NCBI GenBank assembly: GCA_005954745.1
Contig: CP040678.1
Location: 3,100,001-3,164,000, forward strand
DNA length: 64,000 nt
Direction of reading: 5' to 3'
DNA from: Halostella pelagica
GTDB lineage: Archaea > Halobacteriota > Halobacteria > Halobacteriales > Natronoarchaeaceae
Part shown: in pieces, positions 1-64,000 of the stretch
Numbering within the stretch: position 1 is the first letter of the stretch
How the letters are laid out: the number at the start of each line of letters is the position of its first letter
The notes under the pieces: generated by a model
Told to the model about the DNA's origin: nothing
Seen by the model: the letters and a program-made list of their open reading frames with translations, nothing else
Database searches by the model: none
Made by a program: the position numbers and the translations under genes

Positions 1-832
1 GGAGGTTGAATTCCAGCGTGACCGGGAAGTTGACCGTCTCCTGCGACCCGACGAACTGGGTCTGGGAGTACGTCGTGTACCCGAAGCGGTCGACGTTCAC
101 GGTGTAGTTCTGTCCAGGTGCAACGCGGACACGGCTCGGGTCGAACTGACCGTTAGCGTCGGTGGTCAGCGTTTTGACCGTCGCGCCGTTGTCGTTGTTG
201 ACGATTTCGACCTGAGCGTTCTCGATCGGCTCACCGTTGGAGTCCTCGACTTCACCGGAGATGAAGGAGGAGTCAGTGGTGACGCTCTGGACGTTGTCAG
301 TGTCGATAGCGCCGGACGTGGTTCCGTCGTCAGCCTGAAGCTCGACTGATGCGTCGAGAACTTCGTTGCCGTCGACGGTGGCACTGGACGCGAGCTGAGC
401 GTAGACTACGACACGGTCGACCGTGCCGTTAGTCTCGGAGTCAGCGTCCGTACCGTTGAAGTCGACCACGGTGCCGTGCGTGGCGTAAGACGACGAAGTC
501 TCGGCGAGAACGTCGCTGCCGTTGTACGCAACGACACGGACGTCAGTGACGTCGTCGACATTGACGTTGGCGGAATTAGCACCACCATCAACGTTAACCG
601 TGATGTTGTTCATCTCTCCAGGGTCGCTGAAGACTAAGTCAGCGACTTCCGTCTCTTCACCGGAGAGAGCACTTACGCTTTCAGTATTGTCAGTAACGGT
701 CCCGCTATTACCGGGAGCGTTAGCCGCGGCAGCCGCTCCTGCGAACGCGATGGAGCCTCCGACCACGGAGAAAACCATCAGCGCCGCGAGGACGAGGCTG
801 CGTACCTTGTCTTTCGAATTCGTTGTTGTCAT
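1..832 (-). CDS. S-layer-type surface glycoprotein, 5' part (runs off the left edge)
   Basis: The frame is open from the ATG at 832 to the window edge, giving 277 codons without a stop. The first 37 or so residues form a secretion signal of the haloarchaeal surface-glycoprotein type: a charged start (MTTTNSKDKVR), a hydrophobic core (SLVLAALMVFSVVGG) and an Ala-rich end. The mature part is acidic and rich in Thr, Ser and Asn, with several N-glycosylation sequons (NNIT, NGS, NGT, NYT). Residues about 190-265 look like a carboxypeptidase-regulatory-like beta-sandwich (SGEVEDSNGEPIENAQVEI). The C-terminus, including any PGF-CTERM anchor, lies outside the window. It is probably a cell-surface or S-layer protein and a likely target of the N-glycosylation genes at 13.5-28.3 kb. 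Whether it is the main S-layer protein cannot be decided here. Confidence 0.85.
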   Translation of the reverse strand, partial: MTTTNSKDKVRSLVLAALMVFSVVGGSIAFAGAAAAANAPGNSGTVTDNTESVSALSGEETEVADLVFSDPGEMNNITVNVDGGANSANVNVDDVTDVRVVAYNGSDVLAETSSSYATHGTVVDFNGTDADSETNGTVDRVVVYAQLASSATVDGNEVLDASVELQADDGTTSGAIDTDNVQSVTTDSSFISGEVEDSNGEPIENAQVEIVNNDNGATVKTLTTDANGQFDPSRVRVAPGQNYTVNVDRFGYTTYSQTQFVGSQETVNFPVTLEFNL

Positions 833-963
833 GTTATTCTGTTTGTCTGTCGGTCGGCGCCAGCGACTTTCTCTCGGACTCGGCCAACGAACGCACGCCG
901 AAGACCAAGGTACTCGTTGCTGTCACCATGGGTAGGGGTACGGTAGAAACCGTTGTGACCTCG

Positions 964-970
964 TTATAAA
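964..970 (-). promoter_or_regulatory. Proximal TATA box for the surface glycoprotein gene
   Basis: The minus strand reads TTTATAA at this point, in an AT-rich patch (about 960-1015) within otherwise GC-rich DNA. Transcription would start near 940, giving a 5' leader of roughly 100 nt before the ATG at 832. Confidence 0.5.
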
Positions 971-1076
971 TGCTTTGTGGTGAATGACGCGTATGGTAAT
1001 TATTCACACCACTAGATACGGCCGGAGTCGTGCGGTTTCGGCGATATGGGGGATTCGGGGGGGACGGGGGTTTACC

Positions 1077-1083
1077 ATATAAA
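1077..1083 (-). promoter_or_regulatory. Distal candidate TATA box upstream of the surface glycoprotein gene
   Basis: The minus strand reads TTTATAT (CTGTTTATATGG context). It would place a second start near 1052. The element is close to symmetric, so it could also act rightward, but no plus-strand gene follows. A G-rich tract separates it from the proximal box. Confidence 0.3.
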
Positions 1084-1220
1084 CAGCTTCGCCCTCGTTC
1101 GTCCAAGCGATTCGACCAGTCCGACAGTTGACGGCAACGCGTCGAAGTGACCGTTGTAACGTACCGGTTGTTGCCGACCTTGCGTCGGCGGACTACCGAA
1201 TCGAATTACGACAGTCCCAA

Positions 1221-1979
1221 TCAGTCGCTCGTGACGATTTCGAGTTCGTGGCCGTCCTGGTCCGTGGTAAAGGCGTAGCGCATGTCACACGATTCCGGGT
1301 CGCGGTACTCCGCCGCGCCGCGTTCCATGAGCGTGTCCCAGAACTCCTGTAGGTCCGCGGCTTCCACAGCGAGATGGCCCCAGGCATCGCCCATTTCGTA
1401 CGAGCGACCGTCGTAGTTGTACGTGAGTTCGACCGCCATCCCCTCGTCCGCGGCGTCCGCCGGCTTCATGAAGTAGTTGGCGAACGTATCCGACTCCCAG
1501 CGTCCGGTGTGTTCGTACTCGAGTTTTCGGGTGAACCAGCCGATGGCCTCGTCGGCGTCCTCGACGCGGATCATCGTGTGGTCGAGGCTCCACCTCGCGC
1601 CGTAGTCGCGCTCGACTATCTCGATCTCGTGGCCGTCCGGGTCCGTCACGAAGGCGTAGCTTCCGCCACAGGAGTCCGGGTCGCGGTACTCCTCGACGTC
1701 GCCGTCGACCAGTTCGTCGTAGGCGTCGTACACGTCCGCCACGCGAACGGCGATGTGGCCCCACGCGTCGCCCATCTCGTACGTGCGGCCGTCGTGGTTG
1801 TACGTGAGTTCCAGCAGTGCCCCCTCGTCGTGAACGTCCGTCGGGCCGAGAAAGACGTTGGTGAACGTGTCGGCCTCCCAGCGACTCTTCTCCTCGTAGT
1901 CGAGGTGGGTCTTGTACCAGGAAAGCGACTCGTCGAGGTCCTCGACGCGCATCATCACGTGGTCGAGCGGTGCACTCAT
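1221..1979 (-). CDS. Tandem VOC (glyoxalase-fold) protein, lactoylglutathione lyase-like
   Basis: A 252-residue protein made of two vicinal-oxygen-chelate domains in tandem (about 1-125 and 130-252). Domain 1 carries a glyoxalase I-like metal set: H7 (LDHVMMRVED), E57 (LLELTYNHDG), H75 (WGHIAV) and E120 (PDGHEIEI). Domain 2 repeats the pattern (LDHTMIRVED, VELTYNYDG, WGHLAV, DGHELEI). Such proteins bind a divalent metal; glyoxalase I converts the methylglyoxal hemithioacetal, but halophiles use other thiols than glutathione, so the substrate is uncertain. The frame is open further upstream, but the ATG at 1979 is right for the fold and sits about 27 bp from a TATA-like CCTTTTCG (minus strand, 2002-2009), so it is probably leaderless. 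Confidence 0.85.
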   Translation of the reverse strand: MSAPLDHVMMRVEDLDESLSWYKTHLDYEEKSRWEADTFTNVFLGPTDVHDEGALLELTYNHDGRTYEMGDAWGHIAVRVADVYDAYDELVDGDVEEYRDPDSCGGSYAFVTDPDGHEIEIVERDYGARWSLDHTMIRVEDADEAIGWFTRKLEYEHTGRWESDTFANYFMKPADAADEGMAVELTYNYDGRSYEMGDAWGHLAVEAADLQEFWDTLMERGAAEYRDPESCDMRYAFTTDQDGHELEIVTSD

Positions 1980-2062
1980 ACCCGTAGATCGGGTCGCTCC
2001 GGCGAAAAGGATACCGAAAGGGGCGGTCGGATCCGGGTCCGAGTCCCCCGTTCCGAGAGATG

Positions 2063-2569
2063 TCAGGATCGATGCGGCCGGACGAGACGCACCAGGTCGT
2101 CGGCATGAAACCACCAGGCGACGGCGAAAAGTGCCACCGGACCGACCGGAATCGAGGTGATTCCGGAGTGGTCGGTGCCGAGAGTGAACTGGAGGTGTGC
2201 GATGGCAGCGACGAGCAGGAGTGCCGCGGTGACGCGACGGTCCTCGCGGTCGATCACTGTAGCGCCTGCCGCGCTTGCGGCCGCCGCCACGTACGCGAGC
2301 GTTCCGACGCCCCACGAGAGCAGATATGACAGCAACCCTCTCGCGTGCGCGTGCACGAAGAAATAGTCTACAATTGGAACGAACTGTATCGCCGGCCCCG
2401 TCGAAAGCAGTCCCCACGGAAACACGAACCCGCTCCCGCCGGGATACAGAGTCACGGTCCAAGGGAGCAGACCGACGATGAGAACCCAGCCGAGTCGTCG
2501 CGGCAGCGGACGCCCGTCCGATGCCGCGCGACCGTCAGTCGACCGCGAACGACCGTCCCGCGCCGTCAT
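2063..2569 (-). CDS. Haloarchaeal integral membrane protein (TIGR04206-like)
   Basis: A 168-residue protein with a basic cytoplasmic N-terminus (about 27 residues) and about five hydrophobic segments, such as WVLIVGLLPWTVTLYPGG, LLSYLLSWGVGTLAYVAAAA, VTAALLLVAAIAHLQFTLG and GPVALFAVAWWFHADD. It resembles the halobacterial membrane family TIGR04206, whose function is unknown. Its start overlaps the stop of the upstream DRG GTPase gene by 4 bp (ATGA), so the two are probably cotranscribed and translationally coupled. The family assignment is from memory of its sequence style and is moderate. Confidence 0.7.
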   Translation of the reverse strand: MTARDGRSRSTDGRAASDGRPLPRRLGWVLIVGLLPWTVTLYPGGSGFVFPWGLLSTGPAIQFVPIVDYFFVHAHARGLLSYLLSWGVGTLAYVAAAASAAGATVIDREDRRVTAALLLVAAIAHLQFTLGTDHSGITSIPVGPVALFAVAWWFHADDLVRLVRPHRS

Positions 2570-3675
2570 TTCCGCGTGATGATGCGGAGAACGTCCTCGT
2601 CGGCGAGTTCGTGGTCCGTCCCGACCTGTTGGTCGTCGTGTTTGGCGCTCGGCCCTTTGACGCGGGCGAAGCGGAACCGCTCTTCGAACTCGCCCCCGAG
2701 TTTGTGACAGGCGTCCTCGATGGTGCTTCCCTGCGGGAGGACGAGCGGTTCCTCGTAGTCGACGCCGCGGCCCGGCTTGTCCATGTATATCCGCATCAGT
2801 CCGAGTTCCGTCCAGATCCGCTCGGCCAGCGAGTCGAGTCCTTTCTGCTTCTCGGCGCTGATGAAGATGGCGTCGTCCGGGTCGATGTCGTGGTCCCGCA
2901 GGTTCCCGTTGACCGTCTCCAGATAGTCGGGGTCGATGAGGTCAGCCTTGTTGACGGTGACGACGGAGGGGAGGTAGATCCGGTTGTCCATCACGCCGTC
3001 GATGAGTCGGTCCACGTCCATCTGCTCGCCGATGGCCACGTCGGCGTTGATATACCCCTGCTCGCGGAGGACCTCCTTTATCACGTCCTCCGAAACGTCG
3101 AGGTCGACGCTCGCGTTGACCTTCAGTCCGCCTTTCCCCTTCTTGTTGATCGAGACCCGCGGCGGTTCCTGGTCGATGCGGATCTTGTTCTTGTACAACT
3201 CCTCGTTGAGGCGTTCGTACTGGTCGATCTCGAACGGGGAGAGGACGAACACGACCATGTCCGCGGCGCGCACGACCGACAGGACTTCCTGTCCGCCACC
3301 GCGGCCGCTGGCAGCCCCTTCGATCAGGCCCGGAACGTCGAGCATCTGGATGTTAGCGCCGTTGTATTTCAGCATGCCCGGGTTGACGTCGAGCGTCGTG
3401 AACTCGTACGACCCGGTCTCGCTATCGGCGTTTGTCATGGCGTTCATCAGCGTCGACTTGCCGACGCTGGGGAAGCCGACGAGTGCGACGGTCGCGTCGC
3501 CGTGTTTCTCGACGTGGTAACCGGTGCCGCCGCCGGCGGAGCTCTGGTTCTGTAGCTTCTCTTTTTTCTCCGCGAGCTTGGACTTCAGACGGCCGATATG
3601 GGCCTCTGTGGATTTGTTGTAGGGCGTGTTGGCGATCTCCTCGCGCAGTTCGTCGATCTCCTCTTCGAGCCCCAT
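2566..3675 (-). CDS. DRG-family (Obg-like) GTP-binding protein with TGS domain
   Basis: A 369-residue P-loop GTPase of the developmentally regulated GTP-binding (DRG) family found in archaea and eukaryotes, where it associates with translating ribosomes. An N-terminal coiled helix (EEEIDELREEIANTPYNKST) precedes the G domain: G1 GFPSVGKST, switch region TTLDVNPG, G3 DVPGLIEGA, G4 NKAD. The C-terminal 75 residues form a TGS domain (VDYEEPLVLPQGSTIEDAC). The frame extends to an ATG at 3693. The ATG at 3675 is preferred because it gives the usual family N-terminus (MGLEEEI) and lies about 28 bp from a minus-strand TATA-like CTTTTTCG (3701-3708), as in a leaderless gene. Confidence 0.92.
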   Translation of the reverse strand: MGLEEEIDELREEIANTPYNKSTEAHIGRLKSKLAEKKEKLQNQSSAGGGTGYHVEKHGDATVALVGFPSVGKSTLMNAMTNADSETGSYEFTTLDVNPGMLKYNGANIQMLDVPGLIEGAASGRGGGQEVLSVVRAADMVVFVLSPFEIDQYERLNEELYKNKIRIDQEPPRVSINKKGKGGLKVNASVDLDVSEDVIKEVLREQGYINADVAIGEQMDVDRLIDGVMDNRIYLPSVVTVNKADLIDPDYLETVNGNLRDHDIDPDDAIFISAEKQKGLDSLAERIWTELGLMRIYMDKPGRGVDYEEPLVLPQGSTIEDACHKLGGEFEERFRFARVKGPSAKHDDQQVGTDHELADEDVLRIITRK

Positions 3676-3913
3676 TACCCGTGAATCGGCCATCGACGCC
3701 GAAAAAGCCTTCCTTTGTACTGTGGGTACTCGCGCGTCGGCGGGACGGTTCGCCCGGCCCGCCCTGAGACGCGGTTGAGGACGTTCCAGAGGGGTTGACT
3801 ACAAAGCCGGACGGGGGTTTCACGGCTCGATACGACGCTCTGTCGGTGCCCTGTCGCCGAGAGCAAAACTTCGACACGTTAATACGCTGGCCACCGCTCG
3901 GGGCCAATGTACG

Positions 3914-4126
3914 ATGCCGGACCCGTCCAGGTTGCGTGATAGCACGCAGATCGTCCTCCCGACCGCCGACCTGGACGGCCCGTCGGAGGACCTCAAAGCC
4001 GCCCTCAACGACGCCTGCATGGTAAGCATCCACGAGGAGGACGGCTACTACCGCATCATCGGTAGCCCCGTCGAGATAAAAGAGGCAAGCAAGTTCCTCT
4101 CGCGTCACGGGATCACTCTCCGGTGA
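3914..4126 (+). CDS. Small conserved haloarchaeal protein (VNG_1110C-like)
   Basis: A 70-residue protein (MPDPSRLRDSTQIVLPTADL...HGITLR) with no transmembrane segment. The N-terminal RDSTQIVLP stretch and the end (VEIKEASKFLSRHGI) recall the small haloarchaeal family VNG_1110C, of unknown function. An AT-rich TTAATACG box about 30 bp upstream (3881-3888) fits a leaderless transcript starting at the ATG. It is divergent from the DRG gene and convergent with the phosphatase gene. Confidence 0.7.
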   Translation: MPDPSRLRDSTQIVLPTADLDGPSEDLKAALNDACMVSIHEEDGYYRIIGSPVEIKEASKFLSRHGITLR

Positions 4127-4185
4127 CGGTGATTCGTGGACGGTGACCCACACCGGACACCGGTGTGATCGGTCCGTTCTGCGAC

Positions 4186-4860
4186 CTACTCGCTTCTGAC
4201 CGCGTCGAGCGCTTCGAGAAACCCCGCAGCGTGCGCTCCGTCGGTGACGGTGTCCGCGGCGGCCCGGGCCGCGTCATCAGCGTTTGCGACGGCGAAACTC
4301 CGACGGGCGCGGTCGAACGTCGACACGTCGTTCTCGCTGTCGCCGACGGCGACGAACTCGTCGGGAGCGTGACCCAGATGCTCGCAGAGCGCTTCGAGGC
4401 CGTTTCCTTTGCTCACGGACGGGGATTTGACGTGATAGGCGTACCCGGTGTCGACGACGGTCAGGCCGTGGTCGTGCGCCAGTTCCCGAAGCGGTTCCTC
4501 GGGGACCGTCCGGCGGACGGCTATCTCCGTCTCCCGCCAGCGGTTGACGAGGTCGGCGTCGCCCCACCCGAGGTCGTGGCCGAGTTCGAGGAACTCCCGC
4601 GCGACCGCCTGTGCGGCCTCGCGGTCGCCCACGATAGAAACGTCGTCCGGCGTGCAGACGACGCCGCCGTTCTCGGCGACCACAGCCTCCTCGATACCGA
4701 CGAACTGACAGAGCGCGACCGGATACGGGAACGACTTCCCGGTGGCGACGACCACGTCCGCGGGCCAGTCGCGGATCGCGTCGAATGTCCGGGGGTCGAT
4801 CCCGCCGTCGGGACGGGTCAGCGTACCGTCGATGTCGAGTGCGAGCGGAGGCGCGTCCAT
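4186..4860 (-). CDS. Phosphoglycolate phosphatase, archaeal HAD type
   Basis: A 224-residue haloacid-dehalogenase phosphatase of the archaeal phosphoglycolate/sucrose-phosphate phosphatase-like group. Motif I is LALDIDGTLTR (nucleophile D9, acid D11), motif II sits near ATGKSFPYP, motif III lysine is in PSVSKGNG, and motif IV is VAVGDSENDVSTF. The cap domain between motifs II and III has the Cof-like fold expected for small sugar phosphates. It should dephosphorylate 2-phosphoglycolate or a related metabolite in the cytosol. A TATA-like GATTAAGTA on the minus strand about 25 bp upstream suggests a leaderless monocistronic gene. Confidence 0.88.
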   Translation of the reverse strand: MDAPPLALDIDGTLTRPDGGIDPRTFDAIRDWPADVVVATGKSFPYPVALCQFVGIEEAVVAENGGVVCTPDDVSIVGDREAAQAVAREFLELGHDLGWGDADLVNRWRETEIAVRRTVPEEPLRELAHDHGLTVVDTGYAYHVKSPSVSKGNGLEALCEHLGHAPDEFVAVGDSENDVSTFDRARRSFAVANADDAARAAADTVTDGAHAAGFLEALDAVRSE

Positions 4861-4928
4861 ACCTGCCGTTTCGGTGTCAGCTACTTAATCGACAGCAAAA
4901 GAAGCCGCGTCGACGGGCGTTGTCTCTC

Positions 4929-6038
4929 TTACGGAACGGGCACCCAGACGGTCGTCGGCAGGAGTCCAGTGAGAAACATCGCGGCGATGATGAACGTCCC
5001 GAAGACGATCGCGGCCGCGGGCGGGTCCCAGTGGGTGTCGCCGTGGGCGTAGAACAGTCGCTGGAACAGTTCGCCGAACAGCGCGACGACGACCCCCATC
5101 AACGCGGCGAGGAGTAGCGCGGGCGCGTCTCCGACCCCCGCGATCGCCGCGTCACCGCTTTCGGCCGCGGCGAGTGCGATCGTACTCGACGTGAGCGTCA
5201 TGTGGTGGGTAACGGGTATCTGCTCGACGCCGCAGTTGAGGAACAGAAGCGACGCGGCACTGATGCCGAATCCGAGGAACGGGCTCCCGGTCACGAGTGC
5301 AGTCCACCCGCCGAGAATCCCCGTGACGAGTCCGAGCAGCGCGACGTTTGCCCACTTGTACTGGTGTGGGAGCCACGGTTCGACCAGCAGGCGGTTGGCC
5401 TGTGCGGTGCCACCGTCAGTGGCGCTCTCGGGACTGTCAGTAGGGCCGCCGCCACCGGCAGTGGCCATCCGCTTTTCCTCGCGCTCGAACGGAGCCATAT
5501 TCAACAGTCCCTCGCGCGCTTCGCCGATAAGGCTGTAACCGAGGATCAGACGGTGGAACAGCGCCGAGAGGACAACACCCATCGCGATCGGGTCCCAGGG
5601 CATGCCGAAAGAGCCGGAAACTTGCCGGATGAACATGCCGAGAACGCCGAATGCGCCGCCGACGATCAGCACGTCGGGCTTGGTGCCGTGTGCGAACAGG
5701 ATGTTCTTCCCCTCGTGGTAATCGAAGCCCGTGTCCATGTACCCCTTCTTCGCGGCGTAGGCGGCCGCGGCCGCGCCGCCTGCGAATGCGATGTGAGGAC
5801 CGAAGACGGGACCGAACGCGACCTGTCCGGTGATCCCGGTGCCGATATCTGTAACGCCGACTGCGCCCACGTCACTGGCGATGTCTACGCCGATCTGGTT
5901 TGCCGCCTCACCCGCGATCACCATGAAGCCGGTGAAGATGAACGCCGGCAGGGCACCGAGCGCCGCGCCGAACGCGCCGCCAGCGAAGGCAGCCATAAGC
6001 AGGGATAGCGTAATGTCGCCCCAGATCTCGATCGCCAT
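4929..6038 (-). CDS. Polytopic membrane protein linked to glycerol kinase (candidate glycerol uptake protein)
   Basis: A 369-residue, Gly/Ala-rich membrane protein with about eight hydrophobic segments and a cytosol-like linker (about residues 180-215, with GGGGPTDSPESATDGG). It starts 2 bp after the glpK stop, so it is in the glpK operon. I see no NPA motifs of the aquaglyceroporin (MIP) family; the nearest string is DPPAAAIVFG. Conserved-looking stretches include GPVFGPHIAFAGG, SALFHRLILGYSLIG and NCGVEQIPVTHHMTLTSS. Haloarchaeal glpK is commonly followed by such a protein, and a role in glycerol entry is inferred only from this linkage. The frame is open far into glpK on the same strand; the ATG at 6038 is the only start compatible with the operon. 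Confidence 0.82.
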   Translation of the reverse strand: MAIEIWGDITLSLLMAAFAGGAFGAALGALPAFIFTGFMVIAGEAANQIGVDIASDVGAVGVTDIGTGITGQVAFGPVFGPHIAFAGGAAAAAYAAKKGYMDTGFDYHEGKNILFAHGTKPDVLIVGGAFGVLGMFIRQVSGSFGMPWDPIAMGVVLSALFHRLILGYSLIGEAREGLLNMAPFEREEKRMATAGGGGPTDSPESATDGGTAQANRLLVEPWLPHQYKWANVALLGLVTGILGGWTALVTGSPFLGFGISAASLLFLNCGVEQIPVTHHMTLTSSTIALAAAESGDAAIAGVGDAPALLLAALMGVVVALFGELFQRLFYAHGDTHWDPPAAAIVFGTFIIAAMFLTGLLPTTVWVPVP

Positions 6039-6040
6039 CC

Positions 6041-7579
6041 TCAGGTCCCTCCGTCTCGCGCCCAGTCGCGGCAGCGATCGATCGCGTCGTCCCAGCGACT
6101 GTACATCTCGTCGGCCATTTCGCGGTCCATCTCGGGTTCGAACTCGCGGTCGACCTGCCAGTTGTCTCGCAGTTCGTCGACGGAGTCCCAGTAGCCGACT
6201 GCCAGCCCCGCGGCGTACGCGGAGCCGAGCGCGGTGGTCTCGTCGACCTCCGGCCGGACGATGCCAGTCTCGATGATGTCGGACTGTAACTGGCAGAGGA
6301 AGTTGTTCTTGACCGCGCCGCCGTCGACGCGCAACGTCGACATGTCGATGCCAGAGTCGGCCTCCATGGCCTCGGCCACGTCGCGCGTCTGATAGGCGAT
6401 CGATTCGAGCGTCGCCCGAACGATGTGTTCGCGGCGGGTGCCCCGAGTCATCCCGACGATGGTCCCGCGTGCGCGCTGGTCCCAGTGGGGTGCGCCGAGC
6501 CCGGTGAACGCCGGGACCATGTAGACGCCGTCCGTCGAGTCGACGCTGCGGGCGAGTTCCGCTGTCTCCGCGGCGTCCTCTATCAGATCGACGTCTTCCA
6601 GCCATTCGATGGCAGCCCCGGTTACGAAGATGGCACCCTCAAGCGCGTACTGGACGGGTTCGCCCGAACGCTGGAAGCCGATGGTCGTCAGTAGGCCGTG
6701 GTCACTCTCGACCGCGTCGTTACCGGTGTTCATCAGGAAGAACGAGCCGGTTCCGTAGGTGTTTTTCGCGTCTCCCTCGTCGAAGCAGGTCTGGCCGAAC
6801 AGCGCGGCCTGCTGGTCACCGAGTGCGCCGGCGACGGGGATCTCCGTTTCGAGGAAGCCGTCCGGGTCCGTGTACCCGTAGTAGTCGTCGTCGCTGGACG
6901 GGCGCACTTCGGGCAGCATCCCGCGGGGGACATCGAACTCCCGAAGGAGGTCGTCGTCCCACTCCAGATCGCGGATGTTGTAAAGCATCGTCCGCGACGC
7001 GTTGGTCACTTCCGTGATGTGGTTGCCCGTCAGATTGTATATCAGCCAGGAGTCGATCGTTCCGAAAAGTATCTCACCTTTCTCGGCGCGGTCCTGAACG
7101 TCCTCGGGACGGCTGCGCTCCATCTTGATCGGGTCGGCGTTCGCCAGCAGCCACTCGGCCTTCGTCGCGGAGAAGTACGCGTCGGCCTCCAGGCCGGTTT
7201 TCTCACGGATATCCTCGACTTTTCCCTGGGATTCGAGTTCCTCGACGCGGTCGGTGGTTCGTCGGTCCTGCCAGACGATGGCGTTGTGGATCGGCTTGCC
7301 CGTCTCGGCGTCCCACAGGAGCGTCGTCTCCCGCTGATTCGTGATTCCGAGCGCCTCCAGCTGGTCGGTGTTCAGACCCGCCTCGTTGAGGGCCCGGTTT
7401 ACGACCGTCTTCGTGTTCTCCCAGATCTCCATCGGATCGTGCTCGACCCAACCGGGGTCGGGGTATATCTGTTCGTGCTTTTCGTACGCGTTCGCGACGA
7501 CCTGGCCGCTGTGGTCGAAGACCATAAAGCGCGTGCCAGTCGTCCCTTGGTCGACCGCCCCGACGTAAGTGTCTGTCAT
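6041..7579 (-). CDS. glpK: Glycerol kinase
   Basis: A 512-residue FGGY-family kinase that phosphorylates glycerol with ATP to sn-glycerol-3-phosphate in the cytosol. The N-terminal phosphate-binding signature is VGAVDQGTTGTRFMVFD, the substrate region contains NQRETTLLWD and WQDRRT, and the second lobe has GTGSFFLMNTG and GGAVKNNFLCQLQSD. Length is normal for GlpK. An ATG three codons upstream (7588) is possible, but MTDTYVGAVDQ is the usual haloarchaeal start. Its product feeds the divergent gpdABC genes. A minus-strand TATA box lies at 7677-7684, and half of a perfect 9-bp inverted repeat sits where transcription should start. Confidence 0.97.
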   Translation of the reverse strand: MTDTYVGAVDQGTTGTRFMVFDHSGQVVANAYEKHEQIYPDPGWVEHDPMEIWENTKTVVNRALNEAGLNTDQLEALGITNQRETTLLWDAETGKPIHNAIVWQDRRTTDRVEELESQGKVEDIREKTGLEADAYFSATKAEWLLANADPIKMERSRPEDVQDRAEKGEILFGTIDSWLIYNLTGNHITEVTNASRTMLYNIRDLEWDDDLLREFDVPRGMLPEVRPSSDDDYYGYTDPDGFLETEIPVAGALGDQQAALFGQTCFDEGDAKNTYGTGSFFLMNTGNDAVESDHGLLTTIGFQRSGEPVQYALEGAIFVTGAAIEWLEDVDLIEDAAETAELARSVDSTDGVYMVPAFTGLGAPHWDQRARGTIVGMTRGTRREHIVRATLESIAYQTRDVAEAMEADSGIDMSTLRVDGGAVKNNFLCQLQSDIIETGIVRPEVDETTALGSAYAAGLAVGYWDSVDELRDNWQVDREFEPEMDREMADEMYSRWDDAIDRCRDWARDGGT

Positions 7580-7820
7580 TGGTATCACCAGTTGTGTGCC
7601 GGCTGCTGCCGGACGTACGGCACCGCCGTATCTTTACTACTAGTGCCGCTATACCAGTAAACATCAATGACTTTCGTTATAAAAGTTTCCATAAACCGGA
7701 ATTATAGCGGCTTTTACCCGCTTGTATGATCTGAGTGGTACTCAATTCGTCTTGAGTTTACTGGATAATGCCTTATGGCGGTAAAGTAAAGTGGGAGCGA
7801 CACGACGTTCCAGAAAACGG
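7580..7820. promoter_or_regulatory. Divergent glpK / gpdA control region with inverted-repeat operators
   Basis: This AT-rich 241-bp region carries a minus-strand TATA box TTTTATAA (7677-7684) for glpK and a plus-strand CCTTATGG (7771-7778) for gpdA. A perfect 9-bp inverted repeat flanks the promoters: CCAGTAAAC at 7654-7662, at the expected glpK transcription start, and GTTTACTGG at 7756-7764, just before the gpdA TATA box. A second palindrome, ACTCAA-N6-TTGAGT (7740-7757), overlaps the right arm. The layout is that of a shared repressor or activator site; no regulator gene of the DeoR/GlpR type is in the window. Confidence 0.6.
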
Positions 7821-9647
7821 ATGACTTACGACACCGAGGCCCTGGTCGTCGGTGGCGGGTCGACAGGAACTGGGATCGCCCGTGACCTGGCTATGCGGGG
7901 GGTAGACGTGACCCTCGTCGAAAAGGGGAACCTCACGCACGGGACGACGGGTCGGATGCACGGACTGCTCCACAGCGGCGGGCGGTACGCCGTCGCTGAC
8001 CAGGCGAGCGCGAAAGAGTGCATCGAGGAAAACCGGGTCCTTCGAGATATCGCGAGCCACTGCGTCGAGGAAACCGGCGGTCTGTTCGTCCAGCGACCGG
8101 AAGACTCGGACGAGTACTTCAGGGAGAAACTGGAGGGCTGTCGGGAGTGTGGAATTCCCGCGGAGGAACTCACCGCCGAGGAGGCCCGGGAGATGGAACC
8201 GTATCTGGCGAGTGACATCGAACGAGCGATCCGCGTTCCGGACGGCGCGGTCGACCCGTTTCGCCTGTGCGTCGCAAACGCCGTCAGCGCGGAAAACCAC
8301 GGCGCACGCGTAGAGACGCACGCGGAAGTCGTGGACCTGCTCGGCGACGAGGACCGCGTGGAAGGGGTGACGGTCCGACACGAGAGCGTCTCGCAGAGTG
8401 ACACGGATCGGGATTCGTCACGAGAGGAGCGAGCTGACGGCGACCCCGACAAGCGCGAGCATCAGGAACCCGGTAGGACCGAAGATATCCGCGCAGACTA
8501 CGTCGTCAACGCGACGGGCGCGTGGGCCGGACAGATAGGTGAGATGGCCGGCGTCGACATCGAGGTGCGCCCGTCGAAAGGCGTGATGGTCGTGATGAAC
8601 TGTCGACAAGTAGACACGGTCGTCAACCGCTGCCAGCCGAAAGGCGACGCGGACATCGTCGTCCCCCACGAGACGACGGCCATCCTGGGCACGACGGACG
8701 AGGAGGTCGACGACCCCGAGGACTACCCCGAGGAGCGGTGGGAAGTGGATCTGATGATAGACGAGTTGAAGCAACTCGTCCCTATCCTCGACGACTCCCG
8801 GACGGTCCGGTCGTTCTGGGGGGTTCGTCCGCTGTACGAACCGCCGGACGTGGGGAGCGACGACCCGACGGACATCACGCGGGACTACTTCCTGCTCGAC
8901 CACGAGGAGCGCGACGACCTGGAGGGGATGACCTCTATCGTCGGCGGGAAGTTCACCACCTACCGCATGATGGCCGAGGAGATAAGCGACCACGTCTGCG
9001 AACAGTTGGACGTCTCCGCCGAGTGCCGCACCGCAGACGTTCCGCTGCCGGGGAGCGAGGATGCGTCGGTCCTCGACGAGGGCATGGACCGCTTCGGCCT
9101 CCGTTCGCCCATCGCCCGCCGGAGCGCCCAGCGTCTCGGGTCACGTGCAGACGACGTGCTCTCGTCGGTCGACCCGAACCCGGTGGTCTGTGACTGCGAG
9201 GCCGTCACTCGCGCGGAGATACAGGACGCCATCGACGGGGCCGGAAGCGACCTCAACGCCGTCCGCATCCGAACCCGTGCGTCGATGGGCAACTGTCAGG
9301 GCGGCTTCTGCTGTCAGGGTATGGCCCACGAACTCCATCCGGAGTACGGCGAACCGACCGTCCGCAGGGCGCTGGACGAACTGTACCAGGAGCGCTGGAA
9401 AGGCGAGCGCCACGCCCTCTGGGGGGAACAGCTTTCGCAGGCGATGCTCAACTACGCGCTCCACGCTGCTACGATGAACCGCGACGAGGACCCCGCCGAG
9501 ACCGGCGGTATCGACTACACCGCGTTCGACGACGGTGTGGACGCGCCGGGTGAGACCGGCGACGAACGAGGCGTGGTGCCGGACGGGGGCAACCACGCCA
9601 ACAGTACGGGCGGCCGTACCGCCGACGAGGGTGATTATGGCGATTGA
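7821..9647 (+). CDS. gpdA: Glycerol-3-phosphate dehydrogenase subunit A
   Basis: A 608-residue FAD-dependent subunit of the GlpABC-type glycerol-3-phosphate dehydrogenase, oxidising sn-glycerol-3-phosphate to dihydroxyacetone phosphate and passing electrons toward the quinone pool. The Rossmann motif GGGSTG is at residues 11-16. A DAO-family oxidase domain follows, with an acidic Asp/Glu/Arg-rich insertion near residue 200 typical of halophiles. A C-terminal BFD-like [2Fe-2S] domain shows CDCEAVTR and GNCQGGFCC. The ATG at 7821 is chosen over an upstream in-frame GTG at 7791, which lacks family sequence. A Gly/Asp-rich tail follows the iron-sulfur domain. First gene of the gpdABC operon. Confidence 0.95.
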
Positions 9648-10968
9648 GGACGACGTCCTCGTTATCGGCGGCGGCCTCGCGGGCGTCGCGGCCGCACTGA
9701 CCGCGAACGAAGACGCGCAGGTGCGCCTGATCTCGCACAAGCAGAGCACGCTCCGTCACGCGAGCGGCCTCGTCGATGTCCTCGGGTACACGCCCGAGAG
9801 AGAGGGACCGCTCGTCGACCCGTTCGACGCGCTGGCCGACCTCCCGGAGGGCCATCCGTACGAACGCGTCGGGATCGACGCCGTCCGGTCGGGACTGGCG
9901 CTGTTCGACGATATCGTCGGCGACGCGTACGCGGGCGGGCACACGGACAGGAACGCCCTCGTTCCGACCCACGGCGGAACGGTGAAACCGACCGCGCGCT
10001 ATCCGAGAGCCGCCGCCGCCGGTCTCGCCAGCGACGAGCGGGACGCCCTGCTCGTCGGCTTCGAATCGATGACTGATTTCGACGCGCCGCTCGCCGCCGA
10101 ACATCTGACGGCGGCCGGCGTCCCGTTCGAGGCTCGCGGCGTCACGATACCGTTTCCCGGTGATTTTCGGGCGGACGCGAAGGTGACGCGGTACGCCCAC
10201 GCGCTCGACCGGAACGAGGAACTGGACGGAAATGACGGAGGCCCCGGAACGCCCGCGCGGCGAGCGCTGGCCGAAGCGGTGAAACCCCATCTCGACGACC
10301 AGGAGCGCGTCGGTTTCCCGGCCGTCCTTGGCGACGATGACCCATCGGGGATCCGATCCTCCATCGAACGCGCCCTCGGCGTCGACGTGTTCGAGGTGCC
10401 GATGGGGCCGCCGAGTCTCCCCGGACTCCGCCTCGAAGACCGTCTCTACGCCGCGCTGGAAGACGCCGGCGTCCGCGTGGCGACCGGGAACCCGGCCGTG
10501 GACGTGGCGACGGAGGACGGCCGGGTCCGCGCGGTGTACGTCGACCGGACCGGACGGCGCGTCCCGTACCACGCCGACCAGTTCGTGCTGGCGTCGGGCG
10601 GTCTGGTCGGCAAGGGGATCGATTCGGACCGCGAGACGGTCCGCGAACCGGTTTTCGACTGCCACGTCCCGCATCCGACGGACCGGTACGACTGGTTCGA
10701 GGACGACGCGTTCGGCGACCACCCGTTCGCCCGCTTCGGCGTGGACGTAGACCACGACCTTCGGCCGCTCGCCGCCGATGGGACCCCGGAGTACGAGAAC
10801 CTCCGGGCCGCGGGGAGCGTCCTCGGCGGCTACGACTTCGCGGCCGAGAAATCGGGAAGCGGCGTCTCGCTTGCGACGGGGTACGCCGCCGGCCGTGCGG
10901 CGGGCGAGGCGGCCGCCCGCGGTGACAGCACGTCAGCGACTGCGACGACTCACGGTGATACCAAATGA
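9637..10968 (+). CDS. gpdB: Glycerol-3-phosphate dehydrogenase subunit B
   Basis: A 443-residue FAD-binding subunit (GlpB type). The nucleotide-binding motif GGGLAG is at residues 11-16, and a second conserved region reads [12 protein letters not shown]. Its ATG lies 11 bp inside the end of gpdA, and its stop overlaps the gpdC start by 4 bp (ATGA), so all three subunits are translationally coupled. In bacteria GlpB links the catalytic A subunit to the membrane-associated C subunit. Confidence 0.93.
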
Positions 10969-12302
10969 GCGACGCCGAGAACCCAGACGACGAGTTCGAA
11001 CCGGTACAGGTGTTCGGAGACGAGGACGGCGCTGACCTCCGGCCCGGATCAGACGACTGCTACAAGTGCTCCACCTGCGACACTAACTGTCCTGTGGCGG
11101 AGGTAGACGACGACTTCCCCGGCCCGAAGTTCCAGGGGCCCGAGCAGTGGCGTCTCAAGCGCAAGGAGGACCACGACATCGACGACTCGGTGATGAAGTG
11201 TTCGAACTGCATGCGCTGTGACGGGGCCTGTCCCTCGAACGTCCCGCTGAGCCAAATGCACAACACGGCCCGCGGGGAGTACGTCGACGAGCAGATGGAG
11301 ACACTCTCGCGGGAGTACGTCCGCAACCGCATCCTCTCGAACTACCGCTTCTTTGCGAGTCTCGGGAGCAAGGTGCCGCGCCTGTCGAACTTCGTGATGG
11401 GCCTCGGAATCACCTCGTGGCTCGGCGAGAAGGTGATGGGTATCTCCAGCGAGCGCGAGATGCCGGAGTTCGCGACACAGACGTTCCGGGAGTGGTGGGA
11501 AGAGCGAGGGGGCAAGGCCGCCTCGAAAAAGCGAGCGCGGGAGGCGCGAGCGGAACGCGAGGGGACGAAAGTGAACAGTCCCGACAAGCGCATCGCGTAT
11601 TTCCACGGCTGTTACTCCAACTACAACACGCCCGAGGTCGGCAAGGCGATGGTCCGCGTGTTCGAACACTTCGGCTACGAGGTCGTTGTGCCGCCCCAAC
11701 GCTGTTCGGGCACGCCGATGTTCGCAAACGGGATGGTAGACGACGCACGCCGCGCCGCCGAGACTAACGTCGAGGAGTTCGTCGCCGCCATCGGCGACGG
11801 CGCGGACGTCATCGCGTCCTGTACCTCCTGTTCGATGTCGCTCCGCCAGGAGTATCCCGAACTGTTCGACATCGAGGGGATCGACGACCTGTCAGCTCAC
11901 ACGTACGAGGCGGTCGAGTACCTCCGGATCTACGAGGACTTAGATACCGCACTGGCGGGGGCCGACGCTGATTTCCCGGATACGGCGTACCACGCACCCT
12001 GTCACGCCCGCAACCAGGGGTTAGAAGGGCAGGCTATCGAAGTGGCGGACCGGATAGACGGCGTCGAAGCGACCGACGTCGGCGATTCCTGTTCCGGTAT
12101 CAGCGGCACGTACGGCTGGAAATCGGAGAACTACGACACATCTATGAAGATCGGATCAGAGATGTTCGACCACATGGACGAGACGGAGGCGGAGACGGGA
12201 ATGACCGAATGTCCGACCTGCGCCATGCAGATGGAACACGGCACCGGATACGACATCCGGCATCCGCTCGAACTACTGGAGGCCGCCCTCGTCGAGGGCT
12301 GA
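10965..12302 (+). CDS. gpdC: Glycerol-3-phosphate dehydrogenase subunit C (iron-sulfur, CCG domains)
   Basis: A 445-residue iron-sulfur subunit that anchors the dehydrogenase to the membrane side and hands electrons to quinone. Two ferredoxin-type 4Fe-4S motifs are visible: CYKCSTCDTNCP and CSNCMRCDGACP. They are followed by two cysteine-rich CCG domains (HGCYSNY...RCSGTPMF and HAPCHARNQG...SCSGISGTYG) as in heterodisulfide reductase subunits and GlpC. An acidic N-terminal extension of about 30 residues precedes the first cluster. The start overlaps gpdB by 4 bp. Confidence 0.95.
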   Translation: MSDAENPDDEFEPVQVFGDEDGADLRPGSDDCYKCSTCDTNCPVAEVDDDFPGPKFQGPEQWRLKRKEDHDIDDSVMKCSNCMRCDGACPSNVPLSQMHNTARGEYVDEQMETLSREYVRNRILSNYRFFASLGSKVPRLSNFVMGLGITSWLGEKVMGISSEREMPEFATQTFREWWEERGGKAASKKRAREARAEREGTKVNSPDKRIAYFHGCYSNYNTPEVGKAMVRVFEHFGYEVVVPPQRCSGTPMFANGMVDDARRAAETNVEEFVAAIGDGADVIASCTSCSMSLRQEYPELFDIEGIDDLSAHTYEAVEYLRIYEDLDTALAGADADFPDTAYHAPCHARNQGLEGQAIEVADRIDGVEATDVGDSCSGISGTYGWKSENYDTSMKIGSEMFDHMDETEAETGMTECPTCAMQMEHGTGYDIRHPLELLEAALVEG

Positions 12303-12306
12303 CACG

Positions 12307-13455
12307 ATGGATCTCCACGAGCGAATCGAACGGAGACAGAACACGGCCCGAGAGAGCGGTCTGATCGTCGACCGAACTCCGCTCAACCCCGCCGTCCACT
12401 TGCCGGAACCCGTCGGGAGAGGACCAGTTCTGGAACGGTTGCTGGACGTGCTCGATCCGGTGTTCCGTCAACAGCTCCCCGACGACGTGGCCGTGTTCGG
12501 TCCGAAAGGGTCGGGGAAGTCCGCGCTCGTCAGCGCGCTGTTTGCGGGCCTGAACGACCAGATCGGTCGGGACCGCCAGCGGATCGGAACGACGACTCGG
12601 GCCGGAAGCGCCGAGGGCACGACCCAGTTCGTTCGGGTCGACGCAACGAACGCACGCAGCGAGTTCCGTTTCTATCACACGCTGCTTACCGCCGTTGTCG
12701 ACGAGTCAGTGCCCGAGCGCGGCGTCGGGACGGACACGCTCCGAGAGCGACTGGCCGACCAGTTGCAGGTACCGACACGCTGTGCTGTCGTCGCCGTCGA
12801 CCACCTCACGGACGTCGAAGATGTCTCCGTAACTGACCTGCTCGAATGGTTCGAACCTGTCGACGACGCAGTGACGGTCGTCCCGATCGGTCACGAGGTT
12901 CCGGAGACGTGGACCGGCGAAACCGTCCACGTCCCGGAGTATCGACAGCACGCGCTCGTCGACATTCTGACGACCCGCGCCTCGCAGGCGCTCGAAAGCG
13001 GGGCGCTGAGACACGGCCAGGCTCGCCGGATCGCCGAATGGGCCGGCGGCGACGCCCACGACGCCCTCGCCGCAACCTTCGGCGCGGCGGACACCGCTGA
13101 CCGGGCTGGTGCCGACCGGATTCGGGCCAACGATGTCGACGCCGGTATCGACGCCGTTCCGGAGAACTGCGTCCATCTCGGACGCGTCCTCGGCCTCCCC
13201 GAGAACCGCCAGCGGGTGCTCTCCGAACTGCTCCGCCTCGACGGGACACCCACGATCCGCGAGGCCGCCGCCGCGATCGCGGAGGGGTCCGATCTCACCG
13301 CGAGCACCGTCAAGCGGTTCCTCTACGAACTCGCCGAGAACGGCGTTCTCGAACGGGTACAGACGACAGACGCCCACGGAAACGGTCGAACTCCCAGCCA
13401 CGTTGTCCCGCGTTTTCCGACCCTCGTATTCCGGCGACTCGACGGAGACCTGTAG
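12307..13455 (+). CDS. Orc1/Cdc6-like AAA+ ATPase with winged-helix domain
   Basis: A 382-residue relative of archaeal Orc1/Cdc6 proteins. The Walker A loop is intact (GPKGSGKS, residues 65-72), but the Walker B strand reads CAVVAVDHL, with His where the catalytic Glu of DE is expected. The C-terminal 110 residues form a winged-helix domain (RQRVLSELLRLDG...STVKRFLYELAENGVLERV). It starts 4 bp after gpdC and so seems to belong to the glycerol operon. No ORB-like element lies nearby, so an origin role is unlikely at this site; a regulatory DNA-binding role is possible but unproven. Confidence 0.75.
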   Translation: MDLHERIERRQNTARESGLIVDRTPLNPAVHLPEPVGRGPVLERLLDVLDPVFRQQLPDDVAVFGPKGSGKSALVSALFAGLNDQIGRDRQRIGTTTRAGSAEGTTQFVRVDATNARSEFRFYHTLLTAVVDESVPERGVGTDTLRERLADQLQVPTRCAVVAVDHLTDVEDVSVTDLLEWFEPVDDAVTVVPIGHEVPETWTGETVHVPEYRQHALVDILTTRASQALESGALRHGQARRIAEWAGGDAHDALAATFGAADTADRAGADRIRANDVDAGIDAVPENCVHLGRVLGLPENRQRVLSELLRLDGTPTIREAAAAIAEGSDLTASTVKRFLYELAENGVLERVQTTDAHGNGRTPSHVVPRFPTLVFRRLDGDL

Positions 13456-13495
13456 CCGTCGGTGAAGCCTTCGGTACGGGGCGGGGCGACCGAGA

Positions 13496-14461
13496 TCAGG
13501 CGTACTCCAGATCGTCCGTCAGATGATCGACTGCGAGGACTAACAGCCCGCCGGCGACGGCGGCGACGACGGCGAGAACGGTCACACCGCCGTTTGAGAC
13601 GACCCGCTCCGCGGGCAGACGAAGCCCGCCGACCATGAGACTCACGAGGAAGGTGAGCGTCGCCGCCCGGTAGTTCGACAGCGCCCAGTCGATAACGCGG
13701 GCCAGCGTGAGCAGGCCGGCGAAAGCGCCGGCCATGAACGCGGCGACGGGCGGAACTGCATCGACGACCGCCGCGACCGATCCGCCGTCCGCCAGATCGG
13801 CCAATGCGTCAGTAAAGCGGTTGAGCGCGCCGAGCATGTACTCGTACTGACCGACGAGTATCAGGAGGAACGCCCCCGAAACGCCGGGGAGGATCATCGC
13901 ACACACTGCGAGCGCACCAGCGAGGAGGATGACCGGTAGCGCGTGCGAGACGCCCGCTGACGCCCGTCCCGTCACTGCCGCGGCGAGCCCCACGCCCGCG
14001 ACGGCGACGGCGACGCGTCCCGACGTGGTGAGGTCGACCTGTTCGTAGAGAACGACAGCGGACGCGCCAATGAGGCCGAAGAAGAAGGCGTACGTCGGGG
14101 CCGGATAGGCGTCGACGGCGCGTTCGAGCGCGTGCGACAGGCTGACGACGGCTGTCATCATCCCCACGCCGAGCGTGAGCAGGAAGACGATGTCCATCCG
14201 GACCAGTTGCGACCGAACCGCGCGGCGGGACTCCGGGTCGTGGACGCGGACAACGTCGCGGAGAGTTCGGAGGTCGATAGCCGTCAGCGCCGCGATGAGG
14301 CGCTCGTAGATGCCGGTGATGAGCGCGATTGTCCCGCCGGAGACGCCGGGAACGGTGTCGGCGCTTCCCATGAAAAACCCTTTCAGGTAGATCGCCAGCC
14401 ACTCGCGAAAGGAGTCGACGGACTGGCGCTCCCGGAACGAGTCGACTGAGCCAGACACCAT
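13496..14461 (-). CDS. DUF368 (PopT-like) polyprenyl-phosphate translocase candidate
   Basis: A 321-residue membrane protein with about eight to ten hydrophobic segments and the two DUF368 signature repeats: DTVPGVSGGTIALITGIYE near the N-terminus and MILPGVSGAFLLILVGQYE in the middle, an internal duplication. Bacterial DUF368 proteins (PopT) return undecaprenyl phosphate across the membrane. Here the gene starts 4 bp after the aglB stop, so both are in one operon; AglB releases dolichyl (pyro)phosphate on the outer face. Recycling that carrier is a reasonable inference for this protein. No signal peptide beyond the first membrane segment. Confidence 0.85.
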   Translation of the reverse strand: MVSGSVDSFRERQSVDSFREWLAIYLKGFFMGSADTVPGVSGGTIALITGIYERLIAALTAIDLRTLRDVVRVHDPESRRAVRSQLVRMDIVFLLTLGVGMMTAVVSLSHALERAVDAYPAPTYAFFFGLIGASAVVLYEQVDLTTSGRVAVAVAGVGLAAAVTGRASAGVSHALPVILLAGALAVCAMILPGVSGAFLLILVGQYEYMLGALNRFTDALADLADGGSVAAVVDAVPPVAAFMAGAFAGLLTLARVIDWALSNYRAATLTFLVSLMVGGLRLPAERVVSNGGVTVLAVVAAVAGGLLVLAVDHLTDDLEYA

Positions 14462-14465
14462 ATGA

Positions 14466-17456
14466 TCAGGGCGTCGTAGCTCTCACGAACCGGCCGTCGA
14501 GTGCGGTAGCCGACTCGTTACCGTCGCCGGAGGCACCGTCGCTGCCGGTGCCGTCGTCTCCGACCGTCGTGTTCCCGTTGTCGGTCGTCTCGTTGTCGGC
14601 GGTCTCGTTGTCGGCGGTCTGGTTGTCGCTGGTCTGGTTATCGGCGGTGTCGTTGACATCGAGGTTCTCTTCGATGCCCTCCATCTCGACGGTGACGTTG
14701 TCGCCCTCGTAGATGGCCCGTTCGGGCACGTCGGCGTTACCGATCTGGCCGGGGTTTTCGAGGTTCTGGAGGATGTGTCGGTCCCCGATCCGTTCAGCGT
14801 TGACGCCCTCCAGGCTCCCGGTGAAGACGGTGTAGTTGCCCGCCGCGCGGACGCTGGAGTTCGTGTAGCCGTCGTCCGGTCCGAGCGTCTCCTCGGTCGG
14901 ATACGGAACGGTCACCGTGAAGTCGCCGTTCTCGTCGGTTTCGACGCTCTGGTAGTAGGTGAACTGACGCTGGTCTTGCGTCCCGTTGAGTTGAACCATC
15001 GCAGTCACCGATGTCGCGTTAGAGGCGTTGACGCTGCCCTCGAGGGTCGCCCCGTCGACGCGCTCGAAGGTTTTGACGGTCGACTCTCGACGGATGTCGT
15101 AGGCACCGACATCAGGACGCTGGAGCATGTTCGCGAGGCGACCCGTGAACCGTCGGTTGATGGCCACCGGTCGCGTTGCCCCACCCTCAGTCCGCTGGGC
15201 GAGGCTCAGTATGGTCGTATCGGACCGGGTTTCGTGCACCAGCCGGTAGTGCGAGAGCTGCTGGCTGTCGTGGTAGTACATCCGCGACAGCATCGTGTTC
15301 TCGAATCGGTCGTTCATTCCGTAGAGGTTAGCCGGCTGTTGTGCCTGTCCCTCGGCTGTCTGGAACGTGATCATCCGCTCTTGCGTGCTGAGGTAGTCGC
15401 CGAACGATGGACCGGCCCAGCGCGTTATCGGGCTGAACTTGTTGCTCGCCATCTGGTCGTCGATCATCACGTACCGGGTGTCCTCCCGTGCTTCCGCTTC
15501 GCTCTGTTGTGCGATGACCTCGCGGAGTTCGTCGTTCGAGAGGTCGCTGATGTGTTCGTCGCGCTCGTCGAGCGACGGCAGCGCTTCCAGAACGAGTTCG
15601 GCGCGCGTCTCGTTCGTCGTCTGGAGGAACTCGGACGCAGGCCGCGGTCCCTGCTGGAACGGGTTGGCGTTCGGTATCCGCTCACCCTGGACGGTGATCC
15701 AGTGGCCGTAGTCCCACCACGACATCACGCCGTAGGCGCCTTCGGGATAGTCGTAGTCGTCGGTCTGCTCGTACGTCTCGTACATCTCCATCGGTTCGCC
15801 GTCGGGGTTCGCGTAGGTTCCCGGTTCGGGGGTGTTCTCCTGGAGCCAGCCGGTGCTTTCGGCCCAGTACGCGGACGAGCCCGGACCGGTCGAATTGCCG
15901 GCTTCGGCCGCGGCCGTGCTCGCTGACGAGGACGCGAGCGGTCCGACGAGGGGGACGGTTACGAGCAGGAGGACGGCGACCAGCGTCAACACCTGATACC
16001 CCTTGATGTCGGTCAGACGCTTCGCCGACGTCGGAACGTCGAGCAGGCGGAGTATCTGCCCGAACAGCCAGGCGTTCAGCAGGACGACGGAGATAGCGAG
16101 GTAGTAGTTGAACCGCTGCTGCGTCAGTGACATCAGGACGAGGAAGACGGTGAGCACGACCAGCAGGAGTTCGTCCGGGCGGTAGTCGTCGCCGGCGAGC
16201 GCGATATGCGCTGCCATCCAGAACAGACCGAACGCCGCCGTGAGATAGGTCAGTCCGTACTGGCTGATCATGAAGGAGCCGGCGTCATCGAGTGAGACCG
16301 CCTGCACCTCTCCCACGGTCCGGCCCGTGTCGCTCGACCCGAGCGCGAAAACGCGGACGACGTTATCCTGGATGAGCGAGAACGCGTCGGGAAGGATGAC
16401 GGCCATCAGAACAGCCCCAGAGAGGATGCCGCCCGCGATCACGGCCGGGTAGTAGTGGCGGGCGATGTCCCGGTCGTCGAACTCGCGGGCGAGCCACGCC
16501 ATGAACGCACAGCCGGCGGCGACGGCGATGGCGATCAGATACTGGGTCAGCGAAATCGTCGTCGTCTCGAAGCTCAGCGAGCCAGTTTTGACGACGAGCA
16601 TCGGAACGACCGTCGCGAGGCTGACGACGCCGACGAACGCGGTGTGGTCGGGGCTCCGTCCGCGGACGTAATCGAGGGTCAGCGAGACGGTGAAGAAGGC
16701 CCCGAGGATGCCGATGAAGATGATGCCTGGCGGCCAGGTCCACAGGTACAGCGCGATGGCGACGCCCGCGAGAACGCTAGCGATCGTCGGGTCGCGGAGA
16801 GCCTCCCAGTCGCGGTCCACGACGAGTTCGTACACCGGCTTTTCCTGCTGGGCGACTCGGAGGGCGCGGACAACCATGACGAGGGCGATAGAGAGGAAGA
16901 ACGCCTCGGCGATGTGGTGGTCGCCGAACCCGACGGTGCCGCGGTCCAGAATGTATCCCGGAAGGATCGCAAGCACGAAGACGCCGAACAGAGCGCCGAG
17001 GCGGCCGGCGTAGTGTTTGCCGAGGTAGTAAAGCGGGAACACAAGAAGGGTCCCGAACACCGCGGGTGCGTAGAGAAGCACCGTCCGGACGGTCTCGCCG
17101 GAGGGGTCTCCCAGGCCGACGACCAGGGCGGCGGTCGCGACTATCTGGTCGAACAGCGAACCGAACTGGCCACCGGACGTCGTGCCGTAGGGGAAGTGCG
17201 TGTACGGATCGAACGGCATCGTCCAGGGCCAGTTGTTGACCGTGTACTGGATTTCGCGGTAGTGGTAGTATGCGTCGTTACCTCTGAACAGTATCTCGCC
17301 GCCGCTGGTGAAGCGCTCGCGCGCCTGGATCCGGACCCAGAACATGAACGCCACCAGCACCGAGAGAACCGGCACGTGATACCAGTCCTCCCAGATATCG
17401 AGCACCGACCGCTCGTTGGCGGTCTCGTCCTCGACCGTTTCGGTCTCGCTACTCAT
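14466..17456 (-). CDS. aglB: Oligosaccharyltransferase AglB (STT3 family)
   Basis: A 996-residue STT3-type enzyme that moves the lipid-linked glycan onto Asn in N-x-S/T of exported proteins. The N-terminal half holds about 13 membrane segments with the catalytic acidic motifs FRGNDAYYHY and VGFGDHHIAEAF. The C-terminal soluble domain carries WWDYGHW at residues 580-586. A minus-strand TATA-like CCTATAGG about 28 bp upstream (near 17480) indicates leaderless transcription, divergent from the glycosyltransferase gene. Odd feature: near the C-terminus five 15-bp repeats encode (D)NET/NQT units, giving seven sequons within about 45 residues of the enzyme itself. Confidence 0.96.
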   Translation of the reverse strand: MSSETETVEDETANERSVLDIWEDWYHVPVLSVLVAFMFWVRIQARERFTSGGEILFRGNDAYYHYREIQYTVNNWPWTMPFDPYTHFPYGTTSGGQFGSLFDQIVATAALVVGLGDPSGETVRTVLLYAPAVFGTLLVFPLYYLGKHYAGRLGALFGVFVLAILPGYILDRGTVGFGDHHIAEAFFLSIALVMVVRALRVAQQEKPVYELVVDRDWEALRDPTIASVLAGVAIALYLWTWPPGIIFIGILGAFFTVSLTLDYVRGRSPDHTAFVGVVSLATVVPMLVVKTGSLSFETTTISLTQYLIAIAVAAGCAFMAWLAREFDDRDIARHYYPAVIAGGILSGAVLMAVILPDAFSLIQDNVVRVFALGSSDTGRTVGEVQAVSLDDAGSFMISQYGLTYLTAAFGLFWMAAHIALAGDDYRPDELLLVVLTVFLVLMSLTQQRFNYYLAISVVLLNAWLFGQILRLLDVPTSAKRLTDIKGYQVLTLVAVLLLVTVPLVGPLASSSASTAAAEAGNSTGPGSSAYWAESTGWLQENTPEPGTYANPDGEPMEMYETYEQTDDYDYPEGAYGVMSWWDYGHWITVQGERIPNANPFQQGPRPASEFLQTTNETRAELVLEALPSLDERDEHISDLSNDELREVIAQQSEAEAREDTRYVMIDDQMASNKFSPITRWAGPSFGDYLSTQERMITFQTAEGQAQQPANLYGMNDRFENTMLSRMYYHDSQQLSHYRLVHETRSDTTILSLAQRTEGGATRPVAINRRFTGRLANMLQRPDVGAYDIRRESTVKTFERVDGATLEGSVNASNATSVTAMVQLNGTQDQRQFTYYQSVETDENGDFTVTVPYPTEETLGPDDGYTNSSVRAAGNYTVFTGSLEGVNAERIGDRHILQNLENPGQIGNADVPERAIYEGDNVTVEMEGIEENLDVNDTADNQTSDNQTADNETADNETTDNGNTTVGDDGTGSDGASGDGNESATALDGRFVRATTP
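14577..14651 (-). repeat. Five 15-bp tandem repeats inside aglB encoding N-glycosylation sequons
   Basis: Units begin at 14577, 14592, 14607, 14622 and 14637, each close to GTTGTCGGCGGTCTC on the plus strand. Translated on the minus strand they give DNQTS/DNQTA/DNETA/DNETT-like pentapeptides. The repeat lies in the extracellular C-terminal domain just before a Gly/Asp/Ser-rich tail. Confidence 0.9.
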
Positions 17457-17601
17457 TAGGTTTGGATCCTCCGAAAACGCCTATAGGCCTTGTGATACGG
17501 ATCGCCGACTGCTGTCGGGATCTGGACGCTTCGCGTCACGGACCGAACCGGACGGGTCAAAGGGGAAAACCACTACTGTGGGGCCGACGAATCGCGTCGT
17601 G

Positions 17602-18519
17602 ATGAAGGTTTCAGTGGTTCTATGCACCTACTCGCTGGACGTGTACGGCCACTTCCGCGAGGCCGCCGACAGCATCCTCGACCAGACGTACGACGACGTC
17701 GAACTCGTCATCGTCGTCGACGGGACGACGAAGGTGTACGACCGTGTGCGCGAGGACTACGGCACCCGCGACGGCGTCGTCCTCCACTGCAACGACGAGA
17801 ACCTGGGATTACTGAAGAGCCGGAACAAGGGGACCGAACTCGCGTCCGGCGATATCGTCGCGTTCACTGACGACGACGCGGTTGCCGACGAGGAGTGGGT
17901 CGCTGAACTCGTCGACACTTACGAGACCCACGACGCTCTCGCGGCCGGCGGGAAGATGACGCCCGCCTGGGTCGCCGGGAAACCGTCGTTTCTCCCCAGC
18001 GAGTTCTACTGGCTGGTCGGCGTCACGCACCGTGGGTTCGCAGACGGCCCTGGCGAAGTGCGCAACACGTTCGGCGCGAACATCTCCTTTCGACGCGACG
18101 TCTTTCTCGACCTCGGCGGTTTTGACCCGAACATCGGCGGCCGGAAAGGCGACAAGAATCTCCAGGGCGGTGAGACGGAACTGGCGGCGCGTCTCCGCAG
18201 GGAGTACGGGGAGGGCGTCCGGTACAACCCGAACGCGACGGTCGCCCACAAGGTGTTCGAGTACCGGACGGACCCCGTCTGGTTGCTGAAACGCGCGTTC
18301 TGGCAGGGGTATTCGAAGCGCGCGATGGAGACGCTCGTTCCCGATTCGACCGGCGAAGAGAGCGAGTTCCTCGGCAAGTTGCTCTTCCGGTTCGTTCCGG
18401 ACCGGACGAAACGGGCCATCTCCGAACAGTCCGGGTCGCAGGCGCTCAAGGCGCTCTCGCTGCTCGTCTTCACCGGCGTCGTCGGCCTCGGCTATCTCTA
18501 CGGGACGGTGAAATGGTGA
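17602..18519 (+). CDS. aglG: AglG-like glycosyltransferase (family 2)
   Basis: A 305-residue GT2 enzyme close in style to haloarchaeal AglG, which adds glucuronic acid to a glucosyl-dolichyl-phosphate acceptor on the cytosolic face. It begins MKVSVVLCTYSLD, with the GT-A fold, the nucleotide-diphosphate motif FTDDDAVADEEW, a GGETELAARLRR acceptor/catalytic region, and one C-terminal hydrophobic segment (LSLLVFTGVVGLGYLY). The frame is open to 17416 but the ATG at 17602 gives the family N-terminus. It is divergent from aglB and overlaps the next glycosyltransferase gene by 7 bp. Exact sugar specificity is not established. Confidence 0.85.
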   Translation: MKVSVVLCTYSLDVYGHFREAADSILDQTYDDVELVIVVDGTTKVYDRVREDYGTRDGVVLHCNDENLGLLKSRNKGTELASGDIVAFTDDDAVADEEWVAELVDTYETHDALAAGGKMTPAWVAGKPSFLPSEFYWLVGVTHRGFADGPGEVRNTFGANISFRRDVFLDLGGFDPNIGGRKGDKNLQGGETELAARLRREYGEGVRYNPNATVAHKVFEYRTDPVWLLKRAFWQGYSKRAMETLVPDSTGEESEFLGKLLFRFVPDRTKRAISEQSGSQALKALSLLVFTGVVGLGYLYGTVKW

Positions 18520-19691
18520 CGAGCGATACCGCGGGCGGGGATGTCGACCCTCGCACCGACGACGAGGGGGTCTGCGTCGTCACCCACCCTCTTGCCGCCG
18601 CGGGGGAGAACGCGACGCGAACGCTGCTGGAGATCATAAGCGCCGTCACGACGGTGTCGCTGATCACGGCCGACCTTCCCCGAGACTCCGCGATCCGCGA
18701 CCGGCACGAGGTCGTCGAGATAACGCGGGAGGGTGCGGGCGACAACATCGCCGTCGCCGCCGTCCGCTTCGTTCTGAACCAACTGCGGATGTGTCGGGCT
18801 ATCGCGCGGCGGGACGAGGAGGTCGTCCTCTTCTTCGGCGCGACGTCGTACGTCCTTCCCGTCGTCGTCGCGTCGCTTCTCGGCAAGACCGTCGTCCTCG
18901 AACCCCGCGGCGACGTTCCACTGACGCTCCGCCTCAACTGGGAGGAGCGCCTCCCCTCGCCGGTCGCGCGAGCGCTGGCTGGCGTCGTGTGGACGCTCGA
19001 ACGGATCAACTACCATCTGGCTGACGCCGTTATCACGTACACGCCGTCGATGGCCGCGGAACTCGGCCTCGACGACTTCCGGGAGAAACTCCATCCGAAC
19101 GGCGCGCGCTACGTCGATACCGACGAGTTCGACGTGGACGTTCCGTACCAAACGCGCGACCGAACGGTCGGGTTCCTCGGCCGCATCGACGAGGAGAAGG
19201 GGATCCGGGAACTCGCCGCCGTCGCGCGCCGCCTGCCCGACGACGTGACGTTTCGCTTCATCGGCGACGGCGACCTCTCCGACTGGCTGGAAGCCGAACT
19301 CGCGGACGAGATCGCGCAGGGGTCGGTCGAACTCGCGGGATGGGTCGACCACGACGAGGTTCCGGCGGAACTGAACGACCTCCGCCTGCTCGTCATGCCG
19401 TCCCAGCCGACCGAGGGCTTACCGACGACTATCCTGGAGTCGCTCGCCTGCGGAACGCCGGTGTACGCGACGCCGGTGTCTGGCATTCCCGACGTGGTAC
19501 GCGACGGGGAAACCGGGTTCCTCATGACCGAACGCGACCCCGAGGCGATAGCCGACGAGATAGCGCGCGTGCTGAGCGAACCGGACCTCGTCGCGGTGAG
19601 CGGGAACTGCAGGGCGTTGACCGAAGAGAAGTACTCCTTCGAGGCCGCCGTCGAGCGGTACGCGGCGATCCTCGACGGCATCACGCGGTGA
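18513..19691 (+). CDS. GT4-family glycosyltransferase
   Basis: A 392-residue GT-B enzyme of family 4. The donor-side domain shows GRIDEEKGIRELAAVARRL, VSGIPDVVRDGETGFLM and the E-x7-E motif (EGLPTTILESLACGTPV). The acidic N-terminal 22 residues are a halophilic extension. Its start is inside the end of the AglG-like gene, so the two are coupled, and its 3' end overlaps the convergent flippase gene by 11 bp. It probably adds a later sugar of the lipid-linked glycan; donor and acceptor are unknown. Confidence 0.85.
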   Translation: MVTSDTAGGDVDPRTDDEGVCVVTHPLAAAGENATRTLLEIISAVTTVSLITADLPRDSAIRDRHEVVEITREGAGDNIAVAAVRFVLNQLRMCRAIARRDEEVVLFFGATSYVLPVVVASLLGKTVVLEPRGDVPLTLRLNWEERLPSPVARALAGVVWTLERINYHLADAVITYTPSMAAELGLDDFREKLHPNGARYVDTDEFDVDVPYQTRDRTVGFLGRIDEEKGIRELAAVARRLPDDVTFRFIGDGDLSDWLEAELADEIAQGSVELAGWVDHDEVPAELNDLRLLVMPSQPTEGLPTTILESLACGTPVYATPVSGIPDVVRDGETGFLMTERDPEAIADEIARVLSEPDLVAVSGNCRALTEEKYSFEAAVERYAAILDGITR

Positions 19692-21096
19692 CGTTCGCCG
19701 GGAGCAGCGCGACGGCCTTCTGTCGGACTCTGGTCGAGAGCACGACGAGCGTCGCCCCGTAGACGGCCCCGCCGACGAGAACGAGCGCGACGGTCGCGTA
19801 GTGCGACCCCGGAACGACGCCGGCGAGCGCGTACACCGCGCCGGTCATCACCAGACTCGCGCCGAACTGGTGTGCCATCTCACGGTAGGGAACGTCCGGC
19901 CGGCCGATGAGCGAGGTGAGAGCGAAATAGCCGAGGACGAGCGTTATCGTCGCCGAGAGCGCCGTCGCGATCGCCGCACCGTACCAGCCGAACTGCGAGA
20001 TGAGACCGACGTTGAGGACGATGTTCGAGACGACGAAGACGAGGTTGATCCGGAAGGCCACGTCGGGACGGTCGATCGCGTTGATCGCGCTGAGAAACTG
20101 CGCCCCGAACGCCGCTAAGGTGCGAGCGACGATGAGCACGAGCAGGATCGTCGCACCGCGGGTGAACTCCGGTCGGTAGATCTTGAGCAGTCGCGGGCCG
20201 ATGACCGCCGCGCCGAACAGCCCGGGGATCGCGAACACGCCGGTGAACACGAGCCCTTCGTTGATGTAGTGATGGACCCGGTCGTAGTTCTCCTCGACGG
20301 AAAGCTCGCTCAGTTCCGGGAACAACGTCTTCTGAACGGAGTTGCTCACAAGCGCCAGTGTCGAGGCGAGTGTCCACGACACTTCGTAGATACCGATGAG
20401 CGCCGACGGAACGAAGAAGGCGAGAACGATCGTGTCCATCCACCCGAACGCGCGGGTCTTGATCGTCCCGAGCCAGGAGTATCGGGCGTACTCGGCCAGA
20501 CGCCTGACGTGCTTACGCGTCGGCCGCGCGGGCCGAACCTCGAAGAGAAACACGCCGAGCACCGCGGCCGCCGCCAGCGACACCGCGTGGCCGACGAGAA
20601 GCCCCGTCAATTTGTACCCGAGCAGGATCAGCGCCACCTGAAAGCCGGTCCGGCCGACGCGCTCGACGGAGCGTAGGATACCCGTCTGGGCCACTCTCTT
20701 CTGGCCGTTGAGTGCCCCGATGACGGTTATCATCGCCACGTTGCCGACGACGAGCGCGGCGACGAGGCCGCTGACGGACGCGCCCACGTAGTCGTTGACC
20801 TGCTCGCCGAAGGCGACGATACCGACCGCGACCGTGGCCGCGACTGCGGCGTTCAGCAAGAACCCGACAGTGAGATACGACCCGCGGTCGGAGCCCTCGC
20901 TGACGCGCTTGTTGACCGCGCTACCCACGGCACTCGCCGGGATGTTGAGCCAGAACAGAAGCGCAACTGCGACGGCGTACGTCCCGAGTCCGGACGCACC
21001 GAGAACGCGGGCGATAGCGAAGGTGGCGGCGAACCCGGCGAGCGAGACGCCGACCTGCGACGCGAAGTGGATCAGCGTGGTTCTACCGAGACGCAT
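19681..21096 (-). CDS. Wzx/AglR-type polysaccharide flippase
   Basis: A 471-residue membrane protein of the MOP superfamily (polysaccharide transporter branch) with about 12-14 membrane segments, beginning MRLGRTTLIHFASQVGVSLAG. Typical features are the paired hydrophobic blocks and the central cytosolic basic loop (RPARPTRKHVRRLAEYARYS). It should move the dolichol-linked glycan to the outer face, the step assigned to AglR in Haloferax. Translation could begin upstream in frame, but the ATG at 21096 overlaps the stop of the preceding sulfatase-like gene by one base (TAATG), which fixes the start and indicates an operon. Confidence 0.85.
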   Translation of the reverse strand: MRLGRTTLIHFASQVGVSLAGFAATFAIARVLGASGLGTYAVAVALLFWLNIPASAVGSAVNKRVSEGSDRGSYLTVGFLLNAAVAATVAVGIVAFGEQVNDYVGASVSGLVAALVVGNVAMITVIGALNGQKRVAQTGILRSVERVGRTGFQVALILLGYKLTGLLVGHAVSLAAAAVLGVFLFEVRPARPTRKHVRRLAEYARYSWLGTIKTRAFGWMDTIVLAFFVPSALIGIYEVSWTLASTLALVSNSVQKTLFPELSELSVEENYDRVHHYINEGLVFTGVFAIPGLFGAAVIGPRLLKIYRPEFTRGATILLVLIVARTLAAFGAQFLSAINAIDRPDVAFRINLVFVVSNIVLNVGLISQFGWYGAAIATALSATITLVLGYFALTSLIGRPDVPYREMAHQFGASLVMTGAVYALAGVVPGSHYATVALVLVGGAVYGATLVVLSTRVRQKAVALLPANVTA

Positions 21097-22487
21097 TATT
21101 CCATGTAGCCGAGGTCTTGGAGTTGTTTTTGCATCGCGTCGGTGAGTTCTGAACCTTCGCCGGTTGCAATGAGTCGCCCATCGGTCGATAGCCACTCTGA
21201 GAGTTCGTCGTCCAGTTCAGACGCTGTGTTCGGGTGTTCAGACGTGACATCCGTGATCTCGTCGGGCAGTTTGAACAGTCGGGAGCGCCCCTCACTTTTC
21301 TCGTACCTGAACTCTCGGGTGCGGAGGCTCGTGAGCATATCGGAGTGAAACTGCGTCGTGTCGAAATCCGGGTTTCGGTCCAGATAGGGCTCGAAGTTCG
21401 CCCCCTGGCGCTGCGAGATAACCCGTTCGCGGACCGTTTGTCGCATATCGATTCCCTGTAACCCGTCGGTGGATGCGCCACCCATATCGGCGAGCGTTCG
21501 CATGAGATCGAGATGTTGAACGAGGCCGTCGGACGGATAATCGACGTCGTCGAGACCGTGAACCACCAGCGGCACGTGCGTTACCGCGTCGTTGATCACG
21601 ATGCGATGGGCGAGCATCCCCCGCTCGCCGAACAGTTCGCCGTGGTCGGCGGTGATGACGACGACGGTGTCGTCCAGATCGAGCGACTGGACGTGATCGA
21701 AGAGTCGGCCGACCATCTCGTCGGTGTACGCGATCTCTGCGTCGTACATCGCCTCGATCGCGCGCTGTTCCGTCTCCGTGAGGTCGTAGCCGTCAGCGAC
21801 TATCTCCTCCATGTCGTAGTGGACACGCATCGCGATGTCAGCCGCCTCCTCGGCGGAGATATTCAACCCGTCCGTGTATCTGTCCAGATACGGGAGCGGC
21901 GGATAGTAGGGACGGTGCGGTTCGTTGTAGTGAAGGTAGAAAAAGAACGGCTCGTCGCCGCCGAGGTCGGTGAACCACTTTTTGGCGACTTCGTTCATCA
22001 AAAACGGGGTCGCGTGTTTGGCCGTGTCGTGCGTTACTCCGGCGGAGTGGCTGCGAATGTTCAGGAAGTACTTGGCTATCGTCTCCGGACCGAGAACGTC
22101 CAGAAACGTCGAGGCGGCGAGCCACTCGAACCTGTCGAACCCTCGGTCGAGACCGGTGCCGGAACTGACGTAGGAGTTCCGGGAGAGTCCGGCCGTTGCG
22201 TATCCGGCGTCACCGAGCCGTTCGGCGACAGTATCGAGTTCCTCTGGGATCGATTCGTTGGCGATCCGTAACCCGTGGTGTGACGGGTACACGCCGGTCA
22301 GAATAGAGGCGGCGGACAGCGCCGTCGCGTTCCCCGCAGCAAAGCAGTTCGAGAGATACTCTCCGCTTTCCGAGTCCGCGATCCGCTGGAGGTTCGGCGT
22401 CGTATCGCGGTCGTACCCACCCATCGTGGTATGGTCCGCACGGACGCTGTCAAGGGTGATCCAGAGGATATTCGGAGGGGTCGCCAT
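21096..22487 (-). CDS. Alkaline-phosphatase-superfamily (sulfatase-like) enzyme with Thr at the nucleophile site
   Basis: A 463-residue cytosol-type protein with sulfatase fold: metal ligand motif ITLDSVRADH (D13), active-site helix at residues 55-65 (TALSAASILTG) and ITADHGE near the C-terminal third. Where sulfatases have Cys of C-x-P-S-R, this protein has T55, so it cannot be converted to formylglycine; Thr is the nucleophile in phosphodiesterase and phosphoalcohol-transferase relatives. No signal peptide. It ends with LQDLGYME. A TATA-like GGAAATAAC about 26-30 bp before the ATG at 22487 supports this start over 22502. It is in an operon with the flippase gene, so it may act on glycan or lipid carrier. 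Confidence 0.82.
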   Translation of the reverse strand: MATPPNILWITLDSVRADHTTMGGYDRDTTPNLQRIADSESGEYLSNCFAAGNATALSAASILTGVYPSHHGLRIANESIPEELDTVAERLGDAGYATAGLSRNSYVSSGTGLDRGFDRFEWLAASTFLDVLGPETIAKYFLNIRSHSAGVTHDTAKHATPFLMNEVAKKWFTDLGGDEPFFFYLHYNEPHRPYYPPLPYLDRYTDGLNISAEEAADIAMRVHYDMEEIVADGYDLTETEQRAIEAMYDAEIAYTDEMVGRLFDHVQSLDLDDTVVVITADHGELFGERGMLAHRIVINDAVTHVPLVVHGLDDVDYPSDGLVQHLDLMRTLADMGGASTDGLQGIDMRQTVRERVISQRQGANFEPYLDRNPDFDTTQFHSDMLTSLRTREFRYEKSEGRSRLFKLPDEITDVTSEHPNTASELDDELSEWLSTDGRLIATGEGSELTDAMQKQLQDLGYME

Positions 22488-22742
22488 CGTTACGTAGTCC
22501 ACCGGGAAGTTATTTCCATCTTTCCCTCTCAGTCGCCGTTACGGAGACGTATCGGTTCGATGAATACCGCTAGTTCAACTGTCTCGGATGACGCGTAGTA
22601 TCCAAGCCCTGTGAGATCGGGGCCGAGTTCCGTTCGAGTCGGGAAACCTATCGTTTACCGCGGGGCGGATCTGATAACAGACGGTACCTGATGAATAATG
22701 GTGAAGTAACTTACTTAATGGAGTACTGTTTACACCCGCGAA

Positions 22743-23726
22743 ATGACTGTTGTCGTACTGGGTATCGACGCTTTAGATCCCGACCTCGTGGATCCAGCCC
22801 AGCATCCTCACCTCACGCTAGAGAACTACCGCTCTATCGAAACGATCTCCAGCAGTGCCGGCGAACCGAGTACGCACGAACTGTGGCCGACGATCATCAC
22901 CGGGCTCAAACCGGCTAATCACGGATTAACGCTCGAAGATGACGGAGTCGCATGGGGTAACCCCCTTCTCGACGCCGGCAGTACTGCCGCGGACTACGTC
23001 CTTCCCGACGGGCTACAGAACCGGATCGGGGAATGGCTACTCACGAACACGGCGGCAGATGCGTTCCGGACTCCAGCGGACTACTACGAGGAAAACGGGA
23101 TCGAGACGGTGTTTGACGGACGCGACACGAAACCGATCGGGATCCCGAACTACGTCGTAGACCCCGACGAAGAAGACCGCGAACACGCGTTACGTCGGAG
23201 TCTCGGCGACCTCTTCGAGCGCGACCAGTCGGCCGTAGGCGGACACAGTTCGTCGGACGCGGACGCCTTCTACGAACAGTGTATGGAGATGGCGATGATC
23301 CGACTGGCACGAACTCGGCGGGCCCTCCGGAACGGCGAGTACGAACTCGTGTTCGGCTACACGAGCGGCCTCGACCTCATCGGTCACGTGGCCTACGACC
23401 GTCCGGACCTCCAACACCGTGCGTACGAGGAACTGGACCAGTTCGTCGGTGAACTCCGTGACGACCTCGGACCGGAAGACGAACTGCTGCTGGTGAGCGA
23501 CCACGGACTCCAGGACGGAGTACACACCCACGAGGCGATGGTCGCCGCGACGAACGAACGGCTGGTAGAGGGTGTAGAGAGCGTCACCGACGTGCGAGCG
23601 GCCATCGACGCTGAACTCTCCGCGACGGACCACGACCGGACACCACGAAGGGATATCGAAGGCCCGGCCGATACCCACGACGGAGACGAAGTCCGCGAGC
23701 AGTTAGAGAGCCTCGGCTACATGTAG
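22743..23726 (+). CDS. Alkaline-phosphatase-superfamily phosphodiesterase-like protein
   Basis: A 327-residue protein of the nucleotide pyrophosphatase/phosphodiesterase branch. It starts VVVLGIDALD (metal ligand D9), has the nucleophile region STHELWPTIITGL with T44, and later LDLIGHVAYDRP and LLVSDHGLQDG metal-binding motifs. It lacks a signal peptide. Its C-terminus is LESLGYM, matching the tails of its two neighbours. A CTTACTTAATGG promoter element about 27 bp upstream suggests a nearly leaderless transcript. It is followed after 5 bp by another sulfatase-like gene. Substrate unknown; pyrophosphate or phosphodiester bonds in sugar-nucleotide or dolichol intermediates are possible. Confidence 0.82.
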   Translation: MTVVVLGIDALDPDLVDPAQHPHLTLENYRSIETISSSAGEPSTHELWPTIITGLKPANHGLTLEDDGVAWGNPLLDAGSTAADYVLPDGLQNRIGEWLLTNTAADAFRTPADYYEENGIETVFDGRDTKPIGIPNYVVDPDEEDREHALRRSLGDLFERDQSAVGGHSSSDADAFYEQCMEMAMIRLARTRRALRNGEYELVFGYTSGLDLIGHVAYDRPDLQHRAYEELDQFVGELRDDLGPEDELLLVSDHGLQDGVHTHEAMVAATNERLVEGVESVTDVRAAIDAELSATDHDRTPRRDIEGPADTHDGDEVREQLESLGYM

Positions 23727-23731
23727 TACTT

Positions 23732-25189
23732 ATGAAACCAAACGTCCTCCTCGTCGTCCTCGACAGTGTCAGAGCCAAAAACGTCTCCGCGTACGGTCAT
23801 CACCACGAAACGACACCGTTTCTGGACCGCTTCGCAGACCGGGCGACGCGCTACGAACAAGCCCGGTCGCCCGGGGCCAAGAGTCTCACGAGTCATACGA
23901 GCCTTTTCACCGGCCTCCACGTCGAGGAACACGGCGTCACGTCGACCGACCACTCTATCGACCCTGAATACACTGTGTTCGCCGACCTCCGCGACCAGGG
24001 GTACGATACCGGTGTGTTCTCGGAGAACACCTGGATCACAGACGTCGAAGTCGGGCTGAAGGACGGCTTCGATACCGTCGTGGGCCCCCAGAACTCGCCG
24101 TTTCCGGACGTCGTCAATCCGAAGGAGTTCGTCGCGAAGGAAGGCCGCGGCCAGTACGGGGAGTATCTGAAGGCGTCACTGACGAGCGCTGCACCCGTTA
24201 AATCGTTACTGAACGGCGTCGCGATGAAGTTGGCCTGGGACCATCCCACTCTCGTACCCGACTTCCTCAAGGCGACGACGCCGGCCGACGTCTACACCGA
24301 TTTCTTCCTCGACTGGCAAGCGGAGCGCACCGGTCCGTGGGCCGCTTGCATCAACTTGATGGATGGACACATCCCGTACGAACCGCGCGACGAACACGAC
24401 CAGTGGGGCGGCGAGAAAGCGCGGGCGATCCAGAACGAGACGGAGGATCACAAGTGGGAGTTCAACGGCGGCCAGCGCCCATGGTGGCAGCGAAAGGCCG
24501 TCGAAAGCCTCTACGACGGTGCGATACGTCAAATGGACGCGGAACTGGAGCGACTTCTGAAGACGTTGGAAGAGCGAGGCGTCCTCGATGAGACGCTGGT
24601 TGTGATCACGAGCGACCACGGAGACGGGTTCGGAGAGCCGAGTTTTGTTCGGCCAAACACTCGCGTGTCGGAACACGGCGTGGCGATCCACGAAACCCTG
24701 TTCCACGTTCCGCTGTTCGTAAAGTCGCCCGGCCAGACGGAGGGACGAACCATCGAGGAACCGGCCACGCTGACGGAGTTCCCGGCAGCAGTTCGCGCGG
24801 CAGTGGACGGAACGTACCGTGACGGTGACGAGTTCGTTCCGGACGGACCCGTGCTGGCGTCGGCGGCGGGACTTACCGAACCCCTGAAAGAACGTGCGAG
24901 TGAGTACGTCGACGACCTCACACCGTACACGGCACGGTCGAAAGCCGTGTACGAGACACACGAGAACGAGGTTCGAAAGCACGTCACGTGGCGCGACCAG
25001 TCGGCGACCGTCGGCATCCGAGACGCACAGACGGTGTATCTCTCGTCCCGAAACGACTCGGCATCGGGAACGGCAGTCGAAGCGGCGTTCGACGGTATCG
25101 ACGATGCCGGCGTCAAAGCGGACGCCGGCGGCGTCGAGGAGGTAGACGAGACGACGTATCAACGCTTGGAGGACCTCGGCTACGTGTAG
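23732..25189 (+). CDS. Sulfatase-like alkaline-phosphatase-superfamily enzyme with Ser at the nucleophile site
   Basis: A 485-residue protein beginning MKPNVLLVVLDSVRAKN (metal ligand D11). The active-site segment is S51-L-T-S54-H55 followed by TSLFTG, where sulfatases read C-x-P-S-R; Ser replaces the formylglycine Cys, and His replaces Arg. The second metal site is VITSDHGDGFGE. No signal peptide is evident. The C-terminus is LEDLGYV. It lies 5 bp after the phosphodiesterase-like gene and 59 bp before aglF. Codon use looks less GC-rich than in aglM, so the sulfatase-like trio may have been inserted into the agl locus. Either an unusual Ser-type sulfatase or a phosphatase/transferase. Confidence 0.82.
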   Translation: MKPNVLLVVLDSVRAKNVSAYGHHHETTPFLDRFADRATRYEQARSPGAKSLTSHTSLFTGLHVEEHGVTSTDHSIDPEYTVFADLRDQGYDTGVFSENTWITDVEVGLKDGFDTVVGPQNSPFPDVVNPKEFVAKEGRGQYGEYLKASLTSAAPVKSLLNGVAMKLAWDHPTLVPDFLKATTPADVYTDFFLDWQAERTGPWAACINLMDGHIPYEPRDEHDQWGGEKARAIQNETEDHKWEFNGGQRPWWQRKAVESLYDGAIRQMDAELERLLKTLEERGVLDETLVVITSDHGDGFGEPSFVRPNTRVSEHGVAIHETLFHVPLFVKSPGQTEGRTIEEPATLTEFPAAVRAAVDGTYRDGDEFVPDGPVLASAAGLTEPLKERASEYVDDLTPYTARSKAVYETHENEVRKHVTWRDQSATVGIRDAQTVYLSSRNDSASGTAVEAAFDGIDDAGVKADAGGVEEVDETTYQRLEDLGYV

Positions 25190-25213
25190 GACCGGAACGT
25201 TCGGAGAGAAACC

Positions 25214-25221
25214 TACTTTTA
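25214..25221 (+). promoter_or_regulatory. TATA box of aglF (leaderless)
   Basis: TACTTTTA centred about 31 bp before the aglF ATG at 25249, in an AT-rich patch, predicts a transcript starting at or just before the start codon. Confidence 0.6.
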
Positions 25222-25248
25222 TTGTAGATCACCGTTGCGAATACAGAC

Positions 25249-25977
25249 ATGCAAGCAGTCATCCTCGCTGCGGGCAAAGGAACCCGCCTCCGCCCGCTCA
25301 CCGAAGACAAACCGAAAGTCCTCGTCGAAGTCGACGGAAAGCCGCTCATCGAGGACGTGTTCGACAACCTGGTCGACATCGGCATCGACGAGTTCGTCGT
25401 CGTCGTCGGCTACAAGAAAGAGAAGATCATCGAGCGCTACGACGACGAGTACCGCGGCGTCCCGATCACCTACGCTCACCAGCGCGAACAGTTGGGGCTG
25501 GCGCACGCGCTCCTCCAGGCCGAACCCCACGTCGACGACGACTTCGTGCTGATGCTCGGCGACAACATCTTCCGGGCGAACCTCGGCGACGTGATCCGCC
25601 GTCAGCAGGAGGACCGCGCGGACGCCGGCTTCCTCGTCGAGGAGGTACCGATAGAGGAGGCGTCGCGGTACGGCGTCTGCGACACGAACGAGTACGGCGA
25701 GATCGTCGAACTGATCGAGAAACCGGACGACCCGCCGTCGAACCTCGTGATGACCGGGTTCTACTCGTTCACGCCGGCGATATTCCACGCCTGTCATCTG
25801 GTCCAGCCGAGCGACCGCGGCGAGTACGAACTCCCGGACGCCGTCGACCTCCTCATTCAATCCGGGCGGACTATCGACGCGATCAGGATGGACGGGTGGC
25901 GGATCGACGTCGGCTACCCCGAGGACCGCGACGAGGCGGAGCGTCGATTGGACGAGACAGAGGCCGCGGATCACTGA
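25249..25977 (+). CDS. aglF: Glucose-1-phosphate nucleotidyltransferase AglF
   Basis: A 242-residue sugar-phosphate nucleotidyltransferase with the signature AAGKGTRLRPLTEDKPK at the N-terminus, a conserved LMLGDNIF metal-binding aspartate and ELIEKPDDPPSN. Haloarchaeal AglF joins UTP to glucose-1-phosphate, supplying UDP-glucose for oxidation by AglM. It has no left-handed beta-helix C-terminal domain, in line with the short AglF/RfbA-like form. It opens a run of three sugar-nucleotide genes (aglF, SDR, aglM). Confidence 0.9.
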   Translation: MQAVILAAGKGTRLRPLTEDKPKVLVEVDGKPLIEDVFDNLVDIGIDEFVVVVGYKKEKIIERYDDEYRGVPITYAHQREQLGLAHALLQAEPHVDDDFVLMLGDNIFRANLGDVIRRQQEDRADAGFLVEEVPIEEASRYGVCDTNEYGEIVELIEKPDDPPSNLVMTGFYSFTPAIFHACHLVQPSDRGEYELPDAVDLLIQSGRTIDAIRMDGWRIDVGYPEDRDEAERRLDETEAADH

Positions 25978-26036
25978 GTCGGATCGAAACCGTCGGAACC
26001 GGAAACCACAAATCCCTCGTCGTGGACAGGTCGGAT

Positions 26037-27020
26037 ATGAACGTCCTCGTTACCGGTGGCGCGGGCTTTATCGGCTCGCACATCGCCGAACGACTCCTCC
26101 GTGACGGGCACCGCGTGACGGTGCTCGACAACATGGACCCGTACTACGACCTGGGGATCAAAGAACGCAACGTCGAACGCTGCCGTGACGCCGGTGACGA
26201 CCGCTTCGAGTTCGTCGAGGGGTCGATCACTGACGAGGGGTTAGTTCGCGACGTGATCGCTGGCGACGACATCGAGTTCGTCTACCACGAGGCGGCGAAA
26301 GCCGGCGTTCGGACGAGCGTCGAGAACCCGCAGGCGTACAACGAGAACAACGTCGGGGGCCTCCTGAACCTCCTCGAAGCGGCGGACGACCACGGCGTGA
26401 CGCGACTCGTCAACGCCTCCTCCTCCTCCGTGTACGGCAAGGACGACTATCTGCCGTACGACGAGGAGCATCCAAACTACCCGCAGAGCCCTTACGCGAT
26501 CACGAAGCTGAGTTCCGAGCACTACTGTCGCGTGTGGGACAACCTCCACGATATTTCGACGGTGAGCCTGCGCCACTTCACCGTCTACGGCCCGCGGATG
26601 CGGCCGAACATGGCGATCACGAACTTCACGACCCGATGTCTCAACGGCGAACCGCCGGTGATCTACGGCGACGGTCAGCAGACGCGCGACTTCACGTACA
26701 TCTCCGACATCGTCGACGCCAGCGTCGCGTTGCTCGATACCGACGCCGCCGACGGCGAGGAAATCAACGTTGGCTCGTCGGGCAACATCACGATCCAGGA
26801 ACTCGCCGAACACATCATCGCGGAGACGGGCGCGGACGGCGACATCGAGTACACCGACGCCAACGAGGCCGACGCACGCCACACGCACGCCAACGTGTCG
26901 AAAGCGGCGGAGTTGCTTGACTACGAACCGCAGGTGAGTATCAGGGAGGGGGTCTCCCGGTTCGTCGACTGGTATCGGGAGAACCGCGAGTGGTACGAAC
27001 CGCTGGTGATCAACTCGTGA
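26037..27020 (+). CDS. NAD-dependent sugar-nucleotide epimerase/dehydratase (extended SDR)
   Basis: A 327-residue extended short-chain dehydrogenase. The Rossmann motif is GGAGFIGSH near residue 7 and the catalytic pair is Y153-x3-K157 (PYAITK) with an upstream Ser-rich NASSSSVYG. The substrate region includes RHFTVYGPRMRPNMAI and GDGQQTRDFTYI, typical of UDP-glucose or UDP-glucuronate 4-epimerases and related dehydratases. The start ATG at 26037 gives the family N-terminus MNVLVTGGAGF. Its last four bases overlap the GTG start of aglM. It probably interconverts UDP-hexuronic or UDP-hexose donors for the N-glycan; the exact reaction is not fixed by sequence alone. Confidence 0.88.
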   Translation: MNVLVTGGAGFIGSHIAERLLRDGHRVTVLDNMDPYYDLGIKERNVERCRDAGDDRFEFVEGSITDEGLVRDVIAGDDIEFVYHEAAKAGVRTSVENPQAYNENNVGGLLNLLEAADDHGVTRLVNASSSSVYGKDDYLPYDEEHPNYPQSPYAITKLSSEHYCRVWDNLHDISTVSLRHFTVYGPRMRPNMAITNFTTRCLNGEPPVIYGDGQQTRDFTYISDIVDASVALLDTDAADGEEINVGSSGNITIQELAEHIIAETGADGDIEYTDANEADARHTHANVSKAAELLDYEPQVSIREGVSRFVDWYRENREWYEPLVINS

Positions 27021-28300
27021 ACGTCTCTATCGTCGGAAGCGGCTACGTCGGCACGACCGTCGCGGCCTGTCTCGCCGACCTCGGTCACGAGGTCGTCAAC
27101 GTCGACATCGACGAGGACGTCGTCGCGTCGATCAACGACGGCGACGCGCCGATCCACGAGGACGGCCTCCAGGAACGGATCGAACGGAACGCGGGCGGTC
27201 GCCTCCGCGCGACCACCGACTACGCCGCGGCCGCAGAGACGGACCTCACGATGCTGTGTCTGCCGACGCCGTCGGAGGCGGACGGCAGCATCGACCTCGC
27301 AGTCATGGAGGCCGGCGCGGAGGCGCTCGGCAACGCGCTCGCCGAGAAGGACGGCCGTCACGCCGTCGTCACGAAAAGCACCGTCGTCCCCGGCACTACG
27401 GACGACGTGGTCGGCCCCGCCGTCGCCGAGGCATCGGGCAAGACCGTCGGCGACGACCTCGGCCTCGGGATGAACCCTGAGTTCCTCCGGATGAGCACGG
27501 CCGTCGAGGACTTCCTCCACCCCGACAAGATCGTCGTCGGAACTGAACAGCCGTGGGTCCGGGACCGCCTCCACGAACTCTACGCCGACCTCCGGGAGGA
27601 GACGGCCGTCGTCGACACCGGCCTGCGCGAGGCCGAGATGATCAAGTACGCCAACAACACGATGCTGGCGTCGAAGGTGTCGCTGGTCAACGAACTCGGC
27701 AACGTCTGCAAGGAACTGGATGTCGACGCATACGAGGTGTTCGACGCCGTCGGCCTCGACGACCGCATCTCCGACCAGTTCCTGCGCTCAGGGCTCGGCT
27801 GGGGCGGCTCGTGCTTCCCGAAGGACGTCGACGCCGTCCGCGCGGTCGCCCGCGAACAGGGGTACGAACCCGAACTGCTGAACGCCGTCGTCGACGTGAA
27901 CGACCTGCAGCCCCGCCGGATGGTCGACCTCCTCGCGGACCACGTCGACCCCGAGGGCGCACGCGTCGCCGTCCTTGGAGTCGCGTTCAAACCCGGCACG
28001 GACGACGTTCGGGGGTCGCGCGCGATGGACCTCATCGGTGTCCTTCGGGACCGCGGCGCGGAGGTCGTCGCGTACGACCCCGTCGCGACCGAGAACGCGC
28101 GGGAGAAATACCCCGACGTGCGCTACGCCGACTCCGCCGAGGACGCGCTGGCCGACGCCGACGCCGCCATGGTCGCGACCGACTGGCCCGAGTTCGACGA
28201 GCTCGAGTTCTCGGCGATGGCCCGCTCGGTACTGATCGACGGCCGCCGGATCGACGTGGACACGGATGCGCTTGACGTGTACGAGGGATTGACCTGGTAG
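27017..28300 (+). CDS. aglM: UDP-glucose 6-dehydrogenase AglM
   Basis: A 427-residue UDP-sugar dehydrogenase making UDP-glucuronate from UDP-glucose with two NAD+. Motifs: N-terminal Rossmann GSGYVGTTVAACLADLGH, MNPEFLRMSTAVEDF, the catalytic cysteine C266 in WGGSCFPKDVDAV, and GVAFKPGTDDVRGSR in the C-terminal domain. The start is a GTG at 27017 overlapping the upstream SDR stop (GTGA). Together with AglF it supplies the donor used by AglG-type glucuronosyltransferases. Confidence 0.95.
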   Translation: MNVSIVGSGYVGTTVAACLADLGHEVVNVDIDEDVVASINDGDAPIHEDGLQERIERNAGGRLRATTDYAAAAETDLTMLCLPTPSEADGSIDLAVMEAGAEALGNALAEKDGRHAVVTKSTVVPGTTDDVVGPAVAEASGKTVGDDLGLGMNPEFLRMSTAVEDFLHPDKIVVGTEQPWVRDRLHELYADLREETAVVDTGLREAEMIKYANNTMLASKVSLVNELGNVCKELDVDAYEVFDAVGLDDRISDQFLRSGLGWGGSCFPKDVDAVRAVAREQGYEPELLNAVVDVNDLQPRRMVDLLADHVDPEGARVAVLGVAFKPGTDDVRGSRAMDLIGVLRDRGAEVVAYDPVATENAREKYPDVRYADSAEDALADADAAMVATDWPEFDELEFSAMARSVLIDGRRIDVDTDALDVYEGLTW

Positions 28301-28504
28301 GCGGTGACGTGGCGGTGATCTAGTCGTCAGTGAAGAGACGACGCGGCAGGGGAACAGGCGCAGTAATCACGGCGGCCGGTTTCTCGGTTCTCGCAGTGAT
28401 ACGGGCTCTACCGTGTGAGTACGACATCGAGGAGAGCGGACGCTCAGGCCGAACCGGACCGAGATGGAAACCACTTTACTTTCGAATCGAAATAGTACTA
28501 CCAC

Positions 28505-30025
28505 GTGCGACGCATTCCGAATCCCGTCCGCCTGCTGATCCTGGCGACGAAGTTCCCGGCGCGGCTCCTGGCAGCGTTCATGCGACGCAGTCCGAACCCG
28601 GTCCGCCTGCTGATCCTCGTGATCGGTCTCGGCCTCGCCCGCGCTGGTTTCATCGACGAAGAGCGCGCGCGCCGGACAACGGATCTGGCCTGGCCGCGCA
28701 TCGTCACCGGTATCGCCAGGATGTCGAAAAACGCCGTCGACGTGGCGATGGTCGGCGTCGCGCTCGGGTCGGTCGCTATCGCGGGCGTCGGATTCGCCTC
28801 GGCGTACTGGGGCATCGCGTTCTCACTCGGCGGCGGGTTCGCCGCCGGAACCATCGCGCTGGTCTCACAGCGCTACGGCGCGGAGGCGTACGACGAACTC
28901 GGACAGGCCATCCGGTCGAGCGTCGCCCTGGTTATCGCGGTGACGTTGCCCGTCGCCGCGCTGTTCTATCTCGTTCCGGCCGAACTCGTGTCCGTCATGA
29001 CCGACGACCCCCGGACGATCGAACTCGGGGCCGACTACCTCCGAGTGCTCGCCTTCGGCGTCCCCTTCGCCGGCCTGAACCTGATCGGGAGTCGGATCTT
29101 CATCGGCGTCGACGACGCGTACACGCCGATGCTAGTTCGGGCGGGCGGGGCGACGGCGAACGTCGTCGCCAACGCCGCGCTCATCTTCGGTCTTGGAATG
29201 GGCGTCGTCGGCGCAGCCATAGGGACGGTACTTGCGAACGTCCTCGTAACCGCGATGTTCGTCGGCGGTCTCGCTTTCGGATGGCTTCCCGGCAGAGGGG
29301 ACCTCTGCGTACAGGTCGACTTCCGTGGAACCTACGCAGACGTCGGCGTGTTGCGGGACATCGTCACGATCGGTCTCCCCGTGGTCGGGCGGAACTCGGT
29401 GTGGACCGCCGCCAAGTTCCCCATGCTCGCAATCGTCGCGCTCTTCGGACAGAACGTCGTCGCGGCGTACGTCATCGCGCGGCGCATCTGGGGGATAATG
29501 AACACGCCGGGGTGGGGCTTCGGCCTGGCGTCCTCCAGTCTCGTCGGGCAGGCGCTCGGCAGCAACGACGAGGCGCTCGCCGACGCGTACGGCCGCGACA
29601 TCATCCGGTTCGCTATCGCGACCTACGCCGTCGCAGCGGTCGTGGTCGCGGTCTTCGCCGAATCTATCGTGATCTCGTTCGTCGGCGACGCCTCCGACCC
29701 CTCGGTCCCCGTCGCCGTGGCACTGCTGTACGCGGCCTGTATCGCCACTCTCGCGCAGGCAGTAAAGGGTGCCGCGGCCGGACCGCTCGACGCGAGCGGC
29801 GACACGCGCTGGCCCTTCTACAGCCAGGCGATCGGGATGTTCGGCTGCGCGATACCCATCGCGTATCTCGGGGCCACGACGCCGCTGGGGCTGATGGGTC
29901 TCTACCTCTCGTTCGTCGCTGAGACGACGGTTCCGGCGGCGATCAACTACCACCGCTTCGCGACGGGGAAATGGAAGTCGATAAGCCGAGCGTTCCGCCC
30001 TGACTCCGCCGTGGCTGACGACTGA
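28505..30025 (+). CDS. MATE-family efflux transporter
   Basis: A 506-residue multidrug and toxin extrusion (MOP superfamily) protein with about 12 membrane segments, such as AIAGVGFASAYWGIAFSLGGG, IVTIGLPVVGRNSVWTAAK and MLVRAGGATANVVANAALIFG. It probably exports cationic or lipid-like compounds using a Na+ or H+ gradient. Start: a GTG at 28505 sits about 30 bp after CTTTACTT (leaderless). An in-frame ATG at 28580 is 75 bp downstream, and the first 25 residues are a near-copy of the next 25 (RRIPNPVRLLIL and RRSPNPVRLLIL), so either start gives the same N-terminus. Confidence 0.88.
   Translation: MRRIPNPVRLLILATKFPARLLAAFMRRSPNPVRLLILVIGLGLARAGFIDEERARRTTDLAWPRIVTGIARMSKNAVDVAMVGVALGSVAIAGVGFASAYWGIAFSLGGGFAAGTIALVSQRYGAEAYDELGQAIRSSVALVIAVTLPVAALFYLVPAELVSVMTDDPRTIELGADYLRVLAFGVPFAGLNLIGSRIFIGVDDAYTPMLVRAGGATANVVANAALIFGLGMGVVGAAIGTVLANVLVTAMFVGGLAFGWLPGRGDLCVQVDFRGTYADVGVLRDIVTIGLPVVGRNSVWTAAKFPMLAIVALFGQNVVAAYVIARRIWGIMNTPGWGFGLASSSLVGQALGSNDEALADAYGRDIIRFAIATYAVAAVVVAVFAESIVISFVGDASDPSVPVAVALLYAACIATLAQAVKGAAAGPLDASGDTRWPFYSQAIGMFGCAIPIAYLGATTPLGLMGLYLSFVAETTVPAAINYHRFATGKWKSISRAFRPDSAVADD
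28506..28619 (+). repeat. 75-bp-period duplication of the MATE gene start
   Basis: Bases 28506-28544 and 28581-28619 match at about nine positions in ten, both beginning TGCGACGCA and both preceded by a start codon (GTG at 28505, ATG at 28580). Confidence 0.85.
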
Positions 30026-30121
30026 GAGGAACTGTTGTACGTCAGTGCTGTAGTTCGCCGACACGGGACCGCGAAATCGGGACACAGTCACAACAGTCCC
30101 TATGAGACCGAATCATGGCCG

Positions 30122-31234
30122 TCACTCCGCGCCGGAGGACGGCGGCGGTTCGCTGGCAGGCGACGACTCCTCGACGGGCGCTGGTTCGTCGTCGAGCGCC
30201 GGGTCATCGCGGGACTGCTTACCGTTCGACTCCGAGAGCGTCGACTGCTGATACCCGCCCGTCTCAGCGGAGAGCAGTTCGACGCCCTCGACGAGAAGCC
30301 CAACGGCGAGCGGCCCGGCGATGATGCCGATAGGACCGAGGCTGAGCAGTCCGCCGGAGAAGCCGATGAAATACAGGGTACTCGGGAGATTAGCGCTCCG
30401 GCGGGCGAGACGAGAGCGGATCAACACGTCGGGGAGATAGCCGATGAAAACGGCACCGGCGACCCCTATCAGCGCGGCGGCGGCGGCGTCGCCAGCGAGC
30501 AGTTCGTAAACGACGAGGACGCCGATGAGGACGCTCGGGCCGACAATGGGGAGGAACTGCAACACGCCAGCGACGACGGCGAAGGTGAGCGCTCCGGAGT
30601 AGCCGAGTGCGGTGAACACGACGGCCGCGACGGCGAACGTGCCGACCGCCGTCGCCGCCTGCAGGACGTAGATAGCAAACAGCGTGGACCGGGCGCGGGC
30701 GTGGAGCGCTTCGACCACGTCGCGGTACTCGACCGGAACAGTGCCAACGACCGCGCGATAGGCCCGCTGCTGACCGAGCAAGAGGCCGAACACGACGAAG
30801 GCAAACAGCGCGAACTTGACGGCGAGGATGGACGTGGTGCCGAGTAGGCTGACGGCGATATCTCCGAACGAGTCGGCGACGGCCGCCTGAACGTCGCTGA
30901 CGACGATGACCTGCTGGAAGCCGAACGCATCGACAGTGACCGACGGCGGGAGCGCATGAAACAGTTCGACCAGCTGATCGCGTCGCCGGTAGAGAACGAG
31001 TCCGAGCGGAGCAAACACGGCGATTGCAGCCCCGAACGCGAGCGACGACGTGACAGCGCTCGCCCACCACGGCGGGAGTCCGTAAGCGACTAACCGGCGG
31101 TACAGCGGGGCGGAGACGGCGGCGACCGTGACCGCGAAAAACACTGTCGCCAGGACATCGCGAAGGATGACCGCCGCGATGACGGCGAGGAGAACGACGA
31201 TGCCGGAGAGGACGTGTTGACGACTGCGGGACAC
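30122..31234 (-). CDS. AI-2E family (UPF0118) transporter
   Basis: A 370-residue membrane protein with seven to eight hydrophobic segments. Family hallmarks are the LLAVIAAVILRDVLATVFFA N-terminal hairpin, the central soluble part, and the conserved FLPIVGPSVLIGVLV and PDVLIRSRLARRSANLPST stretches. Members export small molecules or exchange Na+(Li+)/H+, and the substrate here is unknown. The C-terminal 50 residues are a disordered Ser/Pro/Glu tail. It is convergent with the MATE gene; a 14-bp motif shared with another transporter gene lies about 19 bp after its stop. Confidence 0.88.
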   Translation of the reverse strand: MSRSRQHVLSGIVVLLAVIAAVILRDVLATVFFAVTVAAVSAPLYRRLVAYGLPPWWASAVTSSLAFGAAIAVFAPLGLVLYRRRDQLVELFHALPPSVTVDAFGFQQVIVVSDVQAAVADSFGDIAVSLLGTTSILAVKFALFAFVVFGLLLGQQRAYRAVVGTVPVEYRDVVEALHARARSTLFAIYVLQAATAVGTFAVAAVVFTALGYSGALTFAVVAGVLQFLPIVGPSVLIGVLVVYELLAGDAAAAALIGVAGAVFIGYLPDVLIRSRLARRSANLPSTLYFIGFSGGLLSLGPIGIIAGPLAVGLLVEGVELLSAETGGYQQSTLSESNGKQSRDDPALDDEPAPVEESSPASEPPPSSGAE

Positions 31235-31302
31235 GAACCTATCGTGACGCGGAACCGATAAAAACGCTTCTCCCGGACGAACCGCTCGCCGCAGCCGACC
31301 GA

Positions 31303-33054
31303 CTATTCCCCAAACTGACGCTGTTCGGCCTTTCGGAGTTCGATCCGCCGGATCTTTCCGCTGGATGTCTTCGGGAGTTCGTCGACGAACTCGATCCGCC
31401 GCGGGTATTTGTACGGGGCCGTCTCAGCTTTCATGTACGATTGGAGGTCGTCGATCAGGTCGTCGCTTCCCTCGTAGCCGTCCGCGAGGACGACGTACGC
31501 CTTCACGACGTTGCCCCGCTCCTCGTGCGGGCTGGCGACCGCCGCTGCCTCCGCGACGGCCTCGTGGTCGACCAGCGCGTCCTCGACCTCGAAGGGCCCG
31601 ATGCGGTAGCCCGCCGAGATGATGATGTCGTCGGCCCGCCCCTCGAAGAAGAAGTAGCCGTCCTCGTCCCGCCGGGCGAGGTCACCGGTGCGGTAGTAGT
31701 CGGCACCGGAAGAGGAATCCCCTTCCGAGCCCGCACTCGCTTCGCTCGCGCGGACGCGAAACGTCTCCCGGTCGCGTTTGGGCTGTTCGTAGTAGCCGTC
31801 GAAGATGGCGGGGCTGTCGACGGGAACGGCGATCTCGCCGGTTTCTCCCGGTTCGGCCTCCGTCTCCTCAGCCACATCGAGTATCGTCGTCCCGACGCCG
31901 GGCGCAGGTTTGCCCATGCTCCCGGGCTTTACGTCGATGCCAGGGTAGTTCGTCACCAGCGCGACCGTCTCTGTCTGGCCGTAGCCGTCCCGCGGCGTGA
32001 CGCCGACGGCGTCCTCGAACGCCCGGATCGGCTCGCGGTTGAGCGGTTCGCCGGCCGACACGGCTTCCGTCAGGGCGAGGTCGTAGTCGGCGAGGTCGGT
32101 CTGGGTGAACAGCCGGTACTGGGTCGGCACCGCACAGAGGCGGGTGACTTCCTCCTCGGCCATGAGGTCGAGAAACGTCTCCGGGTCGAACTCGCCCTCG
32201 TAGAGGAACTGGGGAGCGCCGGTCGTCAGCGCGACGCCGACCGGGCTCCAGAACCATTTGGCCCACCCGGTGCCGGTGGTCGCCCAGAGTAGCTCGTCCG
32301 AGAAGTCGGTGTCGCGGTCGACCCCCCACCAGTACGGCCCGTTGATCCGTTCGAAGCAGTAGAGCCAGCGGTGGCGGTGGAGGACCGGTTTCGGCTTACC
32401 CGTCGTGCCGCTGGTGTAGTTGATCGACATCGGGTCCGACGCGCCGAGGTCCGGCCCCTCGTGGTCGGGGTCACGGCCGTCGACGAGGTCGGCGTACGCG
32501 TGCCAGCCCTCGCGGTCGGCAGTGCCGCTTGCGTCCCCCTCGTCGTCCAGCACGATCACGGTCTCAAGCGGCGTCTCGGTGGGGGATTCCGAGTCCGAAG
32601 CATCACGGACCGAAGCGTCCGACGGCGTTTCGTCGAGCACTGGTTCGACCATGTCAGTCAGGTCCGCGTGGACGACGATGGTGTCGGCCTGGCAGTCGTT
32701 CGCCCGGAAGGCGATATCGTTCGGCTTGAGCATCGACGAGCAAGGCACCAGGATCGCGCCGCGAGCGAGCGCGCCGATCTGCACGGCGAACGCGTCGGGG
32801 TGGCGCGGGAACAGGTGCATCACCCGGTCGCCCTCGCCGACCCCGAGGTCGGCGAGCGCCGCCGCGAAGCGGTTCGCGTCGTCGCGGACCTCGCCGAACG
32901 TCCGCTCCGCCTCGCCCCCGTCGGCGTCGCGGTATCTCACCGCGAGGCGGTCGCCGAACGATTCCGCGTGGTCCTCCAGGACGGACGGGAGGGCGTAGTC
33001 CGCGGGGATGTTCCACTCGAAGGCATCGCACTCCCGTTCGTAGTCGAGCGACAT
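31303..33054 (-). CDS. Acyl-CoA synthetase (AMP-forming)
   Basis: A 583-residue ANL-superfamily adenylating enzyme that activates a carboxylic acid with ATP and CoA. Motifs: the phosphate loop NYTSGTTGKPKPV, GYGQTE(T), YRTGDLARRDEDGYFFFEGR, the hinge-region GYRIGPFEVED and the catalytic lysine in KTSSGKIRR. An acidic Ser/Asp-rich insertion (about residues 155-195) is a halophilic loop. The ATG at 33054 is preferred over an upstream in-frame codon at 33123, which would add 23 residues of non-family sequence. Chain-length specificity cannot be read from sequence; a medium-chain or acetate/propionate-type acid is plausible. Confidence 0.9.
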   Translation of the reverse strand: MSLDYERECDAFEWNIPADYALPSVLEDHAESFGDRLAVRYRDADGGEAERTFGEVRDDANRFAAALADLGVGEGDRVMHLFPRHPDAFAVQIGALARGAILVPCSSMLKPNDIAFRANDCQADTIVVHADLTDMVEPVLDETPSDASVRDASDSESPTETPLETVIVLDDEGDASGTADREGWHAYADLVDGRDPDHEGPDLGASDPMSINYTSGTTGKPKPVLHRHRWLYCFERINGPYWWGVDRDTDFSDELLWATTGTGWAKWFWSPVGVALTTGAPQFLYEGEFDPETFLDLMAEEEVTRLCAVPTQYRLFTQTDLADYDLALTEAVSAGEPLNREPIRAFEDAVGVTPRDGYGQTETVALVTNYPGIDVKPGSMGKPAPGVGTTILDVAEETEAEPGETGEIAVPVDSPAIFDGYYEQPKRDRETFRVRASEASAGSEGDSSSGADYYRTGDLARRDEDGYFFFEGRADDIIISAGYRIGPFEVEDALVDHEAVAEAAAVASPHEERGNVVKAYVVLADGYEGSDDLIDDLQSYMKAETAPYKYPRRIEFVDELPKTSSGKIRRIELRKAEQRQFGE

Positions 33055-33167
33055 ACCCGATTCCTCAACGATCAACCATTTGAGTTTTGCGCCGAACCAG
33101 ATATCGGTTCCCGACGCCGTCATGGCGGATCGGCGGGGTTAAAAACACCCAGTACAACCACCGAGTA

Positions 33168-34280
33168 ATGAGACGGCGAACGTTTCTTACGGCGAGCGTC
33201 GGCGCGGCCAGCACTGCGCTTGCGGGTTGTATCACGCAAGACAACGATGACGGGGCCGACGACGACGACGACGAGGAGTCGACGCTGACGACGCCCGAGA
33301 GCTTCGACGGGACCCTTACCGTCGCAACGTACGAGTCGTTCGTCGACGCACCGAGTTCCAGCCCCGGAGAGTGGGTCAAAGAGGAGTTCGAATCGATGCA
33401 CGACGGCGTCACGATAGAGTGGCAGATAGCGGAAAACAGCGTCACCGAATTCGTCCAGCGAGCGCAACGGGACGCCGAGATCGATGCCGACGTGTATCTC
33501 GGCCTGAACGTCGACGACCTGGTTATCGCAGACCGTGAACTCGACGAGTCGCTGTTCATGAGCGCCGACAGGTACGGCTTCGAGAACCGGTCGGCCATCA
33601 AAGACGACCTGCTGTTCGACCCGCAATCCCGCGCGCTCCCCTACGACACCGGGTACATCTCGCTGGTGTACGACGAGAACGAGGTCGACGAGCCGGAGAC
33701 GTTCGACGACCTGACGACCGACCCCTACGAGGGGACCCTGCTCGCACAGAACGCCCAGTCTAGCGACCCGGGCCGGGCGTTCATGCTCTGGACGGTCGAC
33801 CAGTTCGACGAGGACGGCTACCTCGACTACTGGCAGGAACTGGTTGACAACGACGTCCGCATCTTCAGTTCGTGGGGCGACTCCTACGACGCCTACAGCG
33901 CGGAGGAGCGGCCGATGGTCGTCTCCTATTCGACTGACCAGGTGTACGCGAACCGCTACGACCAGGACATGAGCCGTCATCAGGTCGCCTTCCCGAACGG
34001 GCAGGGGTACGCCAATCCGGAGGGAATGGCCGTGTTCGAAGCGAGCGACAGTCCCGCGCTCGGCTTCGAGTTCATGGACTTCATGCTCTCGCAGTCGGCT
34101 CAGTCCGAAGTCGCCGTTCGCAACGTCCAGTTGCCCTCGACGGACCACGCCGACCTGGACGAGGAGTTCGACCAGTACGCTCACGTGCCCGACGAAACCG
34201 TCATCTTCAGCTACGACCAGTTGCAGGGCAACCTGAACGACTGGGTCGACGACTGGGCGCGCGAGATAGCCGGGAACTGA
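33168..34280 (+). CDS. Thiamine-type ABC transporter substrate-binding lipoprotein
   Basis: A 370-residue extracellular solute-binding protein. The N-terminus has a Tat motif (RRRTFLTASVG) ending in the lipobox LAGC with C21, followed by an acidic Asp-rich linker. The mature part resembles TbpA/ThiB (TVATYESFVD, ADVYLGLNVDDLV, LPYDTGYISLVYD). TTAAAAAC at 33139-33146 is about 26 bp from the ATG, so the mRNA is leaderless and has no room for a TPP riboswitch. It heads a three-gene uptake operon with permease and ATPase. Thiamine or a thiamine derivative is the best substrate guess; iron-type binding proteins are more distant relatives. Confidence 0.88.
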   Translation: MRRRTFLTASVGAASTALAGCITQDNDDGADDDDDEESTLTTPESFDGTLTVATYESFVDAPSSSPGEWVKEEFESMHDGVTIEWQIAENSVTEFVQRAQRDAEIDADVYLGLNVDDLVIADRELDESLFMSADRYGFENRSAIKDDLLFDPQSRALPYDTGYISLVYDENEVDEPETFDDLTTDPYEGTLLAQNAQSSDPGRAFMLWTVDQFDEDGYLDYWQELVDNDVRIFSSWGDSYDAYSAEERPMVVSYSTDQVYANRYDQDMSRHQVAFPNGQGYANPEGMAVFEASDSPALGFEFMDFMLSQSAQSEVAVRNVQLPSTDHADLDEEFDQYAHVPDETVIFSYDQLQGNLNDWVDDWAREIAGN

Positions 34281-34296
34281 ACCGGGAGAGACGACC

Positions 34297-36123
34297 GTGA
34301 AACCCGTCGAGCGAGGTGTGTCGTGGGTCGAACGCCACGCGCTGGGAGTCGCCGCCGCGGCGACGGCCGCCGTCATCGCGGTCATGTTCTATCTGCCCGT
34401 GGGGATCGTCCTCTCGGAAGCTGTTGGGATCGCCCCCGGATTCCCGCCAGCCGTCTCGCTCGACGCCTTCGCCGAGGTTCTGTCCGACTCGTTCTACGTG
34501 GGCGCGCTCGCCGGCGTCGGCGCGGACCCGTTCGCCGTCAGCCGCCACGCCGACAACGTCGCGTCGTGGGCCGCCGCCTTCCTCGCCGGGGAGGCCGGGC
34601 TGCCGTCGTTCGGCCTGTTCGGCTTTACTGCCTATCAGGCGCTCCTCTCGACCGTCGCGAGCGTCGCCCTCGGCCTCCCGGGCGCGTACGTCCTCGCCCG
34701 GTTCGAGTTTCCCGGCCGGCGGACGATCCGTTCGCTGACGATCCTTCCTTTCATCCTCCCCTCGATCATGGTCGCCATCGGCTTCATCGCCATGTTCGGT
34801 CGCCGCGGCGTCGTCAACGACCTCCTCGCTACGGTCGGACTCGGACCGATAGACGTGATGGGGACGCTCTCCATCGTCATCGTCGCCCACGCGTTCTACA
34901 ACGCGCCGCTGGTCACGCGGGTGACGGCCGCCGCGTGGGAGAGCGTCGACGCCCGCACCGTCGAGACGGCGCGCAGTCTCGGCGCGAGTCGACGGCGTGC
35001 GGTCCTCGACGTCGTCGCGCCGCAGCTCCTGCCCGCAGTGCTGACCGGCGCGCTCCTCACGTTCGTTTTCACGTTCATGACGTTCCCTATCGTCCTCGCG
35101 CTCGGCGGACTGCGGCTGGCGACCGTCGAGGTGTGGGTGTACAATCTATTAGGGAACATGAACTACCGTGAGGCCGCCGCGCTGGCGACGCTCGAAACCG
35201 CGCTGTCGCTCGCGCTGACCTACGCGTATCTGCGGTACGAGGCCCGCCAGGCCGCGGGGAGTCGCGGGGCGAATCCGCTACAACGCGTCCCGCTGTTCCC
35301 GTCGCTCGGGGCGCTCCGTTCCCCCGTCCGCCTCGGCGTCCTCGCCTACGCCGCCGTCGTCGTCGTCGTGTTCGTCGGCCCCGTTCTGAGCATGGTGTGG
35401 ACGAGCGTGACCGGCCCCGACGGTCTCACCCTCGCGTACTACGAGTTCCTCGTCCAGCGGCAGGCCGAAGGCTCCGCGGTCCAGACGAAACCGTGGCCCG
35501 CGGTGCGCAATTCGCTGACGTTCGGCGTCGCGACGCTCGCGGTCGCCCTACCGATGGGCGTCGCCGCCGCCGTCGTGACGACCCGGAAGTTCCGCGGCCG
35601 CGCCGTCGTCGGTGCCCTCGCGATGGGACCGATCGCCGTCAGCGGCATCGTCACCGGTGTCGGTCTCCTGCTCGGCCCCGTCTTCGGCATCCCGCTCGGC
35701 GGCGGGTGGCGTCTCCAGGTGACCGGCGCGACGGCTATCGTCGCCGCCCACGCCGTCGCCGCGTACCCGTTCGTCACCCGCTCCGTCGCCCCGCTGCTGG
35801 GCCGTCTCGACCCCGCGATGGTCGAGTCCGCTCGCGCGCTCGGCGCGAGTCGCGCCCGGGCGCTCGTGGATGTGGAACTCCCTCTGGTCGCCGCGGGCGT
35901 CGTCGCAGGCGCGGCCTTCGCCTTCGCCATCAGCGTCGGCGAGTTCGATTCGACGGTTATACTCGCGGAGGGGTCCCAGAGCTACACGATGCCAGTCGCC
36001 GTCGAACGCTACCGCGGTCGCCGTCTCGGTCCGGCGACCGCGATGGGAACGGTCCTGCTCGTCGTCACGAGCGTCAGTTTCGTCGTCATCGACCGACTCG
36101 GGGGGCGGTTCGAGCGTGGTTGA
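34297..36123 (+). CDS. ABC transporter permease, fused two-domain ThiP type
   Basis: A 608-residue permease with two binding-protein-dependent transport domains in one chain and about 12 membrane segments. EAA-loop motifs appear twice, as ARSLGASRRRAVLDVVAPQLLP and ARALGASRARALVDVELPLV, where the ATPase docks. The start is a GTG 16 bp after the binding-protein gene. Its end overlaps the ATPase gene by 8 bp. Together these form a thiamine-type importer in the cytoplasmic membrane. Confidence 0.9.
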   Translation: MKPVERGVSWVERHALGVAAAATAAVIAVMFYLPVGIVLSEAVGIAPGFPPAVSLDAFAEVLSDSFYVGALAGVGADPFAVSRHADNVASWAAAFLAGEAGLPSFGLFGFTAYQALLSTVASVALGLPGAYVLARFEFPGRRTIRSLTILPFILPSIMVAIGFIAMFGRRGVVNDLLATVGLGPIDVMGTLSIVIVAHAFYNAPLVTRVTAAAWESVDARTVETARSLGASRRRAVLDVVAPQLLPAVLTGALLTFVFTFMTFPIVLALGGLRLATVEVWVYNLLGNMNYREAAALATLETALSLALTYAYLRYEARQAAGSRGANPLQRVPLFPSLGALRSPVRLGVLAYAAVVVVVFVGPVLSMVWTSVTGPDGLTLAYYEFLVQRQAEGSAVQTKPWPAVRNSLTFGVATLAVALPMGVAAAVVTTRKFRGRAVVGALAMGPIAVSGIVTGVGLLLGPVFGIPLGGGWRLQVTGATAIVAAHAVAAYPFVTRSVAPLLGRLDPAMVESARALGASRARALVDVELPLVAAGVVAGAAFAFAISVGEFDSTVILAEGSQSYTMPVAVERYRGRRLGPATAMGTVLLVVTSVSFVVIDRLGGRFERG

Positions 36124-37213
36124 CCTGCGCGTCGACGCCGTCTCGAAACGGTACGGCGAGACGACGGCGCTCGCGGACGTGAGTCTGACCATCGCAGACG
36201 GCGAGTTCTTCACCCTCGTCGGTCCCTCCGGTTGCGGGAAGACGACGACGCTCCGGGCCGTCGCCGGATTCGAAAGCCCGACGACCGGCGAAATACGCTT
36301 CGGCGACCGCGAGATGACCGGCGTCCCGCCCGAGGACCGGGACGTGGGCATCGTCTTCCAGTCCTACGCGCTCTTTCCGCACATGAGCGTCGCCGAGAAC
36401 GTCGCCTACGGCCTGCGGTTCCGCGACCCGCCCGACGGCCAGTCGGTCGACGAGCGCGTCGCCGACCTCCTCGACCTCGTCGACCTCAGTGGGACGGGCG
36501 AGCGCGACCCCAGCGAACTGTCGGGCGGCCAGCAACAGCGGGTCGCACTCGCTCGCGCGCTCGCACCCAACCCGCAACTTCTCCTGCTCGACGAGCCGAT
36601 GAGCGCGCTGGATGCCCGCCTCCGCGAGCGACTCCGCCAGCAGGTCAAGCAGATCCAGTCGGACCTCGGGATCACGACGCTGTACGTCACCCACGACCAG
36701 GAGGAGGCGCTCGCGGTGTCCGACCGCGTCGCCGTCATGCGCGACGGCCGCGTCGAACAGGTCGGCACGCCACAGGACGTGTACCGCCGCCCCGAGACCC
36801 GCTTCGTCGCTGAGTTCGTCGGCGAGAACAACGTGTTCGAGGGCCGGGTCGCTGGTCACGCCGGTGAGACGACGACGGTAACGGTAGACGGCGAGGACCT
36901 GCTGATCTCCCGCGTCGACGCTACCGAGGGGGAGTCCGTCGCGTTCTGCGTCCGCCCCGAAGCGCTGTCGGTGGTCGACGGAGCGGCCGACGGCAGCGGC
37001 GGTGACACCGCGGACGGGGGGACTCTCGACGCCCCCGCGAACCGCCTTCCCGCCGATGTGGAGTACGCCGAGTTTCTAGGCGAGGCAGTTCGTGTCCATG
37101 CGACGTGGAACGGGCGAGATCTCGTCGTGCGCCTCCCGAACGAACCGGACGATGCTGCGCTGACGGTTGGGTTCGACCCCCGGTCGGCACACGTCGTCGA
37201 AGGCGACCGGTAG
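36116..37213 (+). CDS. ABC transporter ATP-binding protein, ThiQ/PotA-like
   Basis: A 365-residue ATPase with Walker A GPSGCGKTT, Q-loop FQSYALFPHM, signature LSGGQQQRVALARAL, Walker B LLLLDEPMSALD and H-loop VTHDQEEAL. A C-terminal TOBE-like domain (about residues 240-365) is present, as in the larger importer ATPases of the iron/spermidine group. The GTG start at 36116 lies inside the permease gene. It powers the importer formed with the preceding two genes. Confidence 0.93.
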   Translation: MVDLRVDAVSKRYGETTALADVSLTIADGEFFTLVGPSGCGKTTTLRAVAGFESPTTGEIRFGDREMTGVPPEDRDVGIVFQSYALFPHMSVAENVAYGLRFRDPPDGQSVDERVADLLDLVDLSGTGERDPSELSGGQQQRVALARALAPNPQLLLLDEPMSALDARLRERLRQQVKQIQSDLGITTLYVTHDQEEALAVSDRVAVMRDGRVEQVGTPQDVYRRPETRFVAEFVGENNVFEGRVAGHAGETTTVTVDGEDLLISRVDATEGESVAFCVRPEALSVVDGAADGSGGDTADGGTLDAPANRLPADVEYAEFLGEAVRVHATWNGRDLVVRLPNEPDDAALTVGFDPRSAHVVEGDR

Positions 37214-37245
37214 AACTTTCGTCGGTTGATCGATACGTTTTCGTG

Positions 37246-38616
37246 ATGCATCTCACACGGAGAGGACTTCTCGGCGCGGTCGGCGCGGCCGGGGTCTGTG
37301 GCGTCGCGGGCACGGCAGTCGGACGCCGCAGGGCGAGGCAGGCCGACGAAGAGATGTGGACGACGAGCTACGACGCCGGCCGCGTGGAGTACGCCGACGC
37401 TGCGGCCCGGCGCGGTGACGCCGTTTTGCTCGCCGGCCGATCGATCGGCCAAGAGACGACAGCGTACTGGACGCTGGCGGTCGGTCCCGATGGCGAGAAG
37501 CGACCGGCGACGACGTTCGAGCGAGAGACACAAAGCACCGTCGACGCAGTGGTGCCGACGCCCGAGGCCGCCGTGGTCGCGGGCATCGATCTCGGGCTGG
37601 AGGACGCCGTCACGGCTCCGTGGACGCCGTGGGTGTCGAAGGTCGGTCAGGACGGGGTCGAGTGGACTTACGGAAAGGACGAGGTAGAGGAGGACTACCG
37701 AATCGGCGGCACTGCCCGGACGAACGGCGGCGACTACGTCATCGTCGGCTCCCGGGGCATCTACGACCCCGACCCGTGGATACTCCGCCTCGCCGAGGAC
37801 GGGAGCGTCAGACAGGAACGGTCACTGGACCGAGACCGACCGGCGGAGTTCTGGGACGTCACCGCGGTCGGCGACGGCGAAATCGTGGTCGGCGGGACCG
37901 TCGGCGAGTCTCGGGAGTCGTCTGCGTTGCTCCTCCGGATCGATTCGGATGGCGATACCCGCTGGGATCGGACGTACGACGATGCTGACGGGGTCGGCCT
38001 CACCCGCGTGCGGTCGGTGGCGACCGACGGCGACGGGGTCGCACTCGCGTTAGACGGCCATACGGACGGTGACGCCGGTCCGACAGTCGGGTGGGCTGAC
38101 GGTGAAGGATCGCTCGAACGGGCGACGTACCTGTTCCCGTCGCAGGCATCGGCGGCCGAGTCGGTCGTCCCCACCGACGCCGGCTACCTTGTCGGCGGGA
38201 ACTTCGTCCTCGAAGACAGCGTCGACGACTACTGGCTCGCGACCGTCGACCGCAACGGCAGCGTTCGGTGGCAGGCCCGATACGACGATGGAGGCTACTT
38301 CGGTGACCTCCTCGGCGACGGAGCGTACGCCCTGTTCGCGGGTGGTGACGGAGAGGATGCGACCCTCCATCGGTTCGACTCCGCGACGGTTCCCCGTCGG
38401 AACGAGGCGCGGAGCGCGTCGATGGCGAGCGAGCAAGAAACGACTGAAGCGGCGACCGACCGAGCATCCCCCGATACCGCCGACGGCGGGACGACGCCCG
38501 GGGACGCCAGTACTGAGGAGACAGCGACGAGCGGTACGCCCGGATTCGGCGTCGGCGAAGCCATCGCAGGGAGCGCCGCACTCGCGCTGATCCGTCGGCG
38601 GCGGTGCGACGACTGA
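37246..38616 (+). CDS. Tat-exported beta-propeller-like protein with PGF-CTERM-type tail
   Basis: A 456-residue secreted protein. The Tat signal is TRRGLLGAVGAAGVCGVAG. The mature part has repeated strands such as YVIVGSRGIYDPDPWILRL and LVGGNFVLEDSVDDYWLATV, a delta-60 or propeller-like pattern. A Thr/Glu-rich linker is followed by GTPGFGVGEAIAGSAALAL and RRRR at the C-terminus, which matches the PGF-CTERM sorting signal cut by the archaeosortase ArtA and lipid-anchored. So it is probably surface-bound. It follows the ABC operon by 32 bp and may belong with it, but no shared role is evident. Confidence 0.82.
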   Translation: MHLTRRGLLGAVGAAGVCGVAGTAVGRRRARQADEEMWTTSYDAGRVEYADAAARRGDAVLLAGRSIGQETTAYWTLAVGPDGEKRPATTFERETQSTVDAVVPTPEAAVVAGIDLGLEDAVTAPWTPWVSKVGQDGVEWTYGKDEVEEDYRIGGTARTNGGDYVIVGSRGIYDPDPWILRLAEDGSVRQERSLDRDRPAEFWDVTAVGDGEIVVGGTVGESRESSALLLRIDSDGDTRWDRTYDDADGVGLTRVRSVATDGDGVALALDGHTDGDAGPTVGWADGEGSLERATYLFPSQASAAESVVPTDAGYLVGGNFVLEDSVDDYWLATVDRNGSVRWQARYDDGGYFGDLLGDGAYALFAGGDGEDATLHRFDSATVPRRNEARSASMASEQETTEAATDRASPDTADGGTTPGDASTEETATSGTPGFGVGEAIAGSAALALIRRRRCDD

Positions 38617-38737
38617 CCGCCACAGCGGCCGGCCTCGACTTCGCGGCCGCCGTCTTTCCTGGAACCGACGGAGCCCGACCGTATCACGATCTCCAGATGA
38701 AATCAAGGGGTCTCCGCCGTGGACTGCCGCGGGAGTG

Positions 38738-41188
38738 CTACTCCACGCTCGACCAGAATCGGTCCAGCCCTAACGACAGCATGTCGGGGCTCACGGGCTG
38801 GAACTCGTCGTCGTCGGGCAGGTACTCTCGAACGCTGTCCCACGAATCGCGGGCGTACCGCTCGTCGACGAAGACGCGGACGCCCACTTCCTCCGGGCCG
38901 CGGATCACGCGGCCGATGGCCTGACGGGCCTTCCGTACCGCGGGGATGGTCAGTGCGTACTCGAACCCGCCGCGGGACGCCCCCCGAGAGCCTCCGTCAC
39001 CGGAACCGCCGCCGAACTCGCGGTCGTACGCCGTCCGTACCGCTCGCGTCCGAGGACTGGCGGTGTTGATGATCGGGACGCCACAAACCACCGCGGCGCG
39101 GAGTTTGTCGCCCTGATAGTCGACACCCTCCGTGAGCGTGCCGCGCAAACTGGTGACGAGCACTTTCGACTCGCCCGCGAAGAAGTCGTCTTTGAGGTTC
39201 TCGGTGGCGTCGTCGCCACTGGACTCGTCGATGAGGACGGGTTTGTCGACGCGCTCGCGCAGACTCCCGGCCGCCCACTCCGCCTCCGCGTAGTTGGGCA
39301 TCCCGACGAGTACGTTGCCCGGCGAGCGCGCGACTTCGGCGATAGCGTCCGAGTAGGTCTGGCGCGTCTGGTTGCTCTCATCCGCGGTCCGCTGGTCGGT
39401 TCCTTCCCCGCTCGTTTGCCCCGGCTCACTCGGCGGCGACCCGCGGTTCTGGTACGTGAACTTCGGCGCGTCCACCGCGAAGCTCTCGCGGTTCTCCGCG
39501 GGGAAGTCGAGGCCGTAGGTCCGCTCGACAACCGGGCGGTCCTCCTCGTGTTCGATGTGGCGTAACCCCGTCACCTCGGCGAACACGTCGAGCGGTTCGA
39601 GCGTCGCGCTCATCAACACGCCGCCGCCGAACTCCGCGAGTTGCTCGCCGATGGCGTCGCTGGGGACGCAGTTGTGCATCGAGAGGCTGGCGTTGTACGC
39701 CCGACGCCAGGAGCCGTCGGGCTCCGTCGAGTCCCAGGTCCGCTCGAGTTCGATCTCGCGGAAGTAGTTCGTGTGACCGTTTCGGTACCACTCGCCGAGA
39801 ACGCGGCCCACGGCCGGTGCGGCGCGCTGTTTCTGCTCGTCCTCGGCCTCGTTGAGGATCCGGGCTACGACCGCGCCCACCGTCTCGGCGCGCACCCAGA
39901 TGCCCCCGCCGTACCCCTCGCGCTCGGCCCACTCCGAAATATCGTCTTCCTCGGGCGTTTCGGGGTCTCGTAACGGTATCTCCTCGTCCGGTAGGTCGTT
40001 GAGGTTCGCCTTCCATCCACGGTGTTCCCGTTCGAGATGCGCCGTCACGCGCCGGTCCAGTTCGTCTCTCAGGTCCCTGATGAACTCCCGGGTCGACTGC
40101 AGTTCCGAGAGCGTGACGTCGCTGTCTTCTAGTTCGCCGCGGATGAGGTCGGCGTCCGCTCGCGCGTTGTCGCGCCCGTCGCCCTCGTCGAACTGGATCG
40201 GCTGGATGACGCGGGAGAGTTCCGTCTCGGCGTCGCGCAGCGTCCTGTCGCCCACCGCCTCGCTCACCAGGTCGCGAACGCGCGGCTCCAGCATGTGCGC
40301 CTCGTCGCAGACGACGAACGTCGAATCGTCCAACAGCGCGCCGGTAAAGGATCCGGTCGTCGTCGGGTCGAACGCGTGATAGTAGTTCCCGACGACGACC
40401 TCCGCGTGCCCGAGCATCGCGCCCATCATCGAGTGCGGGCAGGTGCCGTGTTCGACCGCGCGCGCGACCAGGTCCTCGGGCGTCAGGTGGCCGGCGGCGG
40501 TGAAGTCGAAGGGGACGGCCTCCGCCGGGTCGCCGTCCTCCGGAAGGTCCGCGAGGTACTGCGCGTAGAACGGGCAGTACTCGGTGCCCTCGGACTCGGG
40601 CATGCCCTCCGGATACGGCGACGGCGAGTCGGCCGTTTCGAGATACGTCGCGCCGCCCGACCCCGAGTCGGCGAGGCCGACCTGCTGGCTCCGGGCGTCG
40701 GCGGTGAGCGCCTCCGCCGTCGTCGGTCCATCGCCGGTGAGGCCGCGGGTGCGGTCCCGAAGGTCCTCGCAGCGGTCGTACACGTTCTCGTCGTCGATGC
40801 CGCCCGCGCCCTCGCGGTTGTACGGGCAGACGTCGGCTTTCCCCACGAGCGTCAGCCCCGAGACGGAGCGGTGGTCGTCCGGGAGGTTCGAGTTGATAGT
40901 TCGCATGTCGGCTTCGAACTGGCGGAGTTGCTGTTTGACGCTCGTCAGCGCGACCACGCGTTCGAAGTCGCTGTCGGGGTCGCGCACCAGCGAGATCCCT
41001 GCAGTCAGAGCGAGCATCGTCTTGCCCGTTCCGCAGGCACCTTCGAGCGCGACGAAGCCACCGTCTCGCGCCGTTTCGACGGCCGTTTCGATGCCGTCTT
41101 TCTGGTCGTCGTACGGGTGGTCGTGACCGAACACGTCCCGCCAGGTGGCACCCATGGTATCATCCGCTATCACTGCCGCGTCGGGCAT
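38738..41188 (-). CDS. XPD/DinG-type iron-sulfur DNA helicase
   Basis: An 816-residue superfamily 2 helicase. Walker A is GACGTGKT (K56), the DEAH box is VVCDEAHML (D295), and late motifs include VLVTSLRGTLTEGVDYQGD and RKARQAIGRVIRGPEEVG. Four cysteines, C121, C140, C205 and C250, are placed like those that hold the 4Fe-4S cluster of XPD; the loop between the second and third is long. Role: strand separation in nucleotide excision repair or replication restart. The start at 41188 lies near a TATA-like AGGTTTTTCTC; M12 at 41155 is an alternative. Confidence 0.92.
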   Translation of the reverse strand: MPDAAVIADDTMGATWRDVFGHDHPYDDQKDGIETAVETARDGGFVALEGACGTGKTMLALTAGISLVRDPDSDFERVVALTSVKQQLRQFEADMRTINSNLPDDHRSVSGLTLVGKADVCPYNREGAGGIDDENVYDRCEDLRDRTRGLTGDGPTTAEALTADARSQQVGLADSGSGGATYLETADSPSPYPEGMPESEGTEYCPFYAQYLADLPEDGDPAEAVPFDFTAAGHLTPEDLVARAVEHGTCPHSMMGAMLGHAEVVVGNYYHAFDPTTTGSFTGALLDDSTFVVCDEAHMLEPRVRDLVSEAVGDRTLRDAETELSRVIQPIQFDEGDGRDNARADADLIRGELEDSDVTLSELQSTREFIRDLRDELDRRVTAHLEREHRGWKANLNDLPDEEIPLRDPETPEEDDISEWAEREGYGGGIWVRAETVGAVVARILNEAEDEQKQRAAPAVGRVLGEWYRNGHTNYFREIELERTWDSTEPDGSWRRAYNASLSMHNCVPSDAIGEQLAEFGGGVLMSATLEPLDVFAEVTGLRHIEHEEDRPVVERTYGLDFPAENRESFAVDAPKFTYQNRGSPPSEPGQTSGEGTDQRTADESNQTRQTYSDAIAEVARSPGNVLVGMPNYAEAEWAAGSLRERVDKPVLIDESSGDDATENLKDDFFAGESKVLVTSLRGTLTEGVDYQGDKLRAAVVCGVPIINTASPRTRAVRTAYDREFGGGSGDGGSRGASRGGFEYALTIPAVRKARQAIGRVIRGPEEVGVRVFVDERYARDSWDSVREYLPDDDEFQPVSPDMLSLGLDRFWSSVE

Positions 41189-41356
41189 AGGACTGTCGGA
41201 ACACTGGCCGCGGCTTCCGAGAAAAACCTTCGCACGAAGCCGTGGTTCGACGGCCGATCAGCGGACCGAGCGTCGCGACGGGACCCGAAAACGGCCGGTG
41301 GTCCCCACGGCCGGGCGACCGACGCGGTGTGAGTTTCGCCTACCGGGTGCTTTCGT

Positions 41357-41977
41357 CTACGGAGTGCTATCGCTTTCCGGCCCGGTACTGTCGCCGTCCG
41401 ATCCGGACCGGTCGCTGTCCGAACCGGTGCTTTCCGCCTTGTCCTCGGCCTTCTGGGCCGACTCATCGATCTTGTCGGCCGCCTCCTGGCCCCCTTGCTC
41501 GATCTTGTCGGCCGCGCTCTCGCCGGTTTCCTGGATCGTGTCCGCGGCTTTCTCGGCGGCCGATTCGGTCTCGTACGCCATCTCTCCGGACCGCTGGGCG
41601 GTCTCGTCGGACAGCGTCTGGGCCTTGTCGGTCACCTTGCTAAGGGTCTCGCCGGGCGACTCCGACCGTCGACGAAGCGCGTAGGTGACCCCCAGCGCAG
41701 CGCCGACGAGGAGCAACTTGGGGAGCACGCTACTCCCGTCATCTCGGCTGGTTCCGCGAGACGCGGAGACCGACTCCGTCGCCTCCGATTCTTCCATCGC
41801 CTCCCGCAACGACTGTTTCAACAGTCCCCGAACGATACCGTCGGTTTCGGCGGGCGAGCGTCCCGTCCGAGCCTCTTCGAGAGACTCTTTGAACACTTCC
41901 TTCAGTGCCTCGCGAACGATTCCTGTGGCCAGTACTGCTAGCGTCTCCTTCCTGTTCTGTGATAAAGCGCTACTCAT
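41357..41977 (-). CDS. Membrane-anchored protein with LEA-like amphipathic repeat tail
   Basis: A 206-residue protein of no family I recognise. Residues 1-75 are two related helical units (IVREALKEVFKESLEEAR, IVRGLLKQSLREAMEESE). One membrane segment follows (LPKLLLVGAALGVTYAL) and then a run of about 75 residues with repeating AADKIEQ/AAEKAAD-type 11-residue units, as in LEA, apolipoprotein-like or coiled-coil tails, ending in a Ser/Asp/Gly tail. A role in membrane or protein protection under stress is a guess. The ATG at 41977 is chosen over an upstream in-frame start at 42031. Five 22-bp tandem repeats lie directly upstream. Confidence 0.7.
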   Translation of the reverse strand: MSSALSQNRKETLAVLATGIVREALKEVFKESLEEARTGRSPAETDGIVRGLLKQSLREAMEESEATESVSASRGTSRDDGSSVLPKLLLVGAALGVTYALRRRSESPGETLSKVTDKAQTLSDETAQRSGEMAYETESAAEKAADTIQETGESAADKIEQGGQEAADKIDESAQKAEDKAESTGSDSDRSGSDGDSTGPESDSTP

Positions 41978-42026
41978 CGTAATCCCCCGGAAAAGCGATC
42001 CACACGGACCGTGGAATAGGTTCGGG

Positions 42027-42136
42027 GTCACTGATTCGGTAACTGTGAGCTACTGACGCGATAGCTCCAGACCGCTGATGAGATAGCTCCGAACCGGTGA
42101 CTCGTTAGCCCCAAGCCACTGACCCGGTGACCCCGA
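42027..42136 (+). repeat. Five 22-bp degenerate tandem repeats
   Basis: Units start at 42027, 42049, 42071, 42093 and 42115. Conserved positions in each are TGA at 6-8, G at 12, T at 14, A or G at 15 and C at 17; the core is TGA-N3-G-N-T-A-N-C. The period is two helical turns, so equal faces of the DNA are presented. It lies 50 bp upstream of the LEA-like protein gene (minus strand) and is not coding in any credible frame. Confidence 0.75.
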
Positions 42137-42215
42137 TTTGCTCGTTGGGTCGTCCCTGCGCTCTCGCCGTACCGCCGACGACGGAGTGATGAGTGTCCGA
42201 CGGGCACCTACTCGT

Positions 42216-42665
42216 TCACGTCGGGTCTTCGGCGTCACCGTCGCGGGTTGTCCACGTGGACTGGCCCTCTCCGCCGGCGGTTTTGTACACGCCCCGCGCG
42301 TCGGCGACTGCGTCGCCCGCTCCGTTCGTGATGTCGACGGAGACGACGGTCGTAGTGTCGCCGTCTCTGTCGACTTCGGCCTCCGCGCGTAGAGACTCGG
42401 TCGCCGGCGAGAGGTAGTCTATCCGCATGTCTATCGTCGGGTTCGGTTGCTGATGCAGCGAGAACACCGCCGCGCCGCCGACGGTGTCCGCCAGCGAGTA
42501 GGTGACGCCGCCGTGTGCGACGGTCGACCACGGAACCGAGGAGTGATGCTCCGCGAGGTCCAGCGTGGCGACGGCGCGGCCGTCCTCGACCGACTCCAGT
42601 TCGATGCCGAGATGCTCGACGAACGGTAGCCGTTCGAACAGCGACTGTGCGTTCAGGTCGTCCAT
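42216..42665 (-). CDS. PaaI-type hotdog-fold thioesterase
   Basis: A 149-residue hotdog protein resembling PaaI/YigI acyl-CoA thioesterases. The core helix region STVAHGGVTYSLADTVGGAA has the HGG motif and an acidic residue in the following helix, and the outer strands are MRIDYLSPATESLRAEAEV. It probably hydrolyses an aromatic or short acyl-CoA in the cytosol. A TATA-like GTTTATTTTC about 20-27 bp upstream suggests a leaderless transcript. The C-terminal 15 residues are a halophilic Gly/Asp tail. Confidence 0.85.
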   Translation of the reverse strand: MDDLNAQSLFERLPFVEHLGIELESVEDGRAVATLDLAEHHSSVPWSTVAHGGVTYSLADTVGGAAVFSLHQQPNPTIDMRIDYLSPATESLRAEAEVDRDGDTTTVVSVDITNGAGDAVADARGVYKTAGGEGQSTWTTRDGDAEDPT

Positions 42666-42799
42666 ACCGCTTTACGAGTACGGAGGAAAATAAACTATCC
42701 GCACGTAGTTCGTTTCTTCTCGGTGGGGCAGGCTGAAAGACCGCCCCGTGCAATCGACCAGACGCAACCATTACCCGCCGCCCGCCCGAATCCCGACGT

Positions 42800-43348
42800 A
42801 TGACCGACGAGTTCGACGAGACGGCATGGCGGCGGGAACTGGAGATCCAGCGAGAGCAGAAAGACGAGTTCTTCGCCGAACACCGTCAGTCGCCCGTCCC
42901 GCCCGAGCAGCGAGAGGCGTTCGACGGCCTGGACTACTTCGACCCGGAACCGAACTATCGCGCCGAGGCCACCGTCACGGTCCACAACGACCCGGAACCG
43001 GTGACGATGGACACTACCGCCGGCACCGAGGTGCGGTATTTGCGCGAACTGACGCTCACCGTGGAGATACGCGGCGAACAACACGACCTCGCAGCGTACC
43101 GTCAGGAGGGCGACGAGCAGTACTTCGTTCCGTTCCGCGACAAGACGACGGGCCAACAGACGTACGAAGGCGGTCGGTACATGGAGTTCGAGAGCGAGGG
43201 AGAACTAGAAGACGGCGACGAGATAGTGCTCGATTTTAACCTCGCGTACTCCCCCTTCTGCGCGTACAGCGAGACGTTCGCCTGTCCGCTTCCGCCCGAG
43301 GAGAACTGGCTGGACGTTGCGGTAGAGGCCGGCGAGAAAGCGCCCTGA
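42800..43348 (+). CDS. DUF1684 family protein
   Basis: A 182-residue soluble protein. The family pattern is a charged N-terminal helix (WRRELEIQREQKDEFF), then FDGLDYFDPEPNYRAEATV, and the conserved end VLDFNLAYSPFCAYSETFACPLPPEENWL. DUF1684 proteins occur in archaea and bacteria and have no settled function. It is divergent from the thioesterase gene. Confidence 0.85.
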   Translation: MTDEFDETAWRRELEIQREQKDEFFAEHRQSPVPPEQREAFDGLDYFDPEPNYRAEATVTVHNDPEPVTMDTTAGTEVRYLRELTLTVEIRGEQHDLAAYRQEGDEQYFVPFRDKTTGQQTYEGGRYMEFESEGELEDGDEIVLDFNLAYSPFCAYSETFACPLPPEENWLDVAVEAGEKAP

Positions 43349-43390
43349 ACAGCCTGTTGTAGCGGAGGGCTCAGTTGGGAGTTGACCGGG

Positions 43391-44071
43391 TCAGGGCGCG
43401 ACGCCGACGGTCAGCAGGGTGCCGAACTCTCGGTATCGTTCGACCATGTCCTCGCGGGTTTCCCAGTTGTCCGTGGGGAACTCCTCCGCGGGCGGAATGT
43501 CCATCTCGCGGTCCGGAATAGTGTCTTGCTCGGCGACGAAGAGACCGGCGTCGCGGAACGCCTCGCGGTACCGCTCGCGGGACCAGCGAGTCATGTCGAT
43601 ATCGATCTTCTCCTGCCAGTCGTGTGAGTGGACGTTCTCCTCGTAGTAGTTCACCGCGCAGTAGAACGTCCCGCCGGGGCGGAGGATCCGGCGCACCTCG
43701 CTGAGGGTCTCGTCGGGGTCGCTCGCGTAGTAGAACGCCTCCATCGACCAGACGTGGTCGACGGAGTTCTCCGCGAACGGGAGCGCTCCGAAGTCGCCGA
43801 CGACGTAGCCGACCTGCGGGTCATCCGTGTACTCGCTGGCGTTGCGCGCCATCTCCGGCGATCCGTCGAGGCCGTACGCGCGGCCGGCGTCGTTGGTGTC
43901 TCGCAGCGCGCGACCGGCGTAGCCGCTGCCGCAACCGAGGTCGAGGACGACATCGCCCTGTTCGACCGGCATCCGCGAGAGGGCGTGTTTCGCGGTGTGC
44001 CAGTGTCGTTTCTCCATGCCGCGGTCGCGGCCGGTGGCGGCCCACTCGTCGAACTCGGCTCTGACGCTCAT
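43391..44071 (-). CDS. SAM-dependent class I methyltransferase
   Basis: A 226-residue methyltransferase. Motif I is VVLDLGCGSGYAGRAL, the acidic end of strand 2 is GLDGSPEM, motif II lies near VGDFGALPFAENSVDHVW and motif III near ILRPGGTFYCAVNYY. It belongs to the UbiE/COQ5-like group; substrate unknown. Two in-frame ATG codons are close (44077 and 44071); MSVRAEFDEW is the usual haloarchaeal start. A TATA-like ATTTTGTC about 25 bp upstream supports either. Confidence 0.87.
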   Translation of the reverse strand: MSVRAEFDEWAATGRDRGMEKRHWHTAKHALSRMPVEQGDVVLDLGCGSGYAGRALRDTNDAGRAYGLDGSPEMARNASEYTDDPQVGYVVGDFGALPFAENSVDHVWSMEAFYYASDPDETLSEVRRILRPGGTFYCAVNYYEENVHSHDWQEKIDIDMTRWSRERYREAFRDAGLFVAEQDTIPDREMDIPPAEEFPTDNWETREDMVERYREFGTLLTVGVAP

Positions 44072-44160
44072 GGGCATCCGTAGACGGTACGGGGACAAAA
44101 TCGGTTCGGACCCGCGCCGCGACTCGGGAGTGTTATCAACGCCGCTCCGAGAGATAGGGT

Positions 44161-44604
44161 ATGGCCGACCGTCGGAAACGATACCGCATCGCCGACTCCG
44201 CACAGCAGGTCGTCGGTGGGTTCCTGCTCGCGGGGCCGTTCGTCGTCACCGAGGAGGTGTGGGTCCTCGCCGCAAACATGACGTTCTGGCACGCCCTGTT
44301 GACCGTCGGGATCGTCGCCGGTATCGGGTACGGAGCGCTGTACAAGGCTGATTCCGGACGCGATGCGGAACAGGAGGCCGAAGTCGCCGGCATCCCGGTG
44401 CGGTTCCTCTCGCTGATGGTCGTCTCTTACGGGTCAGTGCTACTGCTCGCTCTCGCACTGACCGCCCCGCAGACGTTTCTCCTGCAAGAGGAGATACTCG
44501 CCGATCCGACGACGTCCGCCGTCACGATGACCACGCTGAAGGCCGTCTCAGTCGGCGCGATATTCAGCGTCGTCGGCGCAGCCACGGCCGACAGCGTGTT
44601 CTAA
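44161..44604 (+). CDS. DUF2391 family membrane protein
   Basis: A 147-residue protein with four predicted membrane segments: QVVGGFLLAGPFVVTEEVW, HALLTVGIVAGIGYGALY, FLSLMVVSYGSVLLLALAL and TLKAVSVGAIFSVVGAATA. It resembles the DUF2391 family of integral membrane proteins of unknown function. It is divergent from the methyltransferase gene, with about 90 bp between the starts. Confidence 0.82.
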   Translation: MADRRKRYRIADSAQQVVGGFLLAGPFVVTEEVWVLAANMTFWHALLTVGIVAGIGYGALYKADSGRDAEQEAEVAGIPVRFLSLMVVSYGSVLLLALALTAPQTFLLQEEILADPTTSAVTMTTLKAVSVGAIFSVVGAATADSVF

Positions 44605-44664
44605 GGGCTCCCTGCGACGGCCGGACCCAGCAATCTTAAGTTGATCCCCCTCGCTTCACGGGGT

Positions 44665-45243
44665 ATGGATTACACGCTCGCGATAGATGACAGTCCTGAC
44701 ACGGTACCGGGCGGGACTGGCGTACTGTTGCTCCACCCCAGTACGGGCGAAACAGACCGTATCGACACGGATTTTCTGAAGAAAGACACCGACCGTTTCC
44801 TCGTCATATCCACGCGAACGACGGCGCGGGAGGTCACCCAGAAACTCGACTACTACGACGTCGATGCCGAGAGCGCCGTCATCCTCGACACCCTCTCAGT
44901 AGACCGCGGCTACTCCCGCCGGAGCAGCGAGAACGTCCACTACGTCGGCGCGCCGGACGACTTGGACGGCATCGTCCAGCAAACCGAGGAGTTCCTCGCC
45001 GGTCACGACGGGAAGCTCCGGGTGAGTCTCGACTCGATCACCGAACTCGCCTACTACGCCGGGGAAGAATCGACCATGGACGCCATCCGCGCGATTCTCG
45101 CTCTGCTCGACGACCACGACGCGGTCGGACTGTTCCACCTCGCCACCGAGGTCCATAGCGACGATGTCGTCGACTCGTATCGCGACCTCTTCGACGGCGT
45201 CATCGACCTGAACGAGGACGGGACCGTCACCACTGACTTCTAA
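44665..45243 (+). CDS. HTR-like/DUF7504-type RecA-superfamily protein
   Basis: A 192-residue protein that looks like the haloarchaeal RecA-like (HTR-like) group found near signal-transduction genes. It has the RecA-fold strand order (FLVISTRTTAREVTQKLDYYD, LRVSLDSITELAYYAGEE, AVGLFHLATEVHSDDVVDSY) but no P-loop that I can see: the N-terminal GVLLLHPSTGET has no Lys. The ATG at 44665 is about 30 bp after TCTTAAGT, so it is leaderless. Its 3' end overlaps the convergent neighbour by 4 bp. Function unknown. Confidence 0.72.
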   Translation: MDYTLAIDDSPDTVPGGTGVLLLHPSTGETDRIDTDFLKKDTDRFLVISTRTTAREVTQKLDYYDVDAESAVILDTLSVDRGYSRRSSENVHYVGAPDDLDGIVQQTEEFLAGHDGKLRVSLDSITELAYYAGEESTMDAIRAILALLDDHDAVGLFHLATEVHSDDVVDSYRDLFDGVIDLNEDGTVTTDF

Positions 45244-46016
45244 AGTTCTCCGAAGGTTTTCTCCGCCCAAGTGACGGCGTACTCGACGCCGTGACTCCTG
45301 TAGGCACTCGTATCCAGCGCTGCGAACGGCGCGGGCAGTTCCAGACCGTGTTTTATCGCCGCGCAGGCGAGTTCCGTCGCGTCGGAGAACTCCGTCTCGT
45401 TGCGGGCCACTTCCCCCGGGAGGTCGTCGAGACGGCCCTCGATCCGCGTCCCGGCGTCGTGCCAGGCCTCCCCCAGACGCGGGCGCTCGGCCGGCCAGTC
45501 CGCGAACGTTTCACGGGTGTGCAAGCCGATCCAGCCGTCGTACAGCGCCGCGGCGACCTGATACGTCGCGTTCGGGTCGAGGGGGACGACGTCGGCGAGG
45601 TCCGAGTACGAGTCGCGGAAGAACCCGAGGAAGTGCTCGGGTTCGCCGGTCCCGACCTGGACGAGCGCCTCGGCGATCAGGAAATCGACGAACGACTCGG
45701 GCGACCCCTCGACTCTCGGCTTGACCAGAACCGCTGGCGGGACGGTCTGGCGAGTCCAGGTGACGCTCCCGTCGCCCGGCATGCCGACCGTGAAATCGGT
45801 TCCCGCGTAGCGTTCGAGCAGTCGCGGCGCGTCGTCCGGTAGCCACGCCGCGGGGTGGGTCACCGGGTCTAGTTCGTCGACGAACAGCCCAAGGTCTTCG
45901 GCCTGTTCCGGGCGAATCGTTTCGAAATCGGTGGCGCAGTCGAGCACGACGGCGTCGGACGCATGCGTCTCCCGGATCGCTTCGAGGTCCGACGGGAGGT
46001 CGCGGGTCCCGAACAT
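45240..46016 (-). CDS. Uncharacterised haloarchaeal protein (possibly DUF7089)
   Basis: A 258-residue soluble, acidic protein without a family I can name firmly; its start (MFGTRDLPSDLEAIRETH) and the segment VLDCATDFETIRPEQAEDLGL resemble a haloarchaea-only family. It is rich in aromatic and acidic residues, with no membrane segment and no nucleotide-binding motif. Its ATG overlaps the stop of a 29-residue membrane micro-protein gene (TGATG), so the two are coupled. Confidence 0.7.
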   Translation of the reverse strand: MFGTRDLPSDLEAIRETHASDAVVLDCATDFETIRPEQAEDLGLFVDELDPVTHPAAWLPDDAPRLLERYAGTDFTVGMPGDGSVTWTRQTVPPAVLVKPRVEGSPESFVDFLIAEALVQVGTGEPEHFLGFFRDSYSDLADVVPLDPNATYQVAAALYDGWIGLHTRETFADWPAERPRLGEAWHDAGTRIEGRLDDLPGEVARNETEFSDATELACAAIKHGLELPAPFAALDTSAYRSHGVEYAVTWAEKTFGEL

Positions 46017-46105
46017 CAGGCGAGCAAGGACTGGATGACGAGAACGACCGCCAGCAGTCCGGAGACGCCGATGGTACCGACAACGACTTTCGTGGCTTCG
46101 CTCAT
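46016..46105 (-). CDS. 29-residue membrane micro-protein
   Basis: A tiny frame reads MSEATKVVVGTIGVSGLLAV, then VLVIQSLLA and TGA. It is one hydrophobic helix after a short polar start. A minus-strand TATA-like TTTTATGC lies about 25 bp upstream (near 46125-46132), as for a leaderless gene, and its stop overlaps the next ATG as TGATG. These two signals make it a credible gene despite its length. It may anchor or assist the downstream 258-residue protein, or only serve translation coupling. Confidence 0.68.
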   Translation of the reverse strand: MSEATKVVVGTIGVSGLLAVVLVIQSLLA

Positions 46106-46270
46106 ACTCGACGGGAATGCCCGCGAGCGCATAAAACCACCTCAATCCGGTCGAGTTTGGAGTTGCATCAGTGTTCAGAGCAGGGCCTTATTGGGGGTGT
46201 TGTACCTGTATCCCGGATATTCACCCACCCCGTACCGGCGAACTCCCGAACTGAATGACAACAGTCCCTA

Positions 46271-47746
46271 TCAGTCCGCACCCGTCGCGCCGATATCCGA
46301 TTCGCGGGCGACGCGCCGCCAGGCACCGGACCAGAATCGGAGGGTGTTGACCGCAGCGCGGACGTACATGTCCGCCAGGATAGCGGCGTAGACGGCGACG
46401 AGACCGAGATCGAGCCCGGGGTCGAACGTGACCCCGGCGACAGACACCGCAGCGACGCCCGCGGGAAGCGCCAGCGTCGCGATAGGGAGTTTGAACAGGT
46501 AGGTTCCGGCGACGGTGCCGTACAGCGGCCAGCGCGTGTCACCCGCGCCCCGCAGTCCACCTCGCATCGTCCGAGAGACGCTGAACGCGGCGACGCCGAC
46601 ACCGAACATCCGAATAAAATCGACAGTCAGGTTCACGTGTTCGGTGCCGAAGGCGACCGCGATGGGGCGAGCGAGCGCGACGATGACGCCGGCGATGATC
46701 AACTGTGTCGCCAGCGCTATCCGGAGCGTTTGCCAGCCGTACTGGTCCGCCTCCGCCTCGTCTCCCGCGCCGAGGCTCTGGCCCACGAGAGTGCTAGACG
46801 CCGTCGCGTACCCCCAGGCGGGCATCAGCGCGAGCAGCATCACCCTTCGGCCGATGGCGTAGGCGGCGAGGACGGGCGTTCCGAGCGCTCCGAGGATGAA
46901 CAGGAACGGGAACCGGCCGAACGTCCGAGAGAGTCGGGTTCCGGCCAGCGGAAGCCCGACACGGACGAGTTCGCGGAGTATCTCGCCGTCCCACTGCCGC
47001 CCGCCGAGTCGCAAGCGGACCGAGAAGCGGCCGGACAGAAGCAACGCGAAAAAGACCAGCGCCGCGACCGTGTTCGCAACGGCGGTCCCCCACGCCGCGC
47101 CCGCGACGCCCCACTCGGGGAACGGACCGAGGCCGAAGATGAGAACGGCGTTCAACCCGATGTTCGTCGGCAGGGTGACCAGGCGAACGTACATCGGCGT
47201 CCGAGTGTCGCCCGCACCGGCGAGGGCGCGAGCGGCGATGAGACTCCAGAACCGGAAGAAGACCGAAAGCATGACGATCTGCAGGTAGACGGCACCGAGT
47301 TCGATCGTCCGGGGGTCGTCGTTCAGGAGAGCGATGAGCGGTTCGGCGTACACCCAGGTAACTACCGTCAGCGGAAGCGAAACCGCAAGCGCTAGCCACA
47401 GCGACTGCTTGATCGCGAGGTCCGCACGCGCGTCGTCGCCCGCCCCTTTGAACCGCGAGACGATGCTTATCGTGGCGCTGGTCAGTGCGAGCGAGAGTCC
47501 GAACGGGACGAAGTAGTACTGAAACCCTAGTTCCAGCGCCGCGACCCCCATGTCGCCGACGGCGAGACTCACCATGAAGAAATCCGCCGTCCGAAGGAGC
47601 GTTCGCATCGCTCCGGTGATCATCACGGGGACTGCGAGGTCGAACGCCTCCGACCCCTTCTTCCGGTCGACGAGGCCGATTCGGGCCAGTGCCGCCGGAA
47701 ACAGAAAGAGGGCACTCCGGACTCGGCTCTTTGCGTCGTCCAGCAT
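46271..47746 (-). CDS. Second MATE-family efflux transporter
   Basis: A 491-residue MOP-superfamily transporter with about 12 membrane segments. It shares the DPRTIELGAVYLQIV-type motif and overall plan with the MATE protein at 28.5 kb (DDPRTIELGADYLRV), so the two are paralogues. Internal signatures include MYVRLVTLPTNIGLNAVLIFG and MRGGLRGAGDTRWPLYGT. Upstream lies an inverted repeat TGCCAA-N15-TTGGCA (47782-47808) that might be an operator. The codon at 47746 starts the frame (MLDDAKSRVRS). Confidence 0.88.
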   Translation of the reverse strand: MLDDAKSRVRSALFLFPAALARIGLVDRKKGSEAFDLAVPVMITGAMRTLLRTADFFMVSLAVGDMGVAALELGFQYYFVPFGLSLALTSATISIVSRFKGAGDDARADLAIKQSLWLALAVSLPLTVVTWVYAEPLIALLNDDPRTIELGAVYLQIVMLSVFFRFWSLIAARALAGAGDTRTPMYVRLVTLPTNIGLNAVLIFGLGPFPEWGVAGAAWGTAVANTVAALVFFALLLSGRFSVRLRLGGRQWDGEILRELVRVGLPLAGTRLSRTFGRFPFLFILGALGTPVLAAYAIGRRVMLLALMPAWGYATASSTLVGQSLGAGDEAEADQYGWQTLRIALATQLIIAGVIVALARPIAVAFGTEHVNLTVDFIRMFGVGVAAFSVSRTMRGGLRGAGDTRWPLYGTVAGTYLFKLPIATLALPAGVAAVSVAGVTFDPGLDLGLVAVYAAILADMYVRAAVNTLRFWSGAWRRVARESDIGATGAD

Positions 47747-47870
47747 TCGAACCGAAATACGCCCTCGTCGGAGTTACTTCTTGCCAACTGCTCCCTCGGC
47801 AATTGGCATTGTTTCACATAGAACAGAAAACACCCATACAGCCACTCGCGGCTATAGAATCGCGGTATTT

Positions 47871-47895
47871 GGAGATGAAACAGAGGGGTGGTGAG
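47871..47895 (+). other. ORB-like origin recognition box, left outlier
   Basis: The core AGATGAAACAGAGGGGTG matches the site next to orc1 (AGATGAAACGAAGGGGTG) at 16 of 18 positions. It lies 1 bp after the oapC stop, about 2 kb left of the main origin. Confidence 0.6.
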
Positions 47896-47896
47896 A

Positions 47897-48655
47897 TCAC
47901 TCCGCGTCGGACCGCCAGGTTTCGGGCACTTCGATGACGTACCGACCGTCTTCCTTTAGGGAGATGATGTACTCGTCGCGGTCGTACAGTTCCATCAGGT
48001 TGAGTTCGTAGTGACCGGGGCTGACGATTTTGATGCTCTCGAACTGATTGTTGAGTTCCTCGCGGAGTTCGGAGAGGTCCGGCTGATCGCCGTCCGGCAC
48101 TTCCGCGACCTGCGCGTCCTCGCCAGCTGCAGGGGAGTCATCCGCCGAGTCCGGCGGATCGTCCGGAAGCTCGTCGCGCGTCACGACATCGGTTCGCGCG
48201 TTCGACTGGGCGGAATCCTCCTGAGACGGCGTCGAACGAGGGTTCGCTGAACGACGCTCTGCATCGTTCCGACCGTCGCCTCTCCCGCCGTCTGACCCCG
48301 ACGTAGCGGACGCGTCCGCGCTCGCTTCCGACGAGTCGGTTCCGACCCACTCCTGCACCGTTTCGCGTGCGCGACCGACTCGACCGGTCGCACCAGAGTC
48401 CCGGTCGTCACTCGCCTCGGTTGTGTCCCCCGTCGCTGCGGATCCAGCCTTCGCGGTCGTGGCCCCGCTACTCCGGCCGGTATCATCCGCATCGGTCTGG
48501 GTTCGCTCGTCGGCGTCACCGGTAGCCTCACCCGCAGGCCGCGAACCGCCGGGGTCGAACTGGAACTTGTTTCCGCCGCAGTCCGGACAGCCGGACAGCA
48601 TCTCCTTGGAGCCGTCGGCGAACGTCCGGCCGCAGTTCGTACACTGGTGGGGCAT
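47897..48655 (-). CDS. oapC: Origin-associated zinc-ribbon protein OapC/ArvC
   Basis: A 252-residue protein with an N-terminal zinc ribbon (C5-x2-C8 and C23-x2-C26 in MPHQCTNCGRTF...SGCPDCGGNKF), a long disordered Asp/Thr/Ser/Gly-rich linker (about 35-175), and a C-terminal folded part (LREELNNQFESIKIVSPGHY...). It is the third gene of the conserved oapA-oapB-oapC block beside the haloarchaeal origin. Its ATG overlaps the oapB stop (TAATG). Function in replication is suspected only from location. Confidence 0.85.
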   Translation of the reverse strand: MPHQCTNCGRTFADGSKEMLSGCPDCGGNKFQFDPGGSRPAGEATGDADERTQTDADDTGRSSGATTAKAGSAATGDTTEASDDRDSGATGRVGRARETVQEWVGTDSSEASADASATSGSDGGRGDGRNDAERRSANPRSTPSQEDSAQSNARTDVVTRDELPDDPPDSADDSPAAGEDAQVAEVPDGDQPDLSELREELNNQFESIKIVSPGHYELNLMELYDRDEYIISLKEDGRYVIEVPETWRSDAE

Positions 48656-49041
48656 TATCGGCGAGAGACGAGCGCGCTGATGAGCGTCTCGTCCTTGTGG
48701 AGCGTCTCGATCTGATTCGCCGGGCCGATGACGGTCAGTTTGTTCGCTGACTCCTTGCCCATCAGTCGGTCGAGGAAGCTCGAATCGTTCGTCTTCGCGC
48801 GCGGGTACGTCTCTATTTCGATCCCGTTGAACCCGTCCGGACTGATCTCGGTCATCGTCACCTCGATCAGTCGACTTTCCTCGTCGGGAGAGAGTCCTTC
48901 CTCCAGAATGACGATGTTACCCTCGTGAACGCCATCCAGGATCATCCGGATCTTCTCCATGCTCGTCATGCCGGACATCCGCTCGCCGCTGATGAGGTCT
49001 ATCTGAACGCCGTCGTCGTCCGGGTCTTTTGTTTCTGGCAT
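48655..49041 (-). CDS. oapB: Origin-associated protein OapB/ArvB (DUF2073)
   Basis: A 128-residue soluble protein of family DUF2073 (GVQIDLISGERMSGMTSMEK...LSPDEESRLIEVTMTEIS). No catalytic motif is visible. The frame extends upstream, but the ATG at 49041 lies 4 bp after the oapA stop codon and gives the family start MPETKDPDDDG. Cotranscribed with oapA and oapC. Role unknown. Confidence 0.87.
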   Translation of the reverse strand: MPETKDPDDDGVQIDLISGERMSGMTSMEKIRMILDGVHEGNIVILEEGLSPDEESRLIEVTMTEISPDGFNGIEIETYPRAKTNDSSFLDRLMGKESANKLTVIGPANQIETLHKDETLISALVSRR

Positions 49042-49045
49042 AGTG

Positions 49046-49687
49046 TTACCCGAAGTACTCCGCGATCTTGTCGTAGACCTCGTCCATGTTGTCGCCCTCC
49101 AGCGCCGAGAGGGGAACCGTCTCGTGCTGGGGGAACGCGTTGCGGATGCGTTGCTGAGTCGAGTCGTCCAGGTCGATCTTGTTCGCGAAGATGAGCACCG
49201 GCAGGTCACGGCTCTCGATGATGCCGATGAGCATCGTGTTCACCTGCGTGAACGGGTCCTCCGTCGAATCGAGGACGTAGATGACGCCGTCTACGTCCTC
49301 GCGGAGCCAGTGCATCGCCTCCGCGACGCCTTCGGTGGCCTCGCGGGACCGCCGAACGGCGTCCTCTTTCTCCATGTCGAACTCGGTGAACTCCTCGTAG
49401 TCGACTTTCGTCGTCACGCCCGGCGTGTCGACGATGTCGATAGTCACCGATTTCCCGTTGCGCTTGATTTCGACGTCTTCCTTCCGTCGCGCGCGTCGTG
49501 TTTCGTGTGGAATGTGGCTTTCCGGGCCGACTGCGTCGCCCGTCCAGTCCCGCGCGATGCGGTTGGCGAGGGTAGTCTTCCCGGCGTTCGGCGGTCCGTA
49601 AATTCCGATACGTTTCTGTTCGTCGTCCGCAAACAGACGATCTCTCGCCCGTGAGATGCTTGCTTTGAGTCCGTTTATCAGTCCCAT
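49046..49687 (-). CDS. oapA: Origin-associated Era-like GTPase OapA/ArvA
   Basis: A 213-residue small GTPase: G1 GPPNAGKT (K37), G3 DTPG (87-90), G4 NKID (FANKIDLDD). It has Era/TrmE-like strand order without the KH domain of Era. It begins MGLINGLKASISRARDRLF, an amphipathic helix that could touch membrane. The ATG at 49687 is preferred to 49720; a TATA-like GGCTTAAGTG at about 49737-49746 predicts a short leader. It is divergent from orc1 across the origin. Confidence 0.88.
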   Translation of the reverse strand: MGLINGLKASISRARDRLFADDEQKRIGIYGPPNAGKTTLANRIARDWTGDAVGPESHIPHETRRARRKEDVEIKRNGKSVTIDIVDTPGVTTKVDYEEFTEFDMEKEDAVRRSREATEGVAEAMHWLREDVDGVIYVLDSTEDPFTQVNTMLIGIIESRDLPVLIFANKIDLDDSTQQRIRNAFPQHETVPLSALEGDNMDEVYDKIAEYFG

Positions 49688-49931
49688 CCTGACCTCACGC
49701 ACCCGTAGGTGCTTGTCCACCTAGCAACACCGGACTCACTTAAGCCTATGTCAGACATGTATCCGCTTGGATAGGGGTGTTTTTCGTGTCCAATCGCCAC
49801 GCAGTCATGCGGTTCTAGTACAATATCTCGGCTAATTGTCAACGGTTCATCTGATCGTTCTGTCACGTATCGGTCCTATCAGTCGGACAACGCGGCGGGA
49901 GGGTCGCGGCGGTAGGGAGAACTGTGGTTCG

Positions 49932-49960
49932 ACTTCCACCTGAAACGGAGGGGTGGAGAG
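49932..49960 (+). other. Origin recognition box (ORB) 1
   Basis: TTCCACCTGAAACGGAGGGG followed by TGGAGAG. It contains the ORB core TCCA...GAAACG.AGGGGTGG of haloarchaeal origins. Confidence 0.8.
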
Positions 49961-50072
49961 TGAGACTGAATCAGAATCCCCGTCGCTGTCAGGTGGTTTT
50001 ACCGGTTATTAACTAGGGCACCGGTCAGACGTGAGGTAGTCTATAGAGTGAGAGGGGATGTCAATGCCCCGG

Positions 50073-50098
50073 TTGGACCCGAAACGGTAGGGGGTACC
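50073..50098 (+). other. Origin recognition box (ORB) 2
   Basis: GGACCCGAAACGGTAGGGGG on the plus strand, with a one-base change in the AGGGGG part. It faces ORB 3, two bases away, as an inverted pair. Confidence 0.7.
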
Positions 50099-50100
50099 TC

Positions 50101-50128
50101 CCCCACCCCTTCGTTTCGGGTGGAACGG
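50101..50128 (-). other. Origin recognition box (ORB) 3
   Basis: The minus strand reads TCCACCCGAAACGAAGGGGT, the closest match to the consensus in this orientation. It forms an inverted pair with ORB 2. Confidence 0.8.
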
Positions 50129-50159
50129 AGAAAGGCCGGGGTGGGGGGGGAGAATCCCC

Positions 50160-50275
50160 TGTCTAGTAGCGCTGTTTTTATTACACTACAACAATAACAG
50201 TATCCGTAATGGGTAAATAGCGTTTTATTGACGGTGTTATGGATGAAAGGATCCATCACAAACCGTTACCAATTC
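50160..50275. other. AT-rich putative DNA unwinding element
   Basis: The stretch has long A/T runs (CTGTTTTTATTACACTAC, AATAACAGTATCCGTAATGG, AATAGCGTTTTATTG) in a GC-rich genome and sits between ORB 3 and ORB 4, the arrangement expected for origin melting. An inverted repeat ATGGAT/ATCCAT lies at its end. Confidence 0.6.
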
Positions 50276-50353
50276 GGTCGGCGGTCCGGCCCGCCACGGG
50301 GAACAACCGAATCGACTCCGGTTGAGTGACTCCCCGGGGATGGTCTGTTAGTT

Positions 50354-50384
50354 AGTTCCACTTGAAACGAAGGGGTGGGGGGTG
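50354..50384 (+). other. Origin recognition box (ORB) 4
   Basis: TTCCACTTGAAACGAAGGGG followed by TGGGG, a complete plus-strand consensus match. Confidence 0.82.
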
Positions 50385-50746
50385 TGATTCGGGCGTCTCG
50401 ATCTCCGTTCTCTTGCCCGGTTTTATCGTCCCGAAACTAGTATCCTGAAAGTCGGGTGTCGGTAACGGTTCGTTTCGATCGTAGGCCGACGTTTCCCGTC
50501 GACGGTACGGATACTTCAGTTCGGCTAAACGTCATCCGGCCACTGCTGGATTACCTTCTCGTGATCGTCGCTACAGCCAAATACGGCGCTTCTTCTTCTT
50601 CCTTCCACTCAGACAGGTCTATTGGCCGTCACTCGTTTGGCTCACTGAAAACCCGAAAACGTGCTTTATAAGCTCTCTACCGGCATGATCGAGTCACCTG
50701 TTTCGGGTTCGTCAACGAGAGGGAAGATTTTAAGACCCTGGTCTAC

Positions 50747-50771
50747 CTTCCCTTCGTTTGCATCAACTGGA
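50747..50771 (-). other. Weak ORB-like element
   Basis: The minus strand reads TCCAGTTGATGCAAACGAAG followed by GG, which keeps TCCA...AAACGAAGGG but has extra bases and lacks the final GTG. Confidence 0.35.
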
Positions 50772-50847
50772 CGGACCGTGGGTACATTTGGACGGTGGAT
50801 CCGGCATCTGAGGCTATCACGTCGGATTCGTTCTCTCTCCGCGGGGC

Positions 50848-50876
50848 GGTCTCCAGATGAAACGAAGGGGTGACTG
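50848..50876 (+). other. Origin recognition box (ORB) 5, next to orc1
   Basis: CTCCAGATGAAACGAAGGGG followed by TGACTG, ending 10 bp before the orc1 ATG. Binding here could also control orc1 transcription. Confidence 0.8.
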
Positions 50877-50886
50877 AACTACACAG

Positions 50887-52380
50887 ATGTCCAACGAGGA
50901 ACCGGGACCGAGCGATTCGGCGAGCGTCGATATAGACTCGTCGCAGGACTTCGACGTCGACCTAGACGATGTCGTTCTAGAGGACGAGGAGGAGGAGAAC
51001 CAGGGGCTGTTCGACGACCTCCTCTCCGGGGAACCGATATTCGAGAACAAGGAGGTGTTGCGGCCGTCGTACACGCCGCACGAACTCCCGCACCGGAAAG
51101 AGCAGATAAACAAGATGGCGACGATCCTCGTCGCCGCACTCCGTGGTGAGACGCCGTCGAACATCCTCATCTACGGGAAGACCGGAACCGGAAAGACCGC
51201 CAGCGCCAAGTTCGTCAGTCAGGAACTCGAAAGTACCTCGCAGAAATACCGGGTGCCGTGCGATGTCGAGTACATCAACTGCGAAGTGACGGACACGCAG
51301 TACCGCGTACTCGCGCAGTTGGCGAACAAGTTCATCGAGGAGAACGAGCGACTCATCGACGAGTGGCTCGCGGACCTTCGCGAACTCCGCGAGTCGGCGC
51401 TCGAAGACACGTCCGCCTTCGACGACGCCGACTTCGATTCGATAGACGCCGTCGACGACCGCATCGCGGAACTAGAGGCGGACAAGGCGGAGTTCGAGAC
51501 GGTCCCGATGACCGGCTGGCCAACCGACCGCGTGTACAGCGTCTTCTTCGACGCGGTCGACTACCACGAGCGCGTAGTGGTCATCATGCTCGACGAGATC
51601 GACAAGCTCGTCGAGAAGTCCGGCGACGATACCCTCTACAACCTCTCGCGGATGAACTCGGAGCTCGCGAACTCGCGGGTATCGATCATGGGGATCTCGA
51701 ACGACCTGAAGTTCACTGACTTCCTCGACCCGCGCGTCAAGTCCAGCCTCGGCGAGGAGGAAATAGTTTTCCCGCCGTACGACGCGAACCAGCTACGGGA
51801 CATTCTCCAGCACCGCTCCGACGTCGCGTTCAAGGCAGACGCGTTGACTGACGACGTGATCCCGCTCTGTGCCGCGTTCGCCGCGCAGGAACACGGCGAC
51901 GCTCGTCGCGCCCTTGACCTGCTTCGCACCGCGGGCGAACTCGCCGAACGCGACCAGTCGGAACTCGTCGACGAGGACCACGTCCGGCAGGCTCAGGACA
52001 AGATCGAACTCGACAGAGTGGTCGAAGTAGTACGGACACTCCCGACGCAGTCGAAGATCGTCCTCTTCTCTATCATCCTTCTCGAAAAGAACGGCGTCCA
52101 CAACGTCAACACCGGCGAGGTGTACAACATCTACAAGCGCCTCTGCGAGGAGATAGACGCGGACGTCCTCACTCAACGTCGCGTAACGGACCTCATCAGC
52201 GAACTGGATATGCTGGGCATCGTCAACGCGGTAGTCGTCAGCAAGGGTCGCTACGGCCGTACCAAGGAGATCAGCCTCTCGGTCCCTATCGAAGAGACGG
52301 AAGCCGTCCTCCTATCGGACTCCCGACTAGGAGATATCGAAGATGTTCAGCCGTTCGTGCAGGCTCGGTTCGACAACTGA
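50887..52380 (+). CDS. orc1: Orc1/Cdc6 replication initiator
   Basis: A 497-residue AAA+ initiator that binds the ORB boxes and recruits the MCM helicase. An acidic disordered N-terminus (1-45) precedes LFDDLLSGEPIFENKEVLRP. Walker A is GKTGTGKT (97-104); Walker B is VVVIMLDEIDKL (D236-E237); the winged-helix domain is C-terminal (TQSKIVLFSIILLEKNGVHN). About 50 residues (155-205) form an acidic helical insertion between Walker A and B, long compared with Sulfolobus Orc1 proteins. The ATG is 10 bp after ORB 5. It sits in the conserved oapA-ori-orc1 arrangement. Confidence 0.96.
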   Translation: MSNEEPGPSDSASVDIDSSQDFDVDLDDVVLEDEEEENQGLFDDLLSGEPIFENKEVLRPSYTPHELPHRKEQINKMATILVAALRGETPSNILIYGKTGTGKTASAKFVSQELESTSQKYRVPCDVEYINCEVTDTQYRVLAQLANKFIEENERLIDEWLADLRELRESALEDTSAFDDADFDSIDAVDDRIAELEADKAEFETVPMTGWPTDRVYSVFFDAVDYHERVVVIMLDEIDKLVEKSGDDTLYNLSRMNSELANSRVSIMGISNDLKFTDFLDPRVKSSLGEEEIVFPPYDANQLRDILQHRSDVAFKADALTDDVIPLCAAFAAQEHGDARRALDLLRTAGELAERDQSELVDEDHVRQAQDKIELDRVVEVVRTLPTQSKIVLFSIILLEKNGVHNVNTGEVYNIYKRLCEEIDADVLTQRRVTDLISELDMLGIVNAVVVSKGRYGRTKEISLSVPIEETEAVLLSDSRLGDIEDVQPFVQARFDN

Positions 52381-52680
52381 AAAGCCCTTGTGCGCCACTG
52401 GCGCGGCACACTACGCCCATTTTATGCGTTCCAACGAGCGCCGACGGCGCTCGTTCCAGGCCGCCAGTCTGCGCGAGCACCGAGAGAGCAACGATCTCCC
52501 GAGCCGTCACTCGCTCCGCTCGCGAAGACGCCGGCGGTTGCCGGCGCACGCTCGGAGTACCTGCCTTTCCCCGTCCGCTCGGGGCGCTCACGTTCGTTCG
52601 CGCGCCCGAGCGCGGCCGGCCCGACAGCACCGTTTTGTGTCCGGAACTTCCCTCCAGGCGATGTTTCTGTGGAACATTCG
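52381..52680 (+). repeat. Mosaic structured repeat, copy 1 (after orc1)
   Basis: It begins right after the orc1 stop. Module A (52381-52420) is a hairpin TGTGC-GCCACTGGC-GCG-GCACA then CGCCCATTTT. Module B (52431-52477) contains the perfect inverted repeat AACGAGCGCC-GAC-GGCGCTCGTT (52433-52455). Module C (52501-52530) is GAGCCGTCACTCGCTC.. and module D (52543-52580) is CGCTCGGAGTACCTGCC... Order A-B-C-D. Related copies follow polD1 and lysC. No gene is seen in 52381-52749. Confidence 0.8.
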
Positions 52681-52688
52681 CATATCTG

Positions 52689-52715
52689 AACCCCCTCGTT
52701 TCTAGTGGAGATTCG
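52689..52715 (-). other. ORB-like origin recognition box, right outlier
   Basis: The minus strand reads CTCCACTAGAAACGAGGGGG then TT, near-consensus. It lies beyond orc1, pointing back toward it, so with the box at 47871 it brackets the oapCBA-ori-orc1 block. Confidence 0.7.
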
Positions 52716-52749
52716 ACAGAGAAGCCCCATACGGCGTCCGAACGGGAGG

Positions 52750-53565
52750 TTACAGCTTAGCGAACTGCAGGCGAATCCAGCCTAACCACGGGATTCGAAC
52801 TTCTGCACGGCCCTCGATCCACTTCGGTTTGACGACGGTGGTTCGGCCGGCAACCTGGTCGTAGTACGGCGTATCGTCGCCTTTCGTGATGAACCCGTCG
52901 TGTGGCGCGGGGCAGTTCCGCACCTCCTCGCAGGTGTCGCCTCTGATGTGCGACTCGTTCGCATCGCTGACCCAGTACTCGCCCTTCTCGACGTAGAAGC
53001 GGGCGCGGTGGATTATCGGAATTCCCTCGTCTCCGTTCGGTTTGAAGACGATCACGTCGCCGTAACTCCCGAAACTCCGCTCGTCGGTCTCGATTCCCCG
53101 CTGGTACGTGACGACGCCGTGGACGGCACCGTCCCCCGCGAACCGGTCTTCATCGACGATGAACACGAGGTCGTTTTTCTCCATGTGGGGTTCCATGCTC
53201 CCGCTTTCTACTGCGACCAGTGGCGGCCAGATGCCGCTGACGGCGAACAGGAGCAAGCCGACCAGCGCGACGATAGCCATCGTACTCAGCAGGTCTCGGA
53301 GAGCGGCGACGCCCTCGTTGTCGCTCGTGAGGAACCAGGTGACCGGATTCTCGCTTGCCCTCTCGTCCTCGTCGTCGCCGGCAGTGTAGCCCGGAGCGGC
53401 TGACGGCTCTGCCGTTTGGTCCGCGTCGGCACGGTCACTCCCGTGAGAATCCGCTTTACTGGGCGGTGCCCGGTCCGAACCCACCGCTGTGGATCCGTCT
53501 TCCCCCGACGGATCGTCTTCTTGGGGGGTACGGTCCGGTGTGTCACCGTCTCCGGAGTCAGTCAT
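52750..53565 (-). CDS. sec11: Signal peptidase I (archaeal Sec11 type)
   Basis: A 271-residue type I signal peptidase that removes signal peptides outside the membrane. After a long acidic disordered N-terminus (1-90) comes one membrane segment (about 94-112), then the catalytic serine S123 in VAVESGSMEP and the catalytic histidine H186 in GIPIIHRARFY, the Ser-His pair of archaeal/eukaryotic enzymes in place of Ser-Lys. The C-terminal box GDDTPYYDQ is typical. The ATG at 53565 is chosen over a GTG two codons upstream. It is divergent from polD1. Confidence 0.93.
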   Translation of the reverse strand: MTDSGDGDTPDRTPQEDDPSGEDGSTAVGSDRAPPSKADSHGSDRADADQTAEPSAAPGYTAGDDEDERASENPVTWFLTSDNEGVAALRDLLSTMAIVALVGLLLFAVSGIWPPLVAVESGSMEPHMEKNDLVFIVDEDRFAGDGAVHGVVTYQRGIETDERSFGSYGDVIVFKPNGDEGIPIIHRARFYVEKGEYWVSDANESHIRGDTCEEVRNCPAPHDGFITKGDDTPYYDQVAGRTTVVKPKWIEGRAEVRIPWLGWIRLQFAKL

Positions 53566-53695
53566 CGTCACCGCATACTCCCCTCCGCAAAATCAACCTT
53601 CTGTTATGGGTGGTCGACGAACCCGACGCGGGTGTCAATCGAACCGGAAGTTCCGTTCCGCTACGTTTTTGCACTCTCCCCGGGATTAGTGGTGT

Positions 53696-55339
53696 GTGCC
53701 ACTGGAGGCCCCCGCTCGCATCGTCCGCGAACTCACGAGCAGGGGGTACAACGCTGACCGCGAGGCCGTGACGCTCATCGCCTCGGCCGACGACCCCGCC
53801 CGCGCGCTCGAACGCGCCGTCGACGAAGCGCCGGAGGGCGCGCTGACTCTCTCGGTCGAACACGTCCGAGACGTACTCGACGCTGACGCCGGGGGGGATC
53901 CCGCTACGATGAGCGAATCGGCGTCGACCCGGGCCGGCGCTGTGGATGCACCGCCGGCGGAGGACACGACTGACGCGACCGACGCCGCGGCCTCCTCCGA
54001 GACGGCCGGCTCCGACCGCCCGAACCGGGACCCCTCTGCTTCGACTGCAACACCCGACGACGGACGACAGTCTCCTTCTAATAACTCTCCAGGCGAAACG
54101 GAGGGATCGACGGGCCGTTCCGCCGACCAATCGGTTCGGTCTATCGAGATCGGAAACGACATCACCGGCAGGAGCACCGGAACGGGCGAATACGAGGATT
54201 TCGTTACCGTGTTCCGCGACCGGTACGACCGCCTCGGAGAGAAACTCCGGACTCGCGTGAATCACCGCCCCGCCGAAGCGATTCAGTCAATGCCCGGCGG
54301 GAGCGAAGCCGCGATAGTCGGGATGATAAGCGACATTCGCTCGACTGCGAGCGGACACTGGCTAGTCGAACTCGAAGACACGACGGGCACGTTTCCGTGT
54401 CTCGTCATGAAAGACCGCGACATCGCGGGCCTGGTCGAGGAACTGCTCTGCGACGAGGTGATCGCCGTGGAGGGAACGCTAGCGGACGACGCCGGGATCC
54501 TCTTCGTCGACTCGCTCCACTTCCCGGACGTTCCCCGTACGTACTCGCCGAACACCGCCGACCGCCACGTTCAGGCCGCCCTCATCAGCGATGTTCACGT
54601 CGGCAGTCAGGAGTTCATGACGGAGGCCTGGCACCGCTTTACCGACTGGCTTCACACCCCGGAAGCGGAAACCATCGAGTATCTGCTGATCGCCGGCGAC
54701 ATGGTCGAGGGCGTCGGCGTCTATCCGGACCAGGACGAGGAACTCGACATCGTCGACATCTACGAGCAGTACGAACGCTTCTCGGAGCATCTCAAGGAGG
54801 TGCCGGGCGACATCGAGATCGTCATGATCCCCGGCAACCACGACGCCGTCCGCCTCGCGGAACCGCAACCCGCCTTCGACGAGGAGCTCCGCGAGATCAT
54901 GAGCGCTCACGACGCCCGCATCACCGGCAACCCCTCGACGGTCACTATCGAGGGCGTCTCCGTCCTGATGTACCACGGCGTTTCGCTGGACGAGATCATC
55001 GCGGAACTTCCCGAAGACAAGGCCAGTTACGACGAGCCACACAAGGCGATGCATCACCTCCTGAAGAAGCGCCACGTCGCGCCGCAGTACGGGGGCCACC
55101 TCCGCGTCGCGCCCGAGGAGAAGGATTATCTGACAATCGACAGCGTCCCTGATATCTTCCACACCGGCCACGTCCACAAGCTCGGCGTCGGCAAGTATCA
55201 CAACGTGCTTTCGATAAACAGCGGCTGCTGGCAGGCCCAGACCGAGTTCCAGAAGTCGGTCAACATCGATCCGGACGCCGGGTTCGCGCCGGTCGTCGAC
55301 CTGGACACGCTGGAGCCCACGATCCGAAAGTTCCACTAA
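53696..55339 (+). CDS. polD1: DNA polymerase D small subunit (DP1)
   Basis: A 547-residue small subunit of archaeal family D DNA polymerase, the proofreading 3'-5' exonuclease partner. The N-terminal helical domain is followed by a disordered acidic linker (about 65-160), an OB fold (PAEAIQSMPGGSEAAIVGMI...) and a calcineurin-like phosphoesterase domain: ISDVHVGSQEF, LIAGDMVEG, IPGNHDAVR, MYHGVSLDE, HTGHVHKLG. The start is a GTG at 53696 (MPLEAPARIVREL) about 30 bp after ACGTTTTTG. Location beside the origin is conserved. Confidence 0.95.
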   Translation: MPLEAPARIVRELTSRGYNADREAVTLIASADDPARALERAVDEAPEGALTLSVEHVRDVLDADAGGDPATMSESASTRAGAVDAPPAEDTTDATDAAASSETAGSDRPNRDPSASTATPDDGRQSPSNNSPGETEGSTGRSADQSVRSIEIGNDITGRSTGTGEYEDFVTVFRDRYDRLGEKLRTRVNHRPAEAIQSMPGGSEAAIVGMISDIRSTASGHWLVELEDTTGTFPCLVMKDRDIAGLVEELLCDEVIAVEGTLADDAGILFVDSLHFPDVPRTYSPNTADRHVQAALISDVHVGSQEFMTEAWHRFTDWLHTPEAETIEYLLIAGDMVEGVGVYPDQDEELDIVDIYEQYERFSEHLKEVPGDIEIVMIPGNHDAVRLAEPQPAFDEELREIMSAHDARITGNPSTVTIEGVSVLMYHGVSLDEIIAELPEDKASYDEPHKAMHHLLKKRHVAPQYGGHLRVAPEEKDYLTIDSVPDIFHTGHVHKLGVGKYHNVLSINSGCWQAQTEFQKSVNIDPDAGFAPVVDLDTLEPTIRKFH

Positions 55340-55535
55340 AAAGTCCTTGTGCACCGCTGGCGCGGCGCACTGCGCCCTTTTTCTGTCCACCAGGCCCGCC
55401 TGTTTGCGAGAGCGCCGTCGATTGGCGGCGCACGCTCCGAGCGCCTGCCCCTCCCCGTCACTCCCCCGCTCACTGGCGAGGCGACTCCGTCGCCACGCGA
55501 TGCTCGCGCGGCATCGTTCGGCCGAGTAACTAACC
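55340..55535 (+). repeat. Mosaic structured repeat, copy 2 (after polD1)
   Basis: It begins right after the polD1 stop. Module A (55340-55382) pairs AAAAAG with CTTTTT around the hairpin GTGC..GCAC and ends in a T run, like an intrinsic terminator. A short module B-like part (55390-55412) and module D (55427-55463, CGCTCCGAGCGCCTGCCCCT) follow; module C is absent. Confidence 0.75.
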
Positions 55536-55866
55536 GGAGGTTTATAAGAAATCCCGCGGCCAGACAGTTCGTGCCCTAACGAATCGGCGCGAGGGCGGAC
55601 GAGGCGGGTGTACGGCGATCCCTCTCGCGACAACACGTGCCGTCTGTTCGTTATTATCGCGCGGCATCCATCGCACTCTGCAAGTCCGATCTCGGATCGT
55701 CGACGTGTTCGTTGTCAACGGCCCTGACGAGACCCGCGTTGAGTCACACGGTCAGGCGCTACTCGGGCGGGAGAGAGACGTGAGTCATCGTCGCGGTCGT
55801 TCGATGATACGCTCGAGACGGACGAACGGCTAACCGAGCGTGCGGACGACAACCTCCCATCCCTTG
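55536..55866. other. Intergenic stretch after the polD1-associated repeat
   Basis: No convincing gene occurs. It contains a strong plus-strand TATA-like element GGTTTATAAGAAATCC (TTTATAA at 55541-55547) with no coding frame downstream until the convergent GNAT gene. It may promote an unrecognised non-coding RNA starting near 55572. Confidence 0.5.
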
Positions 55867-56301
55867 CTACGGTTCCAGACGGTATTTCACCGTCGGTGTT
55901 CCCTCGAATCGGGGGCCGGCCCCGCGTTCGTCGAACCCGATGTTCCGCGCGGCGGCGGCGACGTGCGGGACGGTTTCGGGTGCGATCAGTTCGACCGACA
56001 TATCTTCCTGTTCGGCGAAGCGAACAGGCTCTCCGAGCAGTCGCTCGCAGGCATCTTCAGTGCCGTCCAGTTGTGTGACGTGGACGCAGTCTTCGCGCGC
56101 GTCGAAGCTCACGAACCCGAGCAGATCCGGCCCCCCTTCGTCTGCGTCGGCGTTCGGATCGGTCTCTTCTTCCTCTGATTCGGCGACGCGGACCGTGCGG
56201 TCGTGTACGAGGTTCCGCATTACGTCGGTGGGAGAGTCCGCGATCCCGGCGAGGTCGTCCGCGTCCGCCTCCACGGCGTCCCGTATACGCATCACCTCCA
56301 T
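55867..56301 (-). CDS. GNAT-family N-acetyltransferase-like protein
   Basis: A 144-residue protein of GNAT style: N-terminal MEVMRIRDAVEADADDLAGI, a central strand LLGFVSFDAREDCVHVTQL, and a C-terminal NIGFDERGAGPRFEGTPTV. The acetyl-CoA pyrophosphate loop (Q/RxxGxG/A) is weak here, with DGTEDACERLL in its place, so activity is uncertain. The ATG at 56301 is taken from two nearby choices (also 56292). Confidence 0.75.
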   Translation of the reverse strand: MEVMRIRDAVEADADDLAGIADSPTDVMRNLVHDRTVRVAESEEEETDPNADADEGGPDLLGFVSFDAREDCVHVTQLDGTEDACERLLGEPVRFAEQEDMSVELIAPETVPHVAAAARNIGFDERGAGPRFEGTPTVKYRLEP

Positions 56302-56389
56302 GGTATCGCCCCACACAGAAAAAACCGTGGCGTGCGAGCGGTGGTGACGGGCGGCACACTTTCATCCCGTCGGCCACAATCCACGGGGT

Positions 56390-57526
56390 ATGCCGGAACG
56401 CCCCGACGGGACGGACCGTTGTGACTTCTGTCGGCTTCCGTATCCGACACCTCCGATCGAACTCGCCTACGAAGGGACGACGTACGAATTCTGCTCGACC
56501 GCCTGCCGGGACGCGTTGCAGTCGTCCGATCGCGTGTTCACCGAATACCACGGACACAGGTGCTTCGCGACGGGCGTCTCAGCTCTCGACACCGCGCTTC
56601 CCGAGGGTCTCCCGCGTAACTCTCTCGTTCTCCTCTCGGGCCAGCCAGGTACTCGTCCCGGGGCGCTCTACGCCGAACTCGTCTGGCGAACCCTGCAACG
56701 CGGCGAATCTGCGGTCTTCGTGACCTTTCAGGAACCGCCGATTTCGGTCGTCGAAACGTTTCTCATGCTTGATTGGAACGTCCTTCCCTTTCTCGAACGA
56801 GGTCAACTACGGATACTCGACTGTTTCACCTACCGCGTGGAGGACCGCAACCGCATGCTCGACCGGATGAGCCAGTGGAACCAACACCTCTCCAACGTTA
56901 CCGCCCCTGCGACGAAGTCGGTCCGTGACCCGAGCGACATGGCCGAACTGGAGAACAAACTCGACAACTGCCTCGAAACCGAGTCGATGGTCGAGGAAGG
57001 CATCGTCCTGATCGATTCGCTGACCGAACTCGGAACGCTCGTCCAACCGGTCCAGGCGTACAACTTCGTCAAAGATATCCGCGCCGATGTTTGCAAGGGT
57101 CGATTCGTCCCCGTCTTCGCCGGAGCGACCTTCTCCGGACAGGCGGAGTCGTTCCCGCACGACCTGGAGTACATCGCGGACGGGATCGTGGACATGGAAC
57201 TCAACGGCGAGATCGTCGACGACACGCTGCTTCGGCGGATCCGGGTCCGAAAGATGAACAGCGTGCTCACCATCTCGGAGTGGGCGACCTACGAGTTCAC
57301 GAACGGTACCGGTCTCGTCACGTTCGACCCGACCGAGGAGATGGCCGCGACTGACCAGGGGCCCAGAGAGTCCTCGAACGGGATGACTGACCCGGTCCGG
57401 GACTCCGACTCCGAGAGGTCTTCCGGGGTTCAAGAGGCGGACCGCGGCGCGTCCCCTCCGGACCCTCCCAGTGCGGACGCGCCCGGCGCTGACGCCGAGT
57501 CGGATATCGACTCTTCCAACGAGTAG
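56390..57526 (+). CDS. RecA/KaiC-like protein with N-terminal zinc domain and degenerate P-loop
   Basis: A 378-residue protein. An N-terminal zinc-binding domain of TRASH/MYM style has C11-x2-C14 and C35-x3-C39 (CDFCRLPYP, FCSTACRDAL). The middle is RecA/KaiC-like (FATGVSALDTALPEGLPRNS, FVTFQEPPISVV, GIVLIDSLTELG as Walker B). The Walker A position is GQPGTRPG (84-91), missing the GK(S/T), so ATP hydrolysis is unlikely. A long acidic disordered tail follows residue 310. Start ATG at 56390. Possibly a regulatory scaffold; function unknown. Confidence 0.78.
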   Translation: MPERPDGTDRCDFCRLPYPTPPIELAYEGTTYEFCSTACRDALQSSDRVFTEYHGHRCFATGVSALDTALPEGLPRNSLVLLSGQPGTRPGALYAELVWRTLQRGESAVFVTFQEPPISVVETFLMLDWNVLPFLERGQLRILDCFTYRVEDRNRMLDRMSQWNQHLSNVTAPATKSVRDPSDMAELENKLDNCLETESMVEEGIVLIDSLTELGTLVQPVQAYNFVKDIRADVCKGRFVPVFAGATFSGQAESFPHDLEYIADGIVDMELNGEIVDDTLLRRIRVRKMNSVLTISEWATYEFTNGTGLVTFDPTEEMAATDQGPRESSNGMTDPVRDSDSERSSGVQEADRGASPPDPPSADAPGADAESDIDSSNE

Positions 57527-57712
57527 CATCCGGTCGCACCGTGGGCTCCAGTCGGACGGCCCGACGACTCGACCCGGCACGGGTCCCGAGCGGGAACGCT
57601 CACAAGTGGACACCGTTTCTCCCCCAAAATTACCGGAGATGGACACAGTTATCAGCGCGGTACGGCAACGGTATTCCATGATCGCAGTTAGTCCGAATCC
57701 ACGGGTGATCGG

Positions 57713-58891
57713 ATGCGCGTAGTCGCGAAGTTCGGCGGAACCAGCCTGGGCAGCGGCGACCGCGTCAACCGCGCCGCGGACTCCATCGCCACCGCCGTCG
57801 AGGCGGGTCACGAGATAGCCGTCGTCGCGAGCGCTATGGGGTCGACCACCGACGAACTTCTCGACGAGATCACATTCGAGACGGACGACGCCGACCGCGC
57901 TCAGATCGTTAGCATGGGCGAACGGACCAGCGTGCGGATGCTCAAGGCCGCACTCGCCGCTCGCGACATCGAGGCCATCTTCCTCGAACCCGGCAGCGAG
58001 CAGTGGCCGGTGATCACCGACGCGGCGGGCGAGGTCGACGTCGAGGAGACGAAGCGTCGCGCCGCAGCGCTCGCTGAGCAGTTAGACGGCGTCGTTCCAG
58101 TGATCACCGGGTTCCTCGCCCAGGACCACGACGGCAACGTCACCACGCTCGGCCGCGGCGGCAGCGACACCACGGCCGTCATGCTCGGCAAGTACATGAA
58201 CGCCGACGAAGTCGTCATCGTCACCGACGTCGAGGGCGTCATGACCGGCGACCCCCGCGTCGTCGAGGGCGCGCGCAACGTGGGCAAGATCACGGTCGAC
58301 GAACTCCGAAACCTCTCGTTCCGGGGGGCCGAGGTCGTCGCCCCCAGCGCGCTCTCGTACAAGTCGAGCAACATGGACGTACGCGTCGTCCACTACCAGC
58401 ACGGCGACCTGCTCACAGGCGGCACCCAGGTCGAAGGGGAGTTCAACAGCCTCGTCGACATGCGCGAGGAGTCGCTCGCCTGCCTCACGGTCGCCGGCCG
58501 GGCCATCCGCAACAGCTCCGGCATCCTTCAGGAACTCACGGCGGCGCTCGGCGAGGCCGACGTCAACGTCGACGCCATCGCAAGCGGCATGGACTCGGTC
58601 ACGTTCTACGTCGACGAGACCGCCGCCGAGCGGGCCGAAACCGTCCTTCACCGCGAGGTCGTCGACCAGGAACCGCTCTCCAGCGTCACCGTCGAGAGCG
58701 GTCTCGCCGCCATCCGCGTCACCGGCGGCCAACTCCCCAATCGCTCCGGCATCATCAAGGCTATCGTCGACCCGATGGCCGACGCCGGCATCAACCTGTA
58801 CGACCTGATCACGAGCGCTACCTCGGTCGCCCTCTTCGTCGACTGGGAGGACCGCGAGGACGCGCTGGAGATCATGCAACGGCGGTTCTAA
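57713..58891 (+). CDS. lysC: Aspartate kinase
   Basis: A 392-residue aspartokinase, first step to lysine, threonine and methionine. The N-terminal KFGGTSLGSGDRV is the phosphate-binding motif, with TLGRGGSDTTAVMLG and the FRGAEVVAPSAL segment following. Two C-terminal ACT domains (about 265-392, e.g. ITSATSVALFVDWEDRED) bind amino-acid effectors. A 27-codon upstream frame (57639-57722) overlaps its start. A mosaic repeat follows its stop. Confidence 0.95.
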   Translation: MRVVAKFGGTSLGSGDRVNRAADSIATAVEAGHEIAVVASAMGSTTDELLDEITFETDDADRAQIVSMGERTSVRMLKAALAARDIEAIFLEPGSEQWPVITDAAGEVDVEETKRRAAALAEQLDGVVPVITGFLAQDHDGNVTTLGRGGSDTTAVMLGKYMNADEVVIVTDVEGVMTGDPRVVEGARNVGKITVDELRNLSFRGAEVVAPSALSYKSSNMDVRVVHYQHGDLLTGGTQVEGEFNSLVDMREESLACLTVAGRAIRNSSGILQELTAALGEADVNVDAIASGMDSVTFYVDETAAERAETVLHREVVDQEPLSSVTVESGLAAIRVTGGQLPNRSGIIKAIVDPMADAGINLYDLITSATSVALFVDWEDREDALEIMQRRF

Positions 58892-59140
58892 GGAACGCCC
58901 TTGCGAGCGCTTGACAGCGCTCGTTGCGCCCTTTCAATGTCCGCCGGAGGACGCTTCGCCCCTTCGAGCCGTCACTCGCTCTGTTCGCGAAGACGCCAAC
59001 GAGCGCCGCAGGCGATCGTTTCAGGTCCGCCAGTTTGCGCGAGTCGCCACGGTAGTGGCGATACGCTCCGAGTGCCTGCCTTCCCCCGTGTGCTCCCGAC
59101 GAGACGCGAGCACGGCCGCTGGTTCGTCCGGGCGTAACCA
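58892..59140 (+). repeat. Mosaic structured repeat, copy 3 (after lysC)
   Basis: It begins right after the lysC stop. Module A (58892-58940) has the perfect hairpin CGAGCGCT-TGAC-AGCGCTCG and CGCCCTTTC. Module C (58966-58995, GAGCCGTCACTCGCTC..) comes before module B (58996-59043), then module D (59057-59095). The B and C order is reversed compared with copy 1. No gene lies in 58892-59207. Confidence 0.78.
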
Positions 59141-59207
59141 TCCTTCGGACCAGACGGTCGCTGGAACGCTCGACAGGAGTTTTATCCGCGCGGCGAGTAT
59201 CCGTGCT

Positions 59208-59447
59208 ATGGTTGAACACACCGCGACGTTCGAGATCGAATCGGCGTCTGACGCGCGGATCGTGTCCAGGGCGCTCGACGAGTTACACAACCGATTTCGG
59301 GAGGAGGACCTGGAAGTCGGAGACGGCAAGCGGGGAATGAACGAGATGGTCGAGGAGTTCAGGTCCCTGCACGAACAGATCGACGCCGATTCTACGGGAA
59401 CACTGATAGTCACCTACACGGACGAGAACTCGGAAAACGATCCGTAG
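59208..59447 (+). CDS. Small acidic hypothetical protein
   Basis: A 79-residue protein (MVEHTATFEIESASDARIVS...) with no family I recognise, alternating strand and helix and an acidic charge. GTTTTATCC about 27 bp before the ATG indicates a leaderless promoter. It could be a small dimeric regulator or a halophile-specific factor; function unknown. Confidence 0.65.
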   Translation: MVEHTATFEIESASDARIVSRALDELHNRFREEDLEVGDGKRGMNEMVEEFRSLHEQIDADSTGTLIVTYTDENSENDP

Positions 59448-59512
59448 CACCCTGCCGTGGTAGCGCGACCCTCGGAAGTGTTATCCATGTATGAGCACTA
59501 CGTATATTTGCA

Positions 59513-59707
59513 ATGGCAAACGGAACTGTTGATTTCTTCAACAACACTGGCGGCTACGGATTTATCGAGACTGAGGATGCGGACGACGACGTTTTCTTCC
59601 ACATGGAGGACGTTGGCGGTGCAGACCTCGAAGAAGGCACGGACATCGAGTTCGACATCGAAGAGGCCCCCAAGGGCCCTCGCGCGACGAACGTCGTTCG
59701 CGAGTAA
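59513..59707 (+). CDS. cspA: Cold-shock protein (CspA-like)
   Basis: A 64-residue cold-shock-domain protein, very similar in plan to CspA: GTVDFFNNTGGYGFIETED contains the RNP1-like GGYGFIE, and DVFFHMEDV is RNP2. It binds single-stranded nucleic acid and helps RNA unfolding. GTATATTTG about 10 bp upstream is a TATA-like patch. Confidence 0.93.
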   Translation: MANGTVDFFNNTGGYGFIETEDADDDVFFHMEDVGGADLEEGTDIEFDIEEAPKGPRATNVVRE

Positions 59708-59886
59708 ACGCGGACTATCGTTTCACGACGATCACTGTAAACGACATTTTTCGAGTACACTACCCCCACGAGTCGGGACTCTACGGTACACGGAGTGCAG
59801 TACCGACGACTCGCCGCACCTGACGCGGCGGGGACGTACGGCCGACTGCCGCGATGTTTTTCACGCTCGGTTCTGTCACGGCTACT

Positions 59887-60306
59887 ATGGCTGACCGACT
59901 GACGACGGTGGACACCGTCCGGGAGGAGGGGTCCTGGCTGTTCACCATTCGCGACGAGTACGGTGAACTCGACGAAGCCATCCTCGTCCCCTGCGATGAC
60001 GAGGAGGGGGACGACGTCGAGGCGTGGATCAACCGCTGCACTCACGAGGCTCAGCGACTTGACCGCGGATTCGGCGCGGCGATGCGGGACGGCCAGATCA
60101 TCTGTCCGAAACACGGGTCGATGTTCGACTCGTGTTCGGGCTACTGCGACAACGGCGACGCCGCAGACACGACGCTTCCCGGCGTCGACGTGACTGTCAC
60201 CCACGGCGACATCTATCTGACTGACGACGACGTCGCCTTCGAACACGAGGGCGGTATCGACGACGATGACGACGGTCCCGATTCGACATCGCATATCGGC
60301 TTCTGA
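59887..60306 (+). CDS. Rieske 2Fe-2S domain protein
   Basis: A 139-residue soluble ferredoxin-like Rieske protein. Cluster ligands are in CTHEAQRLDRG (Cys and His) and CPKHGSMFDS (Cys and His), the C-x-H ... C-x2-H pattern of the Rieske fold. The ATG at 59887 is taken over an upstream in-frame ATG at 59854. An acidic C-terminal tail is halophilic. It could be an electron carrier for an oxygenase not present in the window; partners unknown. Confidence 0.85.
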   Translation: MADRLTTVDTVREEGSWLFTIRDEYGELDEAILVPCDDEEGDDVEAWINRCTHEAQRLDRGFGAAMRDGQIICPKHGSMFDSCSGYCDNGDAADTTLPGVDVTVTHGDIYLTDDDVAFEHEGGIDDDDDGPDSTSHIGF

Positions 60307-60458
60307 TCCCCGAACGGACCGCTAACGGTCACCATTCGCCACCAGTGAATACGTCTGTCCAGCGGAGTCGGTGTACCTACCGCCCGCCGGCGAATCTGTC
60401 TGCCGTCACCCAGATACTCGCAGCTAGTTTGAACAGCAGGCACTCCCTTGTATGCGCC

Positions 60459-61799
60459 GTGAAAGCGCACAAGACCAAAGTGGTCGAACGGATCGAACTA
60501 CCCGACCGCGAGGCACGCGAGGCTAATCTGGACGAAGCGGGCTACAACGTGTTTAACCTGAACGCTGACGACGTGTACGTCGACCTGTTGACCGACAGCG
60601 GCACCGGTGCGATGAGCGACGAGCAGTGGGCCGCCCTCCTCCGCGGCGACGAGGCCTACGCCGGCAGCGAGAGTTTCGCCGAACTGGAGTCCGCCGTCGA
60701 GGACGTGATGGGGTTCGAGCGGGTCGTCCCCGCTCACCAGGGACGCGGCGCGGAGAACCTCCTCTACGGCGCACTGGTCGACGACGGCGACGTCGTGCTC
60801 AACAACACTCACTTCGACACGACTCGCGCCCACGTCGCCAATCAGGGCGCGGAAGCCGCGGACTGCCCTGCTGAGATCGCCTTCGACGCTGACGCCGACG
60901 CTCCCTTCAAAGGCAACTTCTCGGTCGACCGCGCCCGGGAACACGTCGAACGGGTCGGGGCCGAGAACGTTCCCGTTGTCGTCCTGACGATAACTAACAA
61001 CTCGGCGGCCGGACAGCCGGTCAGCGTGGCGAACACCCGAAACGTCCGCGAGTTCGCCGACGAGATAGACGCGACGTTCGTGATAGACGCCTGCCGCTTC
61101 GCGGAGAACGCGTACTTCGTCCGCGAACGCGAGCCAGGCTACGAGGAGGCGTCGGTGGCGTCCATCGCCCGCGAGCAACTCGACTACGCGGACGCGCTGG
61201 TCATGAGTGGCAAGAAGGAAGGGCTCGTCAACGCCGGCGGGTTCGTCGCCGTCCGCGACCCTGACCTGTTCGACCGCGTCAAGCAACGCGCCATCCTCTT
61301 CGAGGGGTTCCCGACGTACGGCGGGATGGCCGGTCGCGACCTCGCGGCGATGGCCGTTGGCCTCCGCGAGGCGGTCGACCTCGCTCGCGTTCGAGACCGG
61401 ATCGAACAGGTCCGCGACCTCGGCGAGCGACTCCGCGATGCGGGCATCCCGCTGTACTGGCCGCCGGGCGGACACGCGGTGTACGTCGACGCCGGTGAGA
61501 TGTTCGCCCACGTCCCCACCGAAGAGTTCCCCGGGCAGGCGTTGGTCTGTGAGCTCTATCGGGAGGGCGGCGTTCGCGCCGTCGAACTCGGCGAGTTCGC
61601 GTTCCCCGGAACCGACCGGCCCGACCTCGTTCGACTGGCGCTTCCCCGTCGGACGTACAGCCGAGAACACGTCGAACACGTCGTCGACACGTTCGCCGCG
61701 GTCGCTGACCGAGCGGACGCGATATCCGGGTTGGAAGTGATAGACGAACCCGAAATGGCGGAGTTACGCCACTTCTCGGCGCGACTCCAGCCCGTTTGA
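60459..61799 (+). CDS. tnaA: Tryptophanase
   Basis: A 446-residue PLP enzyme of the beta-eliminating lyase family, splitting tryptophan to indole, pyruvate and ammonia. The PLP lysine is K253 in MSGKKEGLVNAGG. Other family strings are DLLTDSGTGAMSDEQWAALL, GFERVVPAHQGRGAE and NNTHFDTTRAHVANQG. The GTG start at 60459 (MKAHKTKVVERIEL) gives the family N-terminus; the ATG at 60345 lies in a longer frame without family sequence. In haloarchaea it lies close to lysC near the origin, as here. Confidence 0.9.
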   Translation: MKAHKTKVVERIELPDREAREANLDEAGYNVFNLNADDVYVDLLTDSGTGAMSDEQWAALLRGDEAYAGSESFAELESAVEDVMGFERVVPAHQGRGAENLLYGALVDDGDVVLNNTHFDTTRAHVANQGAEAADCPAEIAFDADADAPFKGNFSVDRAREHVERVGAENVPVVVLTITNNSAAGQPVSVANTRNVREFADEIDATFVIDACRFAENAYFVREREPGYEEASVASIAREQLDYADALVMSGKKEGLVNAGGFVAVRDPDLFDRVKQRAILFEGFPTYGGMAGRDLAAMAVGLREAVDLARVRDRIEQVRDLGERLRDAGIPLYWPPGGHAVYVDAGEMFAHVPTEEFPGQALVCELYREGGVRAVELGEFAFPGTDRPDLVRLALPRRTYSREHVEHVVDTFAAVADRADAISGLEVIDEPEMAELRHFSARLQPV

Positions 61800-61817
61800 C
61801 GCCACGGAAACGGGTCA

Positions 61818-62003
61818 CTACCCCCGATCTCCGCCCGTCCCGTCGATAAACGCCTGCAGGTCGTCGTAGCAGTCGAGGCAGAGAAACTGCGACGACGGTT
61901 CGACCGCTTCGCCGTCAGAGTCGACTACTTCGGTTTCGACTGTCGCGTGCCGCTCCTGAGTGTCGATGGTGGTGTTGCATCGCCCGCAGTCGAAGGTCGG
62001 CAT
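61818..62003 (-). CDS. Small zinc-ribbon protein
   Basis: A 61-residue acidic protein with four cysteines in two pairs (C6-x2-C9 in FDCGRCN and C42-x2-C45 in FLCLDCYDDL), a zinc ribbon of unknown role. The ATG at 62003 overlaps the stop of the upstream gene (TGATG), fixing the start. Confidence 0.75.
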   Translation of the reverse strand: MPTFDCGRCNTTIDTQERHATVETEVVDSDGEAVEPSSQFLCLDCYDDLQAFIDGTGGDRG

Positions 62004-62344
62004 CACCGGCCGAACAGTCGCTCGGGGAGCGACCTGGACTGGGTCTGCTGGCCCCGTCCCAGCCGACTCCGGAGACCACCGCTCTGTTGGGTCTGGCCGC
62101 CGCCGAACCGCCGCTTTACCTCCTGTCGGATCATATCGATGTCGGCCACCTTGTCGGTCCGCCGCTGCTCGGCGCGCCGCAGGAACAGCCCGACCGCGAG
62201 AAACATCGCCGCGTCCTTGAGTTCCGAACGGAAGCGCTGCCGGTCGTTTCGCACCACGAGCGCCTTCAGCAGCGACAGGCCGCCGATGGCGAAGTACAGT
62301 CGTGAATCCGTTCCCCTTCCCCTGAACATGTCTGTCACAGACAT
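62003..62344 (-). CDS. Small conserved membrane-associated haloarchaeal protein
   Basis: A 113-residue protein starting MSVTDMFRGRGTDSRLYFAI with two hydrophobic helices (LYFAIGGLSLLKALVV and MFLAVGLFLRR) and a basic Gln/Gly-rich C-terminal half (GGGQTQQSGGLRSRLGRGQQ). No family known to me. An ATG at 62329 is another possible start. It is upstream of and coupled with the zinc-ribbon gene. Confidence 0.65.
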   Translation of the reverse strand: MSVTDMFRGRGTDSRLYFAIGGLSLLKALVVRNDRQRFRSELKDAAMFLAVGLFLRRAEQRRTDKVADIDMIRQEVKRRFGGGQTQQSGGLRSRLGRGQQTQSRSLPERLFGR

Positions 62345-62413
62345 CGCATCGGGTATACTCCGCACGACGGGTTAACTGTTCGCTCGTACCCCTGTGCGGA
62401 CCATTCAGTTCGC

Positions 62414-63073
62414 TTACCGCCCTTTCTTCAGCCGGGATCCGATCTTCCGCGGGAGGCCGGCCTCCTCGACTACCCGTTGCACTTCAGCGACGTCGTACTC
62501 GACCCGGTACTCCTCGACCGTCAGCGCGTCGAGATCGAGAACAGCATACGCGGCCCGCGGGTCGCCGTCCCGCGGTTGACCGACGCTGCCGGGGTTCATC
62601 ACGATTCCCTCCTCGTACTGCTCGTGGCCCTGAACGTGTGTGTGACCCATGATCAATGCGTCCTCGTCGCCCAGCAGATGCGGGGAGAAGTCGTCGGGAT
62701 ACGTGTACCGGTCCGGGTCGTCGGGGTGGCCGTGGACGATTTTCACGCGGCCGTCGCACTCGATGTGCTCGTCCGGCAGCGCGGCCAGCCACTCGATCCG
62801 GTCGTCCGACAGCGTCTCTCTCGCGTGTTCGACGCCCGCGCCGGCCATGCTGTTGAACCGGAACTCGGTTCCGGTCGCCACTGCGCGGTCGTGATTCCCC
62901 ATCACCGTCGGGACGTTCCGCTCCCGGACCGCATCGACGCACTCGGCGTGCCAGGGGTTGTAGCCGACGACATCGCCGGCACAGAGCAGGCCGTCCACGG
63001 CCGGCATGTCCTCAAGCACCGCGTCCAGCGCCACCTTGTTACCGTGCACGTCCGAGATCACACCCAATCGCAT
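62414..63073 (-). CDS. Calcineurin-like metallophosphoesterase
   Basis: A 219-residue phosphoesterase of the YfcE/MJ0936 type. Metal motifs are ISDVHGN, CAGDVVGYN, MGNHDRAV, VHGHPDD and MGHTHVQGH, in the right order for a two-metal site. It likely hydrolyses phosphodiesters or phosphomonoesters. The start ATG at 63073 gives the family N-terminus MRLGVISDVHG. Confidence 0.9.
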   Translation of the reverse strand: MRLGVISDVHGNKVALDAVLEDMPAVDGLLCAGDVVGYNPWHAECVDAVRERNVPTVMGNHDRAVATGTEFRFNSMAGAGVEHARETLSDDRIEWLAALPDEHIECDGRVKIVHGHPDDPDRYTYPDDFSPHLLGDEDALIMGHTHVQGHEQYEEGIVMNPGSVGQPRDGDPRAAYAVLDLDALTVEEYRVEYDVAEVQRVVEEAGLPRKIGSRLKKGR

Positions 63074-63123
63074 GAGTACACTGAAACGGGCGCGGTCCTT
63101 GAGGGTTGTCCGCTCTTTCCGTC

Positions 63124-63750
63124 CTACTCGTCGCCGTTGACGACCGCCGTCTCGAACCCGCTGTCGGTCCGCGCGACACCGGCGGCACACACCGCGTGTT
63201 CGAATTCAAGATCGAACGCTTCGCGCACGGCGGTCTCGGCGTCGGTCGCCTCGAAGTCGAACGCCTCGGGGCTGTCCGTTTCGTACGTCGCGACGAGCGT
63301 CGGCTCCTCGACCCGCTCGACGATCAGGGCGTCCTTTCGGACGATTCCGACGTACGCCTGCTTGCCGACCTCGCCGTCGGCATCCCCGTCCGACGAGTCT
63401 TCTCCCGTCCCGCCGCAGAGGACGCCGGCGACCCGCGGCGTGTCGTACTCGTCTTTCTCGTAGTCAAGCGCTAGCAGGCTCTCCGCGAGGGCGTCCCGCG
63501 CGGGATAGCCGAGTTCGATCTTCTCGGTTATCGGGTCGACGTGCGAACCGTTGCCAAGCACCGCCGCGCCGCTCGCGGTCCGCACGCAGTTGTATGAGAT
63601 GTACGGGTTGTCCGTTTCCGGTGCGTCCTCGGTCGGACCGACGGTCAGCGCGTCCTCGCGCTCTGCGATCCGGCGGTTGGGAAACGACCGGGAGGAGACG
63701 CGGTACGCGGCCGCGTCCGTACCGACGACGACGAAGCGTCCGATGTACAT
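63124..63750 (-). CDS. purO: Archaeal IMP cyclohydrolase
   Basis: A 208-residue PurO enzyme, which closes the last ring of IMP in archaeal purine biosynthesis in place of the PurH cyclohydrolase domain. Signature strings are [44 protein letters not shown] and [14 protein letters not shown]. It starts [10 protein letters not shown] at 63750. A halophilic Asp/Glu loop follows LCGGTGED. Confidence 0.92.
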
Positions 63751-63908
63751 ACGCGAACGTGGACGGAAGCGGGAAAAAGAGGTGTCGATACGCGTGCGTT
63801 CGACGGGTGGAGACGATCGCTTGTCCTGTCGTGTTTCCAGTGCCCGAGCGTAGGTCGCTGAGGTTCAACTTCTTTCGAGGCGGAGTCCCCTTTCTCAAGG
63901 AGTCGTTC

Positions 63909-63925
63909 GAGAATCAGAGATTCTC
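63909..63925. repeat. 7-bp inverted repeat at the right edge
   Basis: GAGAATC-AGA-GATTCTC in a purO-upstream stretch with no gene visible to the window end. It may be a terminator, a palindromic operator or the edge of a mobile element that continues outside. Confidence 0.4.
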
Positions 63926-64000
63926 GTGACTTAGACGGCGGGGAAACAAACTGCCATCGGAAGGAGCGCTATCCCGTCCCGACTCCTACCGCAGGTGAAG

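Follow-up and report, generated by a model that had tools for sequence, protein, structure and literature searches.

A DUF368 gene directly downstream of aglB in Halobacteria: a candidate carrier-recycling unit of haloarchaeal N-glycosylation

How does the lipid carrier left over from protein N-glycosylation regain the inner face of the membrane? To our knowledge, the route by which used dolichyl phosphate returns has yet to be settled for Archaea, and eukaryotes pose the same long-standing question. A locus of Halostella pelagica, in which the oligosaccharyltransferase gene aglB is followed by a gene of the DUF368 family, raises the question whether the two form a carrier-recycling unit of haloarchaeal N-glycosylation. 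We analyzed this locus within a window of 64,000 nt (the whole stretch studied; contig CP040678.1, positions 3,100,001 to 3,164,000) and compared it with other archaeal genomes, and we consider such a unit probable (about 0.68).

Both genes lie on the minus strand of the window, with aglB (996 aa) at 14466-17456 and the DUF368 gene (321 aa, PF04018; PopT-like, and placed in the aglB-linked clade 1 described below) at 13496-14461. The original prediction had put these two open reading frames here with 4 bp between them, and both were found in place: direct reading of the sequence places the aglB TGA and the DUF368 ATG 4 nt apart (14462-14465, minus strand). This spacing suggests that the two genes are probably carried on one transcript. 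A scan with a sigma-70 model, which does not cover archaeal promoters, found no promoter-like site, and a terminator scan found one terminator-like site, on the opposite strand. The naming of aglB likewise held, since the neighbor of DUF368 is the class-wide oligosaccharyltransferase: the protein matches PF02516, PF22627 and PF18079 above their cut-offs, as well as the NCBIfam model TIGR04154 (archaeo_STT3; 803 bits, cut-off 450) over 826 of 831 positions. Its translation carries MSWWDYGHWI, which includes WWDYG, the catalytic motif of oligosaccharyltransferase.

The matches of the surrounding genes identify the setting of the pair as an agl cluster. Divergent from aglB runs aglG, for a glucosyl-dolichyl phosphate glucuronosyltransferase (17596-18519, plus strand; NF041394, 525.7 bits, cut-off 440), and beyond it lie a GT4 family glycosyltransferase gene (18513-19691, plus strand; PF13692, PF00534) and a gene for a Polysacc_synt or MurJ-like membrane protein (19681-21102, minus strand; PF01943, PF03023), a candidate for flipping the charged carrier outward. 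Further along are aglF, for a UTP-glucose-1-phosphate uridylyltransferase (25249-25977, plus strand; NF041313, 442 bits, cut-off 400), and aglM, for a UDP-glucose 6-dehydrogenase (26990-28300, plus strand; NF041297, 699.9 bits, cut-off 670).

The predicted family of the downstream protein was borne out by its match to PF04018 (VCA0040-like; 4.1e-66, 223.5 bits against a cut-off of 26, positions 1-226 of 246), the sole Pfam family found at E up to 0.001. Two NCBIfam equivalog models of polyprenyl-phosphate transporters (PopT) scored 191.6 bits (NF052564) and 92 bits (NF052563); because both miss the cut-off of 400, we file the protein as a PF04018 member and not as an orthologue of either. Two glycine-proline signature loops were invariant among 25 aligned haloarchaeal members: the first, residues 28-54 (GFFMGSADTVPGVSGGTIALITGIYER; 14300-14380, minus strand), is invariant in both clades at G28, M31, G32, D35, P38, G39, S41, G42, T44 and G50, and the second, residues 182-206 (GALAVCAMILPGVSGAFLLILVGQY; 13844-13918, minus strand), at G182, M189, L191, P192, G193, S195 and G196. 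The second set is also kept in bacterial relatives and the first in nearly all of 58 of them, where P38-A46 and part of the second loop match by construction, as these relatives were fetched with search patterns built on the loops. An AlphaFold2 model (pLDDT 90.1, pTM 0.85) predicts a polytopic helical membrane fold in which each loop breaks a helix, with helices 18-36/42-48 and 175-190/196-202 on either side of the two loops. A sequence search found no relative of solved structure, and Foldseek with the model gave no match at E <= 0.001. The best VIA-align match was BbZIP (7z6n_B; Z 10.0, rmsd 4.5 over 158 residues), in a range common for helical proteins, and neither DedA nor BacA was among the matches listed; the fold comparison thus rules nothing out.

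Across Halobacteria, DUF368 was present in 144 of 145 genomes, the sole exception (G021) carrying aglB while DUF368 was not found. Among the 147 copies that we examined, 95 came immediately after aglB, 3' to it and in the same orientation, an order found in all nine families carrying DUF368, and five more lay 1.4-2.5 kb from aglB on the same strand, giving 100 within 2.5 kb; the other 47 had no aglB linkage within the flanks read. The gap between the genes ranged from -17 to +157 nt and was <=6 nt in 63 of 94 measured cases. In four of the five spaced loci the insert was or included aglM (L048, L053 and L072) or aglF (L052). The 147 copies derive from 155 DUF368 matches, eight being left out (those of G028, G034, G047, G052 and G084, and second copies in G005, G073 and G089); in G028 and G034, the coordinates show DUF368 unlinked to aglB. 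For the genes of L003, L019 and L022, longer loci (L051-L053) were used in their place. At L069 the aglB and DUF368 open frames overlap by 1774 nt, but a fusion was rejected, as the two are read in different frames and the DUF368 match falls 3' to aglB, and the locus was counted as linked. A Pfam search of positions 11009-11872 of L050 returned no family.

The haloarchaeal DUF368 tree splits in two. Clade 1 holds 108 copies, of which 104 are associated with agl genes: 100 are close to aglB, and another 4 adjoin aglM. In none of the 39 clade-2 loci was aglB or any other probed agl gene nearby. No common neighbor reached one third of the clade-2 loci, a count affected by noisy greedy ORF choice; the other neighbor counts reported here come from a separate survey and do not use those gene calls. 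In five loci (L156, L157, L161, L166 and L170), aglB retains the orc-glpC-glpB flank of the window and DUF368 is missing between them, and all five genomes carry a clade-2 DUF368 elsewhere. Some lineages have lost the aglB-side gene in place and have clade 2 elsewhere. Clade 2 is the only DUF368 detected in many genomes that retain aglB; one genome (G117) has a clade-2 copy although neither an STT3 nor an AglB core was detected in it, and at least clade 2 therefore has other work.

What the pair might do can be read from its relatives. In bacteria, DUF368 proteins translocate undecaprenyl phosphate (PMC9876793). The window protein shares with V. cholerae VCA0040 and S. aureus PopT the Pfam family, the loops PGVSGGT and AMxLPGxSG, the polytopic helical build and, by prediction, the activity of a carrier-phosphate translocase. 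It differs in being archaeal, in its 31-39% identity to the fetched bacterial relatives, in scoring below the NCBIfam equivalog cut-offs, in its operon partner, an oligosaccharyltransferase, and in its carrier, which would be dolichyl and not undecaprenyl phosphate. Proteins of the DedA family (UptA; PF09335), which return polyprenyl phosphate carriers in bacteria, resemble DUF368 in working but form a separate family, and the window protein has no match to PF09335, the DedA VTT domain. Post-transfer carrier recycling also includes the step performed by BacA/UppP and the eukaryotic dolichyl-pyrophosphatase. These enzymes act on pyrophosphate, whereas AglB of H. volcanii draws its glycan from dolichol phosphate and uses dolichyl monophosphate donors (PMC3871713), and a pyrophosphatase step is therefore not needed there.

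In the scheme we propose, AglB would hand the glycan carried by dolichyl phosphate over to protein at the outer face, where bare dolichyl phosphate would remain; the DUF368 protein, translated from a transcript shared with aglB, would bring it back to the inner face, where enzymes of the AglJ/AglG type would recharge it. The substrate, the inward direction and the co-transcription with aglB are each put forward as likely. Speaking for a recycling unit are the PF04018 match and the invariant residues common to bacterial members, the presence of DUF368 in nearly all Halobacteria genomes, its conserved place behind aglB, the aglM or aglF inserts of four of the five spaced loci, the agl-bound clade 1 with its free-standing counterpart, the five losses in genomes that have a clade-2 copy, the partial complementation by the H. 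volcanii protein described below, and the use of dolichol phosphate by H. volcanii AglB. Counting against it are the genome without DUF368, the 47 unlinked copies, the other work implied by the clade-2 copy of G117, the missed equivalog cut-offs, the commonness of STT3 without DUF368 outside Halobacteria, and the DedA proteins, which could do the same job. In a bolder form, AglB and clade-1 DUF368 would be a physical hand-over unit, dolichyl phosphate passing from the AglB active site into DUF368 and back inside, with the rate of N-glycosylation set by carrier return, clade 1 being an AglB-specialized flippase and clade 2 serving other surface polymers; we regard this version as rather improbable.

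The adjacency might mean nothing and have been frozen by chance where rearrangement is slow; gene order inherited among related genomes does make the counts non-independent. Nonetheless, in 81 clade-1 loci of 10-19 kb aglB persists in 73, while flanking genes on both sides turn over (aglG, the next commonest neighbor family, in 33, glpC in 24 and orc in 13), and the loci that lost DUF368 have another one elsewhere in the genome, so that this account is hardly credible. The aglB-DUF368 adjacency exceeds chance: the arrangement is repeated, on one strand, in 95 of the 147 copies examined and in nine of nine families while other neighbors turn over. A role in the outward step, flipping glycan-charged dolichyl phosphate to AglB, would suit a protein that adjoins the enzyme consuming the charged carrier; in H. 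volcanii, the flippase that takes the main glycan outward is only partly settled, with AglR assigned to DolP-mannose (PMC3871713). However, bacterial family members handle bare carrier phosphate (PMC9876793) and a Wzx/MurJ-like gene is already present in the window cluster, at 19681-21102, making this very unlikely.

Two further alternatives keep the inward direction. DUF368 could recycle polyprenyl phosphate for every kind of surface polymer (N-glycans, DolP-mannose and exopolysaccharide), adjoining aglB as the largest consumer without being devoted to AglB; the genomes with clade 2 as their only detected DUF368, its retention in G117 and the several pathways served by bacterial relatives (PMC9876793) agree with this. 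Still, the tie of 104 of 108 clade-1 copies to agl genes is more than a housekeeping role needs, and we hold this unlikely though well short of negligible. Alternatively, DedA-family proteins could be the main dolichyl phosphate recyclers, with DUF368 auxiliary at high Na+ or high pH. A DedA domain occurs in all 145 Halobacteria genomes (1-6 copies each), and DUF368 therefore need not be the sole recycler; DedA was also found in archaeal control genomes that have no DUF368, and bacterial DedA and DUF368 overlap, pH and Na+ setting their shares (PMC9876793). Yet just 2 of the 81 clade-1 loci (10-19 kb), probed with one sequence, showed a DedA gene, and none did among 20 aglB loci to which no DUF368 is linked, which leaves DedA a doubtful candidate for the main role.

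The recycling-unit reading is bounded by phylogeny. Outside Halobacteria, DUF368 occurred in 28 of 163 genomes of a phylum sample and adjoined STT3 in none of the 28, most STT3-bearing genomes had no DUF368, and three control genomes (S. acidocaldarius, M. jannaschii and M. acetivorans) had STT3 and gave no DUF368 match. The survey of aglB neighborhoods proposed in the original prediction thus supports conserved linkage within Halobacteria (100 of 147 copies) and fails to extend it further, and the wider claim to the missing archaeal dolichyl-phosphate flippase is not supported. DUF368 makes a strong haloarchaeal, not pan-archaeal, candidate for the dolichyl-phosphate recycler, with dolichyl phosphate as its predicted cargo.

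A literature search for DUF368 together with AglB found no paper, most subscription journals lying outside the literature searched, and among the 15 papers listed of 70 from another search none dealt with both; within the same literature, PMC9876793 alone was found for PopT with archaea and polyprenyl phosphate, and alone for HVO_RS12060. This H. volcanii gene encodes a haloarchaeal DUF368 protein, as in the window, and partly complements a Vibrio cholerae DUF368 mutant, as that paper reports. The complementation, done for bacterial cell-wall reasons, now connects to an N-glycosylation locus, and the class-wide tie of the oligosaccharyltransferase to a proven carrier-flippase family offers a named gene, a genetically tractable host and a clear predicted phenotype. 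In H. volcanii, aglB is HVO_RS12050, two tags from the DUF368 gene, and one gene (HVO_RS12055 by numbering, which we take to be aglM) lies between them, whereas in the window there is none. This tag spacing fits the aglB-aglM-DUF368 order of L048, L053 and L072.

The DUF368 gene of Halostella pelagica (13496-14461, minus strand; a 321-aa ORF) matched PF04018, a family presently named undecaprenyl phosphate translocase-like, with an E-value of 4.1e-66. It lies directly downstream of aglB (14466-17456, minus strand; a 996-aa ORF), which carries STT3, AglB core and AglB_L1 matches and scores well above the cut-off of the archaeal oligosaccharyltransferase model TIGR04154. As stated in the original prediction, the aglB stop and the DUF368 start are separated by 4 nt. 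The aglG gene (17596-18519) is divergent from aglB, and a GT4 glycosyltransferase, a Polysacc_synt/MurJ-like membrane protein, aglF and aglM are encoded nearby, so that the pair sits within a full cluster of N-glycosylation (agl) genes. The genome encodes a single DUF368 protein and two STT3 matches, one of them the AglB of the pair. In a structure model of the DUF368 protein built with 25 haloarchaeal sequences (mean pLDDT 90.1, pTM 0.85), two signature loops are predicted to interrupt helices at positions 36-42 and 190-196; searches against solved structures yielded no informative match. Convergent with DUF368, and beside glpABC, is an Orc1/Cdc6-like gene of divergent sequence (12307-13455, plus strand; TIGR02928, 80.6 bits against a cut-off of 181.3), and an orc-like gene adjoins the aglB-DUF368 pair again in other families.

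DUF368 was present in 144/145 Halobacteria genomes and 57/58 genera in a sample drawn evenly from the class. We examined linkage for 147 of the 155 copies, fetched with flanks of ~9 kb per side for most loci and 1.5 kb for 27 copies, all of them linked. In 95/147 copies the gene immediately 5' of DUF368 was aglB, in the same orientation and with gaps of -17 to +157 nt (63 of the 94 measured were ≤6 nt; values are biased small, being taken from the longest possible start). Five further copies lie downstream of aglB at a distance of 1.4-2.5 kb, also on its strand; the insert encoded AglM or AglF, both above curated cut-offs, in four of these, and in the fifth (L050) one of the two inserted frames was scanned and matched no family. 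Gene order and orientation were identical in 100/100 linked copies, which were distributed over 100/139 genomes, 41/55 genera and 9/9 families having DUF368; five of the 139 genomes carried both linked and unlinked copies. The survey of aglB neighbourhoods proposed alongside the original prediction thus came out in its favor within the Halobacteria (100/147 copies linked, in all nine families).

A tree of the 147 proteins separated a clade of 39 copies (clade 2; support 0.992), none linked to aglB, from the remaining 108 (clade 1), of which 100 were linked and eight were not. Four of these eight, all within one genus (g9), directly adjoin aglM, so that an agl neighbor is kept in 104/108 clade-1 copies. 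Clade 1 included 81 loci spanning 10-19 kb, of which 73 contained aglB, 33 aglG, 24 glpC-like genes, 13 orc-like genes and 2 DedA; none of the 39 clade-2 loci matched probes for aglB, aglG, GT4, flippase, aglM, aglF, sulfatase, glp, orc or DedA. When bacterial and other archaeal members were added, all haloarchaeal proteins clustered together (support 0.924), with clade 2 remaining intact. Sequence invariants are common to both clades, and the alignment revealed no position fixed differently in clade 1 versus clade 2. The clade-2 copies (L079 to L150) are free-standing, with no conserved neighbor or agl context; our guess is that they serve exopolysaccharide.

An AglB-core search of 45 genomes lacking a linked DUF368 copy, or lacking examined copies, was positive in 44. 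The exception, G117, is rated complete and yielded neither an AglB core nor an STT3 match, though it keeps a clade-2 DUF368 (L145). In 17 of the 20 aglB loci read among these genomes, an aglG homologue was kept. Five (L156, L157, L161, L166, L170) retain orc, glpC and glpB 3' of aglB with DUF368 missing; in H. pelagica and at L038, L055 and L066, DUF368 stands between aglB and this same flank. Each of the five genomes has a clade-2 copy elsewhere, a pattern most simply explained if the gene beside aglB disappeared after a second DUF368 was already present. The exception is G021 (L151), the sole genome of the 145 without DUF368: aglB is present there, as are DedA domains and one more STT3 match.

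Among 13 named haloarchaeal loci, aglB adjoins DUF368 in nine (Halostagnicola sp. A56, Halorhabdus amylolytica, Halorubrum sp. Hd13, Halorubrum coriense, Halolamina salifodinae and four MAGs). No aglB was found within 6 kb of DUF368 in Halonotius roseus, Halobellus rufus, Natronorubrum halalkaliphilum or Natrarchaeobius chitinivorans, the last two of which have DUF368 proteins falling with clade 2. In Haloferax volcanii, aglB is HVO_RS12050 (PMC7749143) and the DUF368 protein HVO_RS12060 (PMC9876793). Since the tags step by fives (aglF 12035, aglI 12040, aglG 12045, aglB 12050), one gene lies between the two, as at L048, L053 and L072. This gene is presumably aglM.

Bacterial DUF368 proteins are described by Sit et al. 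as returning undecaprenyl phosphate, and the H. volcanii protein as at least partly restoring alkaline growth to a Vibrio cholerae DUF368 mutant (PMC9876793). The glycan donor carrier of H. volcanii AglB is dolichol phosphate (PMC3871713); its lipid product would therefore be dolichyl phosphate on the outside, which would be directly the sort of lipid that the DUF368 family moves. Together with this, the class-wide pairing with aglB supports clade-1 DUF368 as a candidate haloarchaeal return flippase for AglB, with putative substrate, direction and co-transcription. DedA proteins, from the other known carrier-flippase family, are present in 145/145 Halobacteria genomes and may share the carrier-return task with DUF368. 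Dolichol phosphate translocation was raised earlier, in general terms, by Sit et al., who do not mention AglB (PMC9876793). We found no prior description of the aglB link, the two clades or the in-place losses in literature searched mostly outside subscription journals.

A wider claim, that DUF368 is a flippase candidate for archaea at large, was not supported: only 28 of the 163 non-Halobacteria genomes of a phylum sample (196 less 33 Halobacteria) encode DUF368, and although STT3 is present in all 28, it adjoins DUF368 in none. The two are 12.6-14.1 kb apart on one strand in all three genomes of family f29 (G223, G231, G247), and 19.7 kb apart on opposite strands in G239. STT3 also occurred in 6/7 tested non-Halobacteria genomes without DUF368. 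Archaeal N-glycosylation as such therefore has no requirement for DUF368, and the tight aglB-DUF368 pair is a haloarchaeal trait. At L184:207-7625, from a Thermoplasmata MAG, genes for STT3, AMMECR1, an amidohydrolase, DUF368 and an inositol monophosphatase family protein all share one orientation; STT3 precedes DUF368 by 1.9 kb, the two being separated by a pair of unrelated genes. In Methanobrevibacter and Methanosphaera (L183, L187, L190, L193), DUF368 is present with no STT3 in the stretch read, and a pseudomurein role is our guess.

The agl cluster of H. pelagica also contains three sulfatase/phosphodiesterase-like genes (21096-22502, minus strand; 22743-23726 and 23732-25189, plus strand), possibly encoding glycan-modifying enzymes; sulfatase-like homologues also occur in 21 of the 81 longer clade-1 loci (10-19 kb) described above.

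Follow-up and report, generated by a model that had tools for sequence, protein, structure and literature searches.

The window, the 64,000-nucleotide stretch analyzed here, comes from a haloarchaeal genome of 3.94 Mb (G000, C1:3100001-3164000). Between a flippase gene and aglF it carries three open reading frames of the alkaline phosphatase (AP) superfamily, which we call AP1, AP2 and AP3 and which lie where a sequence-only reading of this DNA had placed them. The genes of the region are as follows.

14466-17456, minus strand: AglB oligosaccharyltransferase (TIGR04154, 803 bits, cut-off 450)
17602-18519, plus strand: AglG, glucosyl-dolichyl-phosphate glucuronosyltransferase (NF041394, 524.8 bits, cut-off 440)
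18513-19691, plus strand: GT4 glycosyltransferase (domain match), a constant neighbor of AP2
19681-21096, minus strand: Wzx-type polysaccharide flippase (PF01943), overlapping the end of AP1
21099-22487, minus strand: AP1, 463 aa from ATG, PF00884-type, Thr55 at the nucleophile position, VNG1063H family
22743-23726, plus strand: AP2, 327 aa, PF01663 (NPP-type), predicted two-metal site
23732-25189, plus strand: AP3, 485 aa, PF00884-type, Ser51 nucleophile, family sister to Agl31
25249-25977, plus strand: AglF, UTP-glucose-1-phosphate uridylyltransferase (NF041313, 442 bits, cut-off 400)
26037-27020, plus strand: SDR-family nucleotide-sugar epimerase/dehydratase (profile matches)
27017-28300, plus strand: UDP-sugar 6-dehydrogenase (AglM-like), from sequence and synteny, with an inferred domain assignment

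Because AglB, AglG and AglF all score above their NCBIfam cut-offs, we take this region to be an N-glycosylation locus that also holds genes to supply uronic acid, and the AglM-like dehydrogenase implies a glycan that contains uronic acid. The earlier placement of the trio in such a locus, among aglB, aglG, the flippase gene and aglF, is thus confirmed by profiles, as is the assignment of all three proteins to the AP superfamily: AP1 and AP3 match PF00884 (E 2e-40 and 3e-40, respectively) and AP2 matches PF01663 (E 1e-12; 48.7 bits against a cut-off of 23). Hydropathy suggests neither a signal peptide nor a transmembrane helix in any of the three, with a maximum over 19 residues of only 0.9-1.3, in line with the earlier claim that signal peptides are absent. 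AP1 and AP3 contain no hydrophobic segment and their reading frames start at the catalytic domain; by this measure the trio is probably cytosolic and soluble. The stop codon of AP1 overlaps the start codon of the flippase gene, and the two genes adjoin or overlap in six other genomes as well; translational coupling between them is likely. AP3 starts 5 bp after AP2, a gap that makes co-transcription of this pair probable.

Thr55 of AP1, Thr44 of AP2 and Ser51 of AP3 occupy a single alignment column together with the Ser/Thr residues of Agl30, Agl31 and VNG1063H from Halobacterium salinarum, so that the replacement of the sulfatase cysteine described in the sequence-only reading holds in a common alignment. 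Thr55 is counted from the ATG at 22487 and corresponds to Thr60 when AP1 is read from the GTG start of the annotated frame (21096-22502). At the position of the formylglycine motif the three proteins read TALSA, THELW and SLTSH, and the C/S-x-P/A-x-R maturation motif is absent from all of them. FGE (PF03781) is likewise absent from the window genome and is present in 16 of the 147 genomes of the order. On the absence of both the motif and FGE, the maturase covered by the search, we reject an identity as formylglycine sulfatases, as had been argued before. Elsewhere in the window genome, another AP protein (G000:C1:342041-343114, L119) carries a canonical C-x-P-x-R motif (CMPAR), though the genome lacks FGE (PF03781).

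The predicted site of AP3 consists of Ser51 with D11, H55, H213, D295, H296 and H325. Positions S51, S54, H55, S57, H213, D295, H296 and H325 (AP3 numbering) are invariant in 20 sequences including Agl31, and D11 together with these eight is common to AP3 and Agl31. Of the 35 AP3-family members, 33 have Ser as nucleophile and all 35 have His at +4. The AP1 family has Thr in 28 of 34 members and Ser in the other 6 of 34, the AP2 family has Thr throughout (27/27), and Agl30-like proteins have Ser in 16 of 17. In AP2, residues D9, T44, D211, H215, D253, H254 and H261 make up a full predicted two-metal site of the NPP type and are invariant in 17 sequences. The active-site pattern of the trio, with its predicted metal count, fits either Ser/Thr transferases or phosphodiesterases.

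A direct precedent, missed in the sequence-only reading, comes from a 2025 study of three AP-superfamily proteins of the H. salinarum aglB locus (PMC11980604). By genetic evidence, N-glycan sulfation in that organism requires Agl30 and Agl31: their deletions remove sulfate from the N-glycan, and their expression in Haloferax adds it. Deletion of VNG1063H, the third protein, caused no sulfation defect and changed nothing that was measured. The evidence for the sulfotransferase activity of Agl30 and Agl31 consists of gene deletion, expression and mass spectrometry; NMR data to which the same paper refers support the sulfate of the native glycan, and the text of that paper mentions neither a sulfate donor nor PAPS (PMC11980604). 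An S-layer peptide given in that study led us to the H. salinarum locus; the named record is H. salinarum DSM 3754 (L124). Genes were matched to VNG numbers by their order and protein type rather than by sequence from the paper, and the order VNG1063H, agl27, agl28, Agl31, Agl30, agl25 is consistent with the gene numbers given there.

Careful maximum-likelihood analysis of 62 proteins makes the AP3 family the sister of Agl31 and a paralog from the window genome (support 97/89), so that the AP3 family and Agl31 have a common ancestry apart from the other AP families of haloarchaea; a quick tree of 104 rows agrees, with a support of 89 for the grouping of the AP3 family and Agl31. Like AP3, Agl31 (VNG1057C), a soluble N-glycan sulfotransferase (PMC11980604), is a PF00884-type protein with an S-x-x-S-H-x-S motif encoded in an aglB locus. 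The two are only 28% identical (E 6e-18), however, and fall in separate clades, and elsewhere in the window genome there is a closer relative of Agl31, G000:C3:82056-83438, at about 34-36% identity. AP1 and VNG1063H form one clade (100/100), are 36% identical over their full length (E 3e-88) and share a Thr nucleophile and the same type of locus, although VNG1063H adjoins agl27 whereas AP1 is coupled to the flippase gene. Agl30 (VNG1056C), a membrane-associated sulfotransferase of IdoA, belongs to the same superfamily as the trio and has its Ser in the same column, but it is much shorter, has an N-terminal hydrophobic segment and aligns with the trio in the superfamily core only; no Agl30-like gene is present in the window locus.

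AP1 and AP3 are homologous over their full length (hhalign E 7e-54) and form separate, well-supported clades. For AP2 and AP3, hhalign finds the superfamily core only (probability 30%), which leaves a direct relation between them unsupported. AP2 is a separate two-metal protein of the NPP type, as judged from its profile and predicted site, that travels with AP1 and AP3: it combines a match to the type I phosphodiesterase/nucleotide pyrophosphatase profile (PF01663) with all seven metal-site positions. Unlike an NPP of general metabolism, it sits in glycosylation loci and has no relative in the PDB by sequence, a profile search returning no match. Predicted structures of AP2 (from a single sequence, pLDDT 41.5) and AP3 (from four sequences, pLDDT 43.4) were both too low in confidence for use.

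The association with glycosylation genes recurs in other genomes. Among 39 further loci, the window locus excluded, glycosylation genes accompany 17 of the 19 AP3-family and 17 of the 20 AP1-family members, and none stand at the two loci of a widespread housekeeping AP gene that served as controls. These counts are lower bounds, from loci chosen by BLAST queries taken mostly from the window. Either aglB or aglG is present in 12 of the 19 further AP3-family loci, and an Agl30-like gene in 9 of the 19 as well as with several AP1 and AP2 loci. Because of this linkage, and because AP1 is coupled to the flippase, we assign the trio to glycan assembly. Close orthologs of AP2 (at least 62% identity) are found in only 13 of the 147 genomes, its own included; in all 13 of these loci the ortholog of the window GT4 gene lies within 10 kb of AP2, and in 12 of the 13 there is at least one other AP gene. 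When distant relatives are included, AP2 is still patchy (29/147 genomes). The full trio is found again in G006 and G075, AP1 with AP2 in G083, G087 and G086, and AP2 with AP3 in G131, G090, G020 and G125. In G075 (L092), a TnpB-like transposon gene (7861-9090) stands between AP3 and AP2 of an otherwise complete trio.

The earlier impression that the trio is less GC-rich than its neighbors reflects a real but modest dip: GC content is 60.0% for AP1, 61.7% for AP2 and 62.1% for AP3 against a gene mean of 65.1 ± 3.0, and GC3 is 0.76, 0.73 and 0.77, respectively, against a mean of 0.83 ± 0.04 and 0.86-0.91 in the flanks. Of the insertion proposed on this basis, the contrast in composition fits a mosaic locus, but a recent insertion of one three-gene block is weakened by the complete trios of two further genomes, one of them congeneric, by the AP1-AP2 or AP2-AP3 pairs elsewhere and by the AP and flippase genes of several relatives, whose GC3 is also lower than that of aglB/aglF, though less markedly. 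The matching L-x-x-L-G-Y C-termini are likewise real but not specific to the trio, since an LGY-type tail ([LMF]GY) ends 152 of the 161 haloarchaeal AP proteins in the fetched loci; we therefore reject the common C-terminus as a tie among the three. The tail is common to PF00884- and PF01663-type proteins that otherwise barely align.

We read the trio as a glycan-decorating module in which AP3, and probably AP1, would transfer sulfate onto a lipid-linked, uronate-rich glycan, and we put the probability of this reading at roughly 0.52. AP3, and probably AP1, would be cytosolic transferases with a Ser/Thr nucleophile, of the same broad type as Agl31. The uronic-acid-rich oligosaccharide would receive the sulfuryl group on its hydroxyls at the stage when dolichyl phosphate carries it, ahead of the steps of the flippase and AglB. 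Metal-bound Ser51 of AP3 (held with D11, D295 and H296) or Thr55 of AP1 would attack an activated sulfate donor to give a sulfo-enzyme, from which a sugar hydroxyl would accept the group. AP2, as an NPP-type two-metal partner, may act on a second position or clear a nucleotide by-product, the least certain of the three roles. Sulfatases with Ser in place of formylglycine keep the sulfate on the enzyme, and it is this behavior, together with the fold, that leads us to propose a sulfo-Ser/Thr intermediate; the substitution would suit a transferase because a sulfo-Ser ester escapes the hemiacetal elimination used by sulfatases. The transfer of sulfate by AP3 and AP1, the direction of the reaction, its donor and the role of AP2 are inferences; the following observations favor the reading as a whole. 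The AP3 family and Agl31 form one clade and have the nucleophilic Ser and the +4 His in common, and deletion or expression of Agl31 and Agl30 changes N-glycan sulfate (PMC11980604). AP1 groups with VNG1063H (100/100) from an H. salinarum locus identified by name, and AP3-family genes keep company with aglB/aglG (12/19) and Agl30-like genes (9/19). The formylglycine route is unseen, with FGE and the motif both absent, and P-loop sulfotransferases are nearly absent from the order. Counted against sulfate transfer are the silent deletion of the AP1 relative VNG1063H, the low identity of AP3 to Agl31, since two sister families need not transfer the same group, a predicted site (Ser/Thr with D, D, H and extra His) that also fits phosphoethanolamine and phosphoglycerol transferases, and the missing ATP sulfurylase and APS kinase, which leave no donor that can be named.

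ATP sulfurylase (PF01747) is found in 3 of the 147 genomes of the order and is absent from both the window genome and H. salinarum, and CysD has no match above the cut-off in any of the 147 genomes, these two included. Full-length, strong matches to APS kinase (PF01583) occur in 8 of the 147 genomes; the remaining matches, those of H. salinarum and the window genome among them, are weak at E 1e-7 to 1e-3, cover 50-residue P-loop stretches for the most part and are read as probably other ATPases, so that neither genome has a full-length APS kinase by this profile. P-loop sulfotransferases (PF13469, PF00685) are present in 7 of the 147 genomes, all among the eight with a strong APS kinase, the nearest copy lying 0.4-1.5 kb from the kinase gene; neither of these two families is represented in the window genome or H. 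salinarum. As far as PF01747, CysD, PF01583, PF13469 and PF00685 go, neither genome thus holds the gene set for PAPS-dependent sulfation, and the library searched yielded no literature on the sulfate donor in haloarchaea. With almost no P-loop sulfotransferases in the order, sulfation as in H. salinarum needs another type of enzyme. The glycans of H. salinarum are sulfated, yet in the families searched this organism, like the window genome, is without an ATP sulfurylase, a full-length APS kinase and a P-loop sulfotransferase: either there is an unrecognized haloarchaeal route to PAPS/APS, or the AP-type enzymes use another donor. A tentative extension, which we consider rather improbable, is a class of haloarchaeal glycan sulfotransferases unrelated to the P-loop PAPS enzymes, with an AP fold, a Ser/Thr nucleophile, a covalent sulfo-enzyme and a donor other than PAPS from the known pathway, of which AP3, AP1 and perhaps AP2 would be members. 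The trio itself is a real module that adds a case to what was published in 2025 and is not a new kind; the missing sulfate donor is the main reason for interest in it. In one of the genomes with an APS kinase (L205, G040:C78, 7435-11740), a protein that by eye fuses this domain to an HxGH nucleotidyltransferase-like domain is encoded among genes that, likewise by eye, resemble those of a P-loop sulfotransferase, a DDAH/amidinotransferase and ArgG, a cluster that looks like small-molecule biosynthesis rather than glycan sulfation.

Sulfate and phosphate both shift a glycan by 80 Da and differ by only 9.5 mDa; because of this, and because the sites are alike, transfer of a phospho group is the main rival to transfer of sulfate. 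AP1 and AP3 would then be LtaS/EptA-like enzymes that place a phosphoethanolamine, phosphoglycerol or other phosphate-bearing group on the lipid-linked glycan through a Thr/Ser intermediate, which we consider unlikely. LtaS and EptA are themselves transferases with a Thr nucleophile and a D/E-T-D-H metal site, and AP1 and AP3 share with them the Thr/Ser nucleophile, the D/E, D and H ligands and two further His. A PDB profile search with the AP3 family returns EptA-family chains among its matches and AP1 matches EptA/MCR profiles weakly, but all EptA-type profile matches fall far under their cut-offs. Moreover, LtaS and EptA are membrane-anchored, extracytoplasmic and use phospholipid donors, whereas AP1 and AP3 have neither a membrane domain nor an exported form. 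Phylogeny places the AP3 family beside a sulfation enzyme, the motif sets the trio apart from formylglycine sulfatases, and the predicted site would also suit a Ser/Thr enzyme of the EptA/LtaS type. The nearest relatives studied by experiment, Agl30 and Agl31, are required for sulfation and AP3 belongs to the sister clade of Agl31, and phospho-group modification, formerly the leading idea, gives way on these grounds. Hydrolysis of dolichyl pyrophosphate, suggested in the same place, would have no obvious substrate, as the N-glycans of Halobacterium and Haloferax are carried on dolichyl monophosphate (PMC11980604, PMC3871713).

A division of labor in which only AP3 transfers sulfate, while AP1 does something else to this glycan or its carrier, is a serious possibility at somewhat longer odds than an even chance, and it overlaps with our preferred reading rather than excluding it. 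AP1 might then remove esters, proofread before the flipping step or make a modification that depends on conditions. The coupling of AP1 to the flippase here and in six other genomes, the separate clades of AP1 and AP3 and the unchanged sulfation of the S-layer glycan after deletion of VNG1063H (PMC11980604) all favor it, but AP1 has the fold of AP3 over its full length as well as its site, and a knockout that is silent in one growth condition is compatible with sulfation elsewhere. Much less probable is that the proteins are cytosolic hydrolases of general metabolism, acting as nucleotide pyrophosphatases or in the scavenging of sulfate or phosphate esters, and are in the locus by accident. 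AP2 is indeed an NPP-type PF01663 protein, and annotation pipelines name such proteins phosphodiesterases or sulfatases; the linkage to glycosylation over many genera, set against none at the two housekeeping control loci, and the patchy occurrence of AP2 even with distant relatives counted speak against this reading. As for the clustering with general-metabolism nucleotide pyrophosphatases that was to refute the original proposal, AP2 resembles an NPP but hardly looks like an enzyme of general metabolism, its close orthologs being confined to 13 genomes and always near the same glycosyltransferase. That the proteins are formylglycine sulfatases whose Ser is converted by an anaerobic radical-SAM maturase is extremely improbable. 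The Ser of AP3 is a residue that such maturases can convert, but their motif needs P or A at +2 and R at +4, where AP3 has T and H, the latter fixed throughout its family (35/35); the Thr of AP1 and AP2 is not convertible, and the window genome has no FGE, the maturase within the search.

Annotations name the AP-superfamily proteins of archaeal N-glycosylation loci sulfatases or phosphodiesterases; the family of AP3 is placed here as sister to an enzyme whose part in sulfation has genetic proof. Haloarchaeal glycan loci commonly, if variably, include AP-superfamily genes. The window genome has two further glycan loci that bear them, G000:C3:80000-99900 (L118), with the Agl31 relative of 34-36% identity, and G000:C1:2768000-2787900 (L108), where an AP2 paralog, a methyltransferase gene, a GT2 gene and an Agl30-like gene stand in a row. 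Two neighbors of AP2 paralogs (c24 and c30) were considered as sulfate-activation genes and are read, on sequence, as a putative methyltransferase and a putative glycosyltransferase. In a second type of glycan locus (L107, L114-L116, L186-L195), AP1 paralogs adjoin a family of proteins of about 600 aa, one member of which was scanned and matches no Pfam or NCBIfam profile.
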